This document shows positions 1 to 64,000 of a stretch of 64,000 nucleotides of DNA, one piece after another. A program made the position numbers and the translations under genes. Origin of the DNA: Streptomyces sp. NBRC 109706 (GTDB taxonomy: Bacteria > Actinomycetota > Actinomycetes > Streptomycetales > Streptomycetaceae); assembly GCF_000974485.1 (NCBI RefSeq), contig NZ_BBOM01000011.1, positions 124,001 to 188,000 on the forward strand, read 5' to 3'. How positions within the stretch are numbered: position 1 is the first letter of the stretch; each line of letters starts with the position of its first letter. The notes under the pieces are model-generated. The model made no database searches, had not been told where the DNA came from, and saw only the letters and a list, made by a program, of their open reading frames with translations.

Positions 1-2283
1 GCGCCCGTCGAGCAGGCCCCCGTCACGCCGCCGGCCGTCGAGGCCGACCCCGCGCCGAGCCCGGCCCCGGCGGCCGAGGCCGGTCCGCCGCCTACTCCGA
101 CTCCTGCTCCGATTCCGCCGACTCCGACGCCGCCGCAGGGTGTCGCCGAGGCGGTGCCGGCCGAGGCCGCCGAGCCGCGGCCGGCGGAAGCCGTCCCGAC
201 CGTGGCCCCGACCCCGCCGCAGGGCGTCGCCGCGCCCGTGCCGGCCGAGGTGCGGCCGGCCGCCGTCCCGGTCGCGCCGCAGCCCAACGGGCCGGCGCCC
301 GCGCCGAGTTCGCCCCAGGCCCCGACGCCGCCCGCCGCCCCCGTCGTTCTCCCGGCCCCCGTCGAGGCGCCGCCTCCCCAGCCGGCCGAAGCCCACGCCG
401 CCGTCGAACAGGCACCCGCCACCGAACAGGCCCCCGAACTGCCGCCGGAGCCCGTCGCCCCCGAGCAGGCGGCGGAGCCCGTTGCGCCCGTCCCCGCGCA
501 GCCCCAGCCCACCCCGACCCCCGCGCCCTCCGCGCGGCCGGCGGAGCCGCCCGCGGCGCCCGGCTACCCCGAGCCCGAACGGGACGCCGTGCACCGGCTG
601 ATGCGCGACCGGCGCGATGTCCAACACGGCTTCCGCGCCGACCCGATCCCGCCCGAGGTGCTGCTGCGGGTCCTGGAGGCGGCCCACAACGCGCCCAGCG
701 TCGGCCCGGCCCAGCCCTGGGACTTCGTGATCATCAAGTCCGAGGAGACCCGCGCCGCCATCCACGAGGTGGCCCGCCGCCAGCGCGAGTCCTACGCCAA
801 ATCGCTGCCCAAGGCCAGGGCCCGGCAGTTCCGCCAGCTCACCGTCGACGCCATCCGCGACACCCCCGTCAACATCGTGGTGACCGCGGACCCCACCCGT
901 GGCGGCCGCAACACCTACGGCTGGCACCTCCAACCGCAGACCACCCCCTACTCCTCCGCCCTCGCGGTGGAGAACCTCTGGCTCGCCGCCCGCGCCGAAG
1001 GGCTCGGCGTCGGCTGGATCGGCTTCCTCGACGAACGGGAGCTGGTCCGCACGCTCGGCCTGCCCGAGCATCTGGAGGTCGTCGCCTACCTCTGCGTCGG
1101 CTATGTGGACGCCTTCCCCGACGAGCCGGAGCCGGACCGGGGCGGCGCCGCGCACCGCAGGCCGCTCTCCTGGGTGGTGCACGAGGAGTCCTACGGCCGC
1201 CGCGCGCTGCCCGGCTCCGAACCGCACGACCTGCTGAGCGAGACCCTGGCCGAGATCCGTCCGCTCGACGCCCAGGCGCTCGGCGAGGCGTGGGAGCGGC
1301 AGAAACGGATGACCAAACCCGCCGGCTCGCTCGGCGCGCTGGAGGTCATCTCCGCCCAGCTCTGCGGCCTCTCCCGCAGCTGCCCGCCGCCCGTGCCCGA
1401 GCCGGCCGCCGTCGCCGTCTTCGCCGCCGACCACGGCGTGCACGCCCAGGGCGTCACCCCCTGGCCGCAGGAGGTCACCGGCCAGATGGTGGCCAACTTC
1501 CTCGGCGGGGGAGCCGTCTGCAACGCCTTCGCCGCCCAGGTCGGCGCCGAGGTCTGCGTGATCGACGTGGGCGTCCGCGACGAACTGCCCGGGATGCCGG
1601 GTCTTGTGCCGCGCCGGGTGCGGCCCGGCACGGCCGATCTCAGCGTCGGCCAGGCGATGAGCCGGGAAGAGGCGCTGCGCGCCGTCGAGGTCGGCATCGA
1701 GACCGCCCGCGATCTGGTCGCCGCCGGCAACCAGGCGCTGCTCACCGGCGAGATGGGCGTCGCCAACACCACGGCCGCCGCCGCCCTGGTCGCCGCGTTC
1801 ACCGGCGCCGAGGCCGCCGAGGTCACCGGGCGCGGCTGCGGCATCGACGACGAGACGCTGGCCCGCAAGGTCGACGTGGTCCGCCGCGCGCTCCAACTGC
1901 ACCAGCCCGATCCGAGCGACCCGTTGGGCGTGCTCGCCGCCGTCGGCGGGCTCGAACACGCGGCGCTCGCCGGGCTGATCCTCGGCGGCGCCGCCCAACG
2001 GGTGCCCGTGCTGCTCGACGGGGTGAGCGCCGGCGCCGCCGCGCTGGCCGCCCGCGCCATCGCGCCCGAGGCCGTCTCGGTCTGCGTCGCCGGACACCGC
2101 AGCGCCGAGCCCGGCCATCAGACCGCGCTCACCGCGCTGGGGCTGCGCCCGATGATCGATCTCGATCTGCGGCTCGGCGAGGGCACGGGGGCGCTGCTGG
2201 CCCTGCCGCTGGTGCAGAGCGCCGCCCGCGCCATGCGCGATGTGGCCACCTTCGACTCGGCCGGCGTCACCGACAAGAACTGA
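1..2283 (+). CDS. cobT: BluB-CobT fusion: 5,6-dimethylbenzimidazole synthase / nicotinate-nucleotide-DMB phosphoribosyltransferase (5' truncated)
   Basis: The reading frame is open from the first base, so the start lies outside the window. The first ~190 visible residues are a Pro/Ala/Glu-rich disordered stretch. Residues ~190-390 form a BluB-type flavin domain (RRDVQHGF near its start, then ENLWLAARAEGLGVGW), which in the family fragments FMN to make the lower ligand DMB. Residues ~410-761 are CobT, with the conserved GEGTGA segment near residue 726 that carries the catalytic Glu of the Salmonella enzyme; this domain makes alpha-ribazole phosphate. One polypeptide therefore appears to make and activate the cobamide lower ligand. 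The siroheme synthase gene follows about 200 bases later on the same strand. The domain calls are secure; the function of the low-complexity part is unknown. Confidence 0.93.
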   Translation, partial: APVEQAPVTPPAVEADPAPSPAPAAEAGPPPTPTPAPIPPTPTPPQGVAEAVPAEAAEPRPAEAVPTVAPTPPQGVAAPVPAEVRPAAVPVAPQPNGPAPAPSSPQAPTPPAAPVVLPAPVEAPPPQPAEAHAAVEQAPATEQAPELPPEPVAPEQAAEPVAPVPAQPQPTPTPAPSARPAEPPAAPGYPEPERDAVHRLMRDRRDVQHGFRADPIPPEVLLRVLEAAHNAPSVGPAQPWDFVIIKSEETRAAIHEVARRQRESYAKSLPKARARQFRQLTVDAIRDTPVNIVVTADPTRGGRNTYGWHLQPQTTPYSSALAVENLWLAARAEGLGVGWIGFLDERELVRTLGLPEHLEVVAYLCVGYVDAFPDEPEPDRGGAAHRRPLSWVVHEESYGRRALPGSEPHDLLSETLAEIRPLDAQALGEAWERQKRMTKPAGSLGALEVISAQLCGLSRSCPPPVPEPAAVAVFAADHGVHAQGVTPWPQEVTGQMVANFLGGGAVCNAFAAQVGAEVCVIDVGVRDELPGMPGLVPRRVRPGTADLSVGQAMSREEALRAVEVGIETARDLVAAGNQALLTGEMGVANTTAAAALVAAFTGAEAAEVTGRGCGIDDETLARKVDVVRRALQLHQPDPSDPLGVLAAVGGLEHAALAGLILGGAAQRVPVLLDGVSAGAAALAARAIAPEAVSVCVAGHRSAEPGHQTALTALGLRPMIDLDLRLGEGTGALLALPLVQSAARAMRDVATFDSAGVTDKN

Positions 2284-2332
2284 CCGGCGGCACCGACAGG
2301 AGCTGAACCGACCGGCGCGGCGCCGGGCCCCG

Positions 2333-2482
2333 CCGCCCGGCGCCGTAAGCTGAGGCGGCGGAGCAGCGGCGCCCCGCAACCGACCACCCCGCACCCGGCA
2401 CGCCACGGCCCCCGGCCCGGCGGCCGGGGCTGCAGCGGCGCGCCCGCCCGGCGCGCCCCGCGTCAAGGAGTCCGCCCCGCCG
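2333..2482 (+). promoter_or_regulatory. Putative promoter and leader of cysG
   Basis: The ~200 bases between cobT and cysG contain a TAAGCT box near 2345 that could be a -10 element and a GC-rich hairpin-like stretch near 2410-2430. AAGGAG at about 2465-2470 precedes the ATG by 12 bases, a rather long spacing. I looked for a cobalamin riboswitch B12 box and did not see one. Low confidence. Confidence 0.25.
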
Positions 2483-3688
2483 ATGTCCGAACACCCCGCC
2501 TACCCCGTCGGGCTGCGCCTGGCCGGCCGCCGAGTGCTGGTGCTCGGCGGCGGCACGGTCGCCCAGCGCCGGCTGCCGGCGCTGCTCGCCGCCGGCGCCG
2601 ACGTCATCCTGATCGCCCCCGCCGTCACCCCGTCCGTCGAGGCCATGGCCGAGAGCGGCGAACTGCGCTGGGAGCGCCGTGGCTACCGTCCCGGCGATGT
2701 CGAGGGCGCCTGGTACCTGCTGATCGCGACCGACGACACGGCCGTCAACGAGGCCGCGTCGGCCGAGGCGGAACGGCTCCGGGTCTGGTGCGTCCGCAGC
2801 GACGACGCCGAGGCCGCCACCGCCTGGACGCCGGCCACCGGCCGGGGCGACGGGGTCACCGTCGCCGTCCTCACCGGCCGCGATCCGCGCCGCTCGGCCG
2901 CAGTCAGGGACGCCGTCGTCGAGGGCCTGCGGGACGGCACTCTCGCCGCCCGCCGGCACCGCGACCGCACCCCCGGCGTCGCCCTGGTCGGCGGCGGCCC
3001 GGGCGACCCCGACCTGATCACCGTGCGCGGCCGCCGGCTGCTCGCCGAGGCCGACGTGGTGATCGCCGACCGCCTCGGCCCCAGGGACCTGCTGGACGAA
3101 CTCCCGCCCGGCGTCGAGGTGATCGACGCCGCCAAGATCCCCTACGGCCGCTATATGGCGCAGGAGGCGATCAACGCCGCGCTGGTCGAACACGCCAGGG
3201 CCGGCCGCTCCGTGGTGCGCCTCAAGGGCGGCGACCCCTTCGTCTTCGGCCGGGGCCGCGAGGAGGCGCAGGCGCTGGCCGAGGCCGGCCTCCCGGTCAC
3301 CGTGGTGCCGGGCGTCACCAGCGCCATCTCCGTCCCGGGTGCCGCCGGCATCCCCGTCACGCACCGGGGGGTCGCCCATGAGTTCACCGTGGTCAGCGGT
3401 CATCTGCCGCCCGACGACCCCCGTTCCCTGGTGGACTGGCCGGCGCTGGGCGCGCTGCGCGGCACGCTGGTGCTGCTGATGGCGGTGGAACGGATGGGCG
3501 CCATCGCGGAGACCCTGATCCGACACGGTCGTTCCCCCGACACCCCGACCGCCGTCGTCCAGGAGGGCACCACCCCGGCACAGCGCCGGGTGGACGCCAC
3601 CCTGGGCACCGTCGCCGACCGGCTCACGGAGGCCGGCATCCGGCCCCCGGCGGTGATCGTCGTCGGCGATGTGGTGGCCGTGCCATGA
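2483..3688 (+). CDS. cysG: Siroheme synthase: precorrin-2 dehydrogenase plus uroporphyrinogen-III C-methyltransferase
   Basis: The protein has 401 residues in two parts. The N-terminal part (to ~155) is a Rossmann-type precorrin-2 dehydrogenase with the dinucleotide motif VLGGGTVAQRR near residue 18. From ~163 on it is a tetrapyrrole (SUMT/CobA) methyltransferase with VALVGGGPGDPDLIT and RLKGGDPFVFGRG, both signature segments for SAM and substrate binding. The family makes precorrin-2 from uroporphyrinogen III and oxidises it toward sirohydrochlorin, feeding siroheme or cobalamin. It is slightly shorter than E. coli CysG (457). Its stop overlaps the next start by 4 bases (ATGA), so the two genes are probably cotranscribed. 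Confidence 0.93.
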   Translation: MSEHPAYPVGLRLAGRRVLVLGGGTVAQRRLPALLAAGADVILIAPAVTPSVEAMAESGELRWERRGYRPGDVEGAWYLLIATDDTAVNEAASAEAERLRVWCVRSDDAEAATAWTPATGRGDGVTVAVLTGRDPRRSAAVRDAVVEGLRDGTLAARRHRDRTPGVALVGGGPGDPDLITVRGRRLLAEADVVIADRLGPRDLLDELPPGVEVIDAAKIPYGRYMAQEAINAALVEHARAGRSVVRLKGGDPFVFGRGREEAQALAEAGLPVTVVPGVTSAISVPGAAGIPVTHRGVAHEFTVVSGHLPPDDPRSLVDWPALGALRGTLVLLMAVERMGAIAETLIRHGRSPDTPTAVVQEGTTPAQRRVDATLGTVADRLTEAGIRPPAVIVVGDVVAVP

Positions 3689-4515
3689 GCGACACCCTGA
3701 GCCGGCGGCTGATCCCGGTCGACGATCCGGCCGACCCTCGCCTCGCCGACTACACGGGGCTGACCGATGTGGCGCTGCGCCGCCGCCTGGAGCCGGCCCA
3801 GGGGCTGTTCATGGCCGAGGGCGAGAAGGTCATCCGCCGCGCCCTGGACGCCGGTTACCCCATGCGGTCCCTGCTGCTCACCCCGCGCTGGGCCGAGACG
3901 ATGGCCGAGGTGATCGAGGAGACCGAGGCCCCCGTCTATGTGGTCAGCCCCGAACTGGCCGAACACGTCACCGGCTACCACGTCCACCGTGGCGCCCTCG
4001 CCGCCATGCACCGCAGGCCGCTGCCGGCGCCCGCCGACCTGCTGACCGACGCGCGGCGCCTGGTGGTGCTCGAGGCCGTCAACGACCACACCAATGTCGG
4101 CGCGGTCTTCCGCAGCGCCGCCGCCCTCGGCATGGACGCGGTGCTGCTCTCCCCCGACTGCGCCGACCCCCTCTACCGGCGGTCCGTGAAGGTCTCGATG
4201 GGCGCGGTCTTCTCCCTCCCCTACGCCCGGCTGTCCCGCTGGCCCGGCGGGCTGGTGGGGGAGGTGCGGGAGGCCGGCTTCCAGCTGTTGGCGCTCACCC
4301 CCGAGGCCACGGCGACCGATCTGGCCACCGTGGTGGCCGAGGCTGGCGACGCCAGGCTGGCCCTGATGCTGGGTGCCGAGGGCGACGGGCTGACGCCCCG
4401 CGCGCTGGCCGTCGCCGACCGCCGGGTGCGCATCCCGATGGCGCACGGCATCGACTCCCTGAACGTGGCCGCCGCCGCTGCCGTCGCCTGCTACGCCCTC
4501 GCCAGGCCCAGGTGA
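3685..4515 (+). CDS. TrmH/SpoU-family RNA 2'-O-ribose methyltransferase
   Basis: The 276-residue protein has an N-terminal substrate-binding domain of the SpoU_sub_bind type (FMAEGEKVIRRAL) and a SPOUT catalytic domain. The three SpoU motifs are visible: NDHTNVGAVFRSAAALG (motif 1), LMLGAEGDGLT (motif 2) and IPMAHGIDSLNVAAAAAVACY read from near residue 250 (motif 3). Members 2'-O-methylate rRNA or tRNA using SAM, probably through a trefoil knot dimer. Which RNA is modified cannot be told. The start overlaps the cysG stop by 4 bases. Related Streptomyces SpoU enzymes include antibiotic-resistance methylases, but the context gives no sign of that here. Confidence 0.88.
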   Translation: MSDTLSRRLIPVDDPADPRLADYTGLTDVALRRRLEPAQGLFMAEGEKVIRRALDAGYPMRSLLLTPRWAETMAEVIEETEAPVYVVSPELAEHVTGYHVHRGALAAMHRRPLPAPADLLTDARRLVVLEAVNDHTNVGAVFRSAAALGMDAVLLSPDCADPLYRRSVKVSMGAVFSLPYARLSRWPGGLVGEVREAGFQLLALTPEATATDLATVVAEAGDARLALMLGAEGDGLTPRALAVADRRVRIPMAHGIDSLNVAAAAAVACYALARPR

Positions 4516-4562
4516 CGGGTCGGGGGCGGCGGAATTCCGGGTGCGCGCCGGGGACTTGACCT

Positions 4563-4574
4563 TACGATGCCGGC
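4563..4574 (+). promoter_or_regulatory. -10 box of a probable leaderless promoter
   Basis: TACGAT at 4563-4568 is followed by six bases and then the ATG at 4575. This matches the TANNNT-N6/7-start arrangement of leaderless actinobacterial mRNAs, and no Shine-Dalgarno sequence precedes the start. Confidence 0.5.
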
Positions 4575-5021
4575 ATGGTGACCCGTAGGGACGACGGCTA
4601 TGAGATCTCGACCGACTCCGACCGTCTCGATATCGGTCTTGTCCACCACTGGCTCTCCACCGACGCCTACTGGGCGCTGGGGCGCGATCGGGAGACCGTG
4701 GAGCGGTCGATCGACGGTTCGCTGAACTTCGGCGTCTACGCGCCGGACGGCGGCCAGGTCGGCTACGCGCGGGTGGTCACCGACCTGGCGACGTTCGCCT
4801 GGCTCTGCGACGTCTATGTGAGCCGGGACCACCGCGGCCTCGGCCTGGGCACCTGGCTGGCCGGCGCGGTGCGCGACCGGTTGGCCCCGCACCGCCTGAA
4901 GCGGGTGCTGCTCTTCACCGCCGACGCCCACGACCTCTACGCCCGGGTCGGCTTCGGCCCGCTCGACGGCCCGCCGGACCGGGTGATGGCGCTGAGCCTT
5001 GACGTGCCGGAGAACGGCTGA
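4575..5021 (+). CDS. GNAT-family N-acetyltransferase
   Basis: A 148-residue single-domain GNAT. The acetyl-CoA pyrophosphate loop is seen as VSRDHRGLGLGTWLAGAVRDR around residues 78-98 (written here as R-x-x-G-L-G-x-W), followed by LFTADAHDLYARVGF, the usual C-terminal substrate and CoA strand region. The acceptor is unknown; the short, acidic protein resembles free-standing small-molecule acetyltransferases. The ATG was chosen because a TACGAT box lies exactly six bases before it. The gene converges on the carboxypeptidase gene at 5093 with a hairpin terminator between them. Confidence 0.8.
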   Translation: MVTRRDDGYEISTDSDRLDIGLVHHWLSTDAYWALGRDRETVERSIDGSLNFGVYAPDGGQVGYARVVTDLATFAWLCDVYVSRDHRGLGLGTWLAGAVRDRLAPHRLKRVLLFTADAHDLYARVGFGPLDGPPDRVMALSLDVPENG

Positions 5022-5047
5022 GACGCCGCCCGTTCCGACGCGACGAA

Positions 5048-5085
5048 CCCCCGTGGCCGGCGCTCCGTCGCGTCGGCCACGGGGG
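5048..5085. terminator. Bidirectional hairpin terminator
   Basis: A 12-bp perfect stem (5048-5059 with 5074-5085) with a 14-base loop lies between two convergent genes. There is no clear T-run, as is common in Streptomyces terminators. Confidence 0.65.
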
Positions 5086-5092
5086 GCGGTGC

Positions 5093-5824
5093 TCAGATGC
5101 CGCAGTTGGGAGCGGACCAGCGGCGGGTGGCCTGGCCCGAGATGTGGGCGTGGTCGTTGTGGCCCGGGAAGCCCGGTCCCAGGATGTGGTTGAAGCCGTG
5201 GTAGCGCGCCTGCTTCACGATCTGGCAGAAGGTCGGCGTGCCCACCAGGTCGATCGCCCGACCGGTGAGGTGGTTGCTGCCGGCGGCCCCACCGGCCGCG
5301 TTGTTGCACGCGGTGGAACGGAAGCCGCTGCTGGTGACGAGGGGCCGGTCGCCGAGGGCGTGTCGCAGCGCCTCCAGCTTCCACATGGCCCGCAGCGCGT
5401 TCTGTTTGGCCGTCGCGGCGCTCACCGAGCCGCCCGACCAGGTGCTGTTGCAGCGGTTCATCTCGGCATAGGTGAAGTGCGCCGGGGTGCAGTCGTTGTC
5501 CTGCAGCGCGTAGATCTTGCTGTATGTCTGGTTGCCGGCGACGCCGTCGGCCGACAGGCCGTACGCCTGCTGGAAGCGCTTGACGGCGGCGGCGGTGGCC
5601 GGTCCGAACTTGCCGTCGATCGCCAACTCGGCGCCATAGCCCGGGTATCCGGCGACCCGGATCTGGAGCTGGGTGACATCGGCACCGCTGTGGCCCTGCT
5701 TGAGGGTGCGGTTCCAGGTGTAACACCCGTCGGCCTGGGCGGTGGTGGCGGTTGCCACGGTGCCGACCACTGCGAGTGAGCCGAGCATGACAAACGCGAG
5801 CAATGCGCGTAGAAGCCGTTTCAA
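5093..5824 (-). CDS. Secreted zinc D-Ala-D-Ala carboxypeptidase (peptidoglycan-binding domain plus M15-type peptidase)
   Basis: I place the start at a TTG (5824), because GGAGG lies six bases upstream and a clean signal peptide follows (KRLLRALLAF..., Ala-x-Ala cleavage near residue 31). The mature 212-residue part begins with a PG_binding_1 domain (LKQGHSGADVTQLQIRVAGY to about residue 100) and then a zinc peptidase domain. Zinc ligands can be read in SNHLTGRAIDL (His and Asp) and HNDHAHIS (His), the pattern of the Streptomyces albus G carboxypeptidase. It should trim stem peptides of peptidoglycan outside the membrane. Paired cysteines suggest disulfides. An in-frame longer start (5890) is possible but has no ribosome site. 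Confidence 0.9.
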   Translation of the reverse strand: MKRLLRALLAFVMLGSLAVVGTVATATTAQADGCYTWNRTLKQGHSGADVTQLQIRVAGYPGYGAELAIDGKFGPATAAAVKRFQQAYGLSADGVAGNQTYSKIYALQDNDCTPAHFTYAEMNRCNSTWSGGSVSAATAKQNALRAMWKLEALRHALGDRPLVTSSGFRSTACNNAAGGAAGSNHLTGRAIDLVGTPTFCQIVKQARYHGFNHILGPGFPGHNDHAHISGQATRRWSAPNCGI

Positions 5825-5870
5825 GTGACACCTCCGTGAGGGGAAAGAGGGGGTGTGACGAGAGTGCATG

Positions 5871-5916
5871 AGCGCGTCAACGCGCGTCAACTACTAGTGG
5901 CGTGCAGGTAGTTGAC
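5871..5916 (-). promoter_or_regulatory. Repeat-rich upstream region of the carboxypeptidase gene
   Basis: Read on the minus strand, two TTGACG hexamers occur in near-identical 10-base tandem units (5871-5880, 5881-5890). An 8-bp inverted repeat, GTCAACTA/TAGTTGAC, spans 5886-5893 and 5909-5916. The hexamers could be -35 boxes and the palindrome an operator, but I cannot find a convincing -10. Confidence 0.3.
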
Positions 5917-6032
5917 AACCTCGGGCCGGCCGAACGGCGTCCGGGGGACTCCGGGGGAACGACGGGGCGACGGCCGGCCACCGGGAAAAGCGGCGTCCCG
6001 TGGGCCCCACCTGCGCGAACGTGCCCGGACGA

Positions 6033-7091
6033 CTAGAGCGGGCCCTGGCAGCCCTGGGCCAGGCTGATGCCCAGGACCACCAGCAGGGTCACGGTGACAA
6101 AGACGAACACCCGCTGCCGCAGCAGCCGGCGGTCGGCCACCCGGCGCGCGGTGGAGGGGACCGGGCGCCGGCGCGCGGGAGGTGGTGCCGGGCGCTTCGC
6201 GCGCGGCCGCTCGGGCGCGGCGCGCTCCGGGACGGTGACGCGCTGCCGGCGCGCGGGCTGCGGCACGCCCCTGGCCTCGCGGGCGGCGATCTCCTTGAGC
6301 CGGAGCGACAGCTGCGTGGTGCTCGGCCTGGTCTCCGGCGACTTCGACAGGCAGGACCGCAGCAGGGGGGCCAACGCCGAGGGAACACCGACCAGTTGGG
6401 GCTCCTCGTGCACCACCCGGTAGAGCATGACCTCCGAACTGCCCTGCCCGAAGGGGGAGTCGCCCAGCGCCGCGTACGCCAGGGTGGCGCCCAGCGAGAA
6501 GACGTCGCTGGCGGGGGTGACACCCTGCCCGCGCACCTGCTCGGGGGCGAGGAACCCGGGCGAGCCGACCGCCGTGCCCACATGGGTGAGCGTGCTGGCC
6601 CCCGTCGACCAGGCGATGCCGAAGTCGATGATGCGGGGCCCCTTGGGCGACAGCAGGATGTTGGACGGCTTGAGATCGCGGTGCACGACGCCCGCCTCGT
6701 GGACCGCGACCAGGCCCTCGGCCAGCGCGGCGCCGATGGCCGCCGTCTCGGCCGCCGAGAGCGGGCCGTGCTCCGCCACCTTGTCGTGCAGCGAGGGCCC
6801 GGGAACGTACTGGGTGGCGAACCACGGCCGACTGGCGTCGAGATCCGCGGCGACCAGCCGGGCCGTGCACCCGCCCCTGATCCGCCGCGCCGCCGACACC
6901 TCACGGGCGAAGCGGGAGCGGAACTCCTGGTCCTCGGAGAGATCCGGGCGGATGACCTTCAACGCGACCCGCTGGCCGCGCCGGTCCGATCCGAGATAGA
7001 CGACGCCCATCCCTCCCGCGCCCAGCCGACGGTGCAGTCGGAAGGCTCCGACGACTCGCGGGTCCTCGCGCCGGAGCCGCATCATCGCCAT
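6033..7091 (-). CDS. Membrane-anchored Ser/Thr protein kinase (Hanks type)
   Basis: A 352-residue eukaryotic-type kinase. Motifs in order: glycine loop GAGGMGVVYLG (residues ~23-33), lysine in VALKVI, HRDLKPSN catalytic loop, DFGIA, and GSPGFLAPEQ before the P+1 region. The kinase domain ends near residue 275; an Arg/Pro-rich basic linker follows, then one transmembrane helix (VFVFVTVTLLVVLGISLA) and a tail of only about eight residues ending GCQGPL. There is therefore no PASTA or other extracellular sensor, and what the kinase senses is not evident. The start at 7091 is preferred over 7193 because AGGTGG lies just upstream. The gene stands alone, reading away from the tRNA region. Confidence 0.9.
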   Translation of the reverse strand: MAMMRLRREDPRVVGAFRLHRRLGAGGMGVVYLGSDRRGQRVALKVIRPDLSEDQEFRSRFAREVSAARRIRGGCTARLVAADLDASRPWFATQYVPGPSLHDKVAEHGPLSAAETAAIGAALAEGLVAVHEAGVVHRDLKPSNILLSPKGPRIIDFGIAWSTGASTLTHVGTAVGSPGFLAPEQVRGQGVTPASDVFSLGATLAYAALGDSPFGQGSSEVMLYRVVHEEPQLVGVPSALAPLLRSCLSKSPETRPSTTQLSLRLKEIAAREARGVPQPARRQRVTVPERAAPERPRAKRPAPPPARRRPVPSTARRVADRRLLRQRVFVFVTVTLLVVLGISLAQGCQGPL

Positions 7092-7430
7092 GTCCACCTC
7101 GCTGCCCGGGGCTTGTGATGGCCACAGCTTACGGACTGGACCCCGCGAGGAGCGAAAGGCCGCGCGCGTACCGTCGTCACGTTCCGCGACCAAGATCGTG
7201 ACGTTCCGCGCTTCCCTGGGGGCAAACCCTCGGCTTGGCGGGCACCTTGTCCACCCTGAGGAGTAGCCGGGAAGGCTCGCCGTCCTCCTCGGGGAGGCTT
7301 GAGGTCGGTACGCCGGGGTGACGTGGCCAGGGGGGTGCGTTGCCTAGGGTTGTTCTACAGCGGCGGGCGCAGAAGCCGTCCCCCGAGGTCACCCGTCCGC
7401 CGCTGCCAACAGACGGACAGGAGTGCGGAG
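7092..7430. other. Divergent intergenic region between the kinase and a small membrane protein
   Basis: About 340 bases without a gene. It holds a direct repeat of ACGTTCCGCG (near 7179-7188 and 7201-7210, about two helical turns apart) next to the kinase, and a TAGGGT box near 7347 that could be the -10 of the downstream small gene. I see nothing else. Confidence 0.35.
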
Positions 7431-7601
7431 ATGACACGCATGGCGGCAGAGCGGGCAACCACCCGCCCGACGGATCGGCGTCACCCTCTGGTGGCCGCCG
7501 CGATGGTGGTGCCGCTGGCGTTCGCTCTGGCTTTTATGACGGGCGGCATCGATGCCGTCGTCACACAGGCGTCGTCCGTGGCCGGCACGCTGGGGCGCTG
7601 A
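7431..7601 (+). CDS. Small single-pass membrane protein, 56 residues
   Basis: The ATG at 7431 follows AGGAG with a 7-base spacer. The peptide has a basic N-terminus (MTRMAAERATTRPTDRRH) and one hydrophobic segment (LVAAAMVVPLAFALAFMTGG), followed by a short polar tail. No family is recognised. A TAGGGT box about 80 bases upstream could drive it. It may be a small signal-anchor protein; an initiator at 7440 (second Met) is also possible. Coding potential is supported only by the ribosome site and composition, so confidence is moderate. Confidence 0.5.
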   Translation: MTRMAAERATTRPTDRRHPLVAAAMVVPLAFALAFMTGGIDAVVTQASSVAGTLGR

Positions 7602-7687
7602 GAGGCGCTCCGGGCCCGGGAGAGCGGCCCGGGTCGGGGACACCGGCACACCAACCCCGTGGGGACGGGGAAGCGGACGGCATATGT

Positions 7688-7715
7688 GCCCGGGCGGCTG
7701 GGGAGCCGCCCGGGC
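7688..7715. terminator. Hairpin terminator
   Basis: A 12-bp perfect GC stem (7688-7699 with 7704-7715) around a GGGG loop lies downstream of the 56-residue gene and, on the other strand, beyond the tRNA cluster. Confidence 0.65.
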
Positions 7716-7726
7716 ATCGTCGTGCT

Positions 7727-7750
7727 TGTCCCGGGAAGCCTCCGGGACAA
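7727..7750. terminator. Second hairpin in the tRNA/small-gene convergence
   Basis: TTGTCCCGG pairs perfectly with CCGGGACAA (7727-7735 with 7742-7750). Confidence 0.45.
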
Positions 7751-7772
7751 AGATCCTCCGGGCAAAGAAGGA

Positions 7773-7798
7773 GGGCCGAGGAGTGATCTCCTCGGCCC
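7773..7798 (-). terminator. Terminator of the tRNA operon
   Basis: An 11-bp perfect stem (7773-7783 with 7788-7798, loop TGAT) lies about 25 bases beyond the 3' end of the last tRNA on the minus strand. Confidence 0.65.
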
Positions 7799-7823
7799 CG
7801 AAGCCCTACTACGGGCCTACCGC

Positions 7824-7898
7824 TGGTGCGCGATACTGGGATTGAACCAGTGACCTCTTCCGTGTCAGGGAAGCGCTCTCCCGCTGAGCTAATCGCGC
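7824..7898 (-). tRNA. tRNA-Val (anticodon GAC), with encoded CCA
   Basis: The minus strand folds as a full cloverleaf: acceptor GCGCGAT/ATCGCGC, TAGCTCAG D-arm, anticodon arm CTTCC-CTGACAC-GGAAG (anticodon GAC), and GGTTCAATCC T-arm. Discriminator A is followed by CCA in the DNA (7824-7826). It is the last gene in the four-tRNA operon. Confidence 0.95.
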
Positions 7899-7920
7899 GG
7901 GTGGGTCCTCGCGGACCCAG

Positions 7921-7992
7921 TGGACGATACTGGGATTGAACCAGTGACCTCTTCCGTGTCAGGGAAGCGCTCTCCCGCTGAGCTAATCGTCC
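7921..7992 (-). tRNA. tRNA-Val (anticodon GAC), second copy, no encoded CCA
   Basis: The body from D-arm to T-arm is identical to its neighbour; only the acceptor stem differs (GGACGAT/ATCGTCC), with compensating changes on both sides. Discriminator A; the next bases are not CCA. Confidence 0.95.
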
Positions 7993-7993
7993 G

Positions 7994-8064
7994 AGGTGGA
8001 GACGGGATTTGAACCCGTGTAGACGGCTTTGCAGGCCGTTGCCTCGCCTCTCGGCCACTCCACC
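7994..8064 (-). tRNA. tRNA-Cys (anticodon GCA)
   Basis: Acceptor GGTGGAG/CTCCACC with discriminator U, as expected for Cys. The anticodon arm reads ACGGC-CTGCAAA-GCCGT (anticodon GCA) and the T-arm has GGTTCAAATCC. Only one base separates it from the next tRNA. Confidence 0.95.
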
Positions 8065-8087
8065 GGATGAGGGCATGGCCCTCTTCG

Positions 8088-8160
8088 AGCGGACGACGAG
8101 ATTCGAACTCGCGACCTCCACCTTGGCAAGGTGATGCTCTACCAACTGAGCTACGTCCGC
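8088..8160 (-). tRNA. tRNA-Gly (anticodon GCC)
   Basis: Acceptor GCGGACG/CGTCCGC with discriminator U; anticodon arm CACCT-TGCCAAG-GTG pattern with anticodon GCC; T-arm GAGTTCGAATCTC. It is the first gene of the operon, which runs Gly-Cys-Val-Val on the minus strand. Confidence 0.95.
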
Positions 8161-8202
8161 AGTTGTCCTCGGGCCCTTTGTCGTGGCCCGGCGACGTCAT
8201 GA

Positions 8203-8231
8203 ACTCTAGCGGATTCAACGGCCAGCTCAAA
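8203..8231 (-). promoter_or_regulatory. Promoter of the Gly-Cys-Val-Val tRNA operon
   Basis: On the minus strand TTGAGC (8231-8226) and TAGAGT (8208-8203) are separated by 17 bases. The start site would fall about 35 bases before the tRNA-Gly 5' end. Confidence 0.5.
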
Positions 8232-8255
8232 CTCACCTTCCGCTGAGCACCCCTC

Positions 8256-8268
8256 TAGACTCGCACAG
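8256..8268 (+). promoter_or_regulatory. -10 box of a leaderless pabB promoter
   Basis: TAGACT ends seven bases before the GTG start of pabB, and there is no Shine-Dalgarno sequence, so transcription probably begins at or next to the GTG. No good -35 box is seen. This box sits close to the oppositely directed tRNA promoter. Confidence 0.5.
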
Positions 8269-9348
8269 GTGCACGAACAACCTGCGCTTGCCCGATTCGG
8301 TGGGCTGGTGGCCACCGACCTGATCGATGTCACCGACGACCCCGAGGCCCTTGACTCCCGGGGGTGGTGGGCGGTCGCCGCCGACTTCGACGGCCGGCTG
8401 GTCTGCGCCAGGTTCGCCACCCTGCGGCCGGCCCCGCGTCCGGCCGGCCCCGAGCCGGCCTGGCACGGCCCCGCCCCCGACGGCTGGACCAGTTCCCTGG
8501 ACCGGGCCGGCTATCTGGCCGGCGTCGAGGAGATCCGCCGCCGCATCGCGGCCGGCGACGTCTACCAGGTCAACCTCTGCCGGGTGTTGTCCGCCCCGCT
8601 GCCGGACCCGGCCGCCGACATCGACGCGTTGCGCGCCCGGCTCGCCAGCCGGCACCCGGCGCGCTACGCCGGCTCGATCCGGCTCCCCGCGCACGACACC
8701 GAGATCGCCACCGCCTCACCGGAGTTGTTCCTGCGCCGGGTCGGCGGCACGGTCGAGTCCGGGCCCATCAAGGGCACCGCCCGCACCCCCGAGGCGCTGC
8801 TGCCCAAGGACCGGGCCGAGAACGTGATGATCGTCGACCTGGTCCGCAACGACCTCGGCGCGGTCTGCGTCCCGGGCTCCGTCACCGTTCCCGAGCTGTG
8901 CGTCGTCGAGAGCTATCCGGGCCTGGTCCACCTGGTCTCCACCGTCAGCGGCGAACTCGCCGCCGACGCCGGCTGGCCCGAACTGCTCACCCACGCCTTC
9001 CCGCCCGGGTCGGTCACCGGCGCCCCCAAGTCCAGCGCGCTGGCCGTCATCGACGAGCTGGAGCCGGCGCCCCGCGGCCCCTACTGCGGCGCGATCGGCT
9101 GGGTGGACGCCGACCGGCGGGTGGGGGAGTTGGCCGTCGGCATCCGCACCTTCTGGATCGACCGGACCGGCGGCCGCCCCCGGCTCCGCTTCGGCGCGGG
9201 CGCCGGCATCACCTGGGACTCGCGACCCGAGGGCGAGTGGGCCGAGACGGTACTGAAGGCCGAACGGCTCCTTGGGGTAGCGTCCGCTGGGGAACAGCAC
9301 AGCACCAAGAGAAGGAGCCGAGATGGCGCTGATCTGGCTGGACGGTGA
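8269..9348 (+). CDS. pabB: Aminodeoxychorismate synthase component I (chorismate-binding enzyme)
   Basis: A 359-residue chorismate-binding protein. The core runs from LDRAGYLAGVEEIRRRIAAG (near residue 78) to LKAERLLG. The key segment is PIKGTART: Lys at this position is the hallmark of PabB, whereas anthranilate synthase has PIAGT. Other family blocks are ENVMIVDLVRNDLG, SVTGAPK and YCGAIGW. The enzyme aminates chorismate with ammonia from a glutaminase (PabA), which is not encoded in this window. It is shorter than E. coli PabB (453), lacking much of the N-terminal domain. The 3' end overlaps pabC by 26 bases, so the two folate genes are coupled. Confidence 0.88.
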   Translation: MHEQPALARFGGLVATDLIDVTDDPEALDSRGWWAVAADFDGRLVCARFATLRPAPRPAGPEPAWHGPAPDGWTSSLDRAGYLAGVEEIRRRIAAGDVYQVNLCRVLSAPLPDPAADIDALRARLASRHPARYAGSIRLPAHDTEIATASPELFLRRVGGTVESGPIKGTARTPEALLPKDRAENVMIVDLVRNDLGAVCVPGSVTVPELCVVESYPGLVHLVSTVSGELAADAGWPELLTHAFPPGSVTGAPKSSALAVIDELEPAPRGPYCGAIGWVDADRRVGELAVGIRTFWIDRTGGRPRLRFGAGAGITWDSRPEGEWAETVLKAERLLGVASAGEQHSTKRRSRDGADLAGR

Positions 9349-10147
9349 GTTGCGCGACGCCGACAGCGCGCGGGTCTCCGTCTTCGACCACGGACTCACC
9401 GTGGGCGACGGGGTGTTCGAGACGCTCAAGACCGAAAGGGGCCGCCCCTTCGCGTTGAGCCGCCACCTCGACCGGCTGGCCGTCTCCGCCGCCGGCCTCG
9501 GACTTCCCGAGCCCGACCGGGACGAGGTGCGCCGCGCCGCGCGGGCGGTGCTCGACGCCGTCCCGCTGGAACGCGGCCGGCTGCGCGTCACCTACACCGG
9601 CGGGCAGGCGCCGCTCGGCTCGGACCGGGGCGAGGGCAAGCCCACGCTGGTGGTGGCCCACGGCGAGGCCAAGGCCCCGCCGGCCAGCACCTCGGTGATC
9701 ACCGTCCCCTGGACCCGCAACGAACGCGGCGCCCTCGCGGGACTGAAGAGCACCTCCTACGCGGAGAACGTCATCGCGCTGGCCAGGGCCCGTCAACAGG
9801 CCGCCTCGGAAGCCCTGTTCGGGAACAACGCCGGGCAGCTGTGCGAGGGCACCGGGACCAATGTCTTCGTGGTGCTGGACGGCCAGCTGCACACCCCGCC
9901 GCTCTCCGCCGGCTGCCTCGCCGGCATCACCCGGGCCCTGGTGGTGGAGTGGTCGGGCGCAAAGGAGACCGAGCTGCCGATGGACTGCCTGGGATGGGCC
10001 GACGAGGTCTTCCTCACATCGAGCACCAGGGACGTGCAGGCGGTGCGCCGCGTCGACGACCGCGAACTTCCGGAAGCCCCCGGCCCGGTGACCGCCGAGG
10101 CGCTTCGCGTCTTCCGGGCCAACGCCGCCGCCGACATCGACCCGTGA
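9323..10147 (+). CDS. pabC: Aminodeoxychorismate lyase / class IV aminotransferase
   Basis: A 274-residue PLP fold-type IV protein. Visible: VSVFDHGLTVGDGVFETLKT at the N-terminus (positions ~18-37), the Schiff-base Lys in GLKSTSYAENV (~residue 140), and cofactor-phosphate contacts in CEGTGTNVFVV and CLAGITRALVV. In the folate branch it cleaves aminodeoxychorismate to p-aminobenzoate and pyruvate. The family also includes branched-chain and D-amino-acid aminotransferases; the pabB overlap is the main reason for the lyase call. The ATG follows AAGGAG by five bases, inside the end of pabB. Confidence 0.85.
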   Translation: MALIWLDGELRDADSARVSVFDHGLTVGDGVFETLKTERGRPFALSRHLDRLAVSAAGLGLPEPDRDEVRRAARAVLDAVPLERGRLRVTYTGGQAPLGSDRGEGKPTLVVAHGEAKAPPASTSVITVPWTRNERGALAGLKSTSYAENVIALARARQQAASEALFGNNAGQLCEGTGTNVFVVLDGQLHTPPLSAGCLAGITRALVVEWSGAKETELPMDCLGWADEVFLTSSTRDVQAVRRVDDRELPEAPGPVTAEALRVFRANAAADIDP

Positions 10148-10232
10148 CGGGTGACGCCACCGTCCGGTGCCGGGTGCCAAGCGCACCGCGCCGGGCGGGG
10201 AAAACGCCGCGCGGCTGGGTAGGGATCCGCCG

Positions 10233-11075
10233 ATGACCACCACGTTGCGCCCCACGGGACCCGAGGAGCGCGCCGAGGACGGGGGCCGTCGCCGATCGTT
10301 CGCGATCGCCGACAACGGCCGCCCGGTCGGCGCGCTCACGCTGGCCACGGACAGCCGCTTCGCCCACCGGGCGGGGCGGTTGCTCGACCTCACGGTCGAG
10401 CCGGCCGAACGTCGACGCGGCCGGGGCACGGTCGCCGTGCTCGCCGCCGAGGAGGTGCTGCGCGGCTGGGGCTGCGGCCAGGCCGACGCCACCGTCGACG
10501 CCGGCGCCGAGGATGTGCTGCGGCTCGCCACCGCGCTCGGCTACCAGCCCAGCGGCCGCCTCCTGACCAGGGAGTTGACGAAGCGGCCCGCCCCGCTGCC
10601 GGCCGGCAGCTCCGCCCGCCCCATGACCGAGGCCGAGTTCGACGGCTGGCTGGCGGAGGAGCGCGCCGGCTACGCCCGGTCCTGGGTGGCGCGCGGGGTG
10701 CCGGAGCAGTGGGCGGCCTTCCGGGCCGACACCGATGTGACCGCCGCGCTCGCCGACGGCCTGGACAGCGCCGGCGCGGTGCTCCGCGTCCTGGAACACG
10801 ACGGCACCCCGGTGGGCAGCTGCTGGCTGGATCTCGGCCGCACCCCCGAGGAGGTCAAACGGGGGCCGATGCTGCTCGGCGTGCGGGTCGCGGAGGAACA
10901 CCGGGGGCACGGCCACGGCCGCACCCTGCTGGGCGTCGCCGAACGCCTCGCCGTCGAGAGCGGCACCGGCCGGCTCACCCTGCATGTCTTCGCCGGCAAT
11001 GTGCCCGCCTCCCGGCTCTATGCCTCCCTCGGCTACCGCCCGGTCCGGCTGCACCTCACCAAACCCCTGAAGTGA
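10233..11075 (+). CDS. Tandem GNAT-family acetyltransferase
   Basis: A 280-residue protein with two GNAT-like halves. The N-terminal half has a degenerate acetyl-CoA loop (LTVEPAERRRGRGTVAVLAAEE); the C-terminal half has a good one (GVRVAEEHRGHGHGRTLLGVAE) followed by VFAGNVPASRLYASLGYRP, the classic GNAT C-terminal strand and Tyr. Only the second half is likely to be catalytic. The acceptor is unknown. I start at the ATG at 10233 rather than 10167 because the extra 22 residues look like non-coding composition. It follows pabC by 85 bases and may be cotranscribed. Confidence 0.75.
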   Translation: MTTTLRPTGPEERAEDGGRRRSFAIADNGRPVGALTLATDSRFAHRAGRLLDLTVEPAERRRGRGTVAVLAAEEVLRGWGCGQADATVDAGAEDVLRLATALGYQPSGRLLTRELTKRPAPLPAGSSARPMTEAEFDGWLAEERAGYARSWVARGVPEQWAAFRADTDVTAALADGLDSAGAVLRVLEHDGTPVGSCWLDLGRTPEEVKRGPMLLGVRVAEEHRGHGHGRTLLGVAERLAVESGTGRLTLHVFAGNVPASRLYASLGYRPVRLHLTKPLK

Positions 11076-11167
11076 CGGGCGCCCCCGCCCGGCGGACCAT
11101 CCGGCGTTCGCCAGTCCATGGGAGCCCCCGCCCGCCCCCGGCGGGCGCAACTCCGCCCCCGCCCGCT

Positions 11168-11289
11168 CGGCGTAGGGCCCCGCTCGGGCCCGCAGCGGGC
11201 CCGTCCGGCGGGGGAGGATTTCGCCCGCCACCCGCCCGGTGGGGGATGCCGCTCGCGCCTGCCCGGCGTAGGGCCCCGCTCAGGCCCGC
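11168..11289. repeat. Pair of 26-base direct repeats
   Basis: CGGCGTAGGGCCCCGCTC followed by (G/A)GGCCCGC occurs at 11168-11193 and 11264-11289 with one difference. The second copy runs over the stop codon of the thioredoxin-fold gene. The 200-base GC-rich stretch around it holds no gene. Confidence 0.7.
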
Positions 11290-11789
11290 CGCGCGAGCAG
11301 CCGTTCGACGATCTCGGCGATCCGCTCGCGCAGCCCGGCCTGGCTCCGGCCGCCGTCCAGCCGCTCGCCGTCGATCAGATAGGTGGGTGTGCCGGTGACA
11401 CCCAGCGCCTTGCCCTCGGCGTGGTCGGCGTCCACCGCCAGCAGATGACGCCCGTCGATCAGCGCCGTCTCCACCTCGTCCGCGTCCAGCCCGGTCTCGC
11501 GGGCCACCGCGAGCAGCTCCGCCTCGCCCCGCCTGGTCACCGCCCCGGTCCTGGCCAGCACCGCCGTCCAGTAGGCGTCGCCCCGCCCCTGCGCGTACGC
11601 CTCCTCGGCGGCCTGCGCGGCGGCCAGCGCGTGCTGGTGGCCCGGCAGCGGGAAGTGCCGGCGCCTGATCTCCAGCGCGGGGCCGAAACGTTCGGCCAGG
11701 GCCCGCAGATCGTCCTCCGCCCGGTGACAGTCGGGACACTGGAGGTCGCACCACACGTCCAGCACGGCGGCAGGGGTCGTCTCGTTCAT
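11280..11789 (-). CDS. DsbA-family thioredoxin-fold oxidoreductase
   Basis: A 169-residue protein with a CPDC redox pair at residues 18-21 right after the first beta strand (VLDVWCDLQCPDC), an all-helical insertion, and GVTGTPTYLIDG with the cis-Pro loop expected opposite the active site. It has no signal peptide, so it resembles cytoplasmic FrnE-like or 2-hydroxychromene isomerase-like members of the DsbA clan rather than a secreted oxidase. The ATG at 11789 is chosen because the fold begins there; a much longer frame upstream runs into intergenic sequence. It is divergent from the membrane-protein gene at 11893. Confidence 0.82.
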   Translation of the reverse strand: MNETTPAAVLDVWCDLQCPDCHRAEDDLRALAERFGPALEIRRRHFPLPGHQHALAAAQAAEEAYAQGRGDAYWTAVLARTGAVTRRGEAELLAVARETGLDADEVETALIDGRHLLAVDADHAEGKALGVTGTPTYLIDGERLDGGRSQAGLRERIAEIVERLLARRA

Positions 11790-11892
11790 GGCCGACAGTC
11801 TTCCATCCGGTTCGTGGGGGTCGACCCCGAGATCTCCCTGATCCCGGCGTCCGACGCTGGCCTCAGCGGCGCGGGCGCGGCACCATGGACAG

Positions 11893-12315
11893 ATGTTGAC
11901 TGGCATCGCATGTACCTTGCTGTCCGCTGCCGGCCTGGGCATCTCGCTGCTGGTGGCCAAGCGCCGCCGGTATGCCGCCGCGATGCGGCTGGCCGCGGTT
12001 TCGCTGGTGCCGGTGGGCCTGGCGATGACCGGCATCCTGCGTCTGATCATCAATATGACGTTCAACCCGGTGGCCTGGGCGGGCGTGGGGGTGCTGGGCT
12101 TCGCCCTCCTGCTCTTCCTCTCGGCCCGGCTGGCCGACCGGGGCGGCCGTGACGAGCCGGCGGCCGAGCCCTCCACCCCGGCCGTCACCGCCAAGGGCGC
12201 GAGCAAGCCGGCCCTGCCGGCAGCGGGCCGCAAGGGCACCAAAGCCGCCGGCGGCGCGGGTGCGGCGGACGACTTCTCCGATATCGAGGCCATCCTGAAG
12301 AAGCACGGCATCTAG
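11893..12315 (+). CDS. Conserved small membrane protein, 140 residues, function unknown
   Basis: Three hydrophobic segments are predicted: residues ~3-22, ~32-53 and ~59-80 (WAGVGVLGFALLLFLSARLAD). The soluble C-terminal half is Ala/Lys/Pro-rich and ends in a short amphipathic segment, DDFSDIEAILKKHGI. I do not recognise a named family. The C-terminal helix looks like a docking peptide, which is inference. It stands between a divergent DsbA-like gene and another small membrane gene. Confidence 0.7.
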   Translation: MLTGIACTLLSAAGLGISLLVAKRRRYAAAMRLAAVSLVPVGLAMTGILRLIINMTFNPVAWAGVGVLGFALLLFLSARLADRGGRDEPAAEPSTPAVTAKGASKPALPAAGRKGTKAAGGAGAADDFSDIEAILKKHGI

Positions 12316-12439
12316 AGCCGCGCCAGAGACAGGCCCTAGCACAGGCCGGGGCGCCCGTGTGGGCAAAACGGGGAATTGCCGCGCGAAGGAGACCTGTTGA
12401 TCGCGCGGGCGGCGCCCGCTGCGTCATGATCACCGCGTC

Positions 12440-12649
12440 ATGGCCCATATCACCGGGGAGCACGCTCCCGAATCCGTCGCCCCGCCCACCCCCGAACCCC
12501 AGGCCGAGGTGGGCGCGGAGCACCCCGCGGGGGACACCGAGCCGAGGGGCTGCCTCTTCGCCGTCTCCCAGCCGCCGCTGATGCTCTTCCTCGCCTTCAT
12601 CGGCGCGCTGCTGCTGATCGCGGGGGTGCATGACCAGTTCTGGCTCTGA
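12440..12649 (+). CDS. Small membrane protein, 69 residues, function unknown
   Basis: The first ~40 residues are Pro/Glu-rich (EHAPESVAPPTPEPQAEV), then one hydrophobic helix (LMLFLAFIGALLLIAGV) and a short HDQFWL tail. No Shine-Dalgarno sequence precedes the ATG; a CATGAT stretch nine bases upstream could be a -10 for a leaderless message. A very strong hairpin follows immediately, which supports a real transcription unit ending here. Confidence 0.6.
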   Translation: MAHITGEHAPESVAPPTPEPQAEVGAEHPAGDTEPRGCLFAVSQPPLMLFLAFIGALLLIAGVHDQFWL

Positions 12650-12665
12650 GAGCGCGCCCCGGCGG

Positions 12666-12712
12666 CACACCACGGCGCCGTCGCGAGGGAATCGCGACGG
12701 CGCCGTGGTGTG
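12666..12712. terminator. Very stable bidirectional terminator
   Basis: A perfect 21-bp stem (12666-12686 with 12692-12712) with a 5-base loop sits between the convergent small membrane gene and ssgB. Confidence 0.85.
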
Positions 12713-12776
12713 TGGGGGTCAGCGCCGGTCCCGCACCGTCGCCCCGAGTCAGACGGTGGGAGGGACCGGCGGGTCG

Positions 12777-13190
12777 TCAGCTCTCGGCGAGAATGTGCGA
12801 GAGTTCCGTATCGAGGTCGAAATGTCGATGCTCGGTACCCGGGGGCACGGCGGCATCGGTCCGCTTGAGGAATGATTCCAGGGCTCGGGCCGGGGCCTCC
12901 AGCAGCGCCTCCCCCTCCGGGGAACTGAGGGCGATGCAGACGACTCCCTGACCATGGCTGCGGGAGGGCCAGACCCGGACATCTCCCGTTCCCGTAGGGC
13001 GGTGAAGCCCTTCGGCCAACAGGTCACGGGCAAAAACCCACTCGACGGTTTCTTCGGCTCCGGTGTGAAATGTGGCGTGTACGGCGTAGGGGTCCGCCGT
13101 GTCATACCGCAGCCCCGCGGGTACAGGTAGTGAGGACTCGCTCGATACGACGAGGCGCAGGTGCAGCTCGCAGCTGACCGTGGTGTTCAT
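12777..13190 (-). CDS. ssgB: Sporulation/cell-division activator SsgB (SALP family)
   Basis: The 137-residue product is immediately recognisable as SsgB: it begins MNTTVSCELHLRLVV, contains DPYAVHATFHTG and VWVPSR-type core segments, and ends ELSHILAES. SsgB is restricted to morphologically complex actinomycetes and, from work in S. coelicolor, recruits FtsZ to future sporulation septa together with SsgA. This is the best taxonomic marker in the window. The start is the conserved ATG at 13190. The frame is open further upstream to an ATG at 13289 with a purine-rich sequence just before it, but a likely promoter (GGGTAT) lies between the two. Confidence 0.96.
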   Translation of the reverse strand: MNTTVSCELHLRLVVSSESSLPVPAGLRYDTADPYAVHATFHTGAEETVEWVFARDLLAEGLHRPTGTGDVRVWPSRSHGQGVVCIALSSPEGEALLEAPARALESFLKRTDAAVPPGTEHRHFDLDTELSHILAES

Positions 13191-13256
13191 AAGCGCCAGG
13201 GCCTTTCGCTCAGTGTGCGCTCGGGGATTCGCACGTCGGCCAAATCGAGATGCCAC

Positions 13257-13262
13257 ATACCC
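13257..13262 (-). promoter_or_regulatory. Possible sigma-B/H-type -10 box for ssgB
   Basis: GGGTAT on the minus strand lies about 67 bases before the ssgB ATG; GTTT follows the usual -35 sequence but is only nine bases away, not 14-16. ssgB of S. coelicolor is reported to be driven by the stress sigma factor SigH, which reads GTTT-N14/16-GGGTA(T/C). The match here is partial. Confidence 0.35.
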
Positions 13263-13352
13263 GTCGGTTGTAAACCAGTCTGCCCGCATTGCTCCCTTTA
13301 ACGTCATTCCAATGGTGGAGCTCTGATAGGGCCCGGAGTGAAGAGGAAGGGT

Positions 13353-13820
13353 ATGTCCCACCCCTGGTGGACCCGTTACCAATTCGGGGGTGTCTGGCGT
13401 GTCGCGGCGCCGTCCGCCGAGATCTTCGCGGTGCTCGACGAACCGGAGGGCTATCCGCACTGGTGGCCCCAGATCCGCGCGGTGCGACGCACCGGTGTCG
13501 ACCACGGCCTGGTCACCATCCGCTCGGTGCTGCCGTTCGAACTGCGGGTGGGGGTGCGCAGGGGGCGGTGCGATCCGGCGACGGGGCGGCTTGAGGTGCT
13601 GCTGTCCGGCGATCTGGAGGGCGCGCTGCGCTGGTCGCTCTTCCCCGACGGCCGCCGCACGCTCGTCGTCCACGCCCAGGACTGTGTGCTGACGGCGGCG
13701 GTGCCGCTGAGGTTCGGCCCGCCCGCCAGGCCGGTGCTGCGGGCCAACCACGCCGCGATGACCCGGTCGGGGGAGCGTGGCCTGCGGGCCTGTCTGGAAG
13801 GGGATTTGGACGTCGGCTGA
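13353..13820 (+). CDS. SRPBCC-fold protein (polyketide cyclase/dehydrase-like)
   Basis: A 155-residue protein with the START/SRPBCC pattern: a first strand and helix (WRVAAPSAEIFAVLDEPEGYPHWWPQIRAV), then alternating strands and a final long helix (VLRANHAAMTRSGERGLRACL). Members bind hydrophobic ligands in a helix-grip cavity; no ligand can be named. The ATG at 13353 follows GAGG by six bases and is better than the in-frame GTG at 13338. It is divergent from ssgB and lies just before a tRNA gene, whose promoter overlaps the end of this coding sequence. Confidence 0.75.
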   Translation: MSHPWWTRYQFGGVWRVAAPSAEIFAVLDEPEGYPHWWPQIRAVRRTGVDHGLVTIRSVLPFELRVGVRRGRCDPATGRLEVLLSGDLEGALRWSLFPDGRRTLVVHAQDCVLTAAVPLRFGPPARPVLRANHAAMTRSGERGLRACLEGDLDVG

Positions 13821-13835
13821 CCTGCCCTGTATGGT
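13806..13835 (+). promoter_or_regulatory. Promoter of tRNA-Val(CAC)
   Basis: TTGGAC (13806-13811) and TATGGT (13830-13835) are 18 bases apart, close to the housekeeping consensus, and lie about 28 bases before the tRNA. The -35 box is inside the end of the preceding gene. Confidence 0.6.
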
Positions 13836-13862
13836 TCTTCACGTGCCGCAGAGCACAACACC

Positions 13863-13934
13863 GGGCGATTAGCTCAGTGGGAGAGCGCTTCGTTCACACC
13901 GAAGAGGTCACTGGTTCGAACCCAGTATCGCCCA
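13863..13934 (+). tRNA. tRNA-Val (anticodon CAC)
   Basis: Acceptor GGGCGAT/ATCGCCC with discriminator A, D-arm TAGCTCAG, anticodon arm CTTCG-TTCACAC-CGAAG (anticodon CAC), T-arm GGTTCGAACCC. CCA is not encoded. Confidence 0.95.
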
Positions 13935-13941
13935 CCCCGGG

Positions 13942-13974
13942 AAGGCCGGTTCGTCGTTCAGGCGGGCCGGTCTT
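13942..13974 (+). terminator. Terminator after tRNA-Val
   Basis: AAGGCCGG pairs with CCGGTCTT (8 bp, one G-U) around a 17-base loop and is followed by TTT. Confidence 0.5.
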
Positions 13975-14085
13975 TCGCTGTGTCGGGCCACGATGCCGGG
14001 TGCGCGACGCCCCCGGTGCGCTCGGTACGATGCGGCGGTGCGCAGCGCTCGCTGCCCTTCCCCCGGCAAGAGTCAGGAGAGACCG

Positions 14086-16065
14086 GTGTCAGACGTCCGT
14101 GTGATCATCCAACGCGATTCCGAGCGGGAAGAGCGCGTGGTGACGACGGGCACGACGGCCGCCGCGCTCTTCGAGGGCGAGCGTTCCGTGGTGGCCGCCA
14201 GGATCGGTGGCGAACTCCGCGATCTCACGCACCCGCTGGCCGACGGGGACGAGGTCGAGCCGGTCGAGCTGACCTCGCCCGACGGCCTCGACATCCTGCG
14301 GCACTCCACCGCCCATGTGCTCGCCCAGGCCGTCCAGGAGCTGTACCCGGAGGCCAAGCTGGGCATCGGCCCGCCGATCAAGGACGGCTTCTACTACGAC
14401 TTCGATGTGCCGGCGCCCTTCCACCCGGAGGACCTGGGCCGCATCGAGAAGCAGATGCAGCGCATCCAGAAGCAGGGGCAGCGCTTTGTCCGCCGGGTGG
14501 TCGGCGACGACGAGGCCAGGGCTGAACTGGCGGCCGAGCCTTACAAGTTGGAGCTGATCGGGCTGAAGGGCGCGGCCGCCGAGTCGGCCGAGGGCGCGGA
14601 CGCCGAGGTGGGCGCCGGCGAGTTGACCATCTATGACAACGTGGACGCCAAGAGCGGCGAGCTGTGTTGGAAGGACCTCTGCCGCGGGCCTCACCTGCCG
14701 AACACCCGGCTGATTCCGGCGTTCAAGCTGATGCGTTCGGCCGCCGCCTACTGGCGCGGGAGCGAGCGCAATCCGCAGCTCCAGCGGATCTATGGCACCG
14801 CCTGGCCGACCAAGGACGAACTCAAGGCCCATCTGGCTTTTCTCGCCGAGGCCGAGAAGCGGGACCACCGTAAACTCGGCGCCGAACTCGACCTGTTCTC
14901 CATTCCGGAGGAGCTGGGCTCGGGGCTGGCCGTGTTCCATCCGAAGGGCGGCACGGTCCGCCGGGTGATGGAGGACTATTCGCGACGCCGTCACGAGGCC
15001 GCGGGGTACGAATTCGTCAACACCCCGCACATCAGCAAGCGAAAGCTGTTCGAGACCTCGGGGCATCTGCCGAACTATGCGGAGTCCATGTTCCCGCCCA
15101 TGGAATTCGAGGGGCAGGACTATTACCTCAAGGCCATGAACTGCCCGATGCACAACCTGATTTTCCGGGCGCGTGGCCGGTCGTATCGCGAATTGCCGCT
15201 GCGGCTGTTCGAGTTCGGCACGGTCTACCGCTACGAGAAGTCGGGCGTGGTGCACGGGCTCACCAGGGCCCGGGGGTTCACCCAGGACGACTCGCATATC
15301 TACTGCACCAAGGAGCAGATGCCGGACGAGCTGGACGGCCTGCTCACCTTTGTGCTCAACCTGCTGCGGGACTACGGCCTCGACGAGTTCTATCTGGAGC
15401 TGTCGACGCGGGGCGATTCGGACAAGTTCATCGGCGAGCCGGAGGAGTGGGCCGAGGCGACCGACGCGCTGCGTGAGGCGGCGGGCAAGCAGGGCCTGGA
15501 GCTGGTGATGGACCCGGGCGGCGCCGCCTACTACGGGCCCAAGATCTCGGTGCAGGCCAGGGACGCCATCGGCAGGACCTGGCAGATGTCCACCATCCAG
15601 GTGGACTTCCAACAGCCCAAGCGCTTCGATCTGGAGTACACGGCGGCCGACGGCAGCCGGCAGACCCCGGTGATGCTGCACCGGGCGCTCTTCGGCTCCA
15701 TCGAGCGGTTCTTCGCCGTGCTGCTGGAGCACTACGCGGGCGTCTTCCCGCCGTGGCTGGCCCCCGTCCAGGCGGTGGGCATCCCGATCGGCGACGGGCA
15801 CATCCCCTATCTCCAGGAGTTCGCCGCCGAGGCCAGGGCGGCCGGGCTGCGGATGGAGGTGGACGCCTCGTCGGACCGGATGCAGAAGAAGATCCGCAAC
15901 GCGCAGAAGTCCAAGGTCCCCTTCATGATCATCGCGGGTGACGACGATATCGCCGCCGGCGCCGTCAGCTTCCGCTACCGCGACGGCAGCCAGCGCAACG
16001 GCGTTCCGCGTGCCGAGGCGCTGCGGGAGATCGCCGAAGCGGTGGAGACCAGGGCCCAGGTCTGA
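14086..16065 (+). CDS. thrS: Threonyl-tRNA synthetase
   Basis: The 659-residue product has the family layout: TGS domain (residues 1-~65), the editing domain with [11 protein letters not shown], and the class II catalytic core, with zinc Cys in AMNCPMHN, motif 2 around [15 protein letters not shown] and RGFTQDDSH, and motif 3 near [13 protein letters not shown]. The anticodon-binding domain fills the last ~110 residues. It charges tRNA-Thr in the cytoplasm. The GTG at 14086 is chosen because AGGAGAG lies four bases before it; an upstream in-frame ATG has no ribosome site. I looked for a T-box leader in the ~110 bases before it and saw none. Confidence 0.97.
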
Positions 16066-16126
16066 GGCCACCCTGGGCGCGGGTTCCGGGGGCCGCCCCG
16101 GGGCCCGCGACCGGCGTCCGACGCCA

Positions 16127-16139
16127 TATGCTGACCGGC
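16127..16139 (+). promoter_or_regulatory. -10 box of a leaderless promoter for the HIT gene
   Basis: TATGCT (16127-16132) lies seven bases before the ATG at 16140, with no Shine-Dalgarno sequence. This argues for 16140 rather than the in-frame ATG at 16128, which overlaps the box. Confidence 0.5.
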
Positions 16140-16685
16140 ATGAGCAGCGAGCCGGAGCAGCAGATCGGGGTGGGGACACCGGACGCGTTCCAACGCCTGT
16201 GGACGCCTCACCGGATGGCCTATATCCAGGGCGAGGGGAAACCCACCGGGCCCGGGGCCGAGGACGGGTGTCCGTTCTGTGCGATCCCCGGCAAGAGCGA
16301 CGAGGACGGCCTGGTCATCACCCGGGGGGAGACCGTCTACGCGGTGCTCAACCTCTACCCCTACAACGGTGGCCATCTGCTGGTGGTGCCCTACCGTCAT
16401 GTCGCCGACTACACGGAGCTGACCGACGCGGAGACCGCCGAGTTGGCCGTGTTCACCAAGCGGGCCATGACCGCCATCCGCGCGGCCTCGGGGGCGCACG
16501 GCTTCAACATCGGGATGAACCAGGGCTCGGCGGCCGGCGCCGGGATCGCGCCCCATCTGCACCAGCACGTGGTGCCGCGCTGGGGCGGCGACGCCAACTT
16601 CATGCCGGTGGTGGGCCACACCAAGGTGTTGCCCCAACTCCTCGCCGACACCCGGCGGATGCTCGCCGACGCCTGGCCGAGCTGA
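16140..16685 (+). CDS. HIT-family nucleotide hydrolase/phosphorylase
   Basis: A 181-residue histidine-triad protein. The HxHxH motif reads HLHQHVVPRW near residue 139, preceded by AGAGIAPH; the nucleotide-binding half has GCPFCAIPGKSDEDGLVITRG and LLVVPYRHV. The CPFC pair suggests a bound zinc as in actinobacterial Ap4A phosphorylases (the homologue beside thrS and pgsA in Mycobacterium has that activity). It probably removes dinucleoside polyphosphates such as Ap4A, by-products of aminoacyl-tRNA synthetases like the neighbouring ThrS. The substrate is inference from family and context. Confidence 0.87.
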   Translation: MSSEPEQQIGVGTPDAFQRLWTPHRMAYIQGEGKPTGPGAEDGCPFCAIPGKSDEDGLVITRGETVYAVLNLYPYNGGHLLVVPYRHVADYTELTDAETAELAVFTKRAMTAIRAASGAHGFNIGMNQGSAAGAGIAPHLHQHVVPRWGGDANFMPVVGHTKVLPQLLADTRRMLADAWPS

Positions 16686-16697
16686 CGACGCTCCCGA

Positions 16698-16721
16698 TGC
16701 CCCGGGCCGTGGCCCGGGGCA
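16698..16721. terminator. Bidirectional hairpin terminator
   Basis: TGCCCCGGGCC and its complement form an 11-bp inverted repeat around GT (about ten pairs with a four-base loop in practice), between two convergent genes. Confidence 0.65.
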
Positions 16722-16727
16722 CGGCCG

Positions 16728-18404
16728 TCACATGTTGTAGTCGTCGGCGTGCTTGGGGCCCGGATCCTGGATCTGGCCGCTGAGCGCCTGCGACCTGGCG
16801 TCGAACGGCGTTATGTCCACGCCGTTCTCCCGCAGCACCCGGAACGCGGCGGCATGCGCCACGCGCAGCACCGGCGTCGCGGTGCGCAGCACGTCGTCCA
16901 CCATGAAGCGGTTCTTCCACGGCGTGGTGGCCCAGGTGTGCCGCAGCCCGAAGGGCTCCGGCAGGCCGAGCGAGCCGCCGTACTTGTCCAGCGTCTTGGG
17001 GAACCAGGTGAGCGGGGCGCGCGCGGCCAGCCGCACCACCTCGCTGGGCTTCACCGCCGGCAGCTCCACCTCGTGGGTCTTCCAGAACTTGGGGAAGTCC
17101 CTGACCTTTTTCTTGTCGGGGCTGGGGCCCTTGGCGAAGAAGCCGTCCAACGGGCCCAGCGCGTAGCCGGAGACCTCGATCCGCAGCGTGTGGTGCAGGA
17201 CCGTCACCGAGATCATCATGGTGACGATCAACTCGCCGTCCCACAGCACGAACTGGACGCCCAGATAGTGCCGGTCCCCGGCGTTGAACTGCGATTCGTT
17301 ACAGATCCGCTGGACCTCGATATTGCTGAAGCTGTAGCCGTCCGCCGTCGGCCCGTCGGGGCGGGACACCTCGCCGGCGCCCTCGCCCACATGCCGCACC
17401 ACCCAGTGGACTATGGAGGGCGGGGTGAAGCCGCCGGTGTGCAACGGGCCGCGCTCCAGCATCCGCAGCTGGTCGCCGATGGCCCTGGCCACGTCCCAGC
17501 TGCGGAACGGGTCGATCTCCCGCCCCGGGTCGCGCGGGTGCAGATCCTCGGCGAGCTGCCAGCTGCCCCAGCGCACGCCCATGCCGAGTATGCCCTTGGT
17601 GCCGGCGTAGTAGGTGAGGTTGCTCGACTGCTCGGCGGCCAGCTTGGCGAGCCCGATGCGCAGCCGCTCGGCCTCCGCGTCGTTGGGGTTCTGCGGGACG
17701 GCCTCGGGCACGGCGGCGCCGGACTTGCCGCCGCCGGCCAGATCGCCCCAGTGCGCCCTGAGGTTCTGCGCGGTGCGCTCGCTGACCTGCCGGGCCAGGA
17801 ACCAGCCCAGGATCGGCGCCGGCAGCATCGCCCAGAGATAGATCTGGAGCACGCCGTCCACCGGGGCGCGCAGCACCGCCAGCACGGCGAGACCGCCGAT
17901 GCCGAACAGGAGCAGCGTGCCCAGCGCGCCGGCGCGTTTGTCCTGGGAGCCGGCGAAGGTGCGGCGCAGCTGGAAGAGCCCGAGATAGAGCGCCACCCCG
18001 GGCAGGAAGAGCAGCCCGAAGACCACCATGATCAACGTCAGCCGGCTGTCCCGCTGCCGTCTGATGCGCTTGGCCGCCAGCGCGTGCTCGACCACCACCT
18101 GCGGCTCGGCGCCGAAGGACTGGATCAGCGGCTTGCGCCCGTCGGAGAGCATCCTGGTCTCGATGGCGCGGGTGAACGCCTCGCCCAGGTTGGGCTCCAG
18201 CAGGGAGAACTTGCCCTTGTTGACACTGGCCCCGTCGTTGGGCTCCTTGATGTCGGCCGGGTCGCCCTCCCGGTAGGCCACGGACGCGATCCGCTGGCTG
18301 AGCCCGGTGCGCCCGCTGTTGGCGCCGGACAGCGGCACCTGGGCGCCGGGGGCGAAGTCGAACTCCACACCGGCCGCGTTCCGTAGGTCGTCAAGCGCCG
18401 TCAT
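16728..18404 (-). CDS. Large multi-pass membrane protein, 558 residues, function unknown
   Basis: Three hydrophobic segments lie near residues 122-144 (LTLIMVVFGLLFLPGVALYL), 158-180 and 184-204, and a shorter one near 370 (LIVTMMISVTVLHH). The first ~115 residues and the last ~350 are soluble. The C-terminal part contains YYAGTKGILGMGVRWGSW, ICNESQFNAGDRHYLGVQF and KNRFMVDDVLRTATPVLRVAHAAAF in pieces, none belonging to a family I can name. The gene is inverted relative to everything around it and splits the HIT gene from pgsA, which are adjacent in the mycobacterial version of this locus. Start at 18404 (MTALDDLR) is preferred to 18416; ribosome site weak. Confidence 0.8.
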   Translation of the reverse strand: MTALDDLRNAAGVEFDFAPGAQVPLSGANSGRTGLSQRIASVAYREGDPADIKEPNDGASVNKGKFSLLEPNLGEAFTRAIETRMLSDGRKPLIQSFGAEPQVVVEHALAAKRIRRQRDSRLTLIMVVFGLLFLPGVALYLGLFQLRRTFAGSQDKRAGALGTLLLFGIGGLAVLAVLRAPVDGVLQIYLWAMLPAPILGWFLARQVSERTAQNLRAHWGDLAGGGKSGAAVPEAVPQNPNDAEAERLRIGLAKLAAEQSSNLTYYAGTKGILGMGVRWGSWQLAEDLHPRDPGREIDPFRSWDVARAIGDQLRMLERGPLHTGGFTPPSIVHWVVRHVGEGAGEVSRPDGPTADGYSFSNIEVQRICNESQFNAGDRHYLGVQFVLWDGELIVTMMISVTVLHHTLRIEVSGYALGPLDGFFAKGPSPDKKKVRDFPKFWKTHEVELPAVKPSEVVRLAARAPLTWFPKTLDKYGGSLGLPEPFGLRHTWATTPWKNRFMVDDVLRTATPVLRVAHAAAFRVLRENGVDITPFDARSQALSGQIQDPGPKHADDYNM

Positions 18405-18694
18405 GACCGCCCCCACTCCCTGAGCCGTACCGGAAGAAGCGCCATCGATGAACCGCTTCGACGCGCACGAAGAACCGTCCTCACACGAGATCCGCCGACA
18501 GGCCCGTTCCCGCCCCGGGCGGGCGCGACACCTGCCGTGGCCAGCCTATCGGCGTCGGGCACAACGGCGCTGCCGGATAGGCCAGTTCCCGCCGCCGGGG
18601 CGGGGTGGGCGGGGGAGGCCGCCGGGCGTGACTACGATGGGCCCTCCGGTGGCCGCCGTCCCGCGTGGCCCGATGCGAACCCCCTGGGAAGGAC
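18405..18694. other. Divergent promoter region upstream of pgsA
   Basis: About 290 bases without a gene. A TACGAT box near 18631 could be the -10 for the pgsA operon, and AAGGA precedes its start. I see no other structure beyond GC-rich runs. Confidence 0.35.
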
Positions 18695-19420
18695 ATGCTC
18701 AACAAGTACGCGCGTGCATTCTTCACGCGTGTCCTCACCCCGTTCGCCGCCATGCTGCTTCGGCTGCGGGTGAGCCCGGACGCGGTGACCCTCGTCGGAA
18801 CCGCCGGAGTCATGGCGGGAGCGCTGGCCTTCTTCCCCAGGGGCGAGTTCTTCTGGGGCACCGTCGTCATCACCCTGTTCGTCTTCTCCGATCTGGTGGA
18901 CGGGAACATGGCCCGCCAGCTCGGGGTGTCCAGTCGCTGGGGCGCTTTCCTGGACTCCACCCTGGACCGGGTCGCGGACGCGGCGATCTTCGCCGGGATC
19001 GCGCTCTGGTACGCCGGCGGCGGCGACCATCTGGTGCTCTGCGCCGTCACGCTGTTCTGCCTGGCCAGCGGCCAGGTGGTGTCGTACACCAAGGCCAGGG
19101 GCGAGAGCATCGGCCTGCCGGTCCGGGTCAACGGGCTGGTGGAACGGGCCGAACGGCTGGTGATCACGCTGGTCTGCGCGGGCTTCGCCGGCTGGGAGCG
19201 CACGTTCGGCGTGCCGCATATCGACCTGCTGCTGCCGATCGCCCTGTGGGTGGTTGCCGTCGGCAGCCTGATCACGCTGGTCCAGCGGATGGTCACGGTG
19301 CGCCGCGAGTCGGCCGAGGCCGACGCCGCCGACGCCGCAGCCGCTGCCGACGCCGCTGCCGACCGGGACGGCGTCGCCGATGCGCCCGAGCCGGCGGAGG
19401 GGAAGAGCGAGCGCGGATGA
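18695..19420 (+). CDS. pgsA: Phosphatidylinositol phosphate synthase (CDP-alcohol phosphatidyltransferase)
   Basis: The 241-residue membrane enzyme carries the full CDP-alcohol phosphotransferase signature, D-G-x2-A-R-x8-G-x3-D-x3-D, read in VDGNMARQLGVSS followed by GAFLDSTLDRVAD (residues ~70-95), plus several transmembrane helices. In actinobacteria the enzyme in this locus joins inositol-3-phosphate to CDP-diacylglycerol, giving PI-phosphate, the entry to PI mannosides. The C-terminal ~30 residues are an Ala/Asp repeat-like tail. GGAAGG precedes the ATG. It overlaps the acyltransferase gene by four bases, and its assignment rests largely on the pimA context. Confidence 0.88.
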   Translation: MLNKYARAFFTRVLTPFAAMLLRLRVSPDAVTLVGTAGVMAGALAFFPRGEFFWGTVVITLFVFSDLVDGNMARQLGVSSRWGAFLDSTLDRVADAAIFAGIALWYAGGGDHLVLCAVTLFCLASGQVVSYTKARGESIGLPVRVNGLVERAERLVITLVCAGFAGWERTFGVPHIDLLLPIALWVVAVGSLITLVQRMVTVRRESAEADAADAAAAADAAADRDGVADAPEPAEGKSERG

Positions 19421-20349
19421 GGGAGCGTCTCGCCGACCTCGGCTACCAGCTCGGCTGGAGCGCGGTCAAGCGCCTGCCCGAGCCGGCCGCCGTGGCCCTG
19501 GGCCGGCGCGCCGCCGACTCCGCCTGGCGGCGTCGCGGCCCACGGGTGCGGCAGCTGGAGGCCAACCTGGCCCGGGTGCGGCCCGACGCCGACGAGGCCG
19601 AGCTGCGCGCGCTCTCCCGGGCCGGGATGCGCAGCTATCTCCGCTACTGGGTGGAGTCCTTCCGGCTCCCGGTCTGGAGCGCGGCACGGATCGGCGGCGC
19701 GCTGCGCCTTGAGGACCAGCACCATCTCACCGACGCCATCGACGCGGGCAGGGGCGTGGTGCTGGCCCTGCCGCACCTGGCCAACTGGGATCTGGCCGGC
19801 AGCTGGCTGGTCACCGAGCTGCGCACCCCGTTCACCACGGTCGCCGAACGGCTCAAGCCCGAGCGGCTGTTCGACCGTTTTATCGCCTACCGCGAGGGCC
19901 TGGGCATGGAGGTGGTGGCGCACGATGGCGGGGTCGCCTTCGGCAAGCTCGCCCGGCGGCTGCGCGCCGGCGGCGTGGTGGCCCTGGTCGCCGACCGCGA
20001 TCTGTCCGCCTCCGGGGTGCCCGTCACCTTCTTCGGCGAGACGGCCACCATGCCGGCGGGACCCGCCCTGCTCGCCCAGCAGACCGGCGCCGCGCTGCTG
20101 CCGGTGTCCCTCTGGTACGACGAGACCCCGGTGATGAAGGGGCGGGTGATGGCGCCGCTGCCGGTGCCGGAGGACGGCACCCGCGCCGAGCGCACCGCCG
20201 CGCTGACCCAGGCCCTGGCCGACCGGTTCGCCGACGCCATCGCCGCACACCCCCAGGACTGGCACATGCTGCAACGGCTGTGGACGGCCGATCTGGACCC
20301 GAGGCCGGCGCCCCGGCCGGCCGACCGAGCCGAGGAGCGCGGGGCATGA
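19417..20349 (+). CDS. Phosphatidylinositol mannoside acyltransferase (PatA-like)
   Basis: A 310-residue LPLAT-superfamily protein related to HtrB/MsbB. The catalytic HX4D motif is HLANWD near residue 120, followed by TTVAERLKPERLFDRF; later blocks are ALVADRDLSASGVPVTFFGE and AGPALLAQQTGAALLPVS. In mycobacteria the equivalent gene acylates the 2-linked mannose of PIM1/PIM2 on the cytoplasmic face. It overlaps pgsA and pimA by four bases each (ATGA at both ends), so synthesis of the three enzymes is translationally coupled. Confidence 0.88.
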   Translation: MRERLADLGYQLGWSAVKRLPEPAAVALGRRAADSAWRRRGPRVRQLEANLARVRPDADEAELRALSRAGMRSYLRYWVESFRLPVWSAARIGGALRLEDQHHLTDAIDAGRGVVLALPHLANWDLAGSWLVTELRTPFTTVAERLKPERLFDRFIAYREGLGMEVVAHDGGVAFGKLARRLRAGGVVALVADRDLSASGVPVTFFGETATMPAGPALLAQQTGAALLPVSLWYDETPVMKGRVMAPLPVPEDGTRAERTAALTQALADRFADAIAAHPQDWHMLQRLWTADLDPRPAPRPADRAEERGA

Positions 20350-21506
20350 GGATCGGCATCGTCTGCCCCTACTCCTGGGACGTCCCCGGCGGGGTGCAGT
20401 TCCATGTGCGCGACCTGGCCGAGCACCTGATCGAACGGGGCCACCATGTCTCGGTGCTCGCCCCGGCCGACGAGGACACCCCGCTGCCGCCCTATGTGGT
20501 CTCCGCCGGCCGCGCCGTCTCGGTGCCCTACAACGGTTCGGTCGCGCGGGTGAACCTCGGCCTGATGTCGGTCTCCAAGGTCCGCCGCTGGGTCCACGAC
20601 GGCGACTTCGACGTGCTGCACATCCACGAGCCGGTGGTGCCCTCGCTCGGGCTGCTCACCTGCTGGGCCGCGCGCGGGCCCATCGTCGCCACCTTCCACA
20701 CCTCCAACCCGCGCTCCCGCGCCATGGTCGCGGCCTATCCGATCCTCCAGCCGGCGCTGGAGAAGATCAGCGCCAGGATCGCGGTCAGCGAGTACGCCCG
20801 GCGCACGCTGGTCGAGCATCTGGGCGGCGACGCGGTCGTCATCCCCAACGGGGTGGACGTGGGCTTCTTCGCCGACGCCGAGCCCCGAGCCGAGTGGCAG
20901 GGCGACACCATCGGCTTCATCGGCCGCATCGACGAGCCGCGCAAGGGCCTGCCGGTGCTGATGCGGGCGCTGCCCACCATCCTGGCCGCCCGCCCCACCA
21001 CCCGGCTGCTGGTCGCCGGGCGGGGCGACGAGAAGGAGGCGGTCGCCACGCTGCCCGCCGAGCTGCGGGAGCGGGTGACGTTCCTCGGCATGATCACCGA
21101 CGAGGAGAAGGCCGGCCTGCTGCGCAGCGTCGACCTCTATGTGGCGCCCAACACCGGCGGCGAGAGCTTCGGCATCATCCTGGTCGAGGCGCTGTCCGCG
21201 GGGGCGCCCGTGCTGGCCAGCGATCTCGACGCGTTCGCCCAGGTGCTGGACGGCGGCACGGCGGGCGAGCTGTTCGTCAACGAGGACGCGGACGCGCTGG
21301 CCGCCGCCGCGCTGCGGCTGCTCGGCGCCCCGGAACGCCTGGCCGAGCTGCGGGAACGCGGCAGCCGGCATGTGCGGCGCTTCGACTGGTCGACGGTCGG
21401 CGCCGATGTGCTGGCGGTCTACGAGACGGTCACCGCCGGGCGCGGTGCGGTCGCCCCCGACGACCGCGTCGGGCTGCTGGGCCGCCTGGGCTTCGCCAGG
21501 GACTGA
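20346..21506 (+). CDS. pimA: Phosphatidylinositol alpha-mannosyltransferase
   Basis: A 386-residue GT-B (GT4) glycosyltransferase. Landmarks known from mycobacterial PimA are present: the PGGV loop near residue 15, the catalytic-site His in ATFHTSNPRSR, the GDP-mannose contacts Arg and Lys in GRIDEPRKGL, and Glu in GGESFGIILVEAL. It transfers mannose from GDP-mannose to the 2-OH of PI at the inner membrane face, the first PIM step. The start overlaps the acyltransferase stop. This is the third gene of the pgsA operon. Confidence 0.92.
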   Translation: MRIGIVCPYSWDVPGGVQFHVRDLAEHLIERGHHVSVLAPADEDTPLPPYVVSAGRAVSVPYNGSVARVNLGLMSVSKVRRWVHDGDFDVLHIHEPVVPSLGLLTCWAARGPIVATFHTSNPRSRAMVAAYPILQPALEKISARIAVSEYARRTLVEHLGGDAVVIPNGVDVGFFADAEPRAEWQGDTIGFIGRIDEPRKGLPVLMRALPTILAARPTTRLLVAGRGDEKEAVATLPAELRERVTFLGMITDEEKAGLLRSVDLYVAPNTGGESFGIILVEALSAGAPVLASDLDAFAQVLDGGTAGELFVNEDADALAAAALRLLGAPERLAELRERGSRHVRRFDWSTVGADVLAVYETVTAGRGAVAPDDRVGLLGRLGFARD

Positions 21507-21515
21507 CCACCCGGG

Positions 21516-21529
21516 TAGGGTCACTGGGC
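21516..21529 (+). promoter_or_regulatory. -10 box of a leaderless promoter
   Basis: TAGGGT (21516-21521) lies eight bases before the GTG at 21530. The following gene thus has its own start site just past pimA. Confidence 0.45.
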
Positions 21530-22090
21530 GTGACCACTGTCATCTCCGTCGTCGTCGCGCTGCTGTTGATCGGCGTCTATCTGAGCTGGACGGCCGGGCG
21601 GCTCGACCGGCTGCACGCCAGGATGGACGCGGCCAGGGCCGCGCTGGACGCCCAGCTGCTGCGGCGTGCCTCCATCACCCAGGAACTCGCCACCGCCGGC
21701 GTCTTCGACCCCGCCGCCTCGATGGTCCTCTACCAGGCCGCGCACGCCGCCCGTCTCGCCGAGGACGAGCAGCGGGAGGTCGCGGAGAGCGAGCTGACCC
21801 AGGCGCTGCGCGCGGTCTTCGCCGAACGGGCCCAGGTGCGGGCGATGTTGGACGCGCCCGGCGGGGAGGCCGGCGCCGAGGAGCTGGTGGCCGCCGTGCG
21901 CCGGGTCCCGATGGCCCGCCGGTTCCACAACGACGCGGTCAGGGCGGCCAGGGCCGTCCGCCGCCACCGCACCGTCCGCTGGCTCCGGCTGGCCGGGCAC
22001 GCGCCGTTCCCGCTGGCCTTCGAGATGGACGACGAACCGCCGGCCGCCCTGGTGGAGCCGTTGCGGGGCGACGGTTCGGCGAGCCACTGA
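21530..22090 (+). CDS. Membrane-anchored helical protein, LemA-like appearance, 186 residues
   Basis: An N-terminal transmembrane helix (VISVVVALLLIGVYLSW) is followed by long charged helices: RLDRLHARMDAARAALDAQLL, then a segment ARRFHNDAVRAARAVRRHR. The layout (short outside N-terminus, helix, and F-N-x-AV segment) resembles LemA proteins, but the match is topological and I would not assign the family firmly. The GTG start follows TAGGGT by eight bases. It sits directly downstream of pimA, where mycobacteria also keep an uncharacterised gene. Confidence 0.65.
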   Translation: MTTVISVVVALLLIGVYLSWTAGRLDRLHARMDAARAALDAQLLRRASITQELATAGVFDPAASMVLYQAAHAARLAEDEQREVAESELTQALRAVFAERAQVRAMLDAPGGEAGAEELVAAVRRVPMARRFHNDAVRAARAVRRHRTVRWLRLAGHAPFPLAFEMDDEPPAALVEPLRGDGSASH

Positions 22091-22268
22091 GGGACGATTG
22101 GCCCTTCCGGACAAGGCCACCTTCGGGTGAAATGGGGAAGTGCGGCAGCCGTTCGACGGCGTGACGAGCGGGCTCGGGAGGCCCCCACGGTCCGCCCAGA
22201 CCGTCGTCCTACCATCGACTCGTCGCACGATTACCGTCGCGTAACCCCCCTTCGAGTGAGGTCGATCC

Positions 22269-23192
22269 GTGTCCAGCACGCCCGAAAGCACCAGCTCCGC
22301 CCCGGCGAACCCGGAGACCGGCACCGCCCGCGTCAAGCGCGGCATGGCCGAGCAACTCAAGGGCGGGGTGATCATGGACGTGGTCACCCCCGAGCAGGCC
22401 AGGATCGCCGAGGACGCCGGTGCGGTGGCCGTGATGGCCCTGGAACGGGTGCCCGCCGACATCCGCAGGGACGGCGGGGTCGCCCGGATGTCCGACCCGG
22501 ACATGATCGACGGCATCATCGAGGCCGTCTCCATCCCGGTGATGGCCAAGTCCCGCATCGGGCACCTGGTCGAGGCCCAGGTGCTGCAGGCGCTCGGCGT
22601 GGACTACATCGACGAGTCCGAGGTGCTCACCCCGGCCGACGAGGTCAACCACACCGACAAGTGGTCCTTCACCACCCCCTTCGTCTGTGGCGCCACCAAC
22701 CTGGGCGAGGCCCTGCGGCGGATCGCCGAGGGCGCCGCCATGATCCGCTCCAAGGGCGAGGCCGGCACCGGCAACGTGGTCGAGGCCGTCCGCCACATGC
22801 GGCAGATCAGGGGCGAGATCGGCCGGCTGCGGGCGCTGGACAACCACGAGCTGTACGCCGCGGCCAAGGAGCTGCGCGCCCCCTACGAGCTGGTCCGCGA
22901 GGTGGCCGAGCTGGGCAAGCTCCCCGTCGTCCTCTTCTCCGCCGGCGGCGTGGCGACCCCGGCCGACGCCGCGCTGATGCGTCAACTCGGCGCCGAGGGC
23001 GTCTTCGTCGGCTCCGGCATCTTCAAGTCCGGCGACCCGGCCAAGCGCGCCGCCGCCGTGGTCAAGGCCACCACCTTCTACGACGACCCCAAGGTCGTCG
23101 CCGATGTCTCCCGGGGCCTGGGGGAGGCCATGGTCGGCATCAACCTGGACGCGGAGCCGGGCGCCGAGCGCTACGCGAACCGTGGCTGGTGA
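22269..23192 (+). CDS. pdxS: Pyridoxal 5'-phosphate synthase lyase subunit
   Basis: A 307-residue TIM-barrel synthase. [20 protein letters not shown], the Schiff-base Lys in [29 protein letters not shown] and [15 protein letters not shown] are PdxS hallmarks. With PdxT it makes PLP from ribose 5-phosphate, glyceraldehyde 3-phosphate and ammonia in a 12+12 complex. The extreme N-terminus ([16 protein letters not shown]) is a ~20-residue Ser/Pro-rich extension. GTG start with GAGG nearby. No PdxR-type regulator is adjacent. pdxT overlaps its end by 11 bases. Confidence 0.97.
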
Positions 23193-23793
23193 CGCGGAGG
23201 CCGCCGCGCCGGCGGTGGGCGTCCTCGCGCTGCAGGGCGACGTCCGCGAGCATCTGACGGCGCTGCGCGCGGCCGGGGCCGAGCCCCGGCCGGTCCGCAG
23301 GCCCGAGGAGCTGGCCGCCGTCTCGGGGCTGGTGATCCCCGGCGGCGAGTCCACCACCATCTCCAAGCTGGCAGGCGCCTTCGGCCTGCTGGCCCCGCTG
23401 CGCGACCGGGTCGCCGACGGGCTGCCCGTCTACGGCTCCTGCGCCGGGATGATCATGCTCGCCGACAAGATCCTGGACCCGAGATCGGGGCAGGAGACGG
23501 TCGGCGGCATCGACATGATCGTCCGCCGCAACGCCTTCGGCCGGCAGAACGAGTCCTTCGAGGCCGCCGTCGAGGTCGCCGGGGTGCCGGGCGGCCCGGT
23601 GCGGGGCGTCTTCATCCGCGCCCCCTGGGTCGAGTCCATCGGGGCCGCCGCCGAGTCGATCGCCGAACACCGGGGGCACAGCGTGGCCGTCCGCCAGGGG
23701 AACCTGCTGGCGACCGCGTTCCACCCCGAGCTGACCGGCGACCACCGGGTGCACGCGCTCTTCCTCGCCATGGTGCGCGCGGCGGCCCGCTGA
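23182..23793 (+). CDS. pdxT: Pyridoxal 5'-phosphate synthase glutaminase subunit
   Basis: A 203-residue class I glutaminase. The nucleophile Cys is in [10 protein letters not shown], the oxyanion region in IPGGESTTI, and the His-Glu pair in AFHPELT. It delivers ammonia to PdxS. I choose the GTG at 23182, which overlaps the pdxS end by 11 bases; further upstream codons are in pdxS. Its N-terminus ([11 protein letters not shown]) is an untypical Ala-rich extension. Confidence 0.94.
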
Positions 23794-23801
23794 GCTGCCG
23801 G

Positions 23802-23807
23802 TAGGAT
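23802..23807 (+). promoter_or_regulatory. Possible -10 box for the YebC-family gene
   Basis: TAGGAT near 23802 lies about 55 bases before the GTG at 23861, suggesting a separate promoter with a leader; GAAGGAG precedes the start. Confidence 0.4.
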
Positions 23808-23860
23808 CGCTGGGCGATCGACGTAACGGAAATAGTTGGCGACATCGAAGGAGCAGCGCT

Positions 23861-24613
23861 GTGTCCGGCCACTCCAAGTGGGCAACCACCAAGCACAAGA
23901 AGGCCGTGATCGATGCCAAGCGCGGCAAGCTGTTCGCCAAGCTGATCAAGAACATCGAGGTCGCGGCGCGCACCGGCGGCGGCGACCCGGACGGCAACCC
24001 CACGCTCTTCGACGCCATCCAGAAGGCCAAGAAGAGCTCGGTCCCCAACAACAACATCGACCGCGCGGTCAAGCGCGGCGCGGGCCTTGAGGCTGGCGGT
24101 GCGGACTACCAGACGATCATGTACGAGGGCTATGGCCCCAACGGTGTCGCCGTGCTGATCGAATGCCTCACCGACAACCGCAACCGCGCCGCCTCCGACG
24201 TCCGGGTGGCGATGACCCGCAACGGCGGTTCGATGGCCGACCCGGGCTCGGTCTCCTACCTCTTCAACCGCAAGGGCGTGGTGATCGTCCCCAAGGGCGA
24301 ACTGGCCGAGGACGATGTGCTGGGCGCGGTGCTCGAGGCGGGCGCCGAGGAGGTCAACGACCTGGGGGAGTCCTACGAGGTGGTCAGCGAGGCCGGCGAT
24401 CTGGTCGCGGTGCGCACCGCGCTCCAGGAGGCCGACATCGACTACGACTCGGCGGAGGCCAGCTTCGTCCCCACCATGCAGGTGGAGTTGGACGAGGACG
24501 GGGCGCGCAAGATCTTCCGCCTCATCGACGCGTTGGAGGACAGCGACGACGTGCAGAACGTCTTCGCCAACTTCGACGTCGCCGACGAGGTGATGGCCAA
24601 GGTGGACGCGTAG
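23861..24613 (+). CDS. YebC/PmpR (TACO1) family protein
   Basis: A 250-residue protein beginning [22 protein letters not shown], the invariant YebC N-terminus, with [32 protein letters not shown] and [18 protein letters not shown]. Older annotation calls the family transcriptional regulators; more recent work links several members to relief of ribosome stalling on proline stretches. Its place beside ruvC is conserved in many bacteria. In this organism, with Pro-rich proteins such as the CobT fusion, the translational role would make sense (inference). Confidence 0.95.
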
Positions 24614-24734
24614 CGCCTGTCCTGCGGAGCGCCCTCGTACCTCCCGGCCCGGTGTCCGGGAGAGCCGGGCAGGTCCTGGGCCGCGCGTCGCACCGCCGGC
24701 GGGTCAACGGCCCGGCCGCAGCGGCTTCTTGGAC

Positions 24735-24759
24735 GGCCCCCACGTGCCGCGTGGGGGCC
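24735..24759 (+). terminator. Terminator after the YebC gene
   Basis: A 10-bp perfect stem, GGCCCCCACG/CGTGGGGGCC, with a 5-base loop. Confidence 0.65.
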
Positions 24760-24869
24760 GTCGCCACGCCGGGCGGCTGCCGCGCGCCGCGCGTTGTCAG
24801 TGCCGCCAGGTAGCCTGCCAGGCGGCTGGCCAGCGGGCCGGCCCCTGGGGGCGAGAGCGAGGAGAGCCG

Positions 24870-25454
24870 GTGCGGGTACTGGGAGTTGACCCGGGGCTGA
24901 CCCGCTGTGGCATCGGCGTGGTGGACGGCGCGGCCGGCCGCCCGCTGCGGATGCTGGCGGTCGGCGTGATCCGCACCCCGGCGGAGGCCGAGACGGCGTC
25001 CCGCCTGGTGGAGATCGAACGCGGCATGGAGGAGTGGTTGGACGCGCACCAGCCGGAATCCGTTGCCGTGGAGCGGGTGTTCAGCCAGCACAACGTGCGC
25101 ACGGTGATGGGCACGGCCCAGGCCAGCGCGGTCGCCATGCTCTGCGCCGCGCGGCGTGGGCTGCCGGTCGCGCTGCACACCCCCAGCGAGGTCAAGGCCG
25201 CCGTCACCGGCAGCGGCCAGGCCGACAAGGCCCAGGTCGGCGCCATGGTCACCCGGCTGCTGCGGCTCGCCGCACCGCCCAAGCCGGCGGACGCGGCCGA
25301 CGCGCTCGCCCTGGCGATCTGTCATATCTGGCGCGCGCCCGCCCAACAGCGCCTGCGCGCCGCCCAGTCGGCGGCGGTCGCCCGCCTCGTCCCCGCTGTC
25401 ACCCCACCGGACCCCCCACCGAACTCTTCACCGAAGGGCGGCGCCCCCGCATGA
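24870..25454 (+). CDS. ruvC: Holliday junction endonuclease RuvC
   Basis: A 194-residue RNase H-fold nuclease. Acidic catalytic residues are seen in [12 protein letters not shown] (Asp 7), AVERVFSQ (Glu) and [12 protein letters not shown] (two Asp). It resolves the junction held by RuvAB. The C-terminal ~25 residues are Pro/Ala-rich and not part of the fold. GTG start after GGAGAG. Its stop overlaps ruvA by four bases. Confidence 0.95.
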
Positions 25455-26086
25455 TCGCCTTTGTCCAGGGGCCCGTGGCCGCCCTCACCACCGACACCGC
25501 GGTGGTCGAGGTCGGCGGCGTCGGGCTCGCCGTGCGCTGCACGCCCCCCACGCTGGCCGCGCTGCGCGTCGGCGAGCCCGCCAGGCTGGCCACCTCGCTG
25601 GTGGTCCGCGAGGATTCGCTCACCCTCTACGGCTTCGCCGACGAGGACGAACGACAGGTCTTCGAGCTGCTGCAGACGGCCAGCGGCGTCGGCCCCCGGC
25701 TGGCGCAGGCGATGTTGGCCGCGCACCGCCCCGACGGGCTGCGGCTCGCCGTGGCCACGGGGGACGAGAAGGCGCTCACCGCCGTCTCCGGCATCGGCAA
25801 GAAGGGCGCGCAGAAGCTTCTGCTGGAGCTGAAGGACCGGCTTGGCGCCCCCGTGGGCTCCCATGCGCCGCAGCCGCCGGCGCAGCGGGCCGGTGGCGGG
25901 CCGGCGCCCGGCTGGCGCGACCAGCTGCACGCCGCCCTCGTCGGCCTCGGCTACCAGCCGCGCGAGGCGGAGCGCGCCGTCGAGGTCGTGACGCCGCAGG
26001 CCGAGGCCACGCTCGCCGAGGGCGGCCAGCCGGCCGTCGCCGCGCTGCTGCGCACCGCGCTGCAGTCCCTCAACCGCGCCCGCTGA
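25451..26086 (+). CDS. ruvA: Holliday junction branch-migration protein RuvA
   Basis: A 211-residue protein with the OB-fold start [12 protein letters not shown], helix-hairpin-helix DNA-binding motifs ([16 protein letters not shown] and [21 protein letters not shown] in parts) and the C-terminal RuvB-binding domain ([19 protein letters not shown]) joined by a Pro-rich linker. A tetramer binds the four-way junction. It is translationally coupled to ruvC. Confidence 0.95.
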
Positions 26087-26157
26087 CCCGACCGCCCGCT
26101 GACCCGATCGCCCGACGTACCCGACCGCGGAGCCCAACCCCCAGGAGGACAGCCGAA

Positions 26158-27222
26158 GTGAGCCCGGACGACGACAGCGTGGGCGGCGGCGTTGACCGGC
26201 TGGTCGGCGCGGTGGCCGACGGCGAGGATCTGGCGGTCGAGGCGGCGCTGCGCCCCAAGGACCTGGGCGAGTTCATCGGGCAGCGACGGGTCCGCGAGCA
26301 GCTCGACCTGGTGCTGCGCGCCGCCAGGGCCAGGGGCGGCACGGCGGACCATGTGCTGCTCTCCGGCTCCCCGGGGCTCGGCAAGACCACCCTCTCCATG
26401 ATCATCGCGGCCGAGATGGCCGCCCCGATCCGCATCACCTCGGGCCCCGCCATCCAGCACGCCGGCGATCTGGCCGCGATCCTCTCCTCGTTGGCCGAGG
26501 GAGAGGTCCTTTTCCTGGACGAGATCCACCGCATGTCCCGGCCCGCCGAGGAGATGCTCTACATGGCCATGGAGGACTTCCGCGTCGACGTGGTCGTCGG
26601 CAAGGGCCCGGGCGCCACCGCCATCCCGTTGGAGCTGCCCCCGTTCACCCTGGTCGGGGCCACCACCAGGGCGGGGCTGCTGCCGCCCCCGCTGCGCGAC
26701 CGGTTCGGTTTCACCGGGCACATGGAGTTCTACGAGCCGGCCGAGCTGGAGCGGGTGGTGCACCGCTCGGCCGGGCTGCTGGGCGTCGAGGTCACCGCCG
26801 AGGGCGCGGGGGAGATCGCCGGCCGCTCCCGTGGTACCCCCAGGATCGCCAACCGGCTGCTGCGCAGGGTGCGGGACTACGCCCAGATCAGGGCGGACGG
26901 GGTGGTCACCAGGGAGGTCGCGGCCAGCGCCCTCGAGGTCTACGAGGTGGACGCCCTGGGCCTCGATCGGCTGGACCGCGCGGTGTTGCGGGCGCTGCTC
27001 AAGCTGTTCGGCGGCGGCCCGGTCGGCCTCTCCACGCTGGCGGTCGCGGTGGGGGAGGAGCGGGAGACGGTGGAGGAGGTGGCCGAGCCGTTCCTGGTGC
27101 GGGAGGGGCTGCTGGCCCGCACCCCCAGGGGCCGGGTGGCCACCCCGGCGGCCTGGCGGCATCTGGGCCTCACCCCACCCGAGGCGCCCCCCGGCGGACA
27201 ACCGGGACTGTTCGGGACGTGA
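26158..27222 (+). CDS. ruvB: Holliday junction branch-migration helicase RuvB
   Basis: A 354-residue AAA+ ATPase: Walker [11 protein letters not shown], Walker B FLDEIHRM, sensor VGATTRAG, arginine finger LRDRFG, then the winged-helix domain with [15 protein letters not shown]. It pumps DNA through RuvA. AGGAGG precedes the GTG start by ten bases. The last ~20 residues ([15 protein letters not shown]) are a short tail. The gene follows ruvA by 71 bases. Confidence 0.96.
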
Positions 27223-27302
27223 CGGCGTCCCAGCAGGCGTGAATCGCCCCCCGAGGAACTTCGATAGCATCCTGGACGTTGTTCCCCCGGCGCAGCCTCG
27301 CT

Positions 27303-27308
27303 TAGACT
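27303..27308 (+). promoter_or_regulatory. Possible promoter of the yajC-secD-secF operon
   Basis: TAGACT near 27303 has TTGTTC about 18 bases before it, leaving a leader of ~85 bases before yajC. Confidence 0.4.
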
Positions 27309-27395
27309 CCGCCGATGCCTTCCGCCCCTAGGTCGGCACCCTGACCCCCGAATGCCGGGCCGTGAAAGCGGCCAAACAAAGGAAATTCCCCCGCC

Positions 27396-27863
27396 GTGGA
27401 TATCGCGTTTCTCTTCCCTCTCATTCTGCTCATCGGCGTCATGTTCCTGATGACGCGCTCCGCCAAGAACCGCCAGCGTCAGGCGCTGGAGATGCGGGAA
27501 TCGATTGAGCCCGGCACCGGTGTGCGGACCATCGGCGGCATGTACGCCGAGGTCAAGGAGGTGCGGGAGGACACGGTAGTGCTGGAAGTCGCGCCCGGCG
27601 TGCACACCGTCTACGCCAAGAACGCGATCGCCGTCGTCCTGGACGAGGACGAGTACGAGCGGATCGTCAACGGCGACGAGCCCGAGGACGAGGAGTCCGT
27701 GGTCGTCCCCGACGACGCCTCGGCCCTGACCGCCGACGAGGCGGACGACCGGGTGGAGTTGGAGAAGAACGACGGCGAGGACGAGGCGCGGGAGGCCGAG
27801 GACTCGTCGGCCAAGCGGCGCGACCGGGGTGACGACGAGGGCGAAAGCGGTTCCAAGGCGTAG
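27396..27863 (+). CDS. yajC: Preprotein translocase subunit YajC
   Basis: A 155-residue protein: one N-terminal helix (IAFLFPLILLIGVMFLMT), the family segment RQALEMRESIEPGTGVRTIGGMYAEV in parts, and a soluble beta domain to residue ~85. The rest is a strongly acidic tail (many Glu/Asp, ending in a basic/acidic mix) that makes it longer than E. coli YajC (110). It associates with SecDF. GTG start after AAGGAAA. It precedes secD by 91 bases. Confidence 0.92.
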   Translation: MDIAFLFPLILLIGVMFLMTRSAKNRQRQALEMRESIEPGTGVRTIGGMYAEVKEVREDTVVLEVAPGVHTVYAKNAIAVVLDEDEYERIVNGDEPEDEESVVVPDDASALTADEADDRVELEKNDGEDEAREAEDSSAKRRDRGDDEGESGSKA

Positions 27864-27954
27864 GGCTACGGCTTCGGCCGTTCGTCAGTCATTCCCCTGA
27901 GCCCTGCCGCGAGCACCGGGTGCGCGGGGCATTGGACAGAGAGAAGACGAGAAG

Positions 27955-29868
27955 GTGGCGACACCGAAGAAGGGCCTGGGGCCCTCACGAAAGCGGGATC
28001 TGAGGTCCCGGGGCCAGGGCAGGCCGGGCATGGCCCTGGCGTTGATCCTGCTGATCGTGGTCGTGCTCACCGGAGGCATGTTCCTGTCGGGGCACACCAC
28101 GCCACGGCTCGGCATCGACCTCGCCGGCGGAACGAGCATCACGCTCACCGCCCGCCCCGACGCGGGTGACGAGAGCGCGGTCAACGAGACCAACCTGAAC
28201 ACGGCCGTCTCCATCATCGAGCGCCGCGTCAACGGTCTCGGCGTGCAGGAGGCCGAGGTCCAGACCCAGGGCAGCGAGAACATCATCGTCAACATCCCCA
28301 AGGGGACCGACGAGGAGCAGGCCAGGGAGCAGGTCGGTACCACCGCCGAGCTGGGCTTCCGCCCCGTGCTCGCGGCGGCGGACGCCCTGCCGCCGCAGGA
28401 GCCCGCGCCCGAGGGCGAGGAAGGGGCCGAGGACCCCGCCGAGGAAGGTGCCGAGGAAGGTGCCGACGGCGAGGACCCGGCCGAGGAGGGGGCGGAGGAT
28501 CCCGAAGCGGATCCCACCGAGGACCCCGCTGAGGACCCGGCGGACGACGCCACCGAGGAGCCCGGCGAGGGCCAGGAGGACCAGAGCCTCGGCGTCCCCG
28601 GCGCCGACCGGGACACCGGCGGCCTGTCGCCGGCCTCCTACCGCACCGACGACGAGCCGGCCGACGACGGCGCCGAGTCCGAGGAGCCGGCGGAGGACGG
28701 TGCAGAGTCCGAGGAGCCGGCCGAGGACGGTGCCGAGGGCGACGACCCGGCCGCCGACGCCGCCGCTCTCCAGGCCCGCCTCCAGGAGCTGGACTGCACC
28801 ACGCCGGACGCCAGGCTGGCCGCCAGCCGGGCCGCCGCCGAGGCGAAGGACGAGGAGCCCATCGTCTCCTGCGACGCCGAGCGCCCCGTGAAGTACGCCC
28901 TCGGTCCGGTCGGCGTCCCCGGCACCGACGTCAAGGACGCCAACTCCGTCTACGACCCCAACCAGGGGTGGATCGTCCAGATGGAGTTCACCGGCGGCGG
29001 CGCCAACCGGTTCGCCGACATCACCTCGCAGCTGTCCACCCAGGTCGAGCCGCAGAACCAGTTCGCCATCGTGCTCGACGGCGAGACTGTCTCCGCGCCC
29101 AGCGTCCGGCAGCGGCTCGGCGGTGGCCGCGCCGAGATCTCCGGCACGTTCAACCAGGAGTCGTCGGAAGAGCTGGCCAACATCCTGAAGTACGGCGCGC
29201 TGCCGCTGAGCTTCGACGAGGCCAGCGTCTCCACCGTCTCCCCGACCCTGGGCGGCGAGCAGCTGCGCGCCGGTCTGATCGCCGGTGGCATCGGCCTGGG
29301 CCTGGTCGTGCTGTACATGCTGCTCTACTACCGCGGTCTGTCTCTGATCGCGCTGGCCAGCCTCGTGATCTCCGGCATCCTGACCTACGCGATCATGGCG
29401 CTGCTCGGCCCGGCCATCGGCTTCGCGCTCCATCTGCCGGCCGTCTGCGGCGCGATCGTCGCCATCGGCATCACGGCGGACTCGTTCATCGTCTACTTCG
29501 AACGGATAAGGGACGAGATCCGCGAGGGACGCACCCTGCGTCCCGCCGTGGAGCGGGCCTGGCCGCGCGCCCGGCGCACGATCCTGGTCTCCGACTTCGT
29601 CTCCTTCCTGGCGGCCGCGGTGCTCTTCATCGTCAGCGTCGGCAAGGTGCAGGGCTTCGCCTTCACGCTGGGCCTCACCACCCTGCTGGACGTGCTGGTG
29701 GTCTTCCTCTTCACCAAGCCGCTGATGACGCTGGCGGCCCGGCGGAAGTTCTTCTCCAGCGGGCACCCCTGGTCCGGGCTCGACCCCAGGCGTCTGGGCG
29801 CGTCCCCACCGCTGCGCCGAGCGCGCCGTCCGGCCCCCGTTGTTCCCTCCGACCCCAAGGAGGCGTGA
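27955..29868 (+). CDS. secD: Protein translocase subunit SecD
   Basis: A 637-residue membrane protein: basic N-terminus, helix 1 (MALALILLIVVVLTGGMFLSG), the family motif RLGIDLAGGTSITL, P1 domain, and a five-helix block from ~438 to ~595 with DSFIVYFERIRDEI. Between residues ~146 and ~265 it has a long insertion rich in Glu, Asp, Ala and Pro with repeated EEPAEDGAE units. The insertion lies in the extracytoplasmic P1 region. With SecF it uses proton motive force to pull exported proteins out. GTG start. Confidence 0.95.
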   Translation: MATPKKGLGPSRKRDLRSRGQGRPGMALALILLIVVVLTGGMFLSGHTTPRLGIDLAGGTSITLTARPDAGDESAVNETNLNTAVSIIERRVNGLGVQEAEVQTQGSENIIVNIPKGTDEEQAREQVGTTAELGFRPVLAAADALPPQEPAPEGEEGAEDPAEEGAEEGADGEDPAEEGAEDPEADPTEDPAEDPADDATEEPGEGQEDQSLGVPGADRDTGGLSPASYRTDDEPADDGAESEEPAEDGAESEEPAEDGAEGDDPAADAAALQARLQELDCTTPDARLAASRAAAEAKDEEPIVSCDAERPVKYALGPVGVPGTDVKDANSVYDPNQGWIVQMEFTGGGANRFADITSQLSTQVEPQNQFAIVLDGETVSAPSVRQRLGGGRAEISGTFNQESSEELANILKYGALPLSFDEASVSTVSPTLGGEQLRAGLIAGGIGLGLVVLYMLLYYRGLSLIALASLVISGILTYAIMALLGPAIGFALHLPAVCGAIVAIGITADSFIVYFERIRDEIREGRTLRPAVERAWPRARRTILVSDFVSFLAAAVLFIVSVGKVQGFAFTLGLTTLLDVLVVFLFTKPLMTLAARRKFFSSGHPWSGLDPRRLGASPPLRRARRPAPVVPSDPKEA

Positions 29869-29869
29869 G

Positions 29870-31083
29870 ATGTCACGGCTCGGCGATCTCGGCGCCCGGC
29901 TCTATCGGGGCGATGTCAAGCTCAACATCGTTGGCCAGCGCAAGGTCTGGTACACCGTCTCCCTGCTGATCACCATCCTCGCGTTCGCGGCCCTGCCGCT
30001 GCGCGGTCTCCAGATGGGCGTGGAGTTCGAGGGGGGCGCGATGTTCACCACCCCGCCCACCGAGATCTCCGAGGAGCAGGCCAGGGACGTGGTCAGGGCG
30101 GAGACCGGCCATATGCCGCTGGTCAACACCCTGAGCGACGACAGCATGCGGATCCAGGTCGGTGGCCTGGAGCCGGAGCAGTCCAACGAGCTGCGGGCGG
30201 CCCTCGCCGAGGAGCTGGGCATCCCCACCTCGGAGCTCAACGCCGAAGTGATCGGCCCCAGTTGGGGTGAGCAGATCGCCGAGCGGGCCTGGCAGGGCCT
30301 GGCGATCTTCATGGTGTTGGTGGTCATCTATCTGGCCATCGCCTTCGAGTGGCGGATGGCGCTGGCGGCGCTGATCGCCCTGGTGCACGACCTGACGATC
30401 ACGGTCGGCGTCTATGCGCTGGTCGGCTTCGAGGTCACCCCCGGCACGGTCATCGGCCTGCTGACCATCCTCGGGTACTCGCTCTACGACACGGTGGTGG
30501 TCTTCGACAGCCTCAAGGAGACCACCCACAACGTCACCCGCCAATCCAGGTACACCTACCGGGAGTTGGCCAACCGCAGCCTCAACGCCACCCTGGTGCG
30601 CTCCATCAACACCTCGGTGGTGGCGCTGCTGCCGGTCGCCGGCCTGCTCTTCATCGGCGGTGGTCTGCTGGGTGGCGGGATGCTCAACGACATCGCGCTG
30701 TCGATCTTCGTCGGCCTGGCGGCCGGTGCCTATTCCTCGATCATGATCGCCACCCCGCTGGTCGCCGACTTCAAGTCGCGGGAGCCGCTGATCGCGGCCA
30801 ACGACCGGCGCGTTCTCCTCAAGCGCCGCAAGCGCGAGGAGAGCGGGGAGCCGGAGCTGGTCGAGACGGCGGAGGCGGCCAGGAGCGCCGACGCGCCGGC
30901 CGACTCCCCGGCGGACGACGCGTCGGGCGATGCGTCGGGCGATGCGTCGGACCAAGGCGGGGCCGACGCGGTCGACGACGACACGGCCACCCCGGTGGGC
31001 GCGGCCGGTGGCCAGCGGCGCGGTCCGCGCCGTCAGCCGGTCTCCCGCGGCAGGGGCCGGGGCCGTCCCTCGGGCAAGCGGCG

Positions 31084-31087
<4 letters not shown>
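29870..31087 (+). CDS. secF: Protein translocase subunit SecF
   Basis: A 405-residue protein with helix 1 (VWYTVSLLITILAFAAL), the SecF motif MGVEFEGGAMF and the membrane block containing LGYSLYDTVVVFDSLKE and NTSVVALLPVAGLL. The C-terminal ~95 residues are a cytoplasmic tail, acidic then Arg-rich (ending RGRGRPSGKRR), longer than in E. coli. AAGGAGG precedes the ATG by five bases. It follows secD immediately and its stop overlaps apt (GTGA). Confidence 0.95.
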
Positions 31088-31653
<566 letters not shown>

Positions 31654-31671
31654 CACAGCGCGTACACAGCA

Positions 31672-31700
31672 GGGGCGTCCGCCGTCGAGGCGGGCGCCCC
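31672..31700 (+). terminator. Terminator after apt
   Basis: A 12-bp stem (31672-31683 with 31689-31700, one G-T pair) with loop GTCGA. Confidence 0.6.
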
Positions 31701-31861
31701 CGCGCGTGTGCCGGCTGAACGCGAACGGTTTGCCCGGCCTCGTTACCATGGCAGTCCGATCGTTCCCCGGCCGGACTCTTCTCCACGCCGTGTACGGCCA
31801 GGAGGACCGTTCCCCCCGCCGAGCCCACCAGGCGCGGAGAGGGGCCGCACAAGGAGTGCCC

Positions 31862-34312
31862 TTGCCCGACGACGCCCAGCCGCTCACCTCCACGCAGCGG
31901 AAGAACAGCAAGCCCTCCACGGCCCTGAGCTGGCGCGACGGTGGCGCGGACTCCCCGGCGCAGGGCGCCACGGCCCCGCCGGCCACTCCCGCCGTCTCCG
32001 GCGTCTCCGGCCGCTCGGGTTCGTCGAACCGGGTCAGGGCGCGGCTGGCCAGACTCGGCGTCCAGCGCTCCACCCCGTACAACCCGGTCCTGGAGCCGCT
32101 GCTGCGGGTGGTGCGGGCCAACGACCCCAAGGCGGACACCGCCGCGCTGCGCCAGATCGAGCAGGCGTTCCAGGTCGCCGAGCGGTGGCACCGGGGGCAG
32201 AAGCGCAAGAGCGGCGATCCCTACATCACCCACCCGCTGGCCGTCACGACCATCCTGGCCGAGCTGGGCATGGACGCGGCCACCCTGATGGCGGGGCTGC
32301 TGCACGACACCGTCGAGGACACCGAGTACGGCCTGGAGACGCTGCGGCGCGACTTCGGCGACCAGGTGGCGCTGCTGGTGGACGGCGTCACCAAGCTGGA
32401 CAAGGTCAAGTTCGGCGAGGCCGCGCAGGCCGAGACGGTCCGCAAGATGGTCGTCGCCATGGCCAAGGACCCCAGGGTCCTGGTCATCAAGCTGGCCGAC
32501 CGGCTGCACAACATGCGCACCATGCGGTTCCTGAAGCGGGAGAAGCAGGAGCAGAAGGCCCGCGAGACGCTGGAGATCTACGCCCCGCTGGCGCACCGGC
32601 TGGGCATGAACACCATCAAGTGGGAGCTGGAGGATCTGGCCTTCGCCATCCTCTACCCCAAGATGTACGACGAGATCGTGCGGCTGGTCGCGGAGCGGGC
32701 GCCCAAGCGGGACGAGTATCTGGCCACGGTGATCGACGAGGTGCAGGCGGATCTGCGCGGCGCCCGGATCAAGGCCACGGTCACCGGACGGCCCAAGCAC
32801 TATTACAGCGTCTACCAGAAGATGATCGTGCGCGGCCGGGACTTCGCCGAGATCTACGATCTGGTGGGCATCCGCGTCCTGGTGGACACCGTCCGCGACT
32901 GCTACGCGGCGCTCGGCACCGTGCACGCCCGGTGGAACCCGGTGCCGGGGCGGTTCAAGGACTACATCGCGATGCCCAAGTTCAACATGTACCAGTCCCT
33001 GCACACCACCGTGATAGGCCCTGGCGGCAAGCCCGTCGAACTGCAGATCCGCACCTTCGACATGCACCGGCGGGCCGAGTTCGGCATCGCGGCGCACTGG
33101 AAGTACAAGCAGCAGGCCGTCGCCGGCTCGTCCAAGGTCCGCACCGACAGCCCCAAGCGGGCCGGGGACAAGAGCGGCACCGTCAACGACATGGCGTGGC
33201 TGCGGCAGTTGCTCGACTGGCAGAAGGAGACGGAGGACCCGGGCGAGTTCCTGGAGTCGCTGCGCTTCGACCTCTCCCGCAACGAGGTCTTCGTCTTCAC
33301 CCCGACCGGCGACGTGATCGCGCTGCCCGCCGGCGCCACCCCCGTCGACTTCGCCTACGCGGTGCACACCGAGGTGGGCCACCGCACCATAGGCGCCAAG
33401 GTCAACGGCCGCCTGGTGCCGCTGGAGTCCACCCTGGACAACGGCGACACCGTGGAGATCTTCACCTCCAAGGCCGACGGCGCCGGCCCGTCCCGCGACT
33501 GGCTAGGCTTCGTCAAGTCGCCCAGGGCGCGCAACAAGATCCGTGGCTGGTTCTCCAAGGAGCGCAGGGACGAGGCCATCGAGCAGGGCAAGGACCTGAT
33601 CGCCCGGGCCATGCGCAAGCAGAACCTGCCCATCCAGAGCGTGCTCACCGGGGACTCCCTGGTCACCCTCGCCCATGAGATGCGCTACCCGGACATCTCG
33701 TCCCTCTATGCCGCGATCGGCGAGGGCCATGTCTCGGCGCAGAGCGTGGTGCAGAAGCTGGTCCAGGCGGTCGGCGGCGAGGACGCGGCCAACGAGGACC
33801 TGGCCGAGACCGCGCCCCCGGTGCCGGCCGGCGCCCGCCGCCGCTCGGCGGCCGACCCCGGCGTGGTGGTCAAGGGCGTGGAGGACGTCTGGGTCAAGCT
33901 CGCCCGCTGTTGTACGCCGGTCCCCGGCGATCCGATCATCGGTTTCGTCACCCGGGGCAACGGCGTCTCGGTGCACCGCGCGGACTGCGTCAACGTCGAC
34001 TCCCTCTCCCAGGAGCCGGAACGCATCCTGGACGTCGAGTGGGCGCCCACCCAGTCGTCCGTCTTCCTCGTCGCCATCCAGGTCGAGGCGTTGGACCGCT
34101 CCCGGCTGCTGTCCGATGTCACCCGGGTCCTCTCCGACCAGCATGTGAACATCCTGTCGGCGGCCGTGCAGACATCGAGGGACCGGGTGGCGACATCCCG
34201 GTTCACCTTCGAGATGGGCGACCCCAAGCACCTCGGCCATGTGCTGCGCGCGGTACGCCGCGTCGAGGGCGTCTACGACGTCTACCGGGTCACCTCCCCG
34301 CGCCGCCCCTGA
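31862..34312 (+). CDS. relA: Bifunctional (p)ppGpp synthetase/hydrolase (Rel/SpoT)
   Basis: An 816-residue long RSH protein. Order: Ser/Ala-rich N-terminal extension (~60), HD hydrolase domain with [12 protein letters not shown] (~residue 147), synthetase domain with [15 protein letters not shown] and [13 protein letters not shown] (~315-345), TGS (~475-535), a conserved Cys pair in [10 protein letters not shown] (~680), and a C-terminal ACT domain. Since both catalytic domains keep their motifs, it should both make and degrade the alarmone. I choose the TTG at 31862: AAGGAG lies five bases before it, and the sequence then begins PDDAQPLTS, as in other Streptomyces RelA proteins. Confidence 0.94.
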
Positions 34313-34341
34313 GGGCGCGGCACGGAGACACCCGGAGAGAA

Positions 34342-34378
34342 CGGCGGGCGGTCGGGATCAACTCCCGACCGCCCGCCG
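34342..34378. terminator. Strong bidirectional terminator
   Basis: A 16-bp perfect stem (34342-34357 with 34363-34378) around a 5-base loop, between convergent relA and the DUF349 gene. Confidence 0.8.
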
Positions 34379-34399
34379 CCGTTTCCGTTGTCGAACCGG

Positions 34400-35629
34400 T
34401 CAACCACCGAACTCCTGGAGGCCCTTGAGCGCCTGGTCCAGCAGCGCCTGGCGGCCGGCCAGCTCCTGCTCCAGCTTCTCCGCCTTCGCCGTGTTGCCCG
34501 CCGCCCGCGCCTTCTCCGCCTGCTCCCGCAGCCGGTCGACGGCGTCCTGCAGCTGGCCGGTCAGCCCCGCGGCGCGGGCCCTGGCCTCCGGGTTGGACCG
34601 CCGCCACTCGGCGTCCTCGGCCTCGCGCACCGCGCGTTCCACGGTGTGCATCCGCCCCTCGACCCCGGCCCTGGAGTCACGCGGCACATGGCCGATCGCC
34701 TCCCAGCGCTCGCCGATCGAACGCAGCGCCGCCTTGGCCGACTTGAGATCGGTGATCGGCAGCAGCTTCTCCGCCTCGGCGGCCAACTCCTCCTTGCGCG
34801 CGAGATTCTCCCGCTGCTCCGAGTCCCGCTCGGCGAACACCGCGCCACGAGCCTGGAAGAAGACGTCCTGCGCGGCCCGGAAACGGGCCCACAGATCCTC
34901 CTCCGCGTCCCGGTGCGCCCGGCCCGCGGCCTTCCAGTCCCGCATCAGCTCGCGGTAACGCGTGGCCGTGGCGCCCCAGTCGGTGGATCCGGACAGCGCC
35001 TCGGCCTCGCTGATCAGCTTCTCCTTGCGCCGCCTGGTCTCCTCCCGCTGCGCGTCCAGCGCGGCGAAATGCGCCTTGCGCCGCTTGGAGAACGCCGAAC
35101 GGGCGTGGGAGAAGCGGTGCCACAGCTCGTCGTCGGTCTTGCGGTCGAGCCGGGGCAGGCCCTTCCAGGTGTCCACCAGGGCGCGCAGCCGCTCGCCCGC
35201 GGCCCGCCACTGGTCGCTGGCCGCCAACTCCTCGGCCTCGGTGACCAGGGCCTCCTTGGCCGCCCTGGCCTCCTCGCTCTGCTTGGCGCGCGCCGCCTTC
35301 CGTTCCTCGCGGCGGGAGTCGACCGTCGCCACCAGCGCGTCAAGACGCTTGCCCAGGGCCAGCAGATCGCCGACGGCGTGGCCCTCGTCCACCTGCGCCC
35401 GCAGATGGTCGATGGCGGCCGTGGCGTCCTTGGCGGAGAGGTCCGTGGTGCGCACCCGGCGCTCCAACAGGCCGATCTCCACGACCAGGCCCTCATACTT
35501 GCGCTCGAAGTAGGCAAGCGCCTCGTCGGGAGAGCCCGCCTGCCAGGAGCCGACGACCTTTTCCCCGTCGGCTGTCCGCACGTACACGGTCCCCGACTCA
35601 TCAACACGGCCCCACGGCTCGCTGCTCAC
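34400..35629 (-). CDS. DUF349-domain coiled-coil protein
   Basis: A 409-residue, almost entirely helical protein. Three repeats of the DUF349 pattern (short helix with W, then D-x-x-LW-x-R-F) can be seen, for example WKGLPRLDRKTDDELWHRFSHAR and WKAAGRAHRDAEEDLWARFRAAQ in pieces, then a C-terminal coiled coil (LREQAEKARAAGNTAKAEKLEQELA in part). Function is unknown; the family is common near relA in actinobacteria. The GTG at 35629 has GAGGAGG four bases before it and an N-terminus EPWGRVDESGTVYVRTADGE, so the longer frame is rejected. Confidence 0.87.
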   Translation of the reverse strand: MSSEPWGRVDESGTVYVRTADGEKVVGSWQAGSPDEALAYFERKYEGLVVEIGLLERRVRTTDLSAKDATAAIDHLRAQVDEGHAVGDLLALGKRLDALVATVDSRREERKAARAKQSEEARAAKEALVTEAEELAASDQWRAAGERLRALVDTWKGLPRLDRKTDDELWHRFSHARSAFSKRRKAHFAALDAQREETRRRKEKLISEAEALSGSTDWGATATRYRELMRDWKAAGRAHRDAEEDLWARFRAAQDVFFQARGAVFAERDSEQRENLARKEELAAEAEKLLPITDLKSAKAALRSIGERWEAIGHVPRDSRAGVEGRMHTVERAVREAEDAEWRRSNPEARARAAGLTGQLQDAVDRLREQAEKARAAGNTAKAEKLEQELAGRQALLDQALKGLQEFGG

Positions 35630-35819
35630 AGCGCCTCCTCTTTTGATGCGCGACGGGCTCAACACCCGCGGCACCGTCCACAGTTCTCGCCGGCCCACAC
35701 CGGCTGCCGGGCCCGCACGCCGACGCGCCAGGCCCCGCACACGGCCAAACATAGGCGACACCCCACCCGGCTGTCCGCACCTTGCCGGGCGGAAATTGCC
35801 CCGCGACGGGGGCCGTTTC

Positions 35820-36659
35820 CTAGGCCACCGGCTCCACCGTCGCCTCATTGATCACGACGGTCGCGTGGGGCGCGGTGTTCCCGCTGGCCGGATCCGGATC
35901 GGCCGCGCCCGTCTCGGCGATCATCCCGATCACGTCGAGGCCCCCGGTGACCGTGCCGAACGGGGTGTAGTTCGCGGGGAGTTCGCTGTCCTGGTAGACC
36001 ACGAAGAACTGGCTGCCGCCGGTGTCGGGGCCGCTGTTGGCCATGGCGACCGTGCCGGCCGGGTAGACGCCGTCGGCCACGGCCGGGTCGTCGAGGTTCT
36101 CGTCGGGGAGCGAATAGCCGGGACCGCCCTGTCCGGTGCCCGTCGGATCGCCGCACTGCAGGACGTAGATGCCCTCCGTCACCAGACGGTGGCAGGGCGT
36201 GTGGTCGAAGTAGCCCTCGCCGGCCAGGAAGGCGAAGGAGTTGACCGTGTGCGGGGCCGCCGCCGGGTCCAGCGTCAACTCGATGTCGCCACAGGTGGTG
36301 GCGAGCCGCATCAGCTGCTCGCCCTCCGTGTCGATCGTCATCTCCGGCTCGCTGTCCCACTGTTGCCCCGAGGGCTCCCCCTCGGCCGGTGGGTCGCAGG
36401 GATCCTCCGGGGGCTCCGCCGGCTCGTCGGACGGCTGCTCGTCGAGCGGCTGCTCGGACGTCGCCTGGTCCGAGGTCTCGTCGTCGCCGTTGAGCCAGAC
36501 CGCCCACGCCGTTCCCGCGCCGGCCACCACGAGCACCGCCACCGCCGCGATCAGGACGCGGTATCTGCGTCCCCGCCTGGCCCGCTCGGCCCTGCGTCGT
36601 GCCTGCCGCTCGTACTTGGCCCGCGCGAGTTCCCTGCGCCGCCGCTCCTTGCTGGACAC
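35820..36659 (-). CDS. Membrane-anchored peptidyl-prolyl cis-trans isomerase (cyclophilin)
   Basis: A 279-residue protein with a very basic cytoplasmic N-terminus, one transmembrane helix (YRVLIAAVAVLVVAGAGTAWAV, ~32-53), an acidic Pro-rich linker, and a cyclophilin domain from ~112. Cyclophilin blocks: PHTVNSFAFLAGEGYFDHTPCHRL, GTGQGGPGYSLPDE and TGGSQFFVVYQDS. Usual loop residues are kept, so it may be active on exported proteins. AAAGGAG precedes the GTG start. It is divergent from the metallo-hydrolase gene. Confidence 0.9.
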   Translation of the reverse strand: MSSKERRRRELARAKYERQARRRAERARRGRRYRVLIAAVAVLVVAGAGTAWAVWLNGDDETSDQATSEQPLDEQPSDEPAEPPEDPCDPPAEGEPSGQQWDSEPEMTIDTEGEQLMRLATTCGDIELTLDPAAAPHTVNSFAFLAGEGYFDHTPCHRLVTEGIYVLQCGDPTGTGQGGPGYSLPDENLDDPAVADGVYPAGTVAMANSGPDTGGSQFFVVYQDSELPANYTPFGTVTGGLDVIGMIAETGAADPDPASGNTAPHATVVINEATVEPVA

Positions 36660-36716
36660 CGCGCTCTCCTTTACGCCACTGGATACTTCATACTTCCACC
36701 GGACCTTGTGGCGTCA

Positions 36717-36758
36717 CCGTATACGGGTTCGCCGGCCGCGTACCGTCGCCGGTAGGCT
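36717..36758 (+). promoter_or_regulatory. Promoter/operator region of the metallo-hydrolase gene
   Basis: A perfect palindrome CCGTATACGG (36717-36726) is followed by TAGGCT (36753-36758), a good -10. Transcription would start just before the tandem repeats. Confidence 0.4.
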
Positions 36759-36767
36759 TGGATCGGG

Positions 36768-36815
36768 CTGAGAACCACGTAGAGAACCACACTGAGAACT
36801 ACGCTGGGAACGCCC
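36768..36815 (+). repeat. Four 12-base tandem repeats in the leader of the metallo-hydrolase gene
   Basis: Units CTGAGAACCACG, TAGAGAACCACA, CTGAGAACTACG and CTGGGAACGCCC follow each other without spacers between the -10 box and the start. In the frame of the downstream gene they would read E-N-H/Y-x four times, but no start codon with a ribosome site precedes them. Confidence 0.75.
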
Positions 36816-36838
36816 GAGAAGACGACCGAAGGACGACT

Positions 36839-37552
36839 GTGCTCATCGCAGGCTTTCCCGCCGGCGCCTGGGGGACCAACTGCTACCTGGTGGCGCCCGC
36901 GGCCGGTGAGGAGTGCGTGATCATCGACCCGGGGCACCGCGCGGCCCCCGGCGTCGAGGAGACCATCGCCAAGTACCGGCTTCGGCCGGCCGCCGTCATC
37001 CTCACCCACGGACATATCGACCATGTGGCCTCCGTCGTCCCGGTCTGCGGCGCCCATGGCGTGCCCGCCTACCTCCACCCCGACGACCGTTACATGCTCA
37101 GCGACGTGGAGCGGGCGCTGGGCGCCCGGATCGGCCAGCCGCTGCTGGGCGAGCTGACCATGGGCGAGCCGGACGATCTGCGCGAGCTGACGGACGGGAG
37201 CACGCTGGAGCTGGCCGGCCTCTCGTTCTCCGTCGCGCACGCGCCGGGCCATACCGAGGGGTCGGTGACCTTCAGGACACCCGAGGCGGCGGACATCCCG
37301 CCGGTGCTGTTCTCGGGCGACCTGCTGTTCGCCGGCTCCATCGGACGCACCGATCTGCCCGGCGGTGACCACGCCGAGATCCTGCGGTCGCTGGCCCGAG
37401 TCTGCCTGCCGCTGGAGGATTCGACCGTGGTGCTGTCCGGGCACGGCCCGCAGACCACCATCGGCCGCGAGCGCGCCAGCAACCCCTTTCTGCGGGAGCT
37501 GGCCGCCGGCCACGGCGCCGGGGAGACCCCGGCACCGCGACGAGGAATGTGA
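36839..37552 (+). CDS. Metallo-beta-lactamase-fold hydrolase (glyoxalase II-like)
   Basis: A 237-residue protein with [11 protein letters not shown] (the H-x-H-x-D-H zinc motif, ~residue 60), a third zinc His in [10 protein letters not shown], Asp in [16 protein letters not shown] and a last His in [10 protein letters not shown]. The fold and the CYLVA start (TNCYLV) match the hydroxyacylglutathione hydrolase group, which in actinobacteria may serve mycothiol adducts. The GTG at 36839 follows AAGGA by six bases. It overlaps hisS by four bases. Confidence 0.88.
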
Positions 37553-38853
37553 ATCAGCGAGTGAGCGACGACAACTCCACCCCCACCACCCCCCGCACGT
37601 TCTCCGCCCCCAAGGGCACCTACGACCTCCTGCCGCCGGACTCCGCGACCTTCCTCGCGGTCCGCGAGGCCGTCGCGGCCCCGCTGCGCGCCGCCGGCTA
37701 CGGCTATGTGGAGACCCCGGGATTCGAGCAGGTCGAGCTGTTCTCCCGAGGCGTGGGCGAGTCGACGGACATCGTCACCAAGGAGATGTACACCCTCACC
37801 ACCAAGGGCGGCGACCAGCTGGCGCTGCGGCCCGAGGGCACCGCCTCGGTGCTGCGCGCCGCGCTGCAGGCCAGTCTGCACCGGGTGGGCAACCTCCCGG
37901 TCAAGCTCTGGTACTCGGGCTCCTACTACCGCTACGAGCGGCCGCAGGCCGGCCGTTACCGGCACTTCTCCCAGGTGGGCGCCGAGGCCCTGGGCGTCGA
38001 GGACCCGGCGCTCGACGCCGAGTTGATCATCCTGGCCGCCGACGCCTACCGCGCGTTGGGCCTGCGCGAGGTCAGGCTGGTGCTCAACTCCCTGGGCGAC
38101 GCGAACTGCCGCCCCGCGTACCGTGCCACGCTCCAGGCGTTCCTGCGCGGGCTCGACCTGGACGAGCCGACCAGGGAGCGGATCGAGATCAACCCGCTGC
38201 GGGTGCTGGACGACAAGCGGGAGAGCGTGCGGAGCCAGCTGGCCGACGCACCGCGGATCCCGGACCACCTCTGCGACGACTGCCGCGCCTACCACGCCTC
38301 GGTGCGCGCCCTGCTCACGGAGGCCGGCGTCCCCTTTGTCGACGATCCCCGGCTGGTGCGCGGGCTCGACTACTACACCCGCACCACCTTCGAGTTCGTC
38401 CACGACGCGCTCGGCGCCCAGTCCGGCGTGGGCGGCGGCGGACGGTACGACGGGCTCTCGGAGATGATCGGCGGCCCGGCCCTGCCGTCCGTCGGCTGGG
38501 CGTTGGGCGTGGACCGCATCGTGCTGGCGCTGCGCGCCGAGGGCGTGACGCCGGAGGTGCCGGCCACCACGGACGTCTATGCCGTCCCGCTCGGCGAGGC
38601 CGCCAGGAGCGCGCTCTTCCCGCTGGTCACCGAGCTGCGCAGGGCCGGGGTCGCGGCCGACTTCGCCTATGGCGGCAAGGGCGTCAAATCGGCGATGAAG
38701 TCGGCGAACCGCAGTGGCGCACGGATCGCGCTGGTGGCCGGCGACCGGGATCTGGCGGACGGCGTGCTCCAGCTCAAGGACCTCTCCAGCGGCGAGCAGT
38801 GGCCGGTCCCGCTCGACCAGGTGCCGGCCGAGGTGGCCAAGCTGCTCGGCTGA
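37549..38853 (+). CDS. hisS: Histidyl-tRNA synthetase
   Basis: A 434-residue class II synthetase: motif 1 region [16 protein letters not shown], motif 2 [19 protein letters not shown], the histidine-A segment [23 protein letters not shown], and motif 3 near [15 protein letters not shown]. The anticodon-binding domain fills the last ~95 residues. The GTG at 37549 overlaps the previous stop (GTGA); an in-frame GTG at 37561 is an alternative that would remove NQRV. Pairing with a glyoxalase-like gene is common in actinobacteria. Confidence 0.95.
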
Positions 38854-38865
38854 CCGTCCTCGGTC

Positions 38866-38897
38866 GCCGGCTTGCCGGCTTGCCGGCTTGCGGGCTT
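38866..38897 (+). repeat. 8-base tandem repeat after hisS
   Basis: GCCGGCTT is repeated three times exactly and once with a change (GCGGGCTT), 12 bases past the hisS stop. Confidence 0.6.
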
Positions 38898-38980
38898 TCG
38901 TCAACGGTCGGCTGACCGGGTCCTCTTTTCGGGCAACGTCGACCGACCGCGGTCACCGGCGGTGCATTGGTGATCAACGG

Positions 38981-39013
38981 GGCGTATCGGGCGGGGAATC
39001 GGCCCGATACGCC
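38981..39013. other. 12-bp inverted repeat upstream of the VKOR gene
   Basis: GGCGTATCGGGC (38981-38992) pairs perfectly with GCCCGATACGCC (39002-39013). No T-run follows. It may terminate hisS transcription or be an operator. Confidence 0.5.
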
Positions 39014-39098
39014 TCGGGCGTTGACGACGGCCTTACAACGGCGCTGATTGACTGGTAGAGAATGGGGTCCGGACCCGGGACAGAGCGGATTGGGCGAC

Positions 39099-39767
39099 AT
39101 GGGAGTAGATGGGGCAGTGGACGCGGCCGAGGACGCGGCGGTGGACGAGGCGCGCACGGCGGACGAGCCCGTGCGGAGCGGGGGCGGCGGCGCGGTGGGC
39201 GCCGGGCGCGCCTTCGCGCTGACGCTGGTGATCACCGGCTTCGCCGGGCTGTTGGCCGCCTGGGTCATCACGCTGGACAAGTTCAAGCTCCTTGAGGACC
39301 CGGACTTCACGCCGGCGTGCAGCCTCAACCCGGTGATCTCCTGCGGCAGCATCATGGAGAGCGATCAGGCCAAGGCGTTCGGCTTCCCCAACCCGATGCT
39401 GGGCCTGGTCACCTACGGCGTGGTGATCGCCATCGGCATGGGCCTGTTGGCCGGCGCCCGCTACCAGCGCTGGTTCTGGCTCGGCCTCCAGGCGGGCACG
39501 CTCTTCGGCGTCGGCTTCTGCACCTGGCTGCAGTACCAGTCGTTCTACGAGATCAACGCGCTCTGCCTCTGGTGCTGCCTGGCCTGGGTCGCCACCATCG
39601 TGATGTTCTGGTACACCACCCTGCACAACGTCCGGCAGGGCTTCCTCCCCGTCCCGCGCGGCGTGCGCAACGTCCTGGAGGAGTTCCACTGGCTCTTCCC
39701 CGTCGTGCACATCGGCGTGATCGGGATGCTGATCCTGACCCGCTGGTGGGACTTCTGGACCAGCTGA
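39099..39767 (+). CDS. Vitamin K epoxide reductase-family membrane protein
   Basis: A 222-residue protein with an acidic N-terminal ~45 residues and about five transmembrane helices. Redox signatures of bacterial VKOR are present: ACSLNPVISCGSIM (loop Cys pair), FGFPNPMLGLVTY, and the active-site pair in ALCLWCCLAW. The enzyme reoxidises DsbA-like partners using quinone. There is no fused thioredoxin domain, so a separate partner is needed. ATG at 39099; a TTG at 39048 would add 17 residues without a ribosome site. Confidence 0.85.
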   Translation: MGVDGAVDAAEDAAVDEARTADEPVRSGGGGAVGAGRAFALTLVITGFAGLLAAWVITLDKFKLLEDPDFTPACSLNPVISCGSIMESDQAKAFGFPNPMLGLVTYGVVIAIGMGLLAGARYQRWFWLGLQAGTLFGVGFCTWLQYQSFYEINALCLWCCLAWVATIVMFWYTTLHNVRQGFLPVPRGVRNVLEEFHWLFPVVHIGVIGMLILTRWWDFWTS

Positions 39768-39816
39768 CCGGCCGCTGACCACCGCCCGCGCCGAGGGCGT
39801 TGTCAGAGGGGTGGCT

Positions 39817-39829
39817 TAGGGTCGGTGCC
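39817..39829 (+). promoter_or_regulatory. -10 box of a leaderless rarA promoter
   Basis: TAGGGT (39817-39822) lies seven bases before the GTG start at 39830, and no Shine-Dalgarno sequence is present. Confidence 0.55.
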
Positions 39830-41191
39830 GTGGAGCCCGACCTGTTCACCGCCGCCGCCGAAGAGCGCGCCGAGAAGGACCCCACGGCCAGTCCGCTGGC
39901 CGTCCGGATGCGTCCCCGCACCCTTGACGACGTCGTGGGCCAGAGTCATCTGCTGCGCCCGGGCGCGCCCCTGCGCCGGCTGGTGGGGGAGGGGGCCGGC
40001 GGCCCCGCCGGCCCCTCGTCGGTGATCCTCTGGGGCCCGCCCGGCACGGGCAAGACCACGCTGGCCCATGTGGTCAGCCAGGCCACCGACAAGCGCTTCG
40101 TCGAGCTGTCCGCGATCACCGCCGGGGTCAAGGAGGTGCGCGCCGTGATCGACGGCGCCCGCCGCTCGTCGGGCGGGTTCGGCAAGGACACGGTCCTCTT
40201 CCTGGACGAGATCCACCGCTTCAGCAAGGCCCAACAGGACTCCCTGCTGCCCGCCGTGGAGAACCGCTGGGTCACGCTGATCGCCGCCACCACGGAGAAC
40301 CCGTACTTCTCGGTGATCTCGCCGCTGCTCTCCCGTTCCCTGCTGCTCACCCTCGAACCGCTCACCGCCGACGATCTGCGCGGCCTGCTGCGGCGCGCCG
40401 TGCGGGACGAGCGGGGCCTGGGCGGCGCCGTGACGCTCCCGGAGGACACCGAGGAGCATCTGCTGCGGATCGCCGGCGGGGACGCGCGACGCGCGCTCAC
40501 GGCGCTGGAGGCGGGCGCCGGCGCCGCGTTGGCCGAGGGGCGGTCCGAGATCGCCCTGGCGGCCCTTGAGGCGGCGGTGGACCGCGCCGCCGTCGCCTAC
40601 GACCGGGACGGCGATCAGCACTACGACGTGGCCAGCGCGTTGATCAAGTCGGTGCGGGGCTCCGATGTGGACGCGGCCCTGCACTATCTGGCCCGGATGA
40701 TCGAGGCCGGCGAGGATCCCCGGTTCATCGCCAGGCGGTTGATGATCTCCGCCAGCGAGGACATCGGGATGGCCGATCCCACGGCCCTGGGGACCGCGGT
40801 GGCCGCCGCCCAGGCGGTGGCGCTGATCGGCTTCCCCGAGGCGGCGATCACGCTCAGCCAGGCCACCATCGCGCTGGCCCTCGCGCCCAAGTCCAACGCC
40901 GCCGTCATGGCGATCGGCGCGGCCCAGGCGGATGTCAGGGCGGGGCTGGCGGGCCCGGTGCCACCGCATCTGCGGGACGGCCACTACCAGGGCGCCAAGA
41001 AGCTCGGCCACGCCCTGGACTACCAGTACCCGCACGATCTGCCCGGCGGCATCGCGGGCCAGCAGTACGCGCCCGACGCGGTCGACGGCAAGCGCTACTA
41101 CCAGCCCACCCGCCATGGCGCCGAGGCTCGGTACGCCGAGGTGCTGGAGCGGGTCCGCGAGCGGCTGGCGGACCGCCCCCGGCGGCCATGA
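39830..41191 (+). CDS. rarA: Replication-associated recombination protein A (MgsA/WRNIP1-type AAA ATPase)
   Basis: A 453-residue clamp-loader-like AAA+ protein: [15 protein letters not shown], Walker [11 protein letters not shown], Walker [17 protein letters not shown], sensor AATTENPYF, and the C-terminal tetramerisation region with [17 protein letters not shown] and [10 protein letters not shown]. It acts at stalled replication forks. The short N-terminus [17 protein letters not shown] contains a DLF motif that may bind the sliding clamp (inference). It ends seven bases before the convergent DUF2470 gene, with no terminator visible between them. Confidence 0.93.
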
Positions 41192-41198
41192 GGCCGCG

Positions 41199-42044
41199 TC
41201 AGGGCGTTTCCGCGGCCGTCTCGAAGAGCCAGCGCATCGCGCGGCGCAGCTGCCCGACGTCGTTGACCGGCTCGGGGAAGTCGAAGCGCGCGTCGAAGCA
41301 GGAGTTGTCGGTGCGGCAGCGCAGCCGCAGGCCGTAGCGGTCCAGGCTCAGCGGGGCGATCTGGCGCGGTTTGGCGCATTCGGCGGACTGCTCGCCCAGA
41401 AGTGAGCACAGCGAACGGAGTTGCGAGGCGTGGCTGGCGGCGAGGTGCTGAAGCAGCTCGGCCTCGTGGCGGGAGAGCGGATCGGCGTCCGCCCGCGCGA
41501 ACTCGTCCGGCTCGACATGCTCCTGCCCCCAGAGGTCGTCGACATACGCCTCGCCGACCTCCATCCGCAGCAGCGTCCAGGCCGGCCCCGGCACCGGCCC
41601 GGCCGGGTGCGCCCGTGCCAGCAGCCGGCGGCAGGCGCCGCTCTCGGACGCGGGGACGGCGGTCAGCCAACCGGCCACCCAGGACCGCCCACGGATGCGT
41701 TGGGGCACCGAAACGGGTGCGACATCTGTGATTTCCATCACGGCCGTGACCTCGTCATGATGGGCGTGTACCGCCGTACGCCCGGCGAACGAGTCCGTCG
41801 GGACCAACAACAACACATCCCCGGTGGGCGTGACCGCTCGGGCCTCCGGCACACTGGGGGCGGTGTTGTCGACTCCGTCTCGTTCCGTACCCGGAATGGT
41901 GAGGGCGGCCGAGGCGTTCGACTCCACCAGAGTGCGCACCCGCTCGGCGGCCGTTGGCTGTTGGGTTTCCTCCATGGGACGCGGCTGGCTCGCTTCCCGG
42001 CTCCGGTGACCGGATTCGGGCAGGGGGCTCCCAGGTCGAATCAT
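41199..42044 (-). CDS. DUF2470-domain protein, haem/iron-utilisation (HugZ/PNPOx-like) family
   Basis: A 281-residue protein. The first ~170 residues look like a split-barrel (PNPOx-like) domain, with VPQRIRGRSWVAGWL and VGEAYVDDLWGQEHVEPDEF. The last ~85 are DUF2470: LSRHEAELLQHLAASHASQL, then SLDRYGLRLRC and FPEPVNDVGQLRRAMRWLF. Proteins of this layout bind or degrade haem in several bacteria. The ATG at 42044 follows GAGGAG by five bases. An iron-box-like palindrome lies 14 bases upstream, which supports an iron-linked role. No haem ligand can be named. Confidence 0.8.
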   Translation of the reverse strand: MIRPGSPLPESGHRSREASQPRPMEETQQPTAAERVRTLVESNASAALTIPGTERDGVDNTAPSVPEARAVTPTGDVLLLVPTDSFAGRTAVHAHHDEVTAVMEITDVAPVSVPQRIRGRSWVAGWLTAVPASESGACRRLLARAHPAGPVPGPAWTLLRMEVGEAYVDDLWGQEHVEPDEFARADADPLSRHEAELLQHLAASHASQLRSLCSLLGEQSAECAKPRQIAPLSLDRYGLRLRCRTDNSCFDARFDFPEPVNDVGQLRRAMRWLFETAAETP

Positions 42045-42058
42045 GCGCACTCCTCAGC

Positions 42059-42077
42059 TAAGGTAAGCCTCACCTAA
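42059..42077. promoter_or_regulatory. Iron box (DmdR/IdeR-type operator) between the DUF2470 gene and rpsD
   Basis: On the minus strand the 19 bases read TTAGGTGAGGCTTACCTTA, matching the DtxR/IdeR/DmdR consensus TTAGGTTAGGCTAACCTAA at all but three or four positions. It is 14 bases before the DUF2470 start and 22 before the rpsD GTG, so a bound repressor would sit on one or both promoters. Confidence 0.75.
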
Positions 42078-42099
42078 CTTACACGGAGGTCCGTTCAAC

Positions 42100-42711
42100 G
42101 TGAACCAGTCGCGTCCCAAGGTCAAGAAGTCACGCGCACTTGGCATCGCGCTCACGCCGAAGGCGGTCAAGTACTTCGAGCGGCGCCCCTACCCGCCGGG
42201 TGAGCACGGGCGTGGCCGCAAGCAGAACAGCGACTACAAGGTCCGTCTGCTGGAGAAGCAGCGGCTGCGGGCCCAGTACGACATCAGCGAGCGGCAGATG
42301 GTGCGCGCGTACGACCGCGCCAGGAAGGTCACCGGCAAGGCCGGTGAGGCGCTGATCGTCGAGCTGGAGCGTCGCCTCGACGCGCTGGTGCTCCGCTCGG
42401 GCCTTGCCAGGACGATCTACCAGGCCCGCCAGATGGTGGTGCACGGTCACATCGCGGTCAACGACCGCAAGGTGGACAAGCCGTCGTTCCGGGTCAGCCC
42501 CGACGACGTGATCACCGTCCGCGAGCGCAGCCGGGACAAGCACCCGTTCCTGGTGGCCCGCGAGGGCGGCTACGCCGGTGACGGCGAGACCCCGCGCTAC
42601 CTGCAGGTCAACCTCCCCGCGTTGGCGTTCCGGCTGGACCGCAACCCCAACCGCAGCGAGATCCCCGTGATCTGCGACGAGCAGCTGGTCGTGGAGTACT
42701 ACGCCCGCTGA
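42100..42711 (+). CDS. rpsD: 30S ribosomal protein S4
   Basis: A 203-residue S4: N-terminal domain, then the S4 RNA-binding motif ([31 protein letters not shown] in part). It lacks the N-terminal zinc-binding Cys cluster; the only Cys is near the C-terminus (VICDEQ), so it is the zinc-free form. S4 nucleates 30S assembly. In Streptomyces rpsD lies away from the rpsM-rpsK-rpoA cluster, as here. GGAGG precedes the GTG start. A strong terminator follows. Confidence 0.96.
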
Positions 42712-42740
42712 GGCCTTGCCGGCCCGGCTGTGCGGATTCC

Positions 42741-42795
42741 GGGCGGTGCTCCGGCCGGCAGTGCCCTCACGGGCACGCCGGCCGGAGCACCGCCC
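42741..42795 (+). terminator. rpsD terminator
   Basis: A 19-bp GC stem (42741-42759 with 42777-42795) continues, after one unpaired A, into a further 6-bp stem with a TCAC loop, and ends in TTT. Confidence 0.9.
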
Positions 42796-43724
42796 TTTCG
42801 CGCGTCTGCGTGTCTGCGCGTGGGCGCTTCCGCGCGGGGCGGGCGGCGGGGCTTGCTGTTCCCCGGGGGCGGGGTGGCACGGGCCGGCCCGGCCGGGCGA
42901 CAGCGAGAGCGGCGGCGCCTTGGAACCGTTCCCTCGGGGTGGCGTGGCGCGCGGGGTGGTCCCGGGCTCTCCGAGGCGGGCTTCCGGCCTTGAGCGGGAC
43001 GCTCACGCGCGACCGGTGCCGGCGACGGCGTCGGCGCCGGTCGCGAGCTGCAACCGGGCGGCACCGTCGGCACGTTGAAGCCCTGTTCCGCTCCGACGGC
43101 GGGCGAGCAGTCCCCCCGGCCCGCCGGACGCCGTGGCTGTTCTGGGGTGGTGGGTCCTGGGTGTCGCGTGGGTTCCCCTGGCCCGCCGGGGCATGGTCCG
43201 TCGCCCGCCGGTGAGCGGCGTGGCCGTTCTGGCGGTGGTGGGTTGGTGGCCGTGGTGGGCCTCACGCGTGGCGCGGTGCCCCAACGGTCGGTTTGCCGGC
43301 GCATGGTGTGGCCGGCGGGGGTCCGGCGTCCGCCGGACGTCGTGGCCGTTCTCGCAAGGTCCGTTGCCGGTGCAGGGCGCATGGCGTGGTCGGTGGGCCC
43401 CTGGGTGTCGCGTGGGTTCCCCCGGCGCGCCGGTGAGCGGCGTGGCCGTTCTCGCGGTGTCGGGTTGCTGGCCCTGGTGGGTTGCGTACCTCGCGCGGTG
43501 CCCCCCACGGTCCGTTGGTTGGCGCTCGGTGCATGGCGGCCGGCGGCTGGCGGCGCGTTGGGCGGTCCCCCCAACGGTTCGTCGGCCCGCGGATGGCGCA
43601 TGGTGGGCAGGACGCCGTGCATGGTGTGGTCGGACGGCGTCGCGCAGCTTTCGTTGTTCGTCCTGTGGCCCGCCGCAGTCGAGGACCGGGGCTGGGCGGC
43701 GGCGTGGCGTGACCGCCGGAGGCG
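42796..43724. repeat. Gene desert with imperfect direct repeats
   Basis: About 930 bases without a convincing gene: open frames occur on both strands, but all have biased Arg/Pro/Gly composition and no ribosome site. The core CGTGGC(C/T)GTTCT recurs at about 43132, 43219, 43341 and 43441. A longer block starting CTGGGTGTCGCGTGGGTTCC recurs at about 43148 and 43399 (~250 bases apart). The units are diverged, and none matches a transposon end I know. Confidence 0.6.
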
Positions 43725-45851
43725 TCAGCGGCGGAGGGCGCGGGCGACCGCGGCGTCGGTGTCGAGGCGTTCGCCCTCGCGGAGGCATTCGCGGAACCGG
43801 GCCTTGCCCAGCCGCTCCGCGACCTGCCGGGCGCTGCGGTTGTGCGGGTCGTTGAAGTACTCGGAGCCGAAGAGCGGCATCCCCACCGAACGCCACAGCC
43901 GGGCCGCCGCGCCCTGGAGCACCGCTGCTTCGACCGCGTCGCCCTCGCTCGCGGTGATCCCGGCCAGCAGCTCCAGCGCGAAGACCGTGCCGACCAGGTC
44001 GCGGAAGGCGTAGTTCACCGGCAGCGACTCCTCCAGGATCTCCCTGGCCGTCGCCGTGTCGCCCTGGTTCCACGCGGCGAACCCCAGGACGTGCAGCGCG
44101 TACGAGCGGGCCCACTGCTCGCCGTGTTCCTCGCAGATGTCCCGCACCTTCTCGCAGAGCGAGGCCGCGCCCGCGATATCGCCCTGGAAGGCCAGCGCCA
44201 TCGCCAACTCCACCTGCCCCATCAGCACGTTGCTGTTGAGTTCGCCGATCTCCTCGTACCGCTCCTGGGCCGACCGCAGCAGCGTCTCGGCCTGGTCCGT
44301 CTCGTCGTTGATCAGGGCCAGGCAGCCGCTGAGGTGTATCGAGTACGCGACCGCCCTGGCGTTGCCCGTTCGTTCGGCGGCCTCCCGGCACTCGTGGAGC
44401 GCGGTGAGCGCGGCCACGGTGTCGCCCTGGAGCACGGCGACATAGCCGACGACCCAGAGCGCCCGCAGCCGGGTGTCCTCGTGGTCGGTGCCCAGGGCCA
44501 GCGCGCGGTCCAACCAGTGGCGGCCCTCGGCGAGCCGGCCGCAGGCCACCCAGCAGAACCAGAGGGTCGCGGCGAGGTAGAGCCCGAACCTGGCGTCCTC
44601 GTCCTCCTCCAGGGCGAACTCGAACGCGGCGCGCAGATTGGGCAGTTCGTCGTGGATGCGGCGGGCCACCTCGGACTGGCGCGGGCTGAACCACTCCAGC
44701 TCGCACCAGGTGACCAGGCCGGTGCACCAGTCGCGGTGGCGGCGGCGCAGCCGGTCGCTGTCGCCGGTGGCGGCCAGCCAGTCGGCGCCGTAGGCGCGGA
44801 CGGTGTCGAGTATCCGGTAGCGCACCCCGGAGGGCGCCTCCTCCCGGCTGACCACGGACTGGGCGACCAGCTCGGTCAGCACGTCCAGCACCTCGTCGGC
44901 CGGCAGGTCGGGGCCCGAGCAGACGTACTCGGCGGCCTCCAGGTCGAAATGGCCGGCGAAGACGGAGAGGCGGGCCCAGAGCAGCCGCTGCTGCGGGGTG
45001 CACAGCTCGTGGCTCCAGCCCATCGCGGTGCGCAGCGTCTGGTGCTGCGGCGGCGCGCCCCGGCTGCCGCCGACCAGCAGGCGGAAGCGGTCGTCGAGCC
45101 GCTGCAGGGTCTGGTCGAGGGAGAGGGTGCGCAGCCGGCCGGCGGCCAGTTCGAGCGCCAACGGGATGCCGTCCAGCCGGTGGCACAGCTCGGCGACCAC
45201 CCGGCGGTTCGCGTCGGTGATGGTGAACCCCGGGAGCACGGCGGTGGCGCGGTCCGCGAAGAGCCAGGCCGCCTCGCCGAGCGGGACCCGGGCGTCGGCG
45301 CGGGCCACCGGCCCCGGCGCGGCCATCGGCGGCAGCGGGTAGAGCCGTTCGCCGGCGACGCCCAACGGCCGGCGTCCGGTGGCCAGGACGCGCAGGTCCG
45401 GCACCCGGCGGAGCAGTTCGTGGGCCAGCGTCGCGGTCGGCTCCACCAGGTGCTCGACACCGTCGAGCACCAGCAACATCCGGCGTCCGGCAAGCTGTTC
45501 GAGCAGTACGGTCAACGGTGGGCGGCCCGACTGGTCGGTGACGCCCAGCGCCTCGACCACGGCGTGTTCCAGCAGTTCGGGATCGCGCAGACCGGCCAGC
45601 TCGACCAGCCAGACGCCATCGCAGAAGCGTTCCTTCAGCAGGCGTGCCGCCTGGATCGCGCAGCGGGACTTGCCCACCCCCCCGACGCCGGTGACCGTCA
45701 CCAGCCGGTCGTTGGTCAACGCCGAGGTGAGTGCGCTGACTTCGGCGCTCCTACCGATGAACCTGGTCAGCTCCGCGGGGAGGTTGCCCGCCCGCGCAGC
45801 TCCCCGAGCCGTTTCCCGAGCCGGAGGCTCGGACCCCTGAAAGCCTCGCAT
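43725..45851 (-). CDS. STAND-type ATPase with C-terminal helical repeats (AfsR/LAL-like but without DNA-binding domain)
   Basis: A 708-residue protein. The nucleotide-binding domain begins near residue 28 (LPAELTRFIGRSAEVSAL), with Walker A VTGVGGVGKSRCA, Walker B RRMLLVLDGVEHL and the GIPLALELAAGRL motif typical of AP-ATPases. From ~400 on it is TPR-like helical repeats (WLDRALALGTDHEDTRLRALWVV in part). Neither a SARP domain at the N-terminus nor a LuxR helix-turn-helix at the C-terminus is present, so it is a signal ATPase whose output is not evident. Start ATG at 45851, with a promoter at fitting distance. It lies beside the repeat-bearing desert. Confidence 0.85.
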   Translation of the reverse strand: MRGFQGSEPPARETARGAARAGNLPAELTRFIGRSAEVSALTSALTNDRLVTVTGVGGVGKSRCAIQAARLLKERFCDGVWLVELAGLRDPELLEHAVVEALGVTDQSGRPPLTVLLEQLAGRRMLLVLDGVEHLVEPTATLAHELLRRVPDLRVLATGRRPLGVAGERLYPLPPMAAPGPVARADARVPLGEAAWLFADRATAVLPGFTITDANRRVVAELCHRLDGIPLALELAAGRLRTLSLDQTLQRLDDRFRLLVGGSRGAPPQHQTLRTAMGWSHELCTPQQRLLWARLSVFAGHFDLEAAEYVCSGPDLPADEVLDVLTELVAQSVVSREEAPSGVRYRILDTVRAYGADWLAATGDSDRLRRRHRDWCTGLVTWCELEWFSPRQSEVARRIHDELPNLRAAFEFALEEDEDARFGLYLAATLWFCWVACGRLAEGRHWLDRALALGTDHEDTRLRALWVVGYVAVLQGDTVAALTALHECREAAERTGNARAVAYSIHLSGCLALINDETDQAETLLRSAQERYEEIGELNSNVLMGQVELAMALAFQGDIAGAASLCEKVRDICEEHGEQWARSYALHVLGFAAWNQGDTATAREILEESLPVNYAFRDLVGTVFALELLAGITASEGDAVEAAVLQGAAARLWRSVGMPLFGSEYFNDPHNRSARQVAERLGKARFRECLREGERLDTDAAVARALRR

Positions 45852-45860
45852 AAGACACGC

Positions 45861-45890
45861 AGGGTACGCGTAGGTAAGCAGAACGTACAA
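45861..45890 (-). promoter_or_regulatory. Promoter of the STAND ATPase gene, leaderless
   Basis: On the minus strand TTGTAC (45890-45885) and TACCCT (45866-45861) are 18 bases apart, and the -10 is nine bases before the ATG, with no ribosome site. Confidence 0.55.
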
Positions 45891-46058
45891 TTGTCGGCGG
45901 TGCCTCTTGGCAGACGCGCGGGATTGCGGTACGAGCGCGAGCGGGGAGCGCGATAGGGTTCGGACCTGCCGTCGAGCGCGGTACGAGGCGCCACCCCCGC
46001 TGGCCGCGCGTCGACCTCGCGGCGGCAAAACTACCCATCCGAGGGAAGCGGTGCGTTC

Positions 46059-46478
46059 GTGTCCGGTGGAGAAGTGGCCGGCCTGCTGGTGGCCGTCTTC
46101 TGGGCGATCCTGGTCTCGTTCCTCGCCGTGGTGCTGTACCGGCTGGCCCGGACGCTGCGGGCGGCGACGGAGCTGGTCGGGTCGGTCACCGAGCAGGTCG
46201 TCCCGCTGCTGGGGGAGGCGTCGCGGACGGTGCGCAGCGCCCAGACCCAGCTGGAGCAGGTCGACCACATCACCGCCGACGTGCGGGATGTCGCCGCCAA
46301 CGCCTCGGCCCTCTCCACCACGGTGGCCAGCACCTTCGGCGGGCCCCTGGTGAAGGTCGCGGCCTTCGGCTACGCCGTGCGCCGGGCGATCGGCCGACGC
46401 GGCGCGCCGGCCCCCGAGCCCCGTGTGGTGCCCGTTCCCCGCCGTCGTCAGCGTTCAGGAAGGACGAGGACCCGATGA
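46059..46478 (+). CDS. DUF948-domain membrane protein
   Basis: A 139-residue protein with one N-terminal helix (VAGLLVAVFWAILVSFLAVVLYRL in part) and a helical heptad region (LEQVDHITADVRDVAANASALS), characteristic of DUF948, then a basic Arg-rich tail. Members look like coiled-coil membrane proteins; the role is unknown. GTG start. It overlaps the next gene by four bases and the pair precedes alaS, a conserved actinobacterial arrangement. Confidence 0.8.
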   Translation: MSGGEVAGLLVAVFWAILVSFLAVVLYRLARTLRAATELVGSVTEQVVPLLGEASRTVRSAQTQLEQVDHITADVRDVAANASALSTTVASTFGGPLVKVAAFGYAVRRAIGRRGAPAPEPRVVPVPRRRQRSGRTRTR

Positions 46479-46834
46479 TGCGTCGCGCCTTCTGGTTCAC
46501 CACCGGTGCAGCGGCGGGTGTGTGGGCCACCACCCGGGTGCAGCGCAAGCTGCGGCAGCTCACCCCGGAGAGCCTGGCCGCCCGGGCCGCGGACCGGGCC
46601 GTCGCCACCGGGCACCGGCTGCGCGGTTTCGCCCTGGACGTGCGCACCGGCATGGTCGAGCGGGAGACTGAGCTGAACGAGGCGCTCGGTCTGACCGCCG
46701 AGCCGTCCGACCGCGCACTGCCGTCGGCCGCGCCCGCCCGCGCGCCGCTGGAAGCGCCCCCGGGCCCGGCCGGGCCGACCCGACCGCCCCGCACGATCCG
46801 ACCGCCCCGCACGAGCGGAAATGAGGACCTCTGA
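46475..46834 (+). CDS. Small conserved protein upstream of alaS (DUF6167-like)
   Basis: A 119-residue protein beginning [22 protein letters not shown], a probable short membrane helix, followed by a helical basic region ([20 protein letters not shown]) and a Pro-rich tail. Function unknown. ATG overlaps the DUF948 stop by four bases; its own stop overlaps the alaS start by one (TGATG), so the three are coupled. Confidence 0.75.
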
Positions 46835-49503
46835 TGGAGTCGGCTGAAATCCGCCGCCGCTGGCTGAGCTTCTTCGAGAAGCGCGGGCACTCGGTGGTGC
46901 CCTCGGCGTCGCTGATCGCGGACGATCCGACGCTGCTGCTGGTACCCGCCGGCATGGTGCCGTTCAAGCCCTACTTCCTGGGCGAGGCCACCCCGCCGTA
47001 CCGGCGGGCCGTCAGCGTCCAGAAGTGCGTCCGCACGCCGGACATCGAGGAGGTCGGAAAGACCACCCGGCACGGCACGTTCTTCCAGATGTGCGGCAAC
47101 TTCTCGTTCGGCGACTACTTCAAGGAACAGGCCATCACGCAGGCCTGGGAGCTGCTCACCACCTCCCAGGCGGACGGCGGCTACGGCCTCGACCCCGAAC
47201 GGCTGTGGATCACGGTCTATCTGGACGACGACGAGGCGTACCGCATCTGGACGGAGCAGGTCGGGGTGCCGGCCGAGCGGGTGCAACGGCTGGGCATGGG
47301 CCCCAACTTCTGGTCCATGGGCGTACCCGGCCCCTGTGGCCCCTGTTCGGAGATCAACTACGACCGGGGCCCGGCGTTCGGCCCCGAGGGCGGTCCCGAG
47401 GTCAACGAGGAGCGCTATGTCGAGCTGTGGAACCTCGTGTTCATGCAGTACGAGCGCGGCCCCGGCGAGGGCAAGGAGGACTTCCCGATCATCGGGGACC
47501 TGCCGGCCAGGAACATCGACACCGGGCTCGGCCTGGAGCGCCTGGCGATGGTGCTCCAGGACGTCCACAACATGTTCGAGACGGACACCCTGCGGGTGGT
47601 GATCGACAAGGCCGCCGCGCTCACCGACGTCTCCTACGGCAACGCGGACGCCGGCGACGTCTCGCTGCGGGTGGTCGCCGACCACATGCGCACCTCGGTG
47701 ATGCTCATCGGCGACGGCGTGACCCCCGGCAACGAGGGGCGCGGCTATGTGCTGCGCCGCATCATGCGGCGGGCCATCCGCAACATGCGGCTGCTGGGCG
47801 CCACCGAGCCGGTGGTGGGCGAGCTGGTGGACACCGTGATCGGCATCATGGGCGAGCAGTACCCGGAGCTGCGCACCGACCGCGAGCGGATCGAGACGGT
47901 GGCGCTGGCCGAGGAGGCCGCGTTCCTCAAGACGCTCAGGGCCGGCACCAACATCCTGGACACCGCCGTCACCGAGACCAAGGCCGCCGGCGGCCGGGTG
48001 CTCGCCGGCGAGCAGGCGTTCCTGCTCCACGACACCTGGGGCTTCCCGATCGACCTGACCCTGGAGATGGCCGCCGAACAGGGCCTGTCCGTGGACGAGT
48101 CCGGGTTCCGCCGGCTGATGCGCGAGCAGCGGGAGCGGGCCAAGGCCGACGCCAGGGCCAAGAAGCAGGGCCACGCCGATCTGACCGCCTACCGCGAGTT
48201 CGCCGACGCCGCCGGCCCGTCCGAGTTCATCGGCTACACCAGCACCACCGGCGAGTCCGAGGTGGTCGGCCTGCTGGTGGACGCCGCGCCCTCGCCCGTG
48301 GCGGTGGAGGGCGACGAGGTCGAGGTGGTGCTCACCCGCACCCCGTTCTACGCCGAGGGCGGCGGCCAGCTCGCCGACACCGGGCGGATCAGGACGGAGT
48401 CCGGCGCGGTCGTCGAGGTGCGTGACGTCCAGCAGCCGGTGCCCGGGGTGATCTCGCACCGGGGTGTGGTGCTGGTCGGCGAGGTCGCCGTGGGCGTCGG
48501 CGTCGAGTGCGAGATCGATGTGCGCCGCCGTCGGGCCATCGCCCGCGCGCACAGCGCCACCCACCTCACCCACCGGGCGCTGCGCGACGCGCTGGGCCCG
48601 AGCGCCGCGCAGGCGGGCTCGGAGAACGCCCCCGGCCGGTTCCGCTTCGACTTCGGCTCGCCGGCCGCCGTGCCCGGCACCGTGCTCGCCGATGTGGAGC
48701 AGAAGATCAACGAGGTGCTCAGCCGCGAACTCGACGTCACCGCCGAGGTGATGTCGATGGACGAGGCCAGGAAGCAGGGCGCCATCGCCGAGTTCGGCGA
48801 AAAGTACGGGGACCGCGTCCGGGTGGTCACCATCGGTGACTACTCCAAGGAGCTGTGCGGCGGCACCCATGTGCACAACACCGCCCAACTCGGCCTGGTC
48901 AAGCTGCTGGGCGAGTCCTCCATCGGCTCCGGGGTGCGGCGCGTCGAGGCCCTGGTCGGCGTGGACGCGTACCACTTCCTGGCCCGCGAGCACACCGTGG
49001 TCGCCCAGCTGACCGAGCTGGTCAAGGGCCGGCCCGAGGAGCTGCCCGAGCGGGTCTCGGGGATGCTCGGCCGGCTCAAGGAGGCCGAGCGGGAGATCGA
49101 GCGGTTCCGCGCCGAGAAGGTCCTCCAGGCCGCCGCCGGACTGGCCGCGAGCGCCAGGGACGTCCGGGGCGTGGCGCTGGCCAGCGGCCGGGTGCCGGAC
49201 GGCACCACGGCGGACGATCTGCGCAAGCTGGTGCTGGACGTGCGCGGTCGGCTGGCCGGCGACCGGCCGGCCGTGGTCGCCCTGTTCACGGTCGCGGGCG
49301 GCCGCCCGCTGACCGTGGTGGCCACCAACGAGGCGGCCAGGGAACGCGGGTTGAAGGCGGGCGATCTGGTGCGCGCCGCCGCCAGGGCCCTCGGCGGCGG
49401 TGGGGGCGGCAAGCCCGATGTGGCGCAGGGCGGCGGCCAGGACCCGGCGGCCGTCGACGAGGCGCTGGCCGCCGTGGAGCGCCTGGTCGCGGACGCCGCC
49501 TGA
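46834..49503 (+). CDS. alaS: Alanyl-tRNA synthetase
   Basis: An 889-residue synthetase. The catalytic domain begins [23 protein letters not shown]; the editing domain has the zinc motif [11 protein letters not shown] (HxxxH) and CGGTHVHN (CxxxH), and the C-terminal part has the coiled-coil and Gly-rich segment [15 protein letters not shown]. It charges tRNA-Ala and clears Ser/Gly mischarges. Start ATG overlaps the previous stop by one base; ruvX follows with a one-base overlap. No T-box is visible, and there is no room for a leader. Confidence 0.97.
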
Positions 49504-49967
49504 TGCGGCGCGGAAGGCGGCTGGCGATCGATGTCGGCGAGGCCAGGATCGGGGTCGCCTCCTGCGATCCCGACGGGCTGCTGGCCACCCCGGTCGAGAC
49601 CGTGCCGGGGCGCGATCTGCCGGCCGCCGAGCGGCGTCTGGACCAACTGGTCGCCGAGTACGAGCCGATCGAGGTCGTCGTCGGGCTCCCGCGCTCGCTC
49701 AACGGACGCGAGGGCCCGGCGGCGAACCGGGTGCGGACGTTCGCCGAGCGGCTGGCCCGTCGACTGGCGCCGCTGCCGGTGCGGTTGGTCGACGAGCGGA
49801 TGTCCACGGTGAGCGCCGCCAGGAACATGCGTTCCTCCGGCGTCTCGGCGAAGAAGGGCAGGTCGCGCATCGATCAGGCGGCGGCCGTGGTGATCCTGCA
49901 GACCGCGCTGGAGACCGAGCGCGGTGCGGGGCGGCCCCCGGGGCAGTGCGTCGAAGTGGTTGTCTGA
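49503..49967 (+). CDS. ruvX: Pre-16S rRNA nuclease / Holliday junction resolvase homologue RuvX (YqgF)
   Basis: A 154-residue RNase H-fold protein: RRLAIDVGEARIGVA with the first Asp, VVVGLPRSLNGREGPAANRVR, LVDERMSTVSA and RIDQAAAVVILQTALE with the last Asp. The family (YqgF) matures 16S rRNA and was earlier called a resolvase. One-base overlap with alaS (TGATG) marks coupling, as in most actinobacteria. Confidence 0.92.
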   Translation: MRRGRRLAIDVGEARIGVASCDPDGLLATPVETVPGRDLPAAERRLDQLVAEYEPIEVVVGLPRSLNGREGPAANRVRTFAERLARRLAPLPVRLVDERMSTVSAARNMRSSGVSAKKGRSRIDQAAAVVILQTALETERGAGRPPGQCVEVVV

Positions 49968-50050
49968 TCGCGATACGGTAACGTTCCGCGCGACATGGCA
50001 GTTTGCTGCACGGGGGGTACGGGGCTGCCACCTGCTGCACAAGGGGATCG

Positions 50051-52102
50051 ATGACTGATTACGGCCGGGGCGCCGGCTCCGAACCGTGGTACCCGGACGA
50101 CCCGTCGCACGGTGACCAGAACTGGCCCGAGGGGTATGACCCGCACGGCCGGCATCAGGCACCGCAGGCGGGGGCCGGGGCCTGGGACGCCTACGGCGGC
50201 CAGGGGCCGGAGGGCCAGCCCCCGGCGGGGTACCAGAACCCGTCCTACCCGGATCCGTCCTATCAGAACCCCGGTTACCAGGATCCGTCGTACCAGGATC
50301 CTTCCTACCAGGGGCAGGGACAGGGGGGTTGGGACCCGAACGGGCCGTCCCAACCGGCGGATCCCTACGGCCAGGGCCAGGGCGGAGGCGAGCGGCAGGG
50401 GTACCAGCAGGGATACCAACAGGGCGGCTACGACACCGGCGGCTATCCGCAGGGCTCCTACGACCAGGGCAGCCAGGGGGGCCAGGGCCTTCAGGGCGGC
50501 GCCGGTGTCCACGGGGGCAACTCCCCGCAGGGGAACGGCGGTTACGGCGCCGGTCCGTACGAGGAGGGTGGTCGGCGGGGCGACGCCGGCTATGGCGGCT
50601 CCTACGGCGGCAACTCCTACGAGACCGGCGGCTACGCGTCGGGCGAGTACGACACCGGCGGCTACCAGACCGGGGGTTACCAGACCGGCGGCTATGACAC
50701 CGGCGGTTACCAGACGGGTGGCTATGACACCGGCGGCTACCAGGCCGCCGGCTATGACACGGGCGCCCGCGGCGGCTACGGGGACCCGGGGGCCGCCCAC
50801 TCCGACCTCTCCCCGCCGGGCGGCGGGCAGCGCCTTCCCGGCGACTACCCCGGCGAACCCCAGGGCGCCACCCAGGCGATGGACGCCGTGCGGGTGCCGC
50901 ACGCCCGCGCCGGGGAGCCGGAGCCCGGCCCCGACCCGGAGACCGGCTGGGATCCCGGCCCCGACCAGGGCGAGTCCGACTTCTTCCGCCGCGACGACGA
51001 CGAGGACGACCGGGACGACGACCGCGACGGTGACGGCCGGCGCGGGGACGGCAGATCGGGCCGGCGCAAGGGCTGCGGCTGTCTGCTGCTGGCCGCCGTG
51101 GTGATCGGCGGCATCGGCGGCGTGGGCTGGTACGGCTACCAGTTCTACCAGGACCGGTTCGGCCCGGCGCCCGACTACGAGGGCGAGGGGCAGGGCGAGG
51201 TCGAGGTCGAGATCCCGGCCGGGGCCGTGCTCTCCCAGATGGGCAACATCCTCAAGGAGGCCGACGTGGTCAAGAGCCACGACGCCTTCGTCGAGGCGGC
51301 CGAGGCCGCCGAGGCGCAGATCCAGCCCGGGGTCTACACGTTGCGCCAGCAGATGTCGGCCGAGGCCGCCGTCGCCGCGCTCACCGACCCGTCGGCGCTC
51401 AATGTGCTGACCATCCCCGAGGGCCGCCGGGCCACCGACATCTACGCGATGATCGACGAACGCCTCGAACTCGAGGAGGGCACCACCGAGGAGGTCGCCG
51501 AGTCCGGCACCATCGGCCTGCCCGAGTGGGCCGAGGGCGATCCGGAGGGCTTCCTCTTCCCGGCCCGCTACGACGTCGGCGGCGAGACCACCCCCGAGGA
51601 CCTGCTGACGCAGATGGTGGCGCGCGCCGAGGCCGAGTTCGAGGGGATCAGCCTGGAGACGGCCGCCGAACAGCTCGACCGCACCCCCCGCGAGGTGCTG
51701 ACCATCGCCTCGCTGATCCAGGCCGAGGCCCAGGAGGACGAGGAGTTCGGCAAGGTCTCCCGGGTGATCTACAACCGGCTGGAGATCGACATGAAGCTCC
51801 AGTTCGACTCCACGGTCAACTACGCGCTGGGCCGGTCGACGTTGGACGTCACCCTCGACGACATCGAGGTGGACTCGCCCTACAACACCTACGAGGAGTA
51901 CGGGCTGCCGCCGGGCCCGATCGACAACCCGGGCCACCAGGCGCTGGAGGCGGCGCTCAACCCCACCGAGGGCGACTGGCTGTTCTTCGTCACCGTGGAG
52001 CCGGGCGACACCCGGTTCACCGCCGACGACGAGGAACACGAGCTCAACGTCGAGGACTTCAACGAGGCCCAGCGCCGCGCCCGTGAGGAGGCCGACGAAT
52101 GA
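50051..52102 (+). CDS. mltG: Endolytic peptidoglycan transglycosylase MltG with long disordered N-terminus
   Basis: A 683-residue protein. Residues 1-~335 are low-complexity Gly/Tyr/Gln/Asp sequence (repeated YDTGGYQTGG), with an acidic patch before a basic RRKGCGC and a transmembrane helix (LLLAAVVIGGIGGVGWYGYQF, ~340-362). The YceG catalytic domain follows to the end, with IASLIQAEAQED (catalytic Glu near 558) and SPYNTYEEYGLPPGPIDNPG. It cleaves nascent glycan strands at the outer face of the membrane. The disordered half is cytoplasmic. ATG after AAGGGG. aroE overlaps its stop by four bases. Confidence 0.92.
   Translation: MTDYGRGAGSEPWYPDDPSHGDQNWPEGYDPHGRHQAPQAGAGAWDAYGGQGPEGQPPAGYQNPSYPDPSYQNPGYQDPSYQDPSYQGQGQGGWDPNGPSQPADPYGQGQGGGERQGYQQGYQQGGYDTGGYPQGSYDQGSQGGQGLQGGAGVHGGNSPQGNGGYGAGPYEEGGRRGDAGYGGSYGGNSYETGGYASGEYDTGGYQTGGYQTGGYDTGGYQTGGYDTGGYQAAGYDTGARGGYGDPGAAHSDLSPPGGGQRLPGDYPGEPQGATQAMDAVRVPHARAGEPEPGPDPETGWDPGPDQGESDFFRRDDDEDDRDDDRDGDGRRGDGRSGRRKGCGCLLLAAVVIGGIGGVGWYGYQFYQDRFGPAPDYEGEGQGEVEVEIPAGAVLSQMGNILKEADVVKSHDAFVEAAEAAEAQIQPGVYTLRQQMSAEAAVAALTDPSALNVLTIPEGRRATDIYAMIDERLELEEGTTEEVAESGTIGLPEWAEGDPEGFLFPARYDVGGETTPEDLLTQMVARAEAEFEGISLETAAEQLDRTPREVLTIASLIQAEAQEDEEFGKVSRVIYNRLEIDMKLQFDSTVNYALGRSTLDVTLDDIEVDSPYNTYEEYGLPPGPIDNPGHQALEAALNPTEGDWLFFVTVEPGDTRFTADDEEHELNVEDFNEAQRRAREEADE
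50648..50767 (+). repeat. Eight 15-base tandem repeats inside mltG
   Basis: Eight consecutive units of the form TA(C/T)(GAC/CAG)AC(C)GGCGG(C/T) encode Y-D/Q-T-G-G repeats. Third-base differences are scattered, so the peptide rather than the DNA seems to be kept. Confidence 0.8.
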
Positions 52103-52935
52103 CAGGTCCCGCACCGATCCGCAGGGCGGCCGTGCTGGGCTCCCCGATCCGGCACTCGCTCTCCCCTGTGCTGCATCTGGCCGCCTACCGGGCGCTGGGC
52201 CTCACCGGCTGGGACTACGGCAGGTTCGAGGTGGGCGAGGACGAACTGGCCGACTTCCTGGGCACGTTGGGGCCGGAGTGGGCCGGCCTCTCGTTGACCA
52301 TGCCGCTCAAGCGCGCCGTCATCCCGCTGCTGGACGAGATCAGCGGGACCGCCGAATCCGTCTCCGCCGTGAACACCCTCGTCCTCACCGACGACGGCCG
52401 GACCGTCGGCGACAACACCGATATCCCAGGACTGGTGGCCGCGCTCGCCGAACGCGGCGTGACCCGGGTGGAACGGGCCGCGGTGCTCGGCGCCGGGGCC
52501 ACCGCCTCGTCCGCGCTGGCCGCGCTGGGCCGGCTCGGCGCCGAGGAGGTCACCGCCTATGTCCGCACCGACGCCAGGGCCGCCGAGATGCGCTCCTGGG
52601 GCGAACGGCTCGGCGTCCCGGTGACCACGGCCGGCTGGGACGAGGCGGCGCTGGCGCTCTCCGCGCCGCTGGTCGTCGCCACCACCCCGGCCGGTGCCAC
52701 CGACGGCCTCGCCGAGGCGGTGCCGGCCGCGCCCGGGGTCCTCTTCGACGTTCTCTACGAGCCCTGGCCGACCCGGCTCGCCGCCGCCTGGTCGGCCGCC
52801 GGTGGGCAGGTGGTCGGCGGGCTGGACCTGCTGGTCCACCAGGCCGTCTGCCAGGTGGAGTTGATGACCGGCCTCGCCCCCGCCCCGCTGGCCGCGATGC
52901 GGGCCGCGGGCGAGGCCGCCCTGGCCGCCGGCTGA
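52099..52935 (+). CDS. aroE: Shikimate dehydrogenase
   Basis: A 278-residue enzyme: [23 protein letters not shown] at the N-terminus, LTMPLKRAV with catalytic Lys, [21 protein letters not shown], dinucleotide loop [12 protein letters not shown], and the C-terminal [15 protein letters not shown]. It reduces 3-dehydroshikimate with NADPH. ATG overlaps the mltG stop. It begins the run of shikimate genes, though aroC is separated by 109 bases. Confidence 0.94.
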
Positions 52936-53044
52936 TCCGGGGCCGGTCGGTGGTGTCTCGCGGGGCAGACAGGGGCACGCTCCAGTAGGCCGAACGTGGC
53001 AAGATCGAGGGCGACACGCAGGGTCGAGCATCCGAGGAGCACCG

Positions 53045-54225
53045 TTGAGCAGGCTGCGCTGGCTGACGGCGGGGGAGTCACACGGCCCCGCACTGGTCGC
53101 GACGTTGGAGGGGCTGCCCGCCGGGGTGCCGATCACCACCGACCTGGTCGCCGACGCCCTGGCCCGCCGCCGCCTCGGCTACGGCCGGGGGGCCCGGATG
53201 AAGTTCGAGCGGGACGAGGTCACGTTCATCGGCGGCGTCCGCCACGGGCTGACCCTCGGATCCCCGGTGGCGATCATGGTCGGCAACACCGAGTGGCCCA
53301 AGTGGGAGAAGGTGATGGCCGCCGATCCGGTGGATCCGGCGGAGCTGGCCGAGCTGGGCCGCAACGCCCCCCTCACCCGCCCCAGGCCGGGCCACGCCGA
53401 TCTGGCCGGCATGCAGAAGTACGGGGTGAACGACGCCCGTCCGATCCTGGAGCGCGCCTCCGCGCGGGAGACGGCCGCCCGGGTCGCGCTCGGCACGGTC
53501 GCCCGCTCCTATCTGCGGGAGACCGCCGGCATCGAGATCGTCTCCCATGTGGTGGAGCTGGGCGCCGCCCAGGCGCCGCAGGGCCTGCTGCCCCGCCCCG
53601 AGGACGTCACCGCGCTGGACGCCGACCCGGTGCGCTGCCTCGACGCGGACGCCAGCGCGGCGATGGTCGCCGAGATCGACCAGGCGCACAAGGACGGCGA
53701 CACCCTGGGCGGCGTCGTCGAGGTGCTGGCCTACGGCGTCCCCGTCGGCCTGGGCTCCCATGTGCACTGGGACCGCCGGCTTGACGCCCGGCTGGCCGCC
53801 GCGCTGATGGGCATCCAGGCCATCAAGGGCGTGGAGCTGGGCGACGGCTTCGGCCTGGCCCGCGTCCCCGGATCGCTGGCGCACGACGAGATCGTCGCCA
53901 CCCCCGACGGCATCCGCCGCTCCTCGGGACGCTCCGGCGGCACCGAGGGCGGGCTCTCCACCGGGGAGGCGCTGCGGGTGCGCGCCGCGATGAAGCCGAT
54001 CGCCACCGTGCCCAGGGCGCTGGCCACGGTGGACGTCGCCACCGGCGAGGCCACCCGGGCGCACCACCAGCGTTCGGACGTCTGCGCGGTGCCGGCCGCC
54101 GGCATCGTCGCCGAGGCGATGGTGGCGCTGGTGCTCGCCGACGCGGTCGCGGAGAAGTTCGGCGGCGACAACGTTGTGGAGACCCGCCGCAACGTCACCG
54201 GCTACCTCGCCAACCTGGAGGTCAA

Positions 54226-54229
<4 letters not shown>
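53045..54229 (+). CDS. aroC: Chorismate synthase
   Basis: A 394-residue FMN enzyme: [21 protein letters not shown] at the N-terminus, [17 protein letters not shown] in part, [14 protein letters not shown] and [17 protein letters not shown] are its signatures. It makes chorismate from EPSP, the substrate of PabB in this window. The TTG start has GAGGAG five bases before it. aroK overlaps the stop by four bases (GTGA). Confidence 0.96.
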
Positions 54230-55864
<1,635 letters not shown>

Positions 55865-55865
<1 letters not shown>

Positions 55866-56326
55866 TGGGCGCGGAGCGGAACGGCGACGAGCGCCGCGTC
55901 CTGGTGCTCAACGGGCCCAATCTGGGCCGGCTCGGCTCCCGTGAGCCCGATGTCTACGGCAGCACCTCCTATGCCGGTCTGGTCGCCCGATGCACCGCGC
56001 TGGGCGCCGAGTTGGGCCTGGCGGTCGAGGTGCGGGAGACCAACGACGAGGGCGAGATGATCCGTTGGCTGCACGAGGCGGCCGACGGACGACTGCCCGT
56101 GGTGATCAACCCGGGCGCGTTCACCCACTACTCCTACGGGATGCGGGACGCGGCGGCGCAGCGCACCGCGCCGCTGATCGAGGTGCATATCTCCAACCCG
56201 TACCAGCGCGAGGAGTTCCGGCACACCTCGGTGATCGCCCAGGTGGCCAGCGGGACGATCGCCGGGTTCGGCATCGGTTCGTATCTTCTGGCGCTGCGCT
56301 CGCTGGCCGAGGAGCCTGGCACCTGA
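55865..56326 (+). CDS. aroQ: 3-dehydroquinate dehydratase, type II
   Basis: A 153-residue dodecameric-type dehydratase: [21 protein letters not shown] with the catalytic Tyr region, [29 protein letters not shown] and [18 protein letters not shown]. It dehydrates 3-dehydroquinate. ATG overlaps the aroB stop by one base. It ends the aro operon; a small stem (56337-56352) follows. Confidence 0.94.
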
Positions 56327-56479
56327 GGGAACCGAGCGGCCCCACGGGGCCGGGGCGCGAGGGTCCGTTCGTCCACCGCCGACTCCCGGAGCGGGGCGGG
56401 CGAACGGTACCGTTGTCCCAGCGGAAGGGAGCGCACGAGCCGGTCGGCCGTGCCGGGGAGAAGACGGAGTGGGGAGCGG

Positions 56480-57172
56480 ATGCGACAAGCTGGTGGGATG
56501 CCCACGCCGCCGCCCGTGCCGCTCGACGGCGGCACCGGGTATGTCCAACTGCCGCCGGGCCAGATGGTGCCGGCCCCCGCCCCCGCCCCGGGCATGGCCA
56601 TGCCGGACGCCCATCACGCGGGCGTGGCCGTGCTGTTGATCGGGCCGGCCGGGGCGGGCAAGACCACGGTCGCGCGGTACTGGGCGCAGCGGCGCCAGGT
56701 GCCCACCGCGCATATCAGCCTGGACGATGTCAGGGAGTGGGTGCGCGCCGGCTTCGCCGACCCGCGCACCGGTTGGGACGACCGTTCCGAGGCCCAGTAC
56801 CGGCTGGCCCGCCGCACCTGCGGCTTCGCCGCGCGGAACTTCCTGGCCAACGGGATCTCCTGCATCCTGGACGACGCGGTCTTCCCCGACCGGCCGGCGG
56901 TGGGCCTCGGCGGCTGGAAGCGCCATGTCGGCCCGGGGCTGATCCCGGTCGTGCTGCTGCCGGGCCTGGACGTGGTGCTGGAGCGCAACGCGGAGCGCAG
57001 CGGCACCCGGCGGCTCTCGGACGAGGAAGTCGCCACCATCCACGGCCGCATGGCCGGCTGGTACGGCTCGGGGCTGCCCATCATCGACAACTCCCGGCAC
57101 GATGTGGCGTCCACGGCCCGGATGCTGGACGACGCCGTCAGCCGCAGTCTGACCAGCCCACCGCAGTGGTGA
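56480..57172 (+). CDS. P-loop ATPase/kinase-like protein
   Basis: A 230-residue protein: Pro-rich N-terminus (~45 residues), Walker A LLIGPAGAGKTTVARYWA, SLDDVREWVRAGF with acidic residues, and CILDDAVFPDRPAVGLGGW. The layout is that of small AAA_33/zeta-toxin-like or polynucleotide-kinase-like enzymes that phosphorylate small substrates. No antitoxin gene precedes it, so a toxin-antitoxin role is not supported. Start at 56480 follows GGGGAG; starts at 56450 and 56498 are possible. Confidence 0.7.
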   Translation: MRQAGGMPTPPPVPLDGGTGYVQLPPGQMVPAPAPAPGMAMPDAHHAGVAVLLIGPAGAGKTTVARYWAQRRQVPTAHISLDDVREWVRAGFADPRTGWDDRSEAQYRLARRTCGFAARNFLANGISCILDDAVFPDRPAVGLGGWKRHVGPGLIPVVLLPGLDVVLERNAERSGTRRLSDEEVATIHGRMAGWYGSGLPIIDNSRHDVASTARMLDDAVSRSLTSPPQW

Positions 57173-57221
57173 CGCGCGCTCGTTAGGACGTGTTCAGGCG
57201 GCCGTGCCCGGCCGCCGTGCG

Positions 57222-57233
57222 TAGGCTCGACGC
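57222..57233 (+). promoter_or_regulatory. -10 box of a leaderless promoter
   Basis: TAGGCT (57222-57227) is six bases before the ATG at 57234, with no Shine-Dalgarno sequence. Confidence 0.55.
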
Positions 57234-58340
57234 ATGTCCGAGGTTCACGCGGCTCGACGGTCCTGGCTGCGCGCCCGCTGTTCCCCCGTGAACGGGGCGG
57301 CCGTGGTGTCAGGTCCTGCCAATGTCCGCTATCTGGTCGGAGCCGCCCCCGTGGGTGCGGCGCTGCTGGTGCGCCACTCGGGTGGCGATGTGCTGTTGGG
57401 CCACTGGGACCCGGCCCAGAGCCCCGCGGGACCGCTGGGCGAGTTCGGCGGCCCCAGGATCGTCGCCCTGGACGGTGAGGCCGATCCGGTGGAGGCCGCC
57501 GTCGCCCTGGCCGTCGAGGAGGGGGCGCGGGAGATCGCGCTGGAGGAGCACCATCTGACCGTCGCCCGGCACCGCGTCCTCGCCACGGCGGCGCCCGCCG
57601 TGCGGCTGACGGATCTGGGCCGGGCGGTGGAGGACCAGCGGGTGGTCAAGGACGAGGACGAGATCGCCGCGCTGCGCGTCGCCGCGGAGATCACCGACCG
57701 GGCGCTGGGCGAGCTGCTGGAGTCCATCCTGGTGGGCCGCACCGAGCGGCATCTGGCCCTGGAGCTGGAACGCCGGCTGGTGGACCACGGCGCGGACGGC
57801 CCGGCGTTCCCCACCTCCGTCGCCACCGGCAGCCATTCGGGGCTCGCCGGGCACCGGCCGACGGACCGCAGGGTGGAGGAGGGCGACTTCCTCACCGTGC
57901 GGCTCGGCGCCCGCTTCCGTGGCTACCGCTGCCGGATCGGTCGCACCTTTGTCATCGGCACCAGCCCGGCGGACTGGCAGATCGAGCTGTACGACGTGGT
58001 CTTCGCGGCCCAGCGGGCGGCCAGGGAGGCGCTGACCCCGGGTGCCGAGTGCCGCGCCGTCGACCGCGCGGCGCGCGAGGTGCTGACCGCCGCCGGACAC
58101 GGGAAGGCGCTGGGCCCGGTCACCGGGCACGGGGTGGGACTGGAAATGGGGGAGGACCCTCGGATGGGCCCCGCCGCCATGGGTAGACTGGGCGCTTGTG
58201 TGCCGGTCACCGTCGAGCCGGGGGTGCATCTTCCAGGCCGGGGCGGTGTCCGGATCGACGACACACTCGTCGTCCGCCCGTCGGCGGACGGCGGGCCCGA
58301 GCTACTCACCATCACGACCAAGGAGCTTCTGGCGCTGTAG
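57234..58340 (+). CDS. M24 (Xaa-Pro peptidase-like) protein with degenerate metal site
   Basis: A 368-residue protein with a creatinase-N domain (~1-130) and a pita-bread domain. It aligns to prolidases by TDRALGELLESILVGRTE, TSVATGSHSGLAGHRPTDR and GHGVGLEMGEDP. However, where active enzymes read D-L-G-A and D-x-T-R-T, it has TVRLGARFRGYRCRIGRTF: both metal Asp are Arg. GHG keeps the His, TVEPG keeps one Glu, and RIDDT replaces the last Glu by Asp. It is therefore unlikely to be an ordinary dimetal peptidase. It precedes efp by 69 bases, a place where active prolidases are usual. ATG after TAGGCT. Confidence 0.85.
   Translation: MSEVHAARRSWLRARCSPVNGAAVVSGPANVRYLVGAAPVGAALLVRHSGGDVLLGHWDPAQSPAGPLGEFGGPRIVALDGEADPVEAAVALAVEEGAREIALEEHHLTVARHRVLATAAPAVRLTDLGRAVEDQRVVKDEDEIAALRVAAEITDRALGELLESILVGRTERHLALELERRLVDHGADGPAFPTSVATGSHSGLAGHRPTDRRVEEGDFLTVRLGARFRGYRCRIGRTFVIGTSPADWQIELYDVVFAAQRAAREALTPGAECRAVDRAAREVLTAAGHGKALGPVTGHGVGLEMGEDPRMGPAAMGRLGACVPVTVEPGVHLPGRGGVRIDDTLVVRPSADGGPELLTITTKELLAL
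58188..58194 (+). promoter_or_regulatory. Possible internal promoter for efp
   Basis: TAGACT occurs at about 58185-58190 inside the preceding gene, ~215 bases before efp. It could drive efp-nusB separately, but no -35 is evident. Confidence 0.25.
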
Positions 58341-58409
58341 CCCCAGGTGGGGCCGGGCCCGGGAGCCTCGGGTCGTCCACTTGCGGCAGCCTCAGGAGAA
58401 TCCACGACC

Positions 58410-58976
58410 GTGGCCACCACGAACGACCTCAAGAACGGCATGGTGCTCAAGCTCGACGGGGGCCAGCTGTGGTCCGTAGTCGAGTTCCAGCACGTCAAGC
58501 CCGGCAAGGGCGGCGCCTTTGTGCGCACCAAGCTCAAGAATGTGCTTTCCGGCAAGGTGGTGGACAAGACGTTCAACGCCGGTACCAAGGTCGAGACGGC
58601 CACGGTCGACCGCCGGGGGATGCAGTTCTCCTACAAGGACGGCGCGGACTTCGTCTTCATGGACACCGCGACCTTCGACCAGCTGCCGATCAACCCCGAG
58701 ACCGTGGGCGACGCGGCGAACTACCTGCTGGAGGGCCAGGACTGCACCGTGGCCATCTACGAGGAGAGCCCGCTCTTCGTGGAGCTGCCGGCCGCCGTCG
58801 AGCTGGTGATCGAGTACACCGAGCCGGGTGTGCAGGGCGACCGCTCCACCGGTGGTACCAAGCCGGCCCGTCTTGAGACCGGCTACGAGATCGGCGTGCC
58901 GCTCTTCATCACCACCGGTGAGAAGATCAAGGTCGACACCCGCTCCGGCGAATACCTTGGCCGGGTGAACAACTAA
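58410..58976 (+). CDS. efp: Translation elongation factor P
   Basis: A 188-residue [28 protein letters not shown], the tRNA-facing loop [15 protein letters not shown] with Lys at the modification position, and [32 protein letters not shown] in part. It relieves ribosome stalling at polyproline, relevant here because several proteins in this window contain long Pro runs. No EpmA/B or rhamnosyl-transferase gene is nearby. GTG after AGGAG. nusB starts three bases after its stop. Confidence 0.96.
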
Positions 58977-58978
58977 CC

Positions 58979-59404
58979 GTGGCTGCCCGCAGCAAGGCGC
59001 GCAAACGAGCCCTCCAGATCCTCTTCGAGGCCGACCAGCGCGCGGCGTCGCCCGTCGAGGTCCTTGCCGACTGGCAGCGACTCGCCGGGACCGACGAACG
59101 GCAGCCGCCGGTCAGCGAGTTCAGCAGGCGTCTGGTCGAGGGCTACGCGGAGCGCGCCGAGCGGATCGACGAGCTGCTCGCCCAGTACACCGTGGGCTGG
59201 CCGCTGGACCGTATGCCGGTGGTCGACCGCAACATCCTGAGGCTCTGCGCCTTCGAGCTGATCTGGGAGGACGAGACGCCCGACGCCGTGGTGCTGGACG
59301 AGGCCGTGCAGCTGGCGCGGGAGTTCTCCACGGAGGAGTCCCCGAGCTTTGTGAACGGCCTGCTCGGGCGGCTGAAGGATCTCAAGCCGACCCTGCGCCG
59401 CTAG
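58979..59404 (+). CDS. nusB: Transcription antitermination factor NusB
   Basis: A 141-residue all-helical protein: RSKARKRALQILFEAD at the N-terminus, VDRNILRLCAFELIWEDETP and VVLDEAVQLAREFSTEESPSFVNGLLGRL in part. With NusE it binds boxA RNA in rRNA operons. GTG start right after efp. efp-nusB is a conserved actinobacterial pair. Confidence 0.94.
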   Translation: MAARSKARKRALQILFEADQRAASPVEVLADWQRLAGTDERQPPVSEFSRRLVEGYAERAERIDELLAQYTVGWPLDRMPVVDRNILRLCAFELIWEDETPDAVVLDEAVQLAREFSTEESPSFVNGLLGRLKDLKPTLRR

Positions 59405-59441
59405 GCGTCGAGAGCGCGCCTCCCGGCGCGCGAGCGATCCG

Positions 59442-59494
59442 CCCACGGGGGCGGGGGCCGGCCCTGACGAGGGGCCGGGCCCCGCCCCCGTGGG
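59442..59494. terminator. Very stable bidirectional terminator between nusB and bldD
   Basis: A 23-bp stem (59442-59464 with 59472-59494, one mismatch) around a 7-base loop. Confidence 0.85.
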
Positions 59495-59500
59495 GTTGGA

Positions 59501-60001
59501 TCAGCCCTCCTCGGCCTGCACCGCGCGGCGCGCGTCCGCGCCCAGCACGCCCCAGCTGATCAGCTGCTCGGTCAGCACCGAGGGCGACTGGTCGTAGATC
59601 ACGGCCAGGGTGCGCAGATCGTCCTGGCGGATCGAGAGCACCTTGCCGTTGTAGTCACCGCGCTGGCTCTGGATGGTGGCGGTGTAACGCTGGAGCGGCC
59701 CCGCCTTGTCGCTGGGCACGTTGGCCAGGCGCTCCAGATCGAGAACCAGCTTCGGCGGCGGCTCGGCGGCGCCCCCCGGCGTGGAGCCCGGCAGCAGCTC
59801 CTGCACCGGCACTCCGTAGAACTCCGCCAGCTCCGCGAGGCGCTGCACGGTCACGGCACGGTCGCCGCGCTCGTACGAGCCGACCACCACGGCCTTCCAG
59901 CGGCCCTGGGACTTCTCCTCGACCCCGTGGAGCGACAGACCCTGTTGGGTGCGGATGGCTCGAAGCTTGGCTCCAAGCTGTTTGGCGTATTCGCTGGACA
60001 T
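59501..60001 (-). CDS. bldD: Developmental master repressor BldD
   Basis: A 166-residue protein. Residues ~1-70 are an XRE-type helix-turn-helix (YAKQLGAKLRAIRTQQGLSLHGVEE in part). The C-terminal domain carries the c-di-GMP signature RGD-x8-RQDD, read as RGDYNGKVLSIRQDD. BldD with tetrameric c-di-GMP represses sporulation genes, including ssgB-class targets, during vegetative growth. Together with ssgB this marks a sporulating Streptomyces. The ATG at 60001 is the usual start. It is convergent with nusB and divergent from pyrR. Confidence 0.96.
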   Translation of the reverse strand: MSSEYAKQLGAKLRAIRTQQGLSLHGVEEKSQGRWKAVVVGSYERGDRAVTVQRLAELAEFYGVPVQELLPGSTPGGAAEPPPKLVLDLERLANVPSDKAGPLQRYTATIQSQRGDYNGKVLSIRQDDLRTLAVIYDQSPSVLTEQLISWGVLGADARRAVQAEEG

Positions 60002-60023
60002 GTGTCTCCCCGGACGGCTTTTC

Positions 60024-60043
60024 GTAACTCACTGTGAGGTTAC
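60024..60043. promoter_or_regulatory. Putative BldD autoregulatory site
   Basis: GTAACTCACTGTGAGGTTAC is a near-palindrome with TCAC and GTGA arms, close to the BldD box AGTGA-N-TCACC, 22 bases before the bldD start. In S. coelicolor BldD represses its own promoter. Confidence 0.6.
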
Positions 60044-60124
60044 GCAGCGTGATATCTCTCGTCAAGCCGAGACCGGGGAGTTCTTTCTGACCTGGGGCGA
60101 TACGAGACACGCAAATCACCCTGA

Positions 60125-60130
60125 TAGGGT
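60125..60130 (+). promoter_or_regulatory. -10 box of the pyr operon
   Basis: TAGGGT lies 67 bases before the pyrR start, leaving a leader that contains the PyrR motif. Confidence 0.5.
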
Positions 60131-60160
60131 CGAGACCGTTCCACCCGACATCCTTTAAGG

Positions 60161-60186
60161 CCCGTCCCGTGAGGCGGGGAAGGAGG
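60161..60186 (+). promoter_or_regulatory. PyrR-binding RNA motif next to the pyrR ribosome site
   Basis: The stretch TCCCGTGAGGC (60165-60175) matches the PyrR binding-loop consensus UCCNGNGAGGY, flanked by short CCCG/CGGG arms. The Shine-Dalgarno AAGGAGG (60180-60186) follows at once. Binding of PyrR-UMP would block translation of pyrR and lower the operon. Confidence 0.65.
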
Positions 60187-60197
60187 TCCTCGTTCGT

Positions 60198-60824
60198 ATG
60201 GACAGCCGTATGAACAGCGACATCGACAGTGACAGTGACGGCGGCGGGAGCCGTTCCGCCCGTTCCTCCGGAGACCGCTCCGTTCTGGAAGCGCCGGACA
60301 TCGCGCGGGCGTTGACCCGCATCGCCCACGAGATCGTGGAGCGCGCCAAGGGCGCCGACGACGTGGTGCTGCTGGGGATCCCCACCCGGGGAGTCTTCCT
60401 GGCCCGTCGGCTGGCCGCCAAGCTGCGCGAGATCACCGGCCACGCCACCCCCGTGGGCTCCCTCGACATCACCATGTACCGCGACGACCTGCGGCTTCGC
60501 CCCGCCCGTGCGCTGGGCCGCACCGAGATCCCCGGCGAGGGGATCGACGGCCGGCTGGTCGTCCTGGTGGATGACGTGCTCTTCTCCGGCCGCACCATCA
60601 GGGCCGCCCTCGACGCCCTGGGCGATATCGGCCGCCCCCGCGCGGTGCAGCTGGCCGTCCTGGTGGACCGTGGCCACCGCGAGCTGCCGATCCGCGCCGA
60701 CTACGTCGGCAAGAACATCCCCACCTCGCTCCGGGAGACCGTCAAGGTCAGGCTGACCGAGGAGGACGGCCGCGACGGCGTGCTGCTCGGCACGCGCGCG
60801 CCCGGCCCGGAAGCGGAGCGCTAG
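60198..60824 (+). CDS. pyrR: Bifunctional pyr operon regulator / uracil phosphoribosyltransferase
   Basis: A 208-residue PRTase-fold regulator: [51 protein letters not shown], and the PRPP loop [19 protein letters not shown]. An N-terminal Ser/Asp-rich stretch (~30 residues) precedes the fold. It senses UMP/UTP and binds the leader motif upstream. ATG at 60198 lies 11 bases after AAGGAGG; a second in-frame ATG at 60210 is possible. It is the first gene of the pyrimidine operon. Confidence 0.94.
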
Positions 60825-60937
60825 GCCGTGGCCCCACCGCTCCGCCGAGCCCCGGGCTGATCCGCGCGCCCTTCCGCCCGCGGAGCGCTCGCGCGCCCCG
60901 CTCACCAGCACACTTCCTTGCCTACGGAAGGCACTTG

Positions 60938-61939
60938 ATGAAGCACCACCTCATCTCGGCCGCCGACCTCACCCGTGACGACGCCGTGCTGATCCTCGAC
61001 ACCGCCGAGGAACTCTCCCGCGTTGCCGGCCGGCCGATCAAGAAACTCCCCACGCTGCGCGGTCGCACCGTGGTCAACCTCTTCTTCGAGGACTCGACCC
61101 GCACCCGGATCTCCTTCGAGGCCGCCGCCAAACGGCTCTCCGCCGATGTGATCAACTTCTCGGCCAAGGGCTCGTCGGTCTCCAAGGGCGAATCCCTCAA
61201 GGACACCGCGCTCACCCTGGAGGCGATGGGCGCCGACGCCGTGGTCATCCGCCACCCCGACTCGGGCGCCCCGCACCGGCTGGCCACCTCGGGCTGGATC
61301 GGCGGCGCGGTCGTCAACGCCGGGGACGGCACCCACGAGCACCCGACCCAGGCGCTGTTGGACGCGTTCGCGCTGCGCCGCCGGCTGGCCGGCGGGGCGC
61401 TCGGCACCGACCTCACGGGCCGTCGGGTCACCATCGTCGGCGACATCCTGCACAGCCGGGTCGCCCGGTCCAACGTGCGGCTGCTCACCACGCTGGGCGC
61501 CCAGGTCACGGTGGTCGCCCCGCCGACCCTGCTGCCGGTCGGCGTCGACGCCTGGCCCTGCGAGGTCTCCTACGCGCTGGACCCGGTGCTGCCCGAATCG
61601 GACGCGGTGATGATGCTGCGGGTCCAGCGGGAGCGGATGAACGCCGCCTACTTCCCGACCGAGCGGGAGTACGCCAGACGCTACGGCCTGGACGCCGACC
61701 GGATGGCGCGGATGCCGGGGCACGCCATCGTGATGCACCCGGGCCCGATGAACCGGGGCATGGAGATCACCGCCGAGGTCGCCGACTCGCCGCGCTGCAC
61801 CGCCGTCGAGCAGGTCTCCGGCGGCGTGAGCGTGCGGATGGCGGTGCTCTACCTGCTGCTCGGCGGCACCACGGGCCAGCCCGCCCCGGGCCAGCCGACC
61901 GCAGGACTCGAAGAAGCGACACAAGGGAATCGAGCATGA
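60938..61939 (+). CDS. pyrB: Aspartate carbamoyltransferase catalytic chain
   Basis: A 333-residue transcarbamoylase: [20 protein letters not shown] (carbamoyl-phosphate loop STRTR), [18 protein letters not shown] in part, [16 protein letters not shown] and [11 protein letters not shown]. It condenses aspartate with carbamoyl phosphate. GGAAGG precedes the ATG by six bases. No regulatory PyrI gene is near, as in other actinobacteria. pyrC overlaps the stop by four bases. Confidence 0.96.
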
Positions 61940-63231
61940 GCCAGAGCGAGCGGACGCTGATCCGAGGTGCCGGAGTTCTCGGCGGAGCCCGACGGGACGT
62001 GCTGATCGAGGGCGAGACCATCGCCGAGATCGGCGTCGGCCTCGCCGCCGAGGGCGCCACCGTCGTCGAGGCGGCCGGCCGGGTGCTGCTGCCGGGACTG
62101 GTCGATCTGCACACCCATCTGCGCGAGCCGGGCCGGGAGGACTCCGAGACGGTCCGCACCGGCACCAGGGCGGCGGCGGCCGGCGGCTTCACCGCCGTGC
62201 ACGCCATGGCCAACACCTTCCCCGTCGCCGACACCGCCGGCGTGGTCGAGCAGGTGTGGCGGCTCGGCCGCGAGTCCGGCTACTGCGATGTGCAGCCGGT
62301 CGGCGCGGTCACCGTCGGCCTCGCCGGCAGCCAGCTGGCCGAGCTGGGCGCGATGCACGATTCGGCGGCCGGCGTGGTGGTCTTCTCCGACGACGGCAAG
62401 TGCGTGGACGACGCGGTGATCATGCGCCGCGCCCTGGAGTACGTGAAGGCGTTCGACGGGGTGATCGCCCAGCACGCCCAGGAGCCCAGGCTCACCGAGG
62501 GCGCCCAGATGAACGAGGGCGTGGTCTCCGCCGAGCTTGGCCTGGCCGGCTGGCCGGCCGTCGCCGAGGAGTCGATCATCGCCCGCGATGTGCTGCTGGC
62601 CGCGCATGTCGACTCCCGGGTGCACATCTGCCATCTGAGCACCGCGGGCTCCGTCGAGCTGGTCCGCTGGGCCAAGTCCAAGGGCTGGCGGGTCACCGCC
62701 GAGGTCACCCCGCACCATCTGCTGCTCACCGACGAGTTGGTGCGCTCCTACGATCCGGTCTACAAGGTCAACCCGCCGCTGCGCACCGAACGCGATGTGC
62801 TGGCGCTGCGCGAGGCGCTGGCCGACGGCACCATCGACTGTGTGGCCACCGATCACGCCCCGCACCCGCACGAGGACAAGGACTGCGAATGGGGTGCGGC
62901 GGCCATGGGGATGATCGGCCTGGAGACGGCGCTCTCGGTGGTGCAGCACACCATGGTCGACACCGGGCTGCTGACCTGGGCCCAGGTCGCCGACCGGATG
63001 TCCACCCGCCCGGCCGCCATCGGCCGCCTCGCCGGCCACGGCCGCCCGATCGCCCCCGGCGAGCCGGCCAACCTCACCCTGCTGGACCCGGCGCACCGCG
63101 CCGAGGTGGATCCGTCCGGCTTTGTCTCACGCAGCCGCAACACCCCCTACCGGGGGCGTGAGCTGCCGGGCCGGGTCACCCACACCTGGCTGCGCGGCCG
63201 GGCCACCCTGCGCGACGGGGAGCTGGTATGA
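61936..63231 (+). CDS. pyrC: Dihydroorotase
   Basis: A 431-residue amidohydrolase: [21 protein letters not shown] with the HxH zinc site, a [11 protein letters not shown] zinc His, [24 protein letters not shown] and [12 protein letters not shown] with the catalytic Asp. It is the type I form usual beside pyrB. It is fused by overlap to pyrB and to the membrane-protein gene (ATGA both sides). Confidence 0.95.
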
Positions 63232-63845
63232 GCGCCCCCGCGTCCCCGCTGGTGGTGCTCGCCGAGGAGGCCGAGCGCCGTTCCCAGCCGGTGACGGCCC
63301 TGGCCGAGCGCATCGGCTGGGTGATCGGCCTGCTGCTGCTGGTCGCGTTGGTCTACTGGCTGATGCGGGAGGGCTGGAAGTGGCGCGCCACCCTCCAGGG
63401 GGATCTGCCCGCGCTGCCCGAGCCGCCCGAGGACGACGTCGAACCCCGGCTGGCGTTCACCGGCCGGTACCACGGCTCGACCACGGCCGGCCAGTGGCTG
63501 GACCGGATCGTCGCGCACGGCCTGGGCACCCGCAGCCGGGCCGAGGTCGCCCTCACCGCACACGGTGTGCGGGTGCTGCGGCCCGGGGCCCGGGACTTCC
63601 TGATCCCGGCCGACCGCGTCCTGGGCGCCCGGCTGGACAAGGGCATCGCCGGCAAGGTCCTCACCGAGGGCGGGCTGCTGGTGATCACCTGGCGCCACGG
63701 CGACCGCGTCCTGGACTCCGGCTTCCGTTCCGACCTCGCCGCCGAGCACGCGGCCTGGGTCGACGCCCTCGGACACCACCACCCCGCGCGGCCGGCCGAT
63801 GACGCCCGGTCCGTCCAACGACCCGAAACGGAGCGCGTCCGATGA
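63228..63845 (+). CDS. PH-like-domain membrane protein in the pyr operon
   Basis: A 205-residue protein with one transmembrane helix ([18 protein letters not shown], ~residues 29-46) and a soluble domain of alternating strands from ~70 ([45 protein letters not shown]) that looks like a bacterial PH (YokE/YdbS-like) domain. The function is unknown. It is bound to pyrC and carA by 4-base overlaps at each side, so it is expressed with pyrimidine synthesis. The PH call is by pattern only. Confidence 0.75.
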
Positions 63846-64000
63846 GCGCCACCACCCGGCCCGGCGCCCCCGGGCCCGCCGAACTCGTCCTGGAGGACGG
63901 CCGGTTCTTCACCGGCCGCGCCTATGGCGCGGAGGGCGAGACCCAGGGCGAAGCGGTCTTCTCCACCGGCATGACCGGCTACCAGGAGACCCTCACCGAC
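63842..64000 (+). CDS. carA: Carbamoyl-phosphate synthase small subunit (3' truncated)
   Basis: Only the first 53 codons are in the window: an Ala/Pro-rich start followed by [38 protein letters not shown], the conserved N-terminus of CarA. It provides ammonia from glutamine for carbamoyl phosphate, the substrate of PyrB. The ATG overlaps the previous stop by four bases. Confidence 0.92.

Follow-up and report, generated by a model that had tools for sequence, protein, structure and literature searches.

An M24 protein with an altered metal site is encoded beside efp

The window, a 64,000-nucleotide stretch of the genome of Streptomyces sp. NBRC 109706, contains on its forward strand an open reading frame for a protein of 368 residues with no internal stop. 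It lies in the gene order aroK-aroB-aroQ-P-loop gene-M24-efp-nusB, followed by bldD on the opposite strand (Table 1; aroK was assigned by reading only). The profile score against Pfam Peptidase_M24 (E 1.1e-50, 172.7 bits against a cut-off of 23) and the M24 fold itself both place the protein in this family, and it also matches Creatinase_N (E 6e-8). It falls far under the curated cut-offs of the NCBIfam equivalogs PepQ (166.7 of 630 bits), PepP (69.1 of 465 bits) and the PRK09795 aminopeptidase (162.3 of 393 bits). The predicted model (pLDDT 95.5) has an intact prolidase-fold body with helices at residues 141–162 and 171–184, and its top matches among solved structures are Xaa-Pro peptidases (3q6d, Z 42.1, rmsd 2.4, 353 residues aligned; a family absent from the fold-match listing is not thereby excluded). 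The closest named orthologues, from S. zhaozhouensis, S. triticirhizae and S. sedi, are 92% identical (among the best 80 of 491 loci). The source genome encodes five M24 proteins including this one. Read from their motifs, the other four keep the metal ligands; by sequence, three of the set look like methionine aminopeptidases and one is PepP-like, with 28% identity to the window protein.

Table 1. Positions of the genes, codons and segments discussed, in window coordinates.
Feature	Position	Strand	Basis or remarks
M24/prolidase-fold protein, 368 aa, probable pseudo-enzyme	57234..58340	+	Open reading frame, Pfam, alignment, predicted model
P-loop kinase-like gene (Pfam AAA_33)	56450..57172	+	Core from about residue 58; start codon uncertain
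efp, elongation factor P	58410..58976	+	GTG start inferred from relatives; open frame from 58347
nusB	58979..59404	+	Neighbouring gene
bldD	59501..60001	-	Neighbouring gene
TAGGCT, -10-like box, 6 nt upstream of ATG	57222..57227	+	Putative leaderless-type promoter
Residues 155–187 (end of helix 141–162, loop, helix 171–184)	57696..57794	+	Near-invariant; candidate contact surface
Codon 206, Gly at active-site His	57849..57851	+	H in 91/91 outside the lineage, 2/177 inside
Codon 223, Arg at first metal Asp	57900..57902	+	D in 91/91 outside the lineage, 0/177 inside
Codon 234, Arg at second metal Asp	57933..57935	+	D in 91/91 outside the lineage, 0/177 inside
Codon 295, Pro at His of active relatives	58116..58118	+	H in 87/91 outside the lineage, 4/177 inside
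Codon 299, metal-position His, kept	58128..58130	+	Alignment
Codon 306, Gly at active-site His	58149..58151	+	H in 91/91 outside the lineage, 2/177 inside
Codon 328, metal-position Glu, kept	58215..58217	+	Alignment
Codon 342, Asp at last metal Glu	58257..58259	+	D in 156/159 Streptomyces-type rows
Residues 349–368, conserved C-terminal tail	58278..58337	+	Conserved; constrained at DNA level too

The protein aligns clearly with the Pyrococcus prolidase chains 1pv9 and 1wy2, and the alignment is ungapped over the metal positions. Active M24B Xaa-Pro peptidases carry the five ligands D-D-H-E-E; the window protein has R-R-H-E-D, with R223 and R234 falling on the two metal Asp, 11 residues apart, and H299, E328 and D342 at the remaining positions. 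This agrees in every letter with a sequence-only reading of the locus, which had noted Arg at both metal Asp, a retained His and Glu, and Asp in place of the last Glu. That observation was right and understated, for three further histidines of active relatives, unlisted there, are replaced as well (G206, P295 and G306), among them the equivalent of the catalytic His243 of E. coli PepP. According to an excerpt of one report, PepP requires His243 and the two Asp (PMC10377022). Homology over its whole length and the prolidase fold (Z 38–42 to solved prolidase-type chains) liken the window protein to the M24B Xaa-Pro dipeptidases and aminopeptidase P (PepQ, PepP, YpdF and B. subtilis YqhT), from which it differs in lacking both metal Asp and the active-site His. 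Hydrolysis of Xaa-Pro bonds would not be expected of it, and the name suggested by library scores, which put it near the Xaa-Pro peptidases, would mislead work on peptide turnover.

The active site is lost throughout one lineage

Orthologues were taken from the best 80 of 491 named loci and from samples of the genus, class, family and order. From the 306 loci we removed four that were own-genome paralogues, ten paralogue hits scoring below 150 bits and then, for their length, five more (L275, L274, L286, L273 and L194). Of these five, L274 and L286 come from one genome, in which the gene is divided between frames; the site letters of L275 are E-A-H-E-Q, both Asp are missing from L273 and L274 over the extent present, and L194 is an incomplete intact-site row. 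The 287 coding sequences kept give 268 distinct full-length proteins: 159 Streptomyces-type rows, drawn for the most part from the window's genus and otherwise from further genus codes of its family, 18 sister-group rows (genus codes g116, g117, g123, g124 and g127) and 91 intact-site rows. These groups were assigned by hand after the site letters had been viewed, and a tree built from 92 of the 268 proteins then served as a check.

Both metal Asp are absent from all 177 distinct orthologues of the lineage formed by the Streptomyces-type and sister groups, which rules out a local or sequencing quirk. The intact D-D-H-E-E set is found in 91 of 91 distinct orthologues outside it, from other actinobacteria that include two genera of the same family (g115 and g118) and, within the order, two further families. 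No lineage row keeps more than four of the eight active-site letters. The replacements themselves vary. In the 159 Streptomyces-type rows the first Asp position holds C in 99, R in 40, G in 9, S in 7, N in 3 and A in 1, the second holds E in 128, Q in 18, R in 11 and A in 2, and the last Glu position holds D in 156, G in 2 and E in 1; the commonest state over the five positions is C-E-H-E-D (94 of 159), which could hold one metal ion. The sister group is mostly A/S, S, H, G, E, with A, S or V at the first Asp position, S, A, C or R at the second, and at the fourth ligand G in 17 rows and A in one. Only nine of 159 Streptomyces-type rows have Arg at both 223 and 234. The Arg pair, whose conservation the sequence-only reading had proposed to check by alignment, is thus not conserved, and a separate function for it is ruled out: these positions drift. 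The pocket is not wholly free to vary, since H207 and R340, beside the active site, are invariant in 268 of 268 rows and H299, E328 and D342 are mostly retained among the Streptomyces-type rows.

Within the window's genus the M24 protein was found in 147 of 150 genomes, and in 145 of them the match covers at least 353 of the 368 residues without stops. The two partial cases are G119 and G028, where the match begins at the contig end. The remaining three genomes (G050, G079 and G112) also lack efp, as do the orthologue-less genomes G655, G467 and G600. Because efp is missing too, these genomes look like assembly or data gaps and we doubt that they record gene loss in Streptomyces, although G655 is rated 100% complete.

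A single loss on a long branch

When 92 of the 268 rows are placed in a maximum-likelihood tree, all 60 dead-site rows form one clade (support 100/100), which sits on a branch of 0.52 changes per site and divides into two sister groups. The clade persists when the eight active-site columns are removed (SH-aLRT 100). The active-site loss therefore has a single origin, on one long branch inside the Streptomyces family. Parsimony on the tree built without the active-site columns, counting the loss itself, gives 20, 14, 12 and 24 changes at positions 206, 223, 234 and 295, and 8, 16, 4 and 2 at positions 299, 306, 328 and 342. In a tree of 112 thinned rows, Cys at the first metal position needs 15 state changes; within the Streptomyces-type group H299 changes state six times there and Arg/Gln at 234 has one origin. 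H299 is lost in 10 of the 29 Streptomyces-type rows with R or Q at 234 and in none of the 130 others, these rows being related to one another; the Arg/Gln-234 subclade, to which the window belongs, looks like a second stage of erosion.

Purifying selection continues and constraint has moved to residues 155–187

The median dN/dS of the M24 gene is 0.055 over 25 Streptomyces-type pairs, each locus being used once, and that of EF-P in the same pairs is 0.048. The ratio is 0.093 in three sister-group pairs and 0.090 in four active pairs; since dS is high (0.63–2.70), all of these ratios are rough. The lineage thus combines a fixed loss of ligands with purifying selection elsewhere in the protein, the combination by which we recognise a pseudo-enzyme. 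With the single clade and the shift of constraint described below, it strongly supports the pseudo-enzyme suspected in the sequence-only reading.

Conservation was compared between the dead lineage and four active families chosen at similar depth, each scaled to its own mean entropy; conservation lists against the whole class, which is older, were discarded as proof. The eight active-site positions have a relative entropy of 1.92 in the dead lineage (1.66–2.16; 200 samplings of 12 rows) and of 0 in the four active families (8 to 12 rows each). Residues 155–187 show the converse, with a relative entropy of 0.16 (0.13–0.21) in the dead lineage versus 1.08–1.21 in the active families. Codons 155–187 of the Streptomyces-type rows show unremarkable synonymous variation (0.79; mean 0.70), which places the constraint on this segment at the level of the protein. 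These residues would presumably face the solvent.

Synonymous variation in the Streptomyces-type rows is low in codons 131–154 (0.49), 313–330 (0.34) and 349–368 (0.41). Some of the conservation in the 3' part and in codons 131–154 is accordingly not about the protein; signals at the DNA level may be involved, and the conservation of the tail is less telling as a result. Codons 313–368 (58170–58337) possibly hold a control element for efp. In the same 3' part, a CTA Leu codon at 357 is kept in at least 90% of 67 thinned Streptomyces-type rows.

A conserved upstream box and a lineage-specific P-loop gene

Upstream of the M24 gene, a TANNNT box lies 5–8 nt before the start codon at 158 of 159 Streptomyces-type and 18 of 18 sister-group loci, compared with 0.5% of shuffles, and it occurs in 50 of 91 active relatives. 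This lends weight to the promoter proposed from the sequence. No simple ribosome-binding motif is present upstream of the start in the 158 and 18 boxed loci (176 of 177 dead-site loci) and, together with the box, its absence would be as expected for a leaderless transcript. A generic sigma-70 promoter scan and a terminator scan gave 0 and 0 hits.

The gene for EF-P adjoins the M24 gene on the same strand in 159 of 159 Streptomyces-type, 18 of 18 sister-group and 88 of 91 active rows. The full-length frame and the position before efp described earlier both stand, and the efp neighbourhood occurs with active relatives as well. According to part of a study of S. erythraea, a pepQ-efp-nusB putative operon is found there (PMC3359211); the window's M24 gene precedes efp in the same way. 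The tip loop of EF-P (58500–58520) is PGKGG in the window. Of the 159 Streptomyces-type rows, 21 have this form and the other 138 have PGKGP, and active relatives carry both loops (53 and 37 of 90, respectively). A loop switch coinciding with the loss is ruled out, as both forms occur in active and dead lineages. The G/P difference correlates with residue 234 in raw counts, but comes down to a single independent pair, too few for a test.

On the other side of the M24 gene, the P-loop gene is found upstream in 135 of 135 Streptomyces-type, 10 of 18 sister-group and 0 of 80 active loci, counted over loci with enough flank (135 of 159, 18 of 18 and 80 of 91, respectively). Its product matches AAA_33 at 40.5 bits, and its best fold matches are 1zp6, a putative cytidylate kinase, and 1qhs, chloramphenicol phosphotransferase. 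In genome searches every one of 17 dead-site genomes gave a match of E 2e-92 or better; across 30 active-lineage or outgroup genomes no match surpassed 4.6e-11. In a class sample of 197 genomes, 16 carried it (E 1e-10 or better) and each of these belongs to the window's genus; no genome of that genus lacked it among the matches listed. An alignment of 60 P-loop proteins has 86 invariant columns. The gene and the lineage without the active site thus appear together; as a single event, this may be coincidence. One obligatory operon of kinase and pseudo-enzyme is a weakened idea, given that in three sister-group genomes (L359, L360 and L361) the two lie 7–14 kb apart with other genes between, the P-loop gene staying by aroQ and the pseudo-enzyme by efp. 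In many Streptomyces-type loci aroQ was unmatched beside the P-loop gene.

Discussion

We consider it probable that a fixed pseudo-enzyme is kept here for a non-catalytic job, most likely docking through the surface around residues 155–187. An M24 Xaa-Pro peptidase encoded upstream of efp would have lost its metal Asp pair and active-site His on one branch of the Streptomyces family and been retained for a non-catalytic role; its intact prolidase-fold body would present the surface around 155–187, perhaps with the C-terminal tail, to a macromolecular partner, and most former catalytic positions would have been left to drift. The binding role suggested by the sequence-only reading is supported in general, because the new constraint lies on 155–187 rather than on the pocket, and the pattern of conservation makes these residues the candidate site for a putative partner. 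Its more specific idea, that proline-rich peptides are held in the old site, is not supported. Taken as a group, the eight active-site positions change more quickly than the average residue of the protein, and where 91 of 91 active rows have the Tyr of the E-P-G-x-Y motif, His stands in 158 of 159 Streptomyces-type rows. We regard the old peptide pocket as an unlikely place for binding.

Could the protein instead have become a different enzyme, either independent of metal like creatinase or using a one-metal C-E-H-E-D centre for new chemistry? Creatinase is an M24 enzyme that works without the metal pair. It is close in fold to the window protein (1chm, Z 36.4), a likeness drawn from the fold; possible ligands (C, E, H, E, D) occupy all five positions in 94 of 159 rows, and R340 and H207 do not vary. 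We nevertheless regard a re-purposed enzyme as unlikely, as the first position ranges over C, R, G, S, N and A with its Cys changing state repeatedly, the sister group has a largely different set of letters, and 175 of 177 rows have lost His206, the counterpart of a residue that E. coli PepP requires according to the same excerpt (PMC10377022). There is also a precedent for a dead M24 protein that regulates a living one: in the available part of one report, C. elegans PID-5, which carries an aminopeptidase-P-related domain with losses of the equivalent ligands and of the same catalytic His, is predicted to be inactive with a binding role and is proposed to form a heterodimer with APP-1 (PMC10377022). 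The window protein is likewise aminopeptidase-P-like with ligand and His losses, whereas PID-5 is eukaryotic, is joined to an eTudor domain and has the active relative APP-1; the two losses probably arose separately. Pairing with an active M24 peptidase seems rather improbable to us in the source genome, which has no close active paralogue, the PepP-like protein being only 28% identical.

The low synonymous variation at codons 313–330 and 349–368 could mean that the gene persists chiefly for its DNA, with control elements for efp in its 3' end. This we hold very improbable: 155–187 is constrained at the protein level only, most of the amino-acid constraint beyond the 3' end would go unexplained, and active families show comparable lows there (f19, 0.38 at 349–368 against a mean of 0.68; f4, 0.49 at 313–330 against 0.75), which means that the dead gene is not peculiar in this respect. 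Decay towards a pseudogene might account for the drifting active-site positions and for the sister-group genome G505, in which the gene is split between frames, but it is scarcely credible beside the low dN/dS, the near-full-length, stop-free matches in 145 of the 150 genus genomes and the conserved promoter box.

To return to the pseudo-enzyme that docks through 155–187, its putative partner may belong to translation (EF-P or the ribosome) or to development, a suggestion whose one basis is the efp-nusB neighbourhood beside bldD; with EF-P in particular, it is gene position that suggests the link. In Bacillus, yqhT presumably adjoins efp. Part of a study of Bacillus sporulation mutants lists both genes in one table, with values of 1.2 and 1 in the same column, and describes delayed entry into sporulation for the yqhT mutant, with polar effects possible (PMC4703394). 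From what that part of the study reports, a developmental role is possible in Bacillus for the M24 gene next to efp, and we infer that the Streptomyces-lineage protein could be tied to sporulation or development. A further step, in which the dead prolidase is partnered with the newly acquired P-loop kinase as a lineage-specific two-protein device on translation or on a sporulation/antibiotic switch, docking through 155–187, we consider doubtful.

M24 pseudo-enzymes as a kind are already known from eukaryotes. The N-terminal domain of Spt16, part of the large eukaryotic histone chaperone FACT, is a non-peptidase whose aminopeptidase-P-like fold resembles the window protein (5ce6, Z 34.7, 17–19% identity). 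An excerpt on LmaPA2G4, a homologue of Ebp1, describes an M24 pseudo-enzyme tied to translation (PMC3888471); unlike the window protein, Ebp1/PA2G4 is eukaryotic and related to methionine aminopeptidases rather than prolidases. Our search of titles and abstract starts in the open-access literature found no description of the bacterial M24 pseudo-enzyme reported here. This is a bacterial enzyme that has probably become a binding protein; the change arose once, and sister genera alive today retain the intact site. Its gene sits in the efp-nusB-bldD region of bacteria noted for their development and their antibiotics.

Some actinobacterial genomes (L309 and L311–L317; f18, f37, g133 and g134) have efp and matched no close M24 orthologue, and the M24 gene seems to be dispensable in some actinobacterial lineages. 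One record titled Kitasatospora aureofaciens (L039) has the Streptomyces-type C-E-H-E-D state, and its label or genus placement may need a look.
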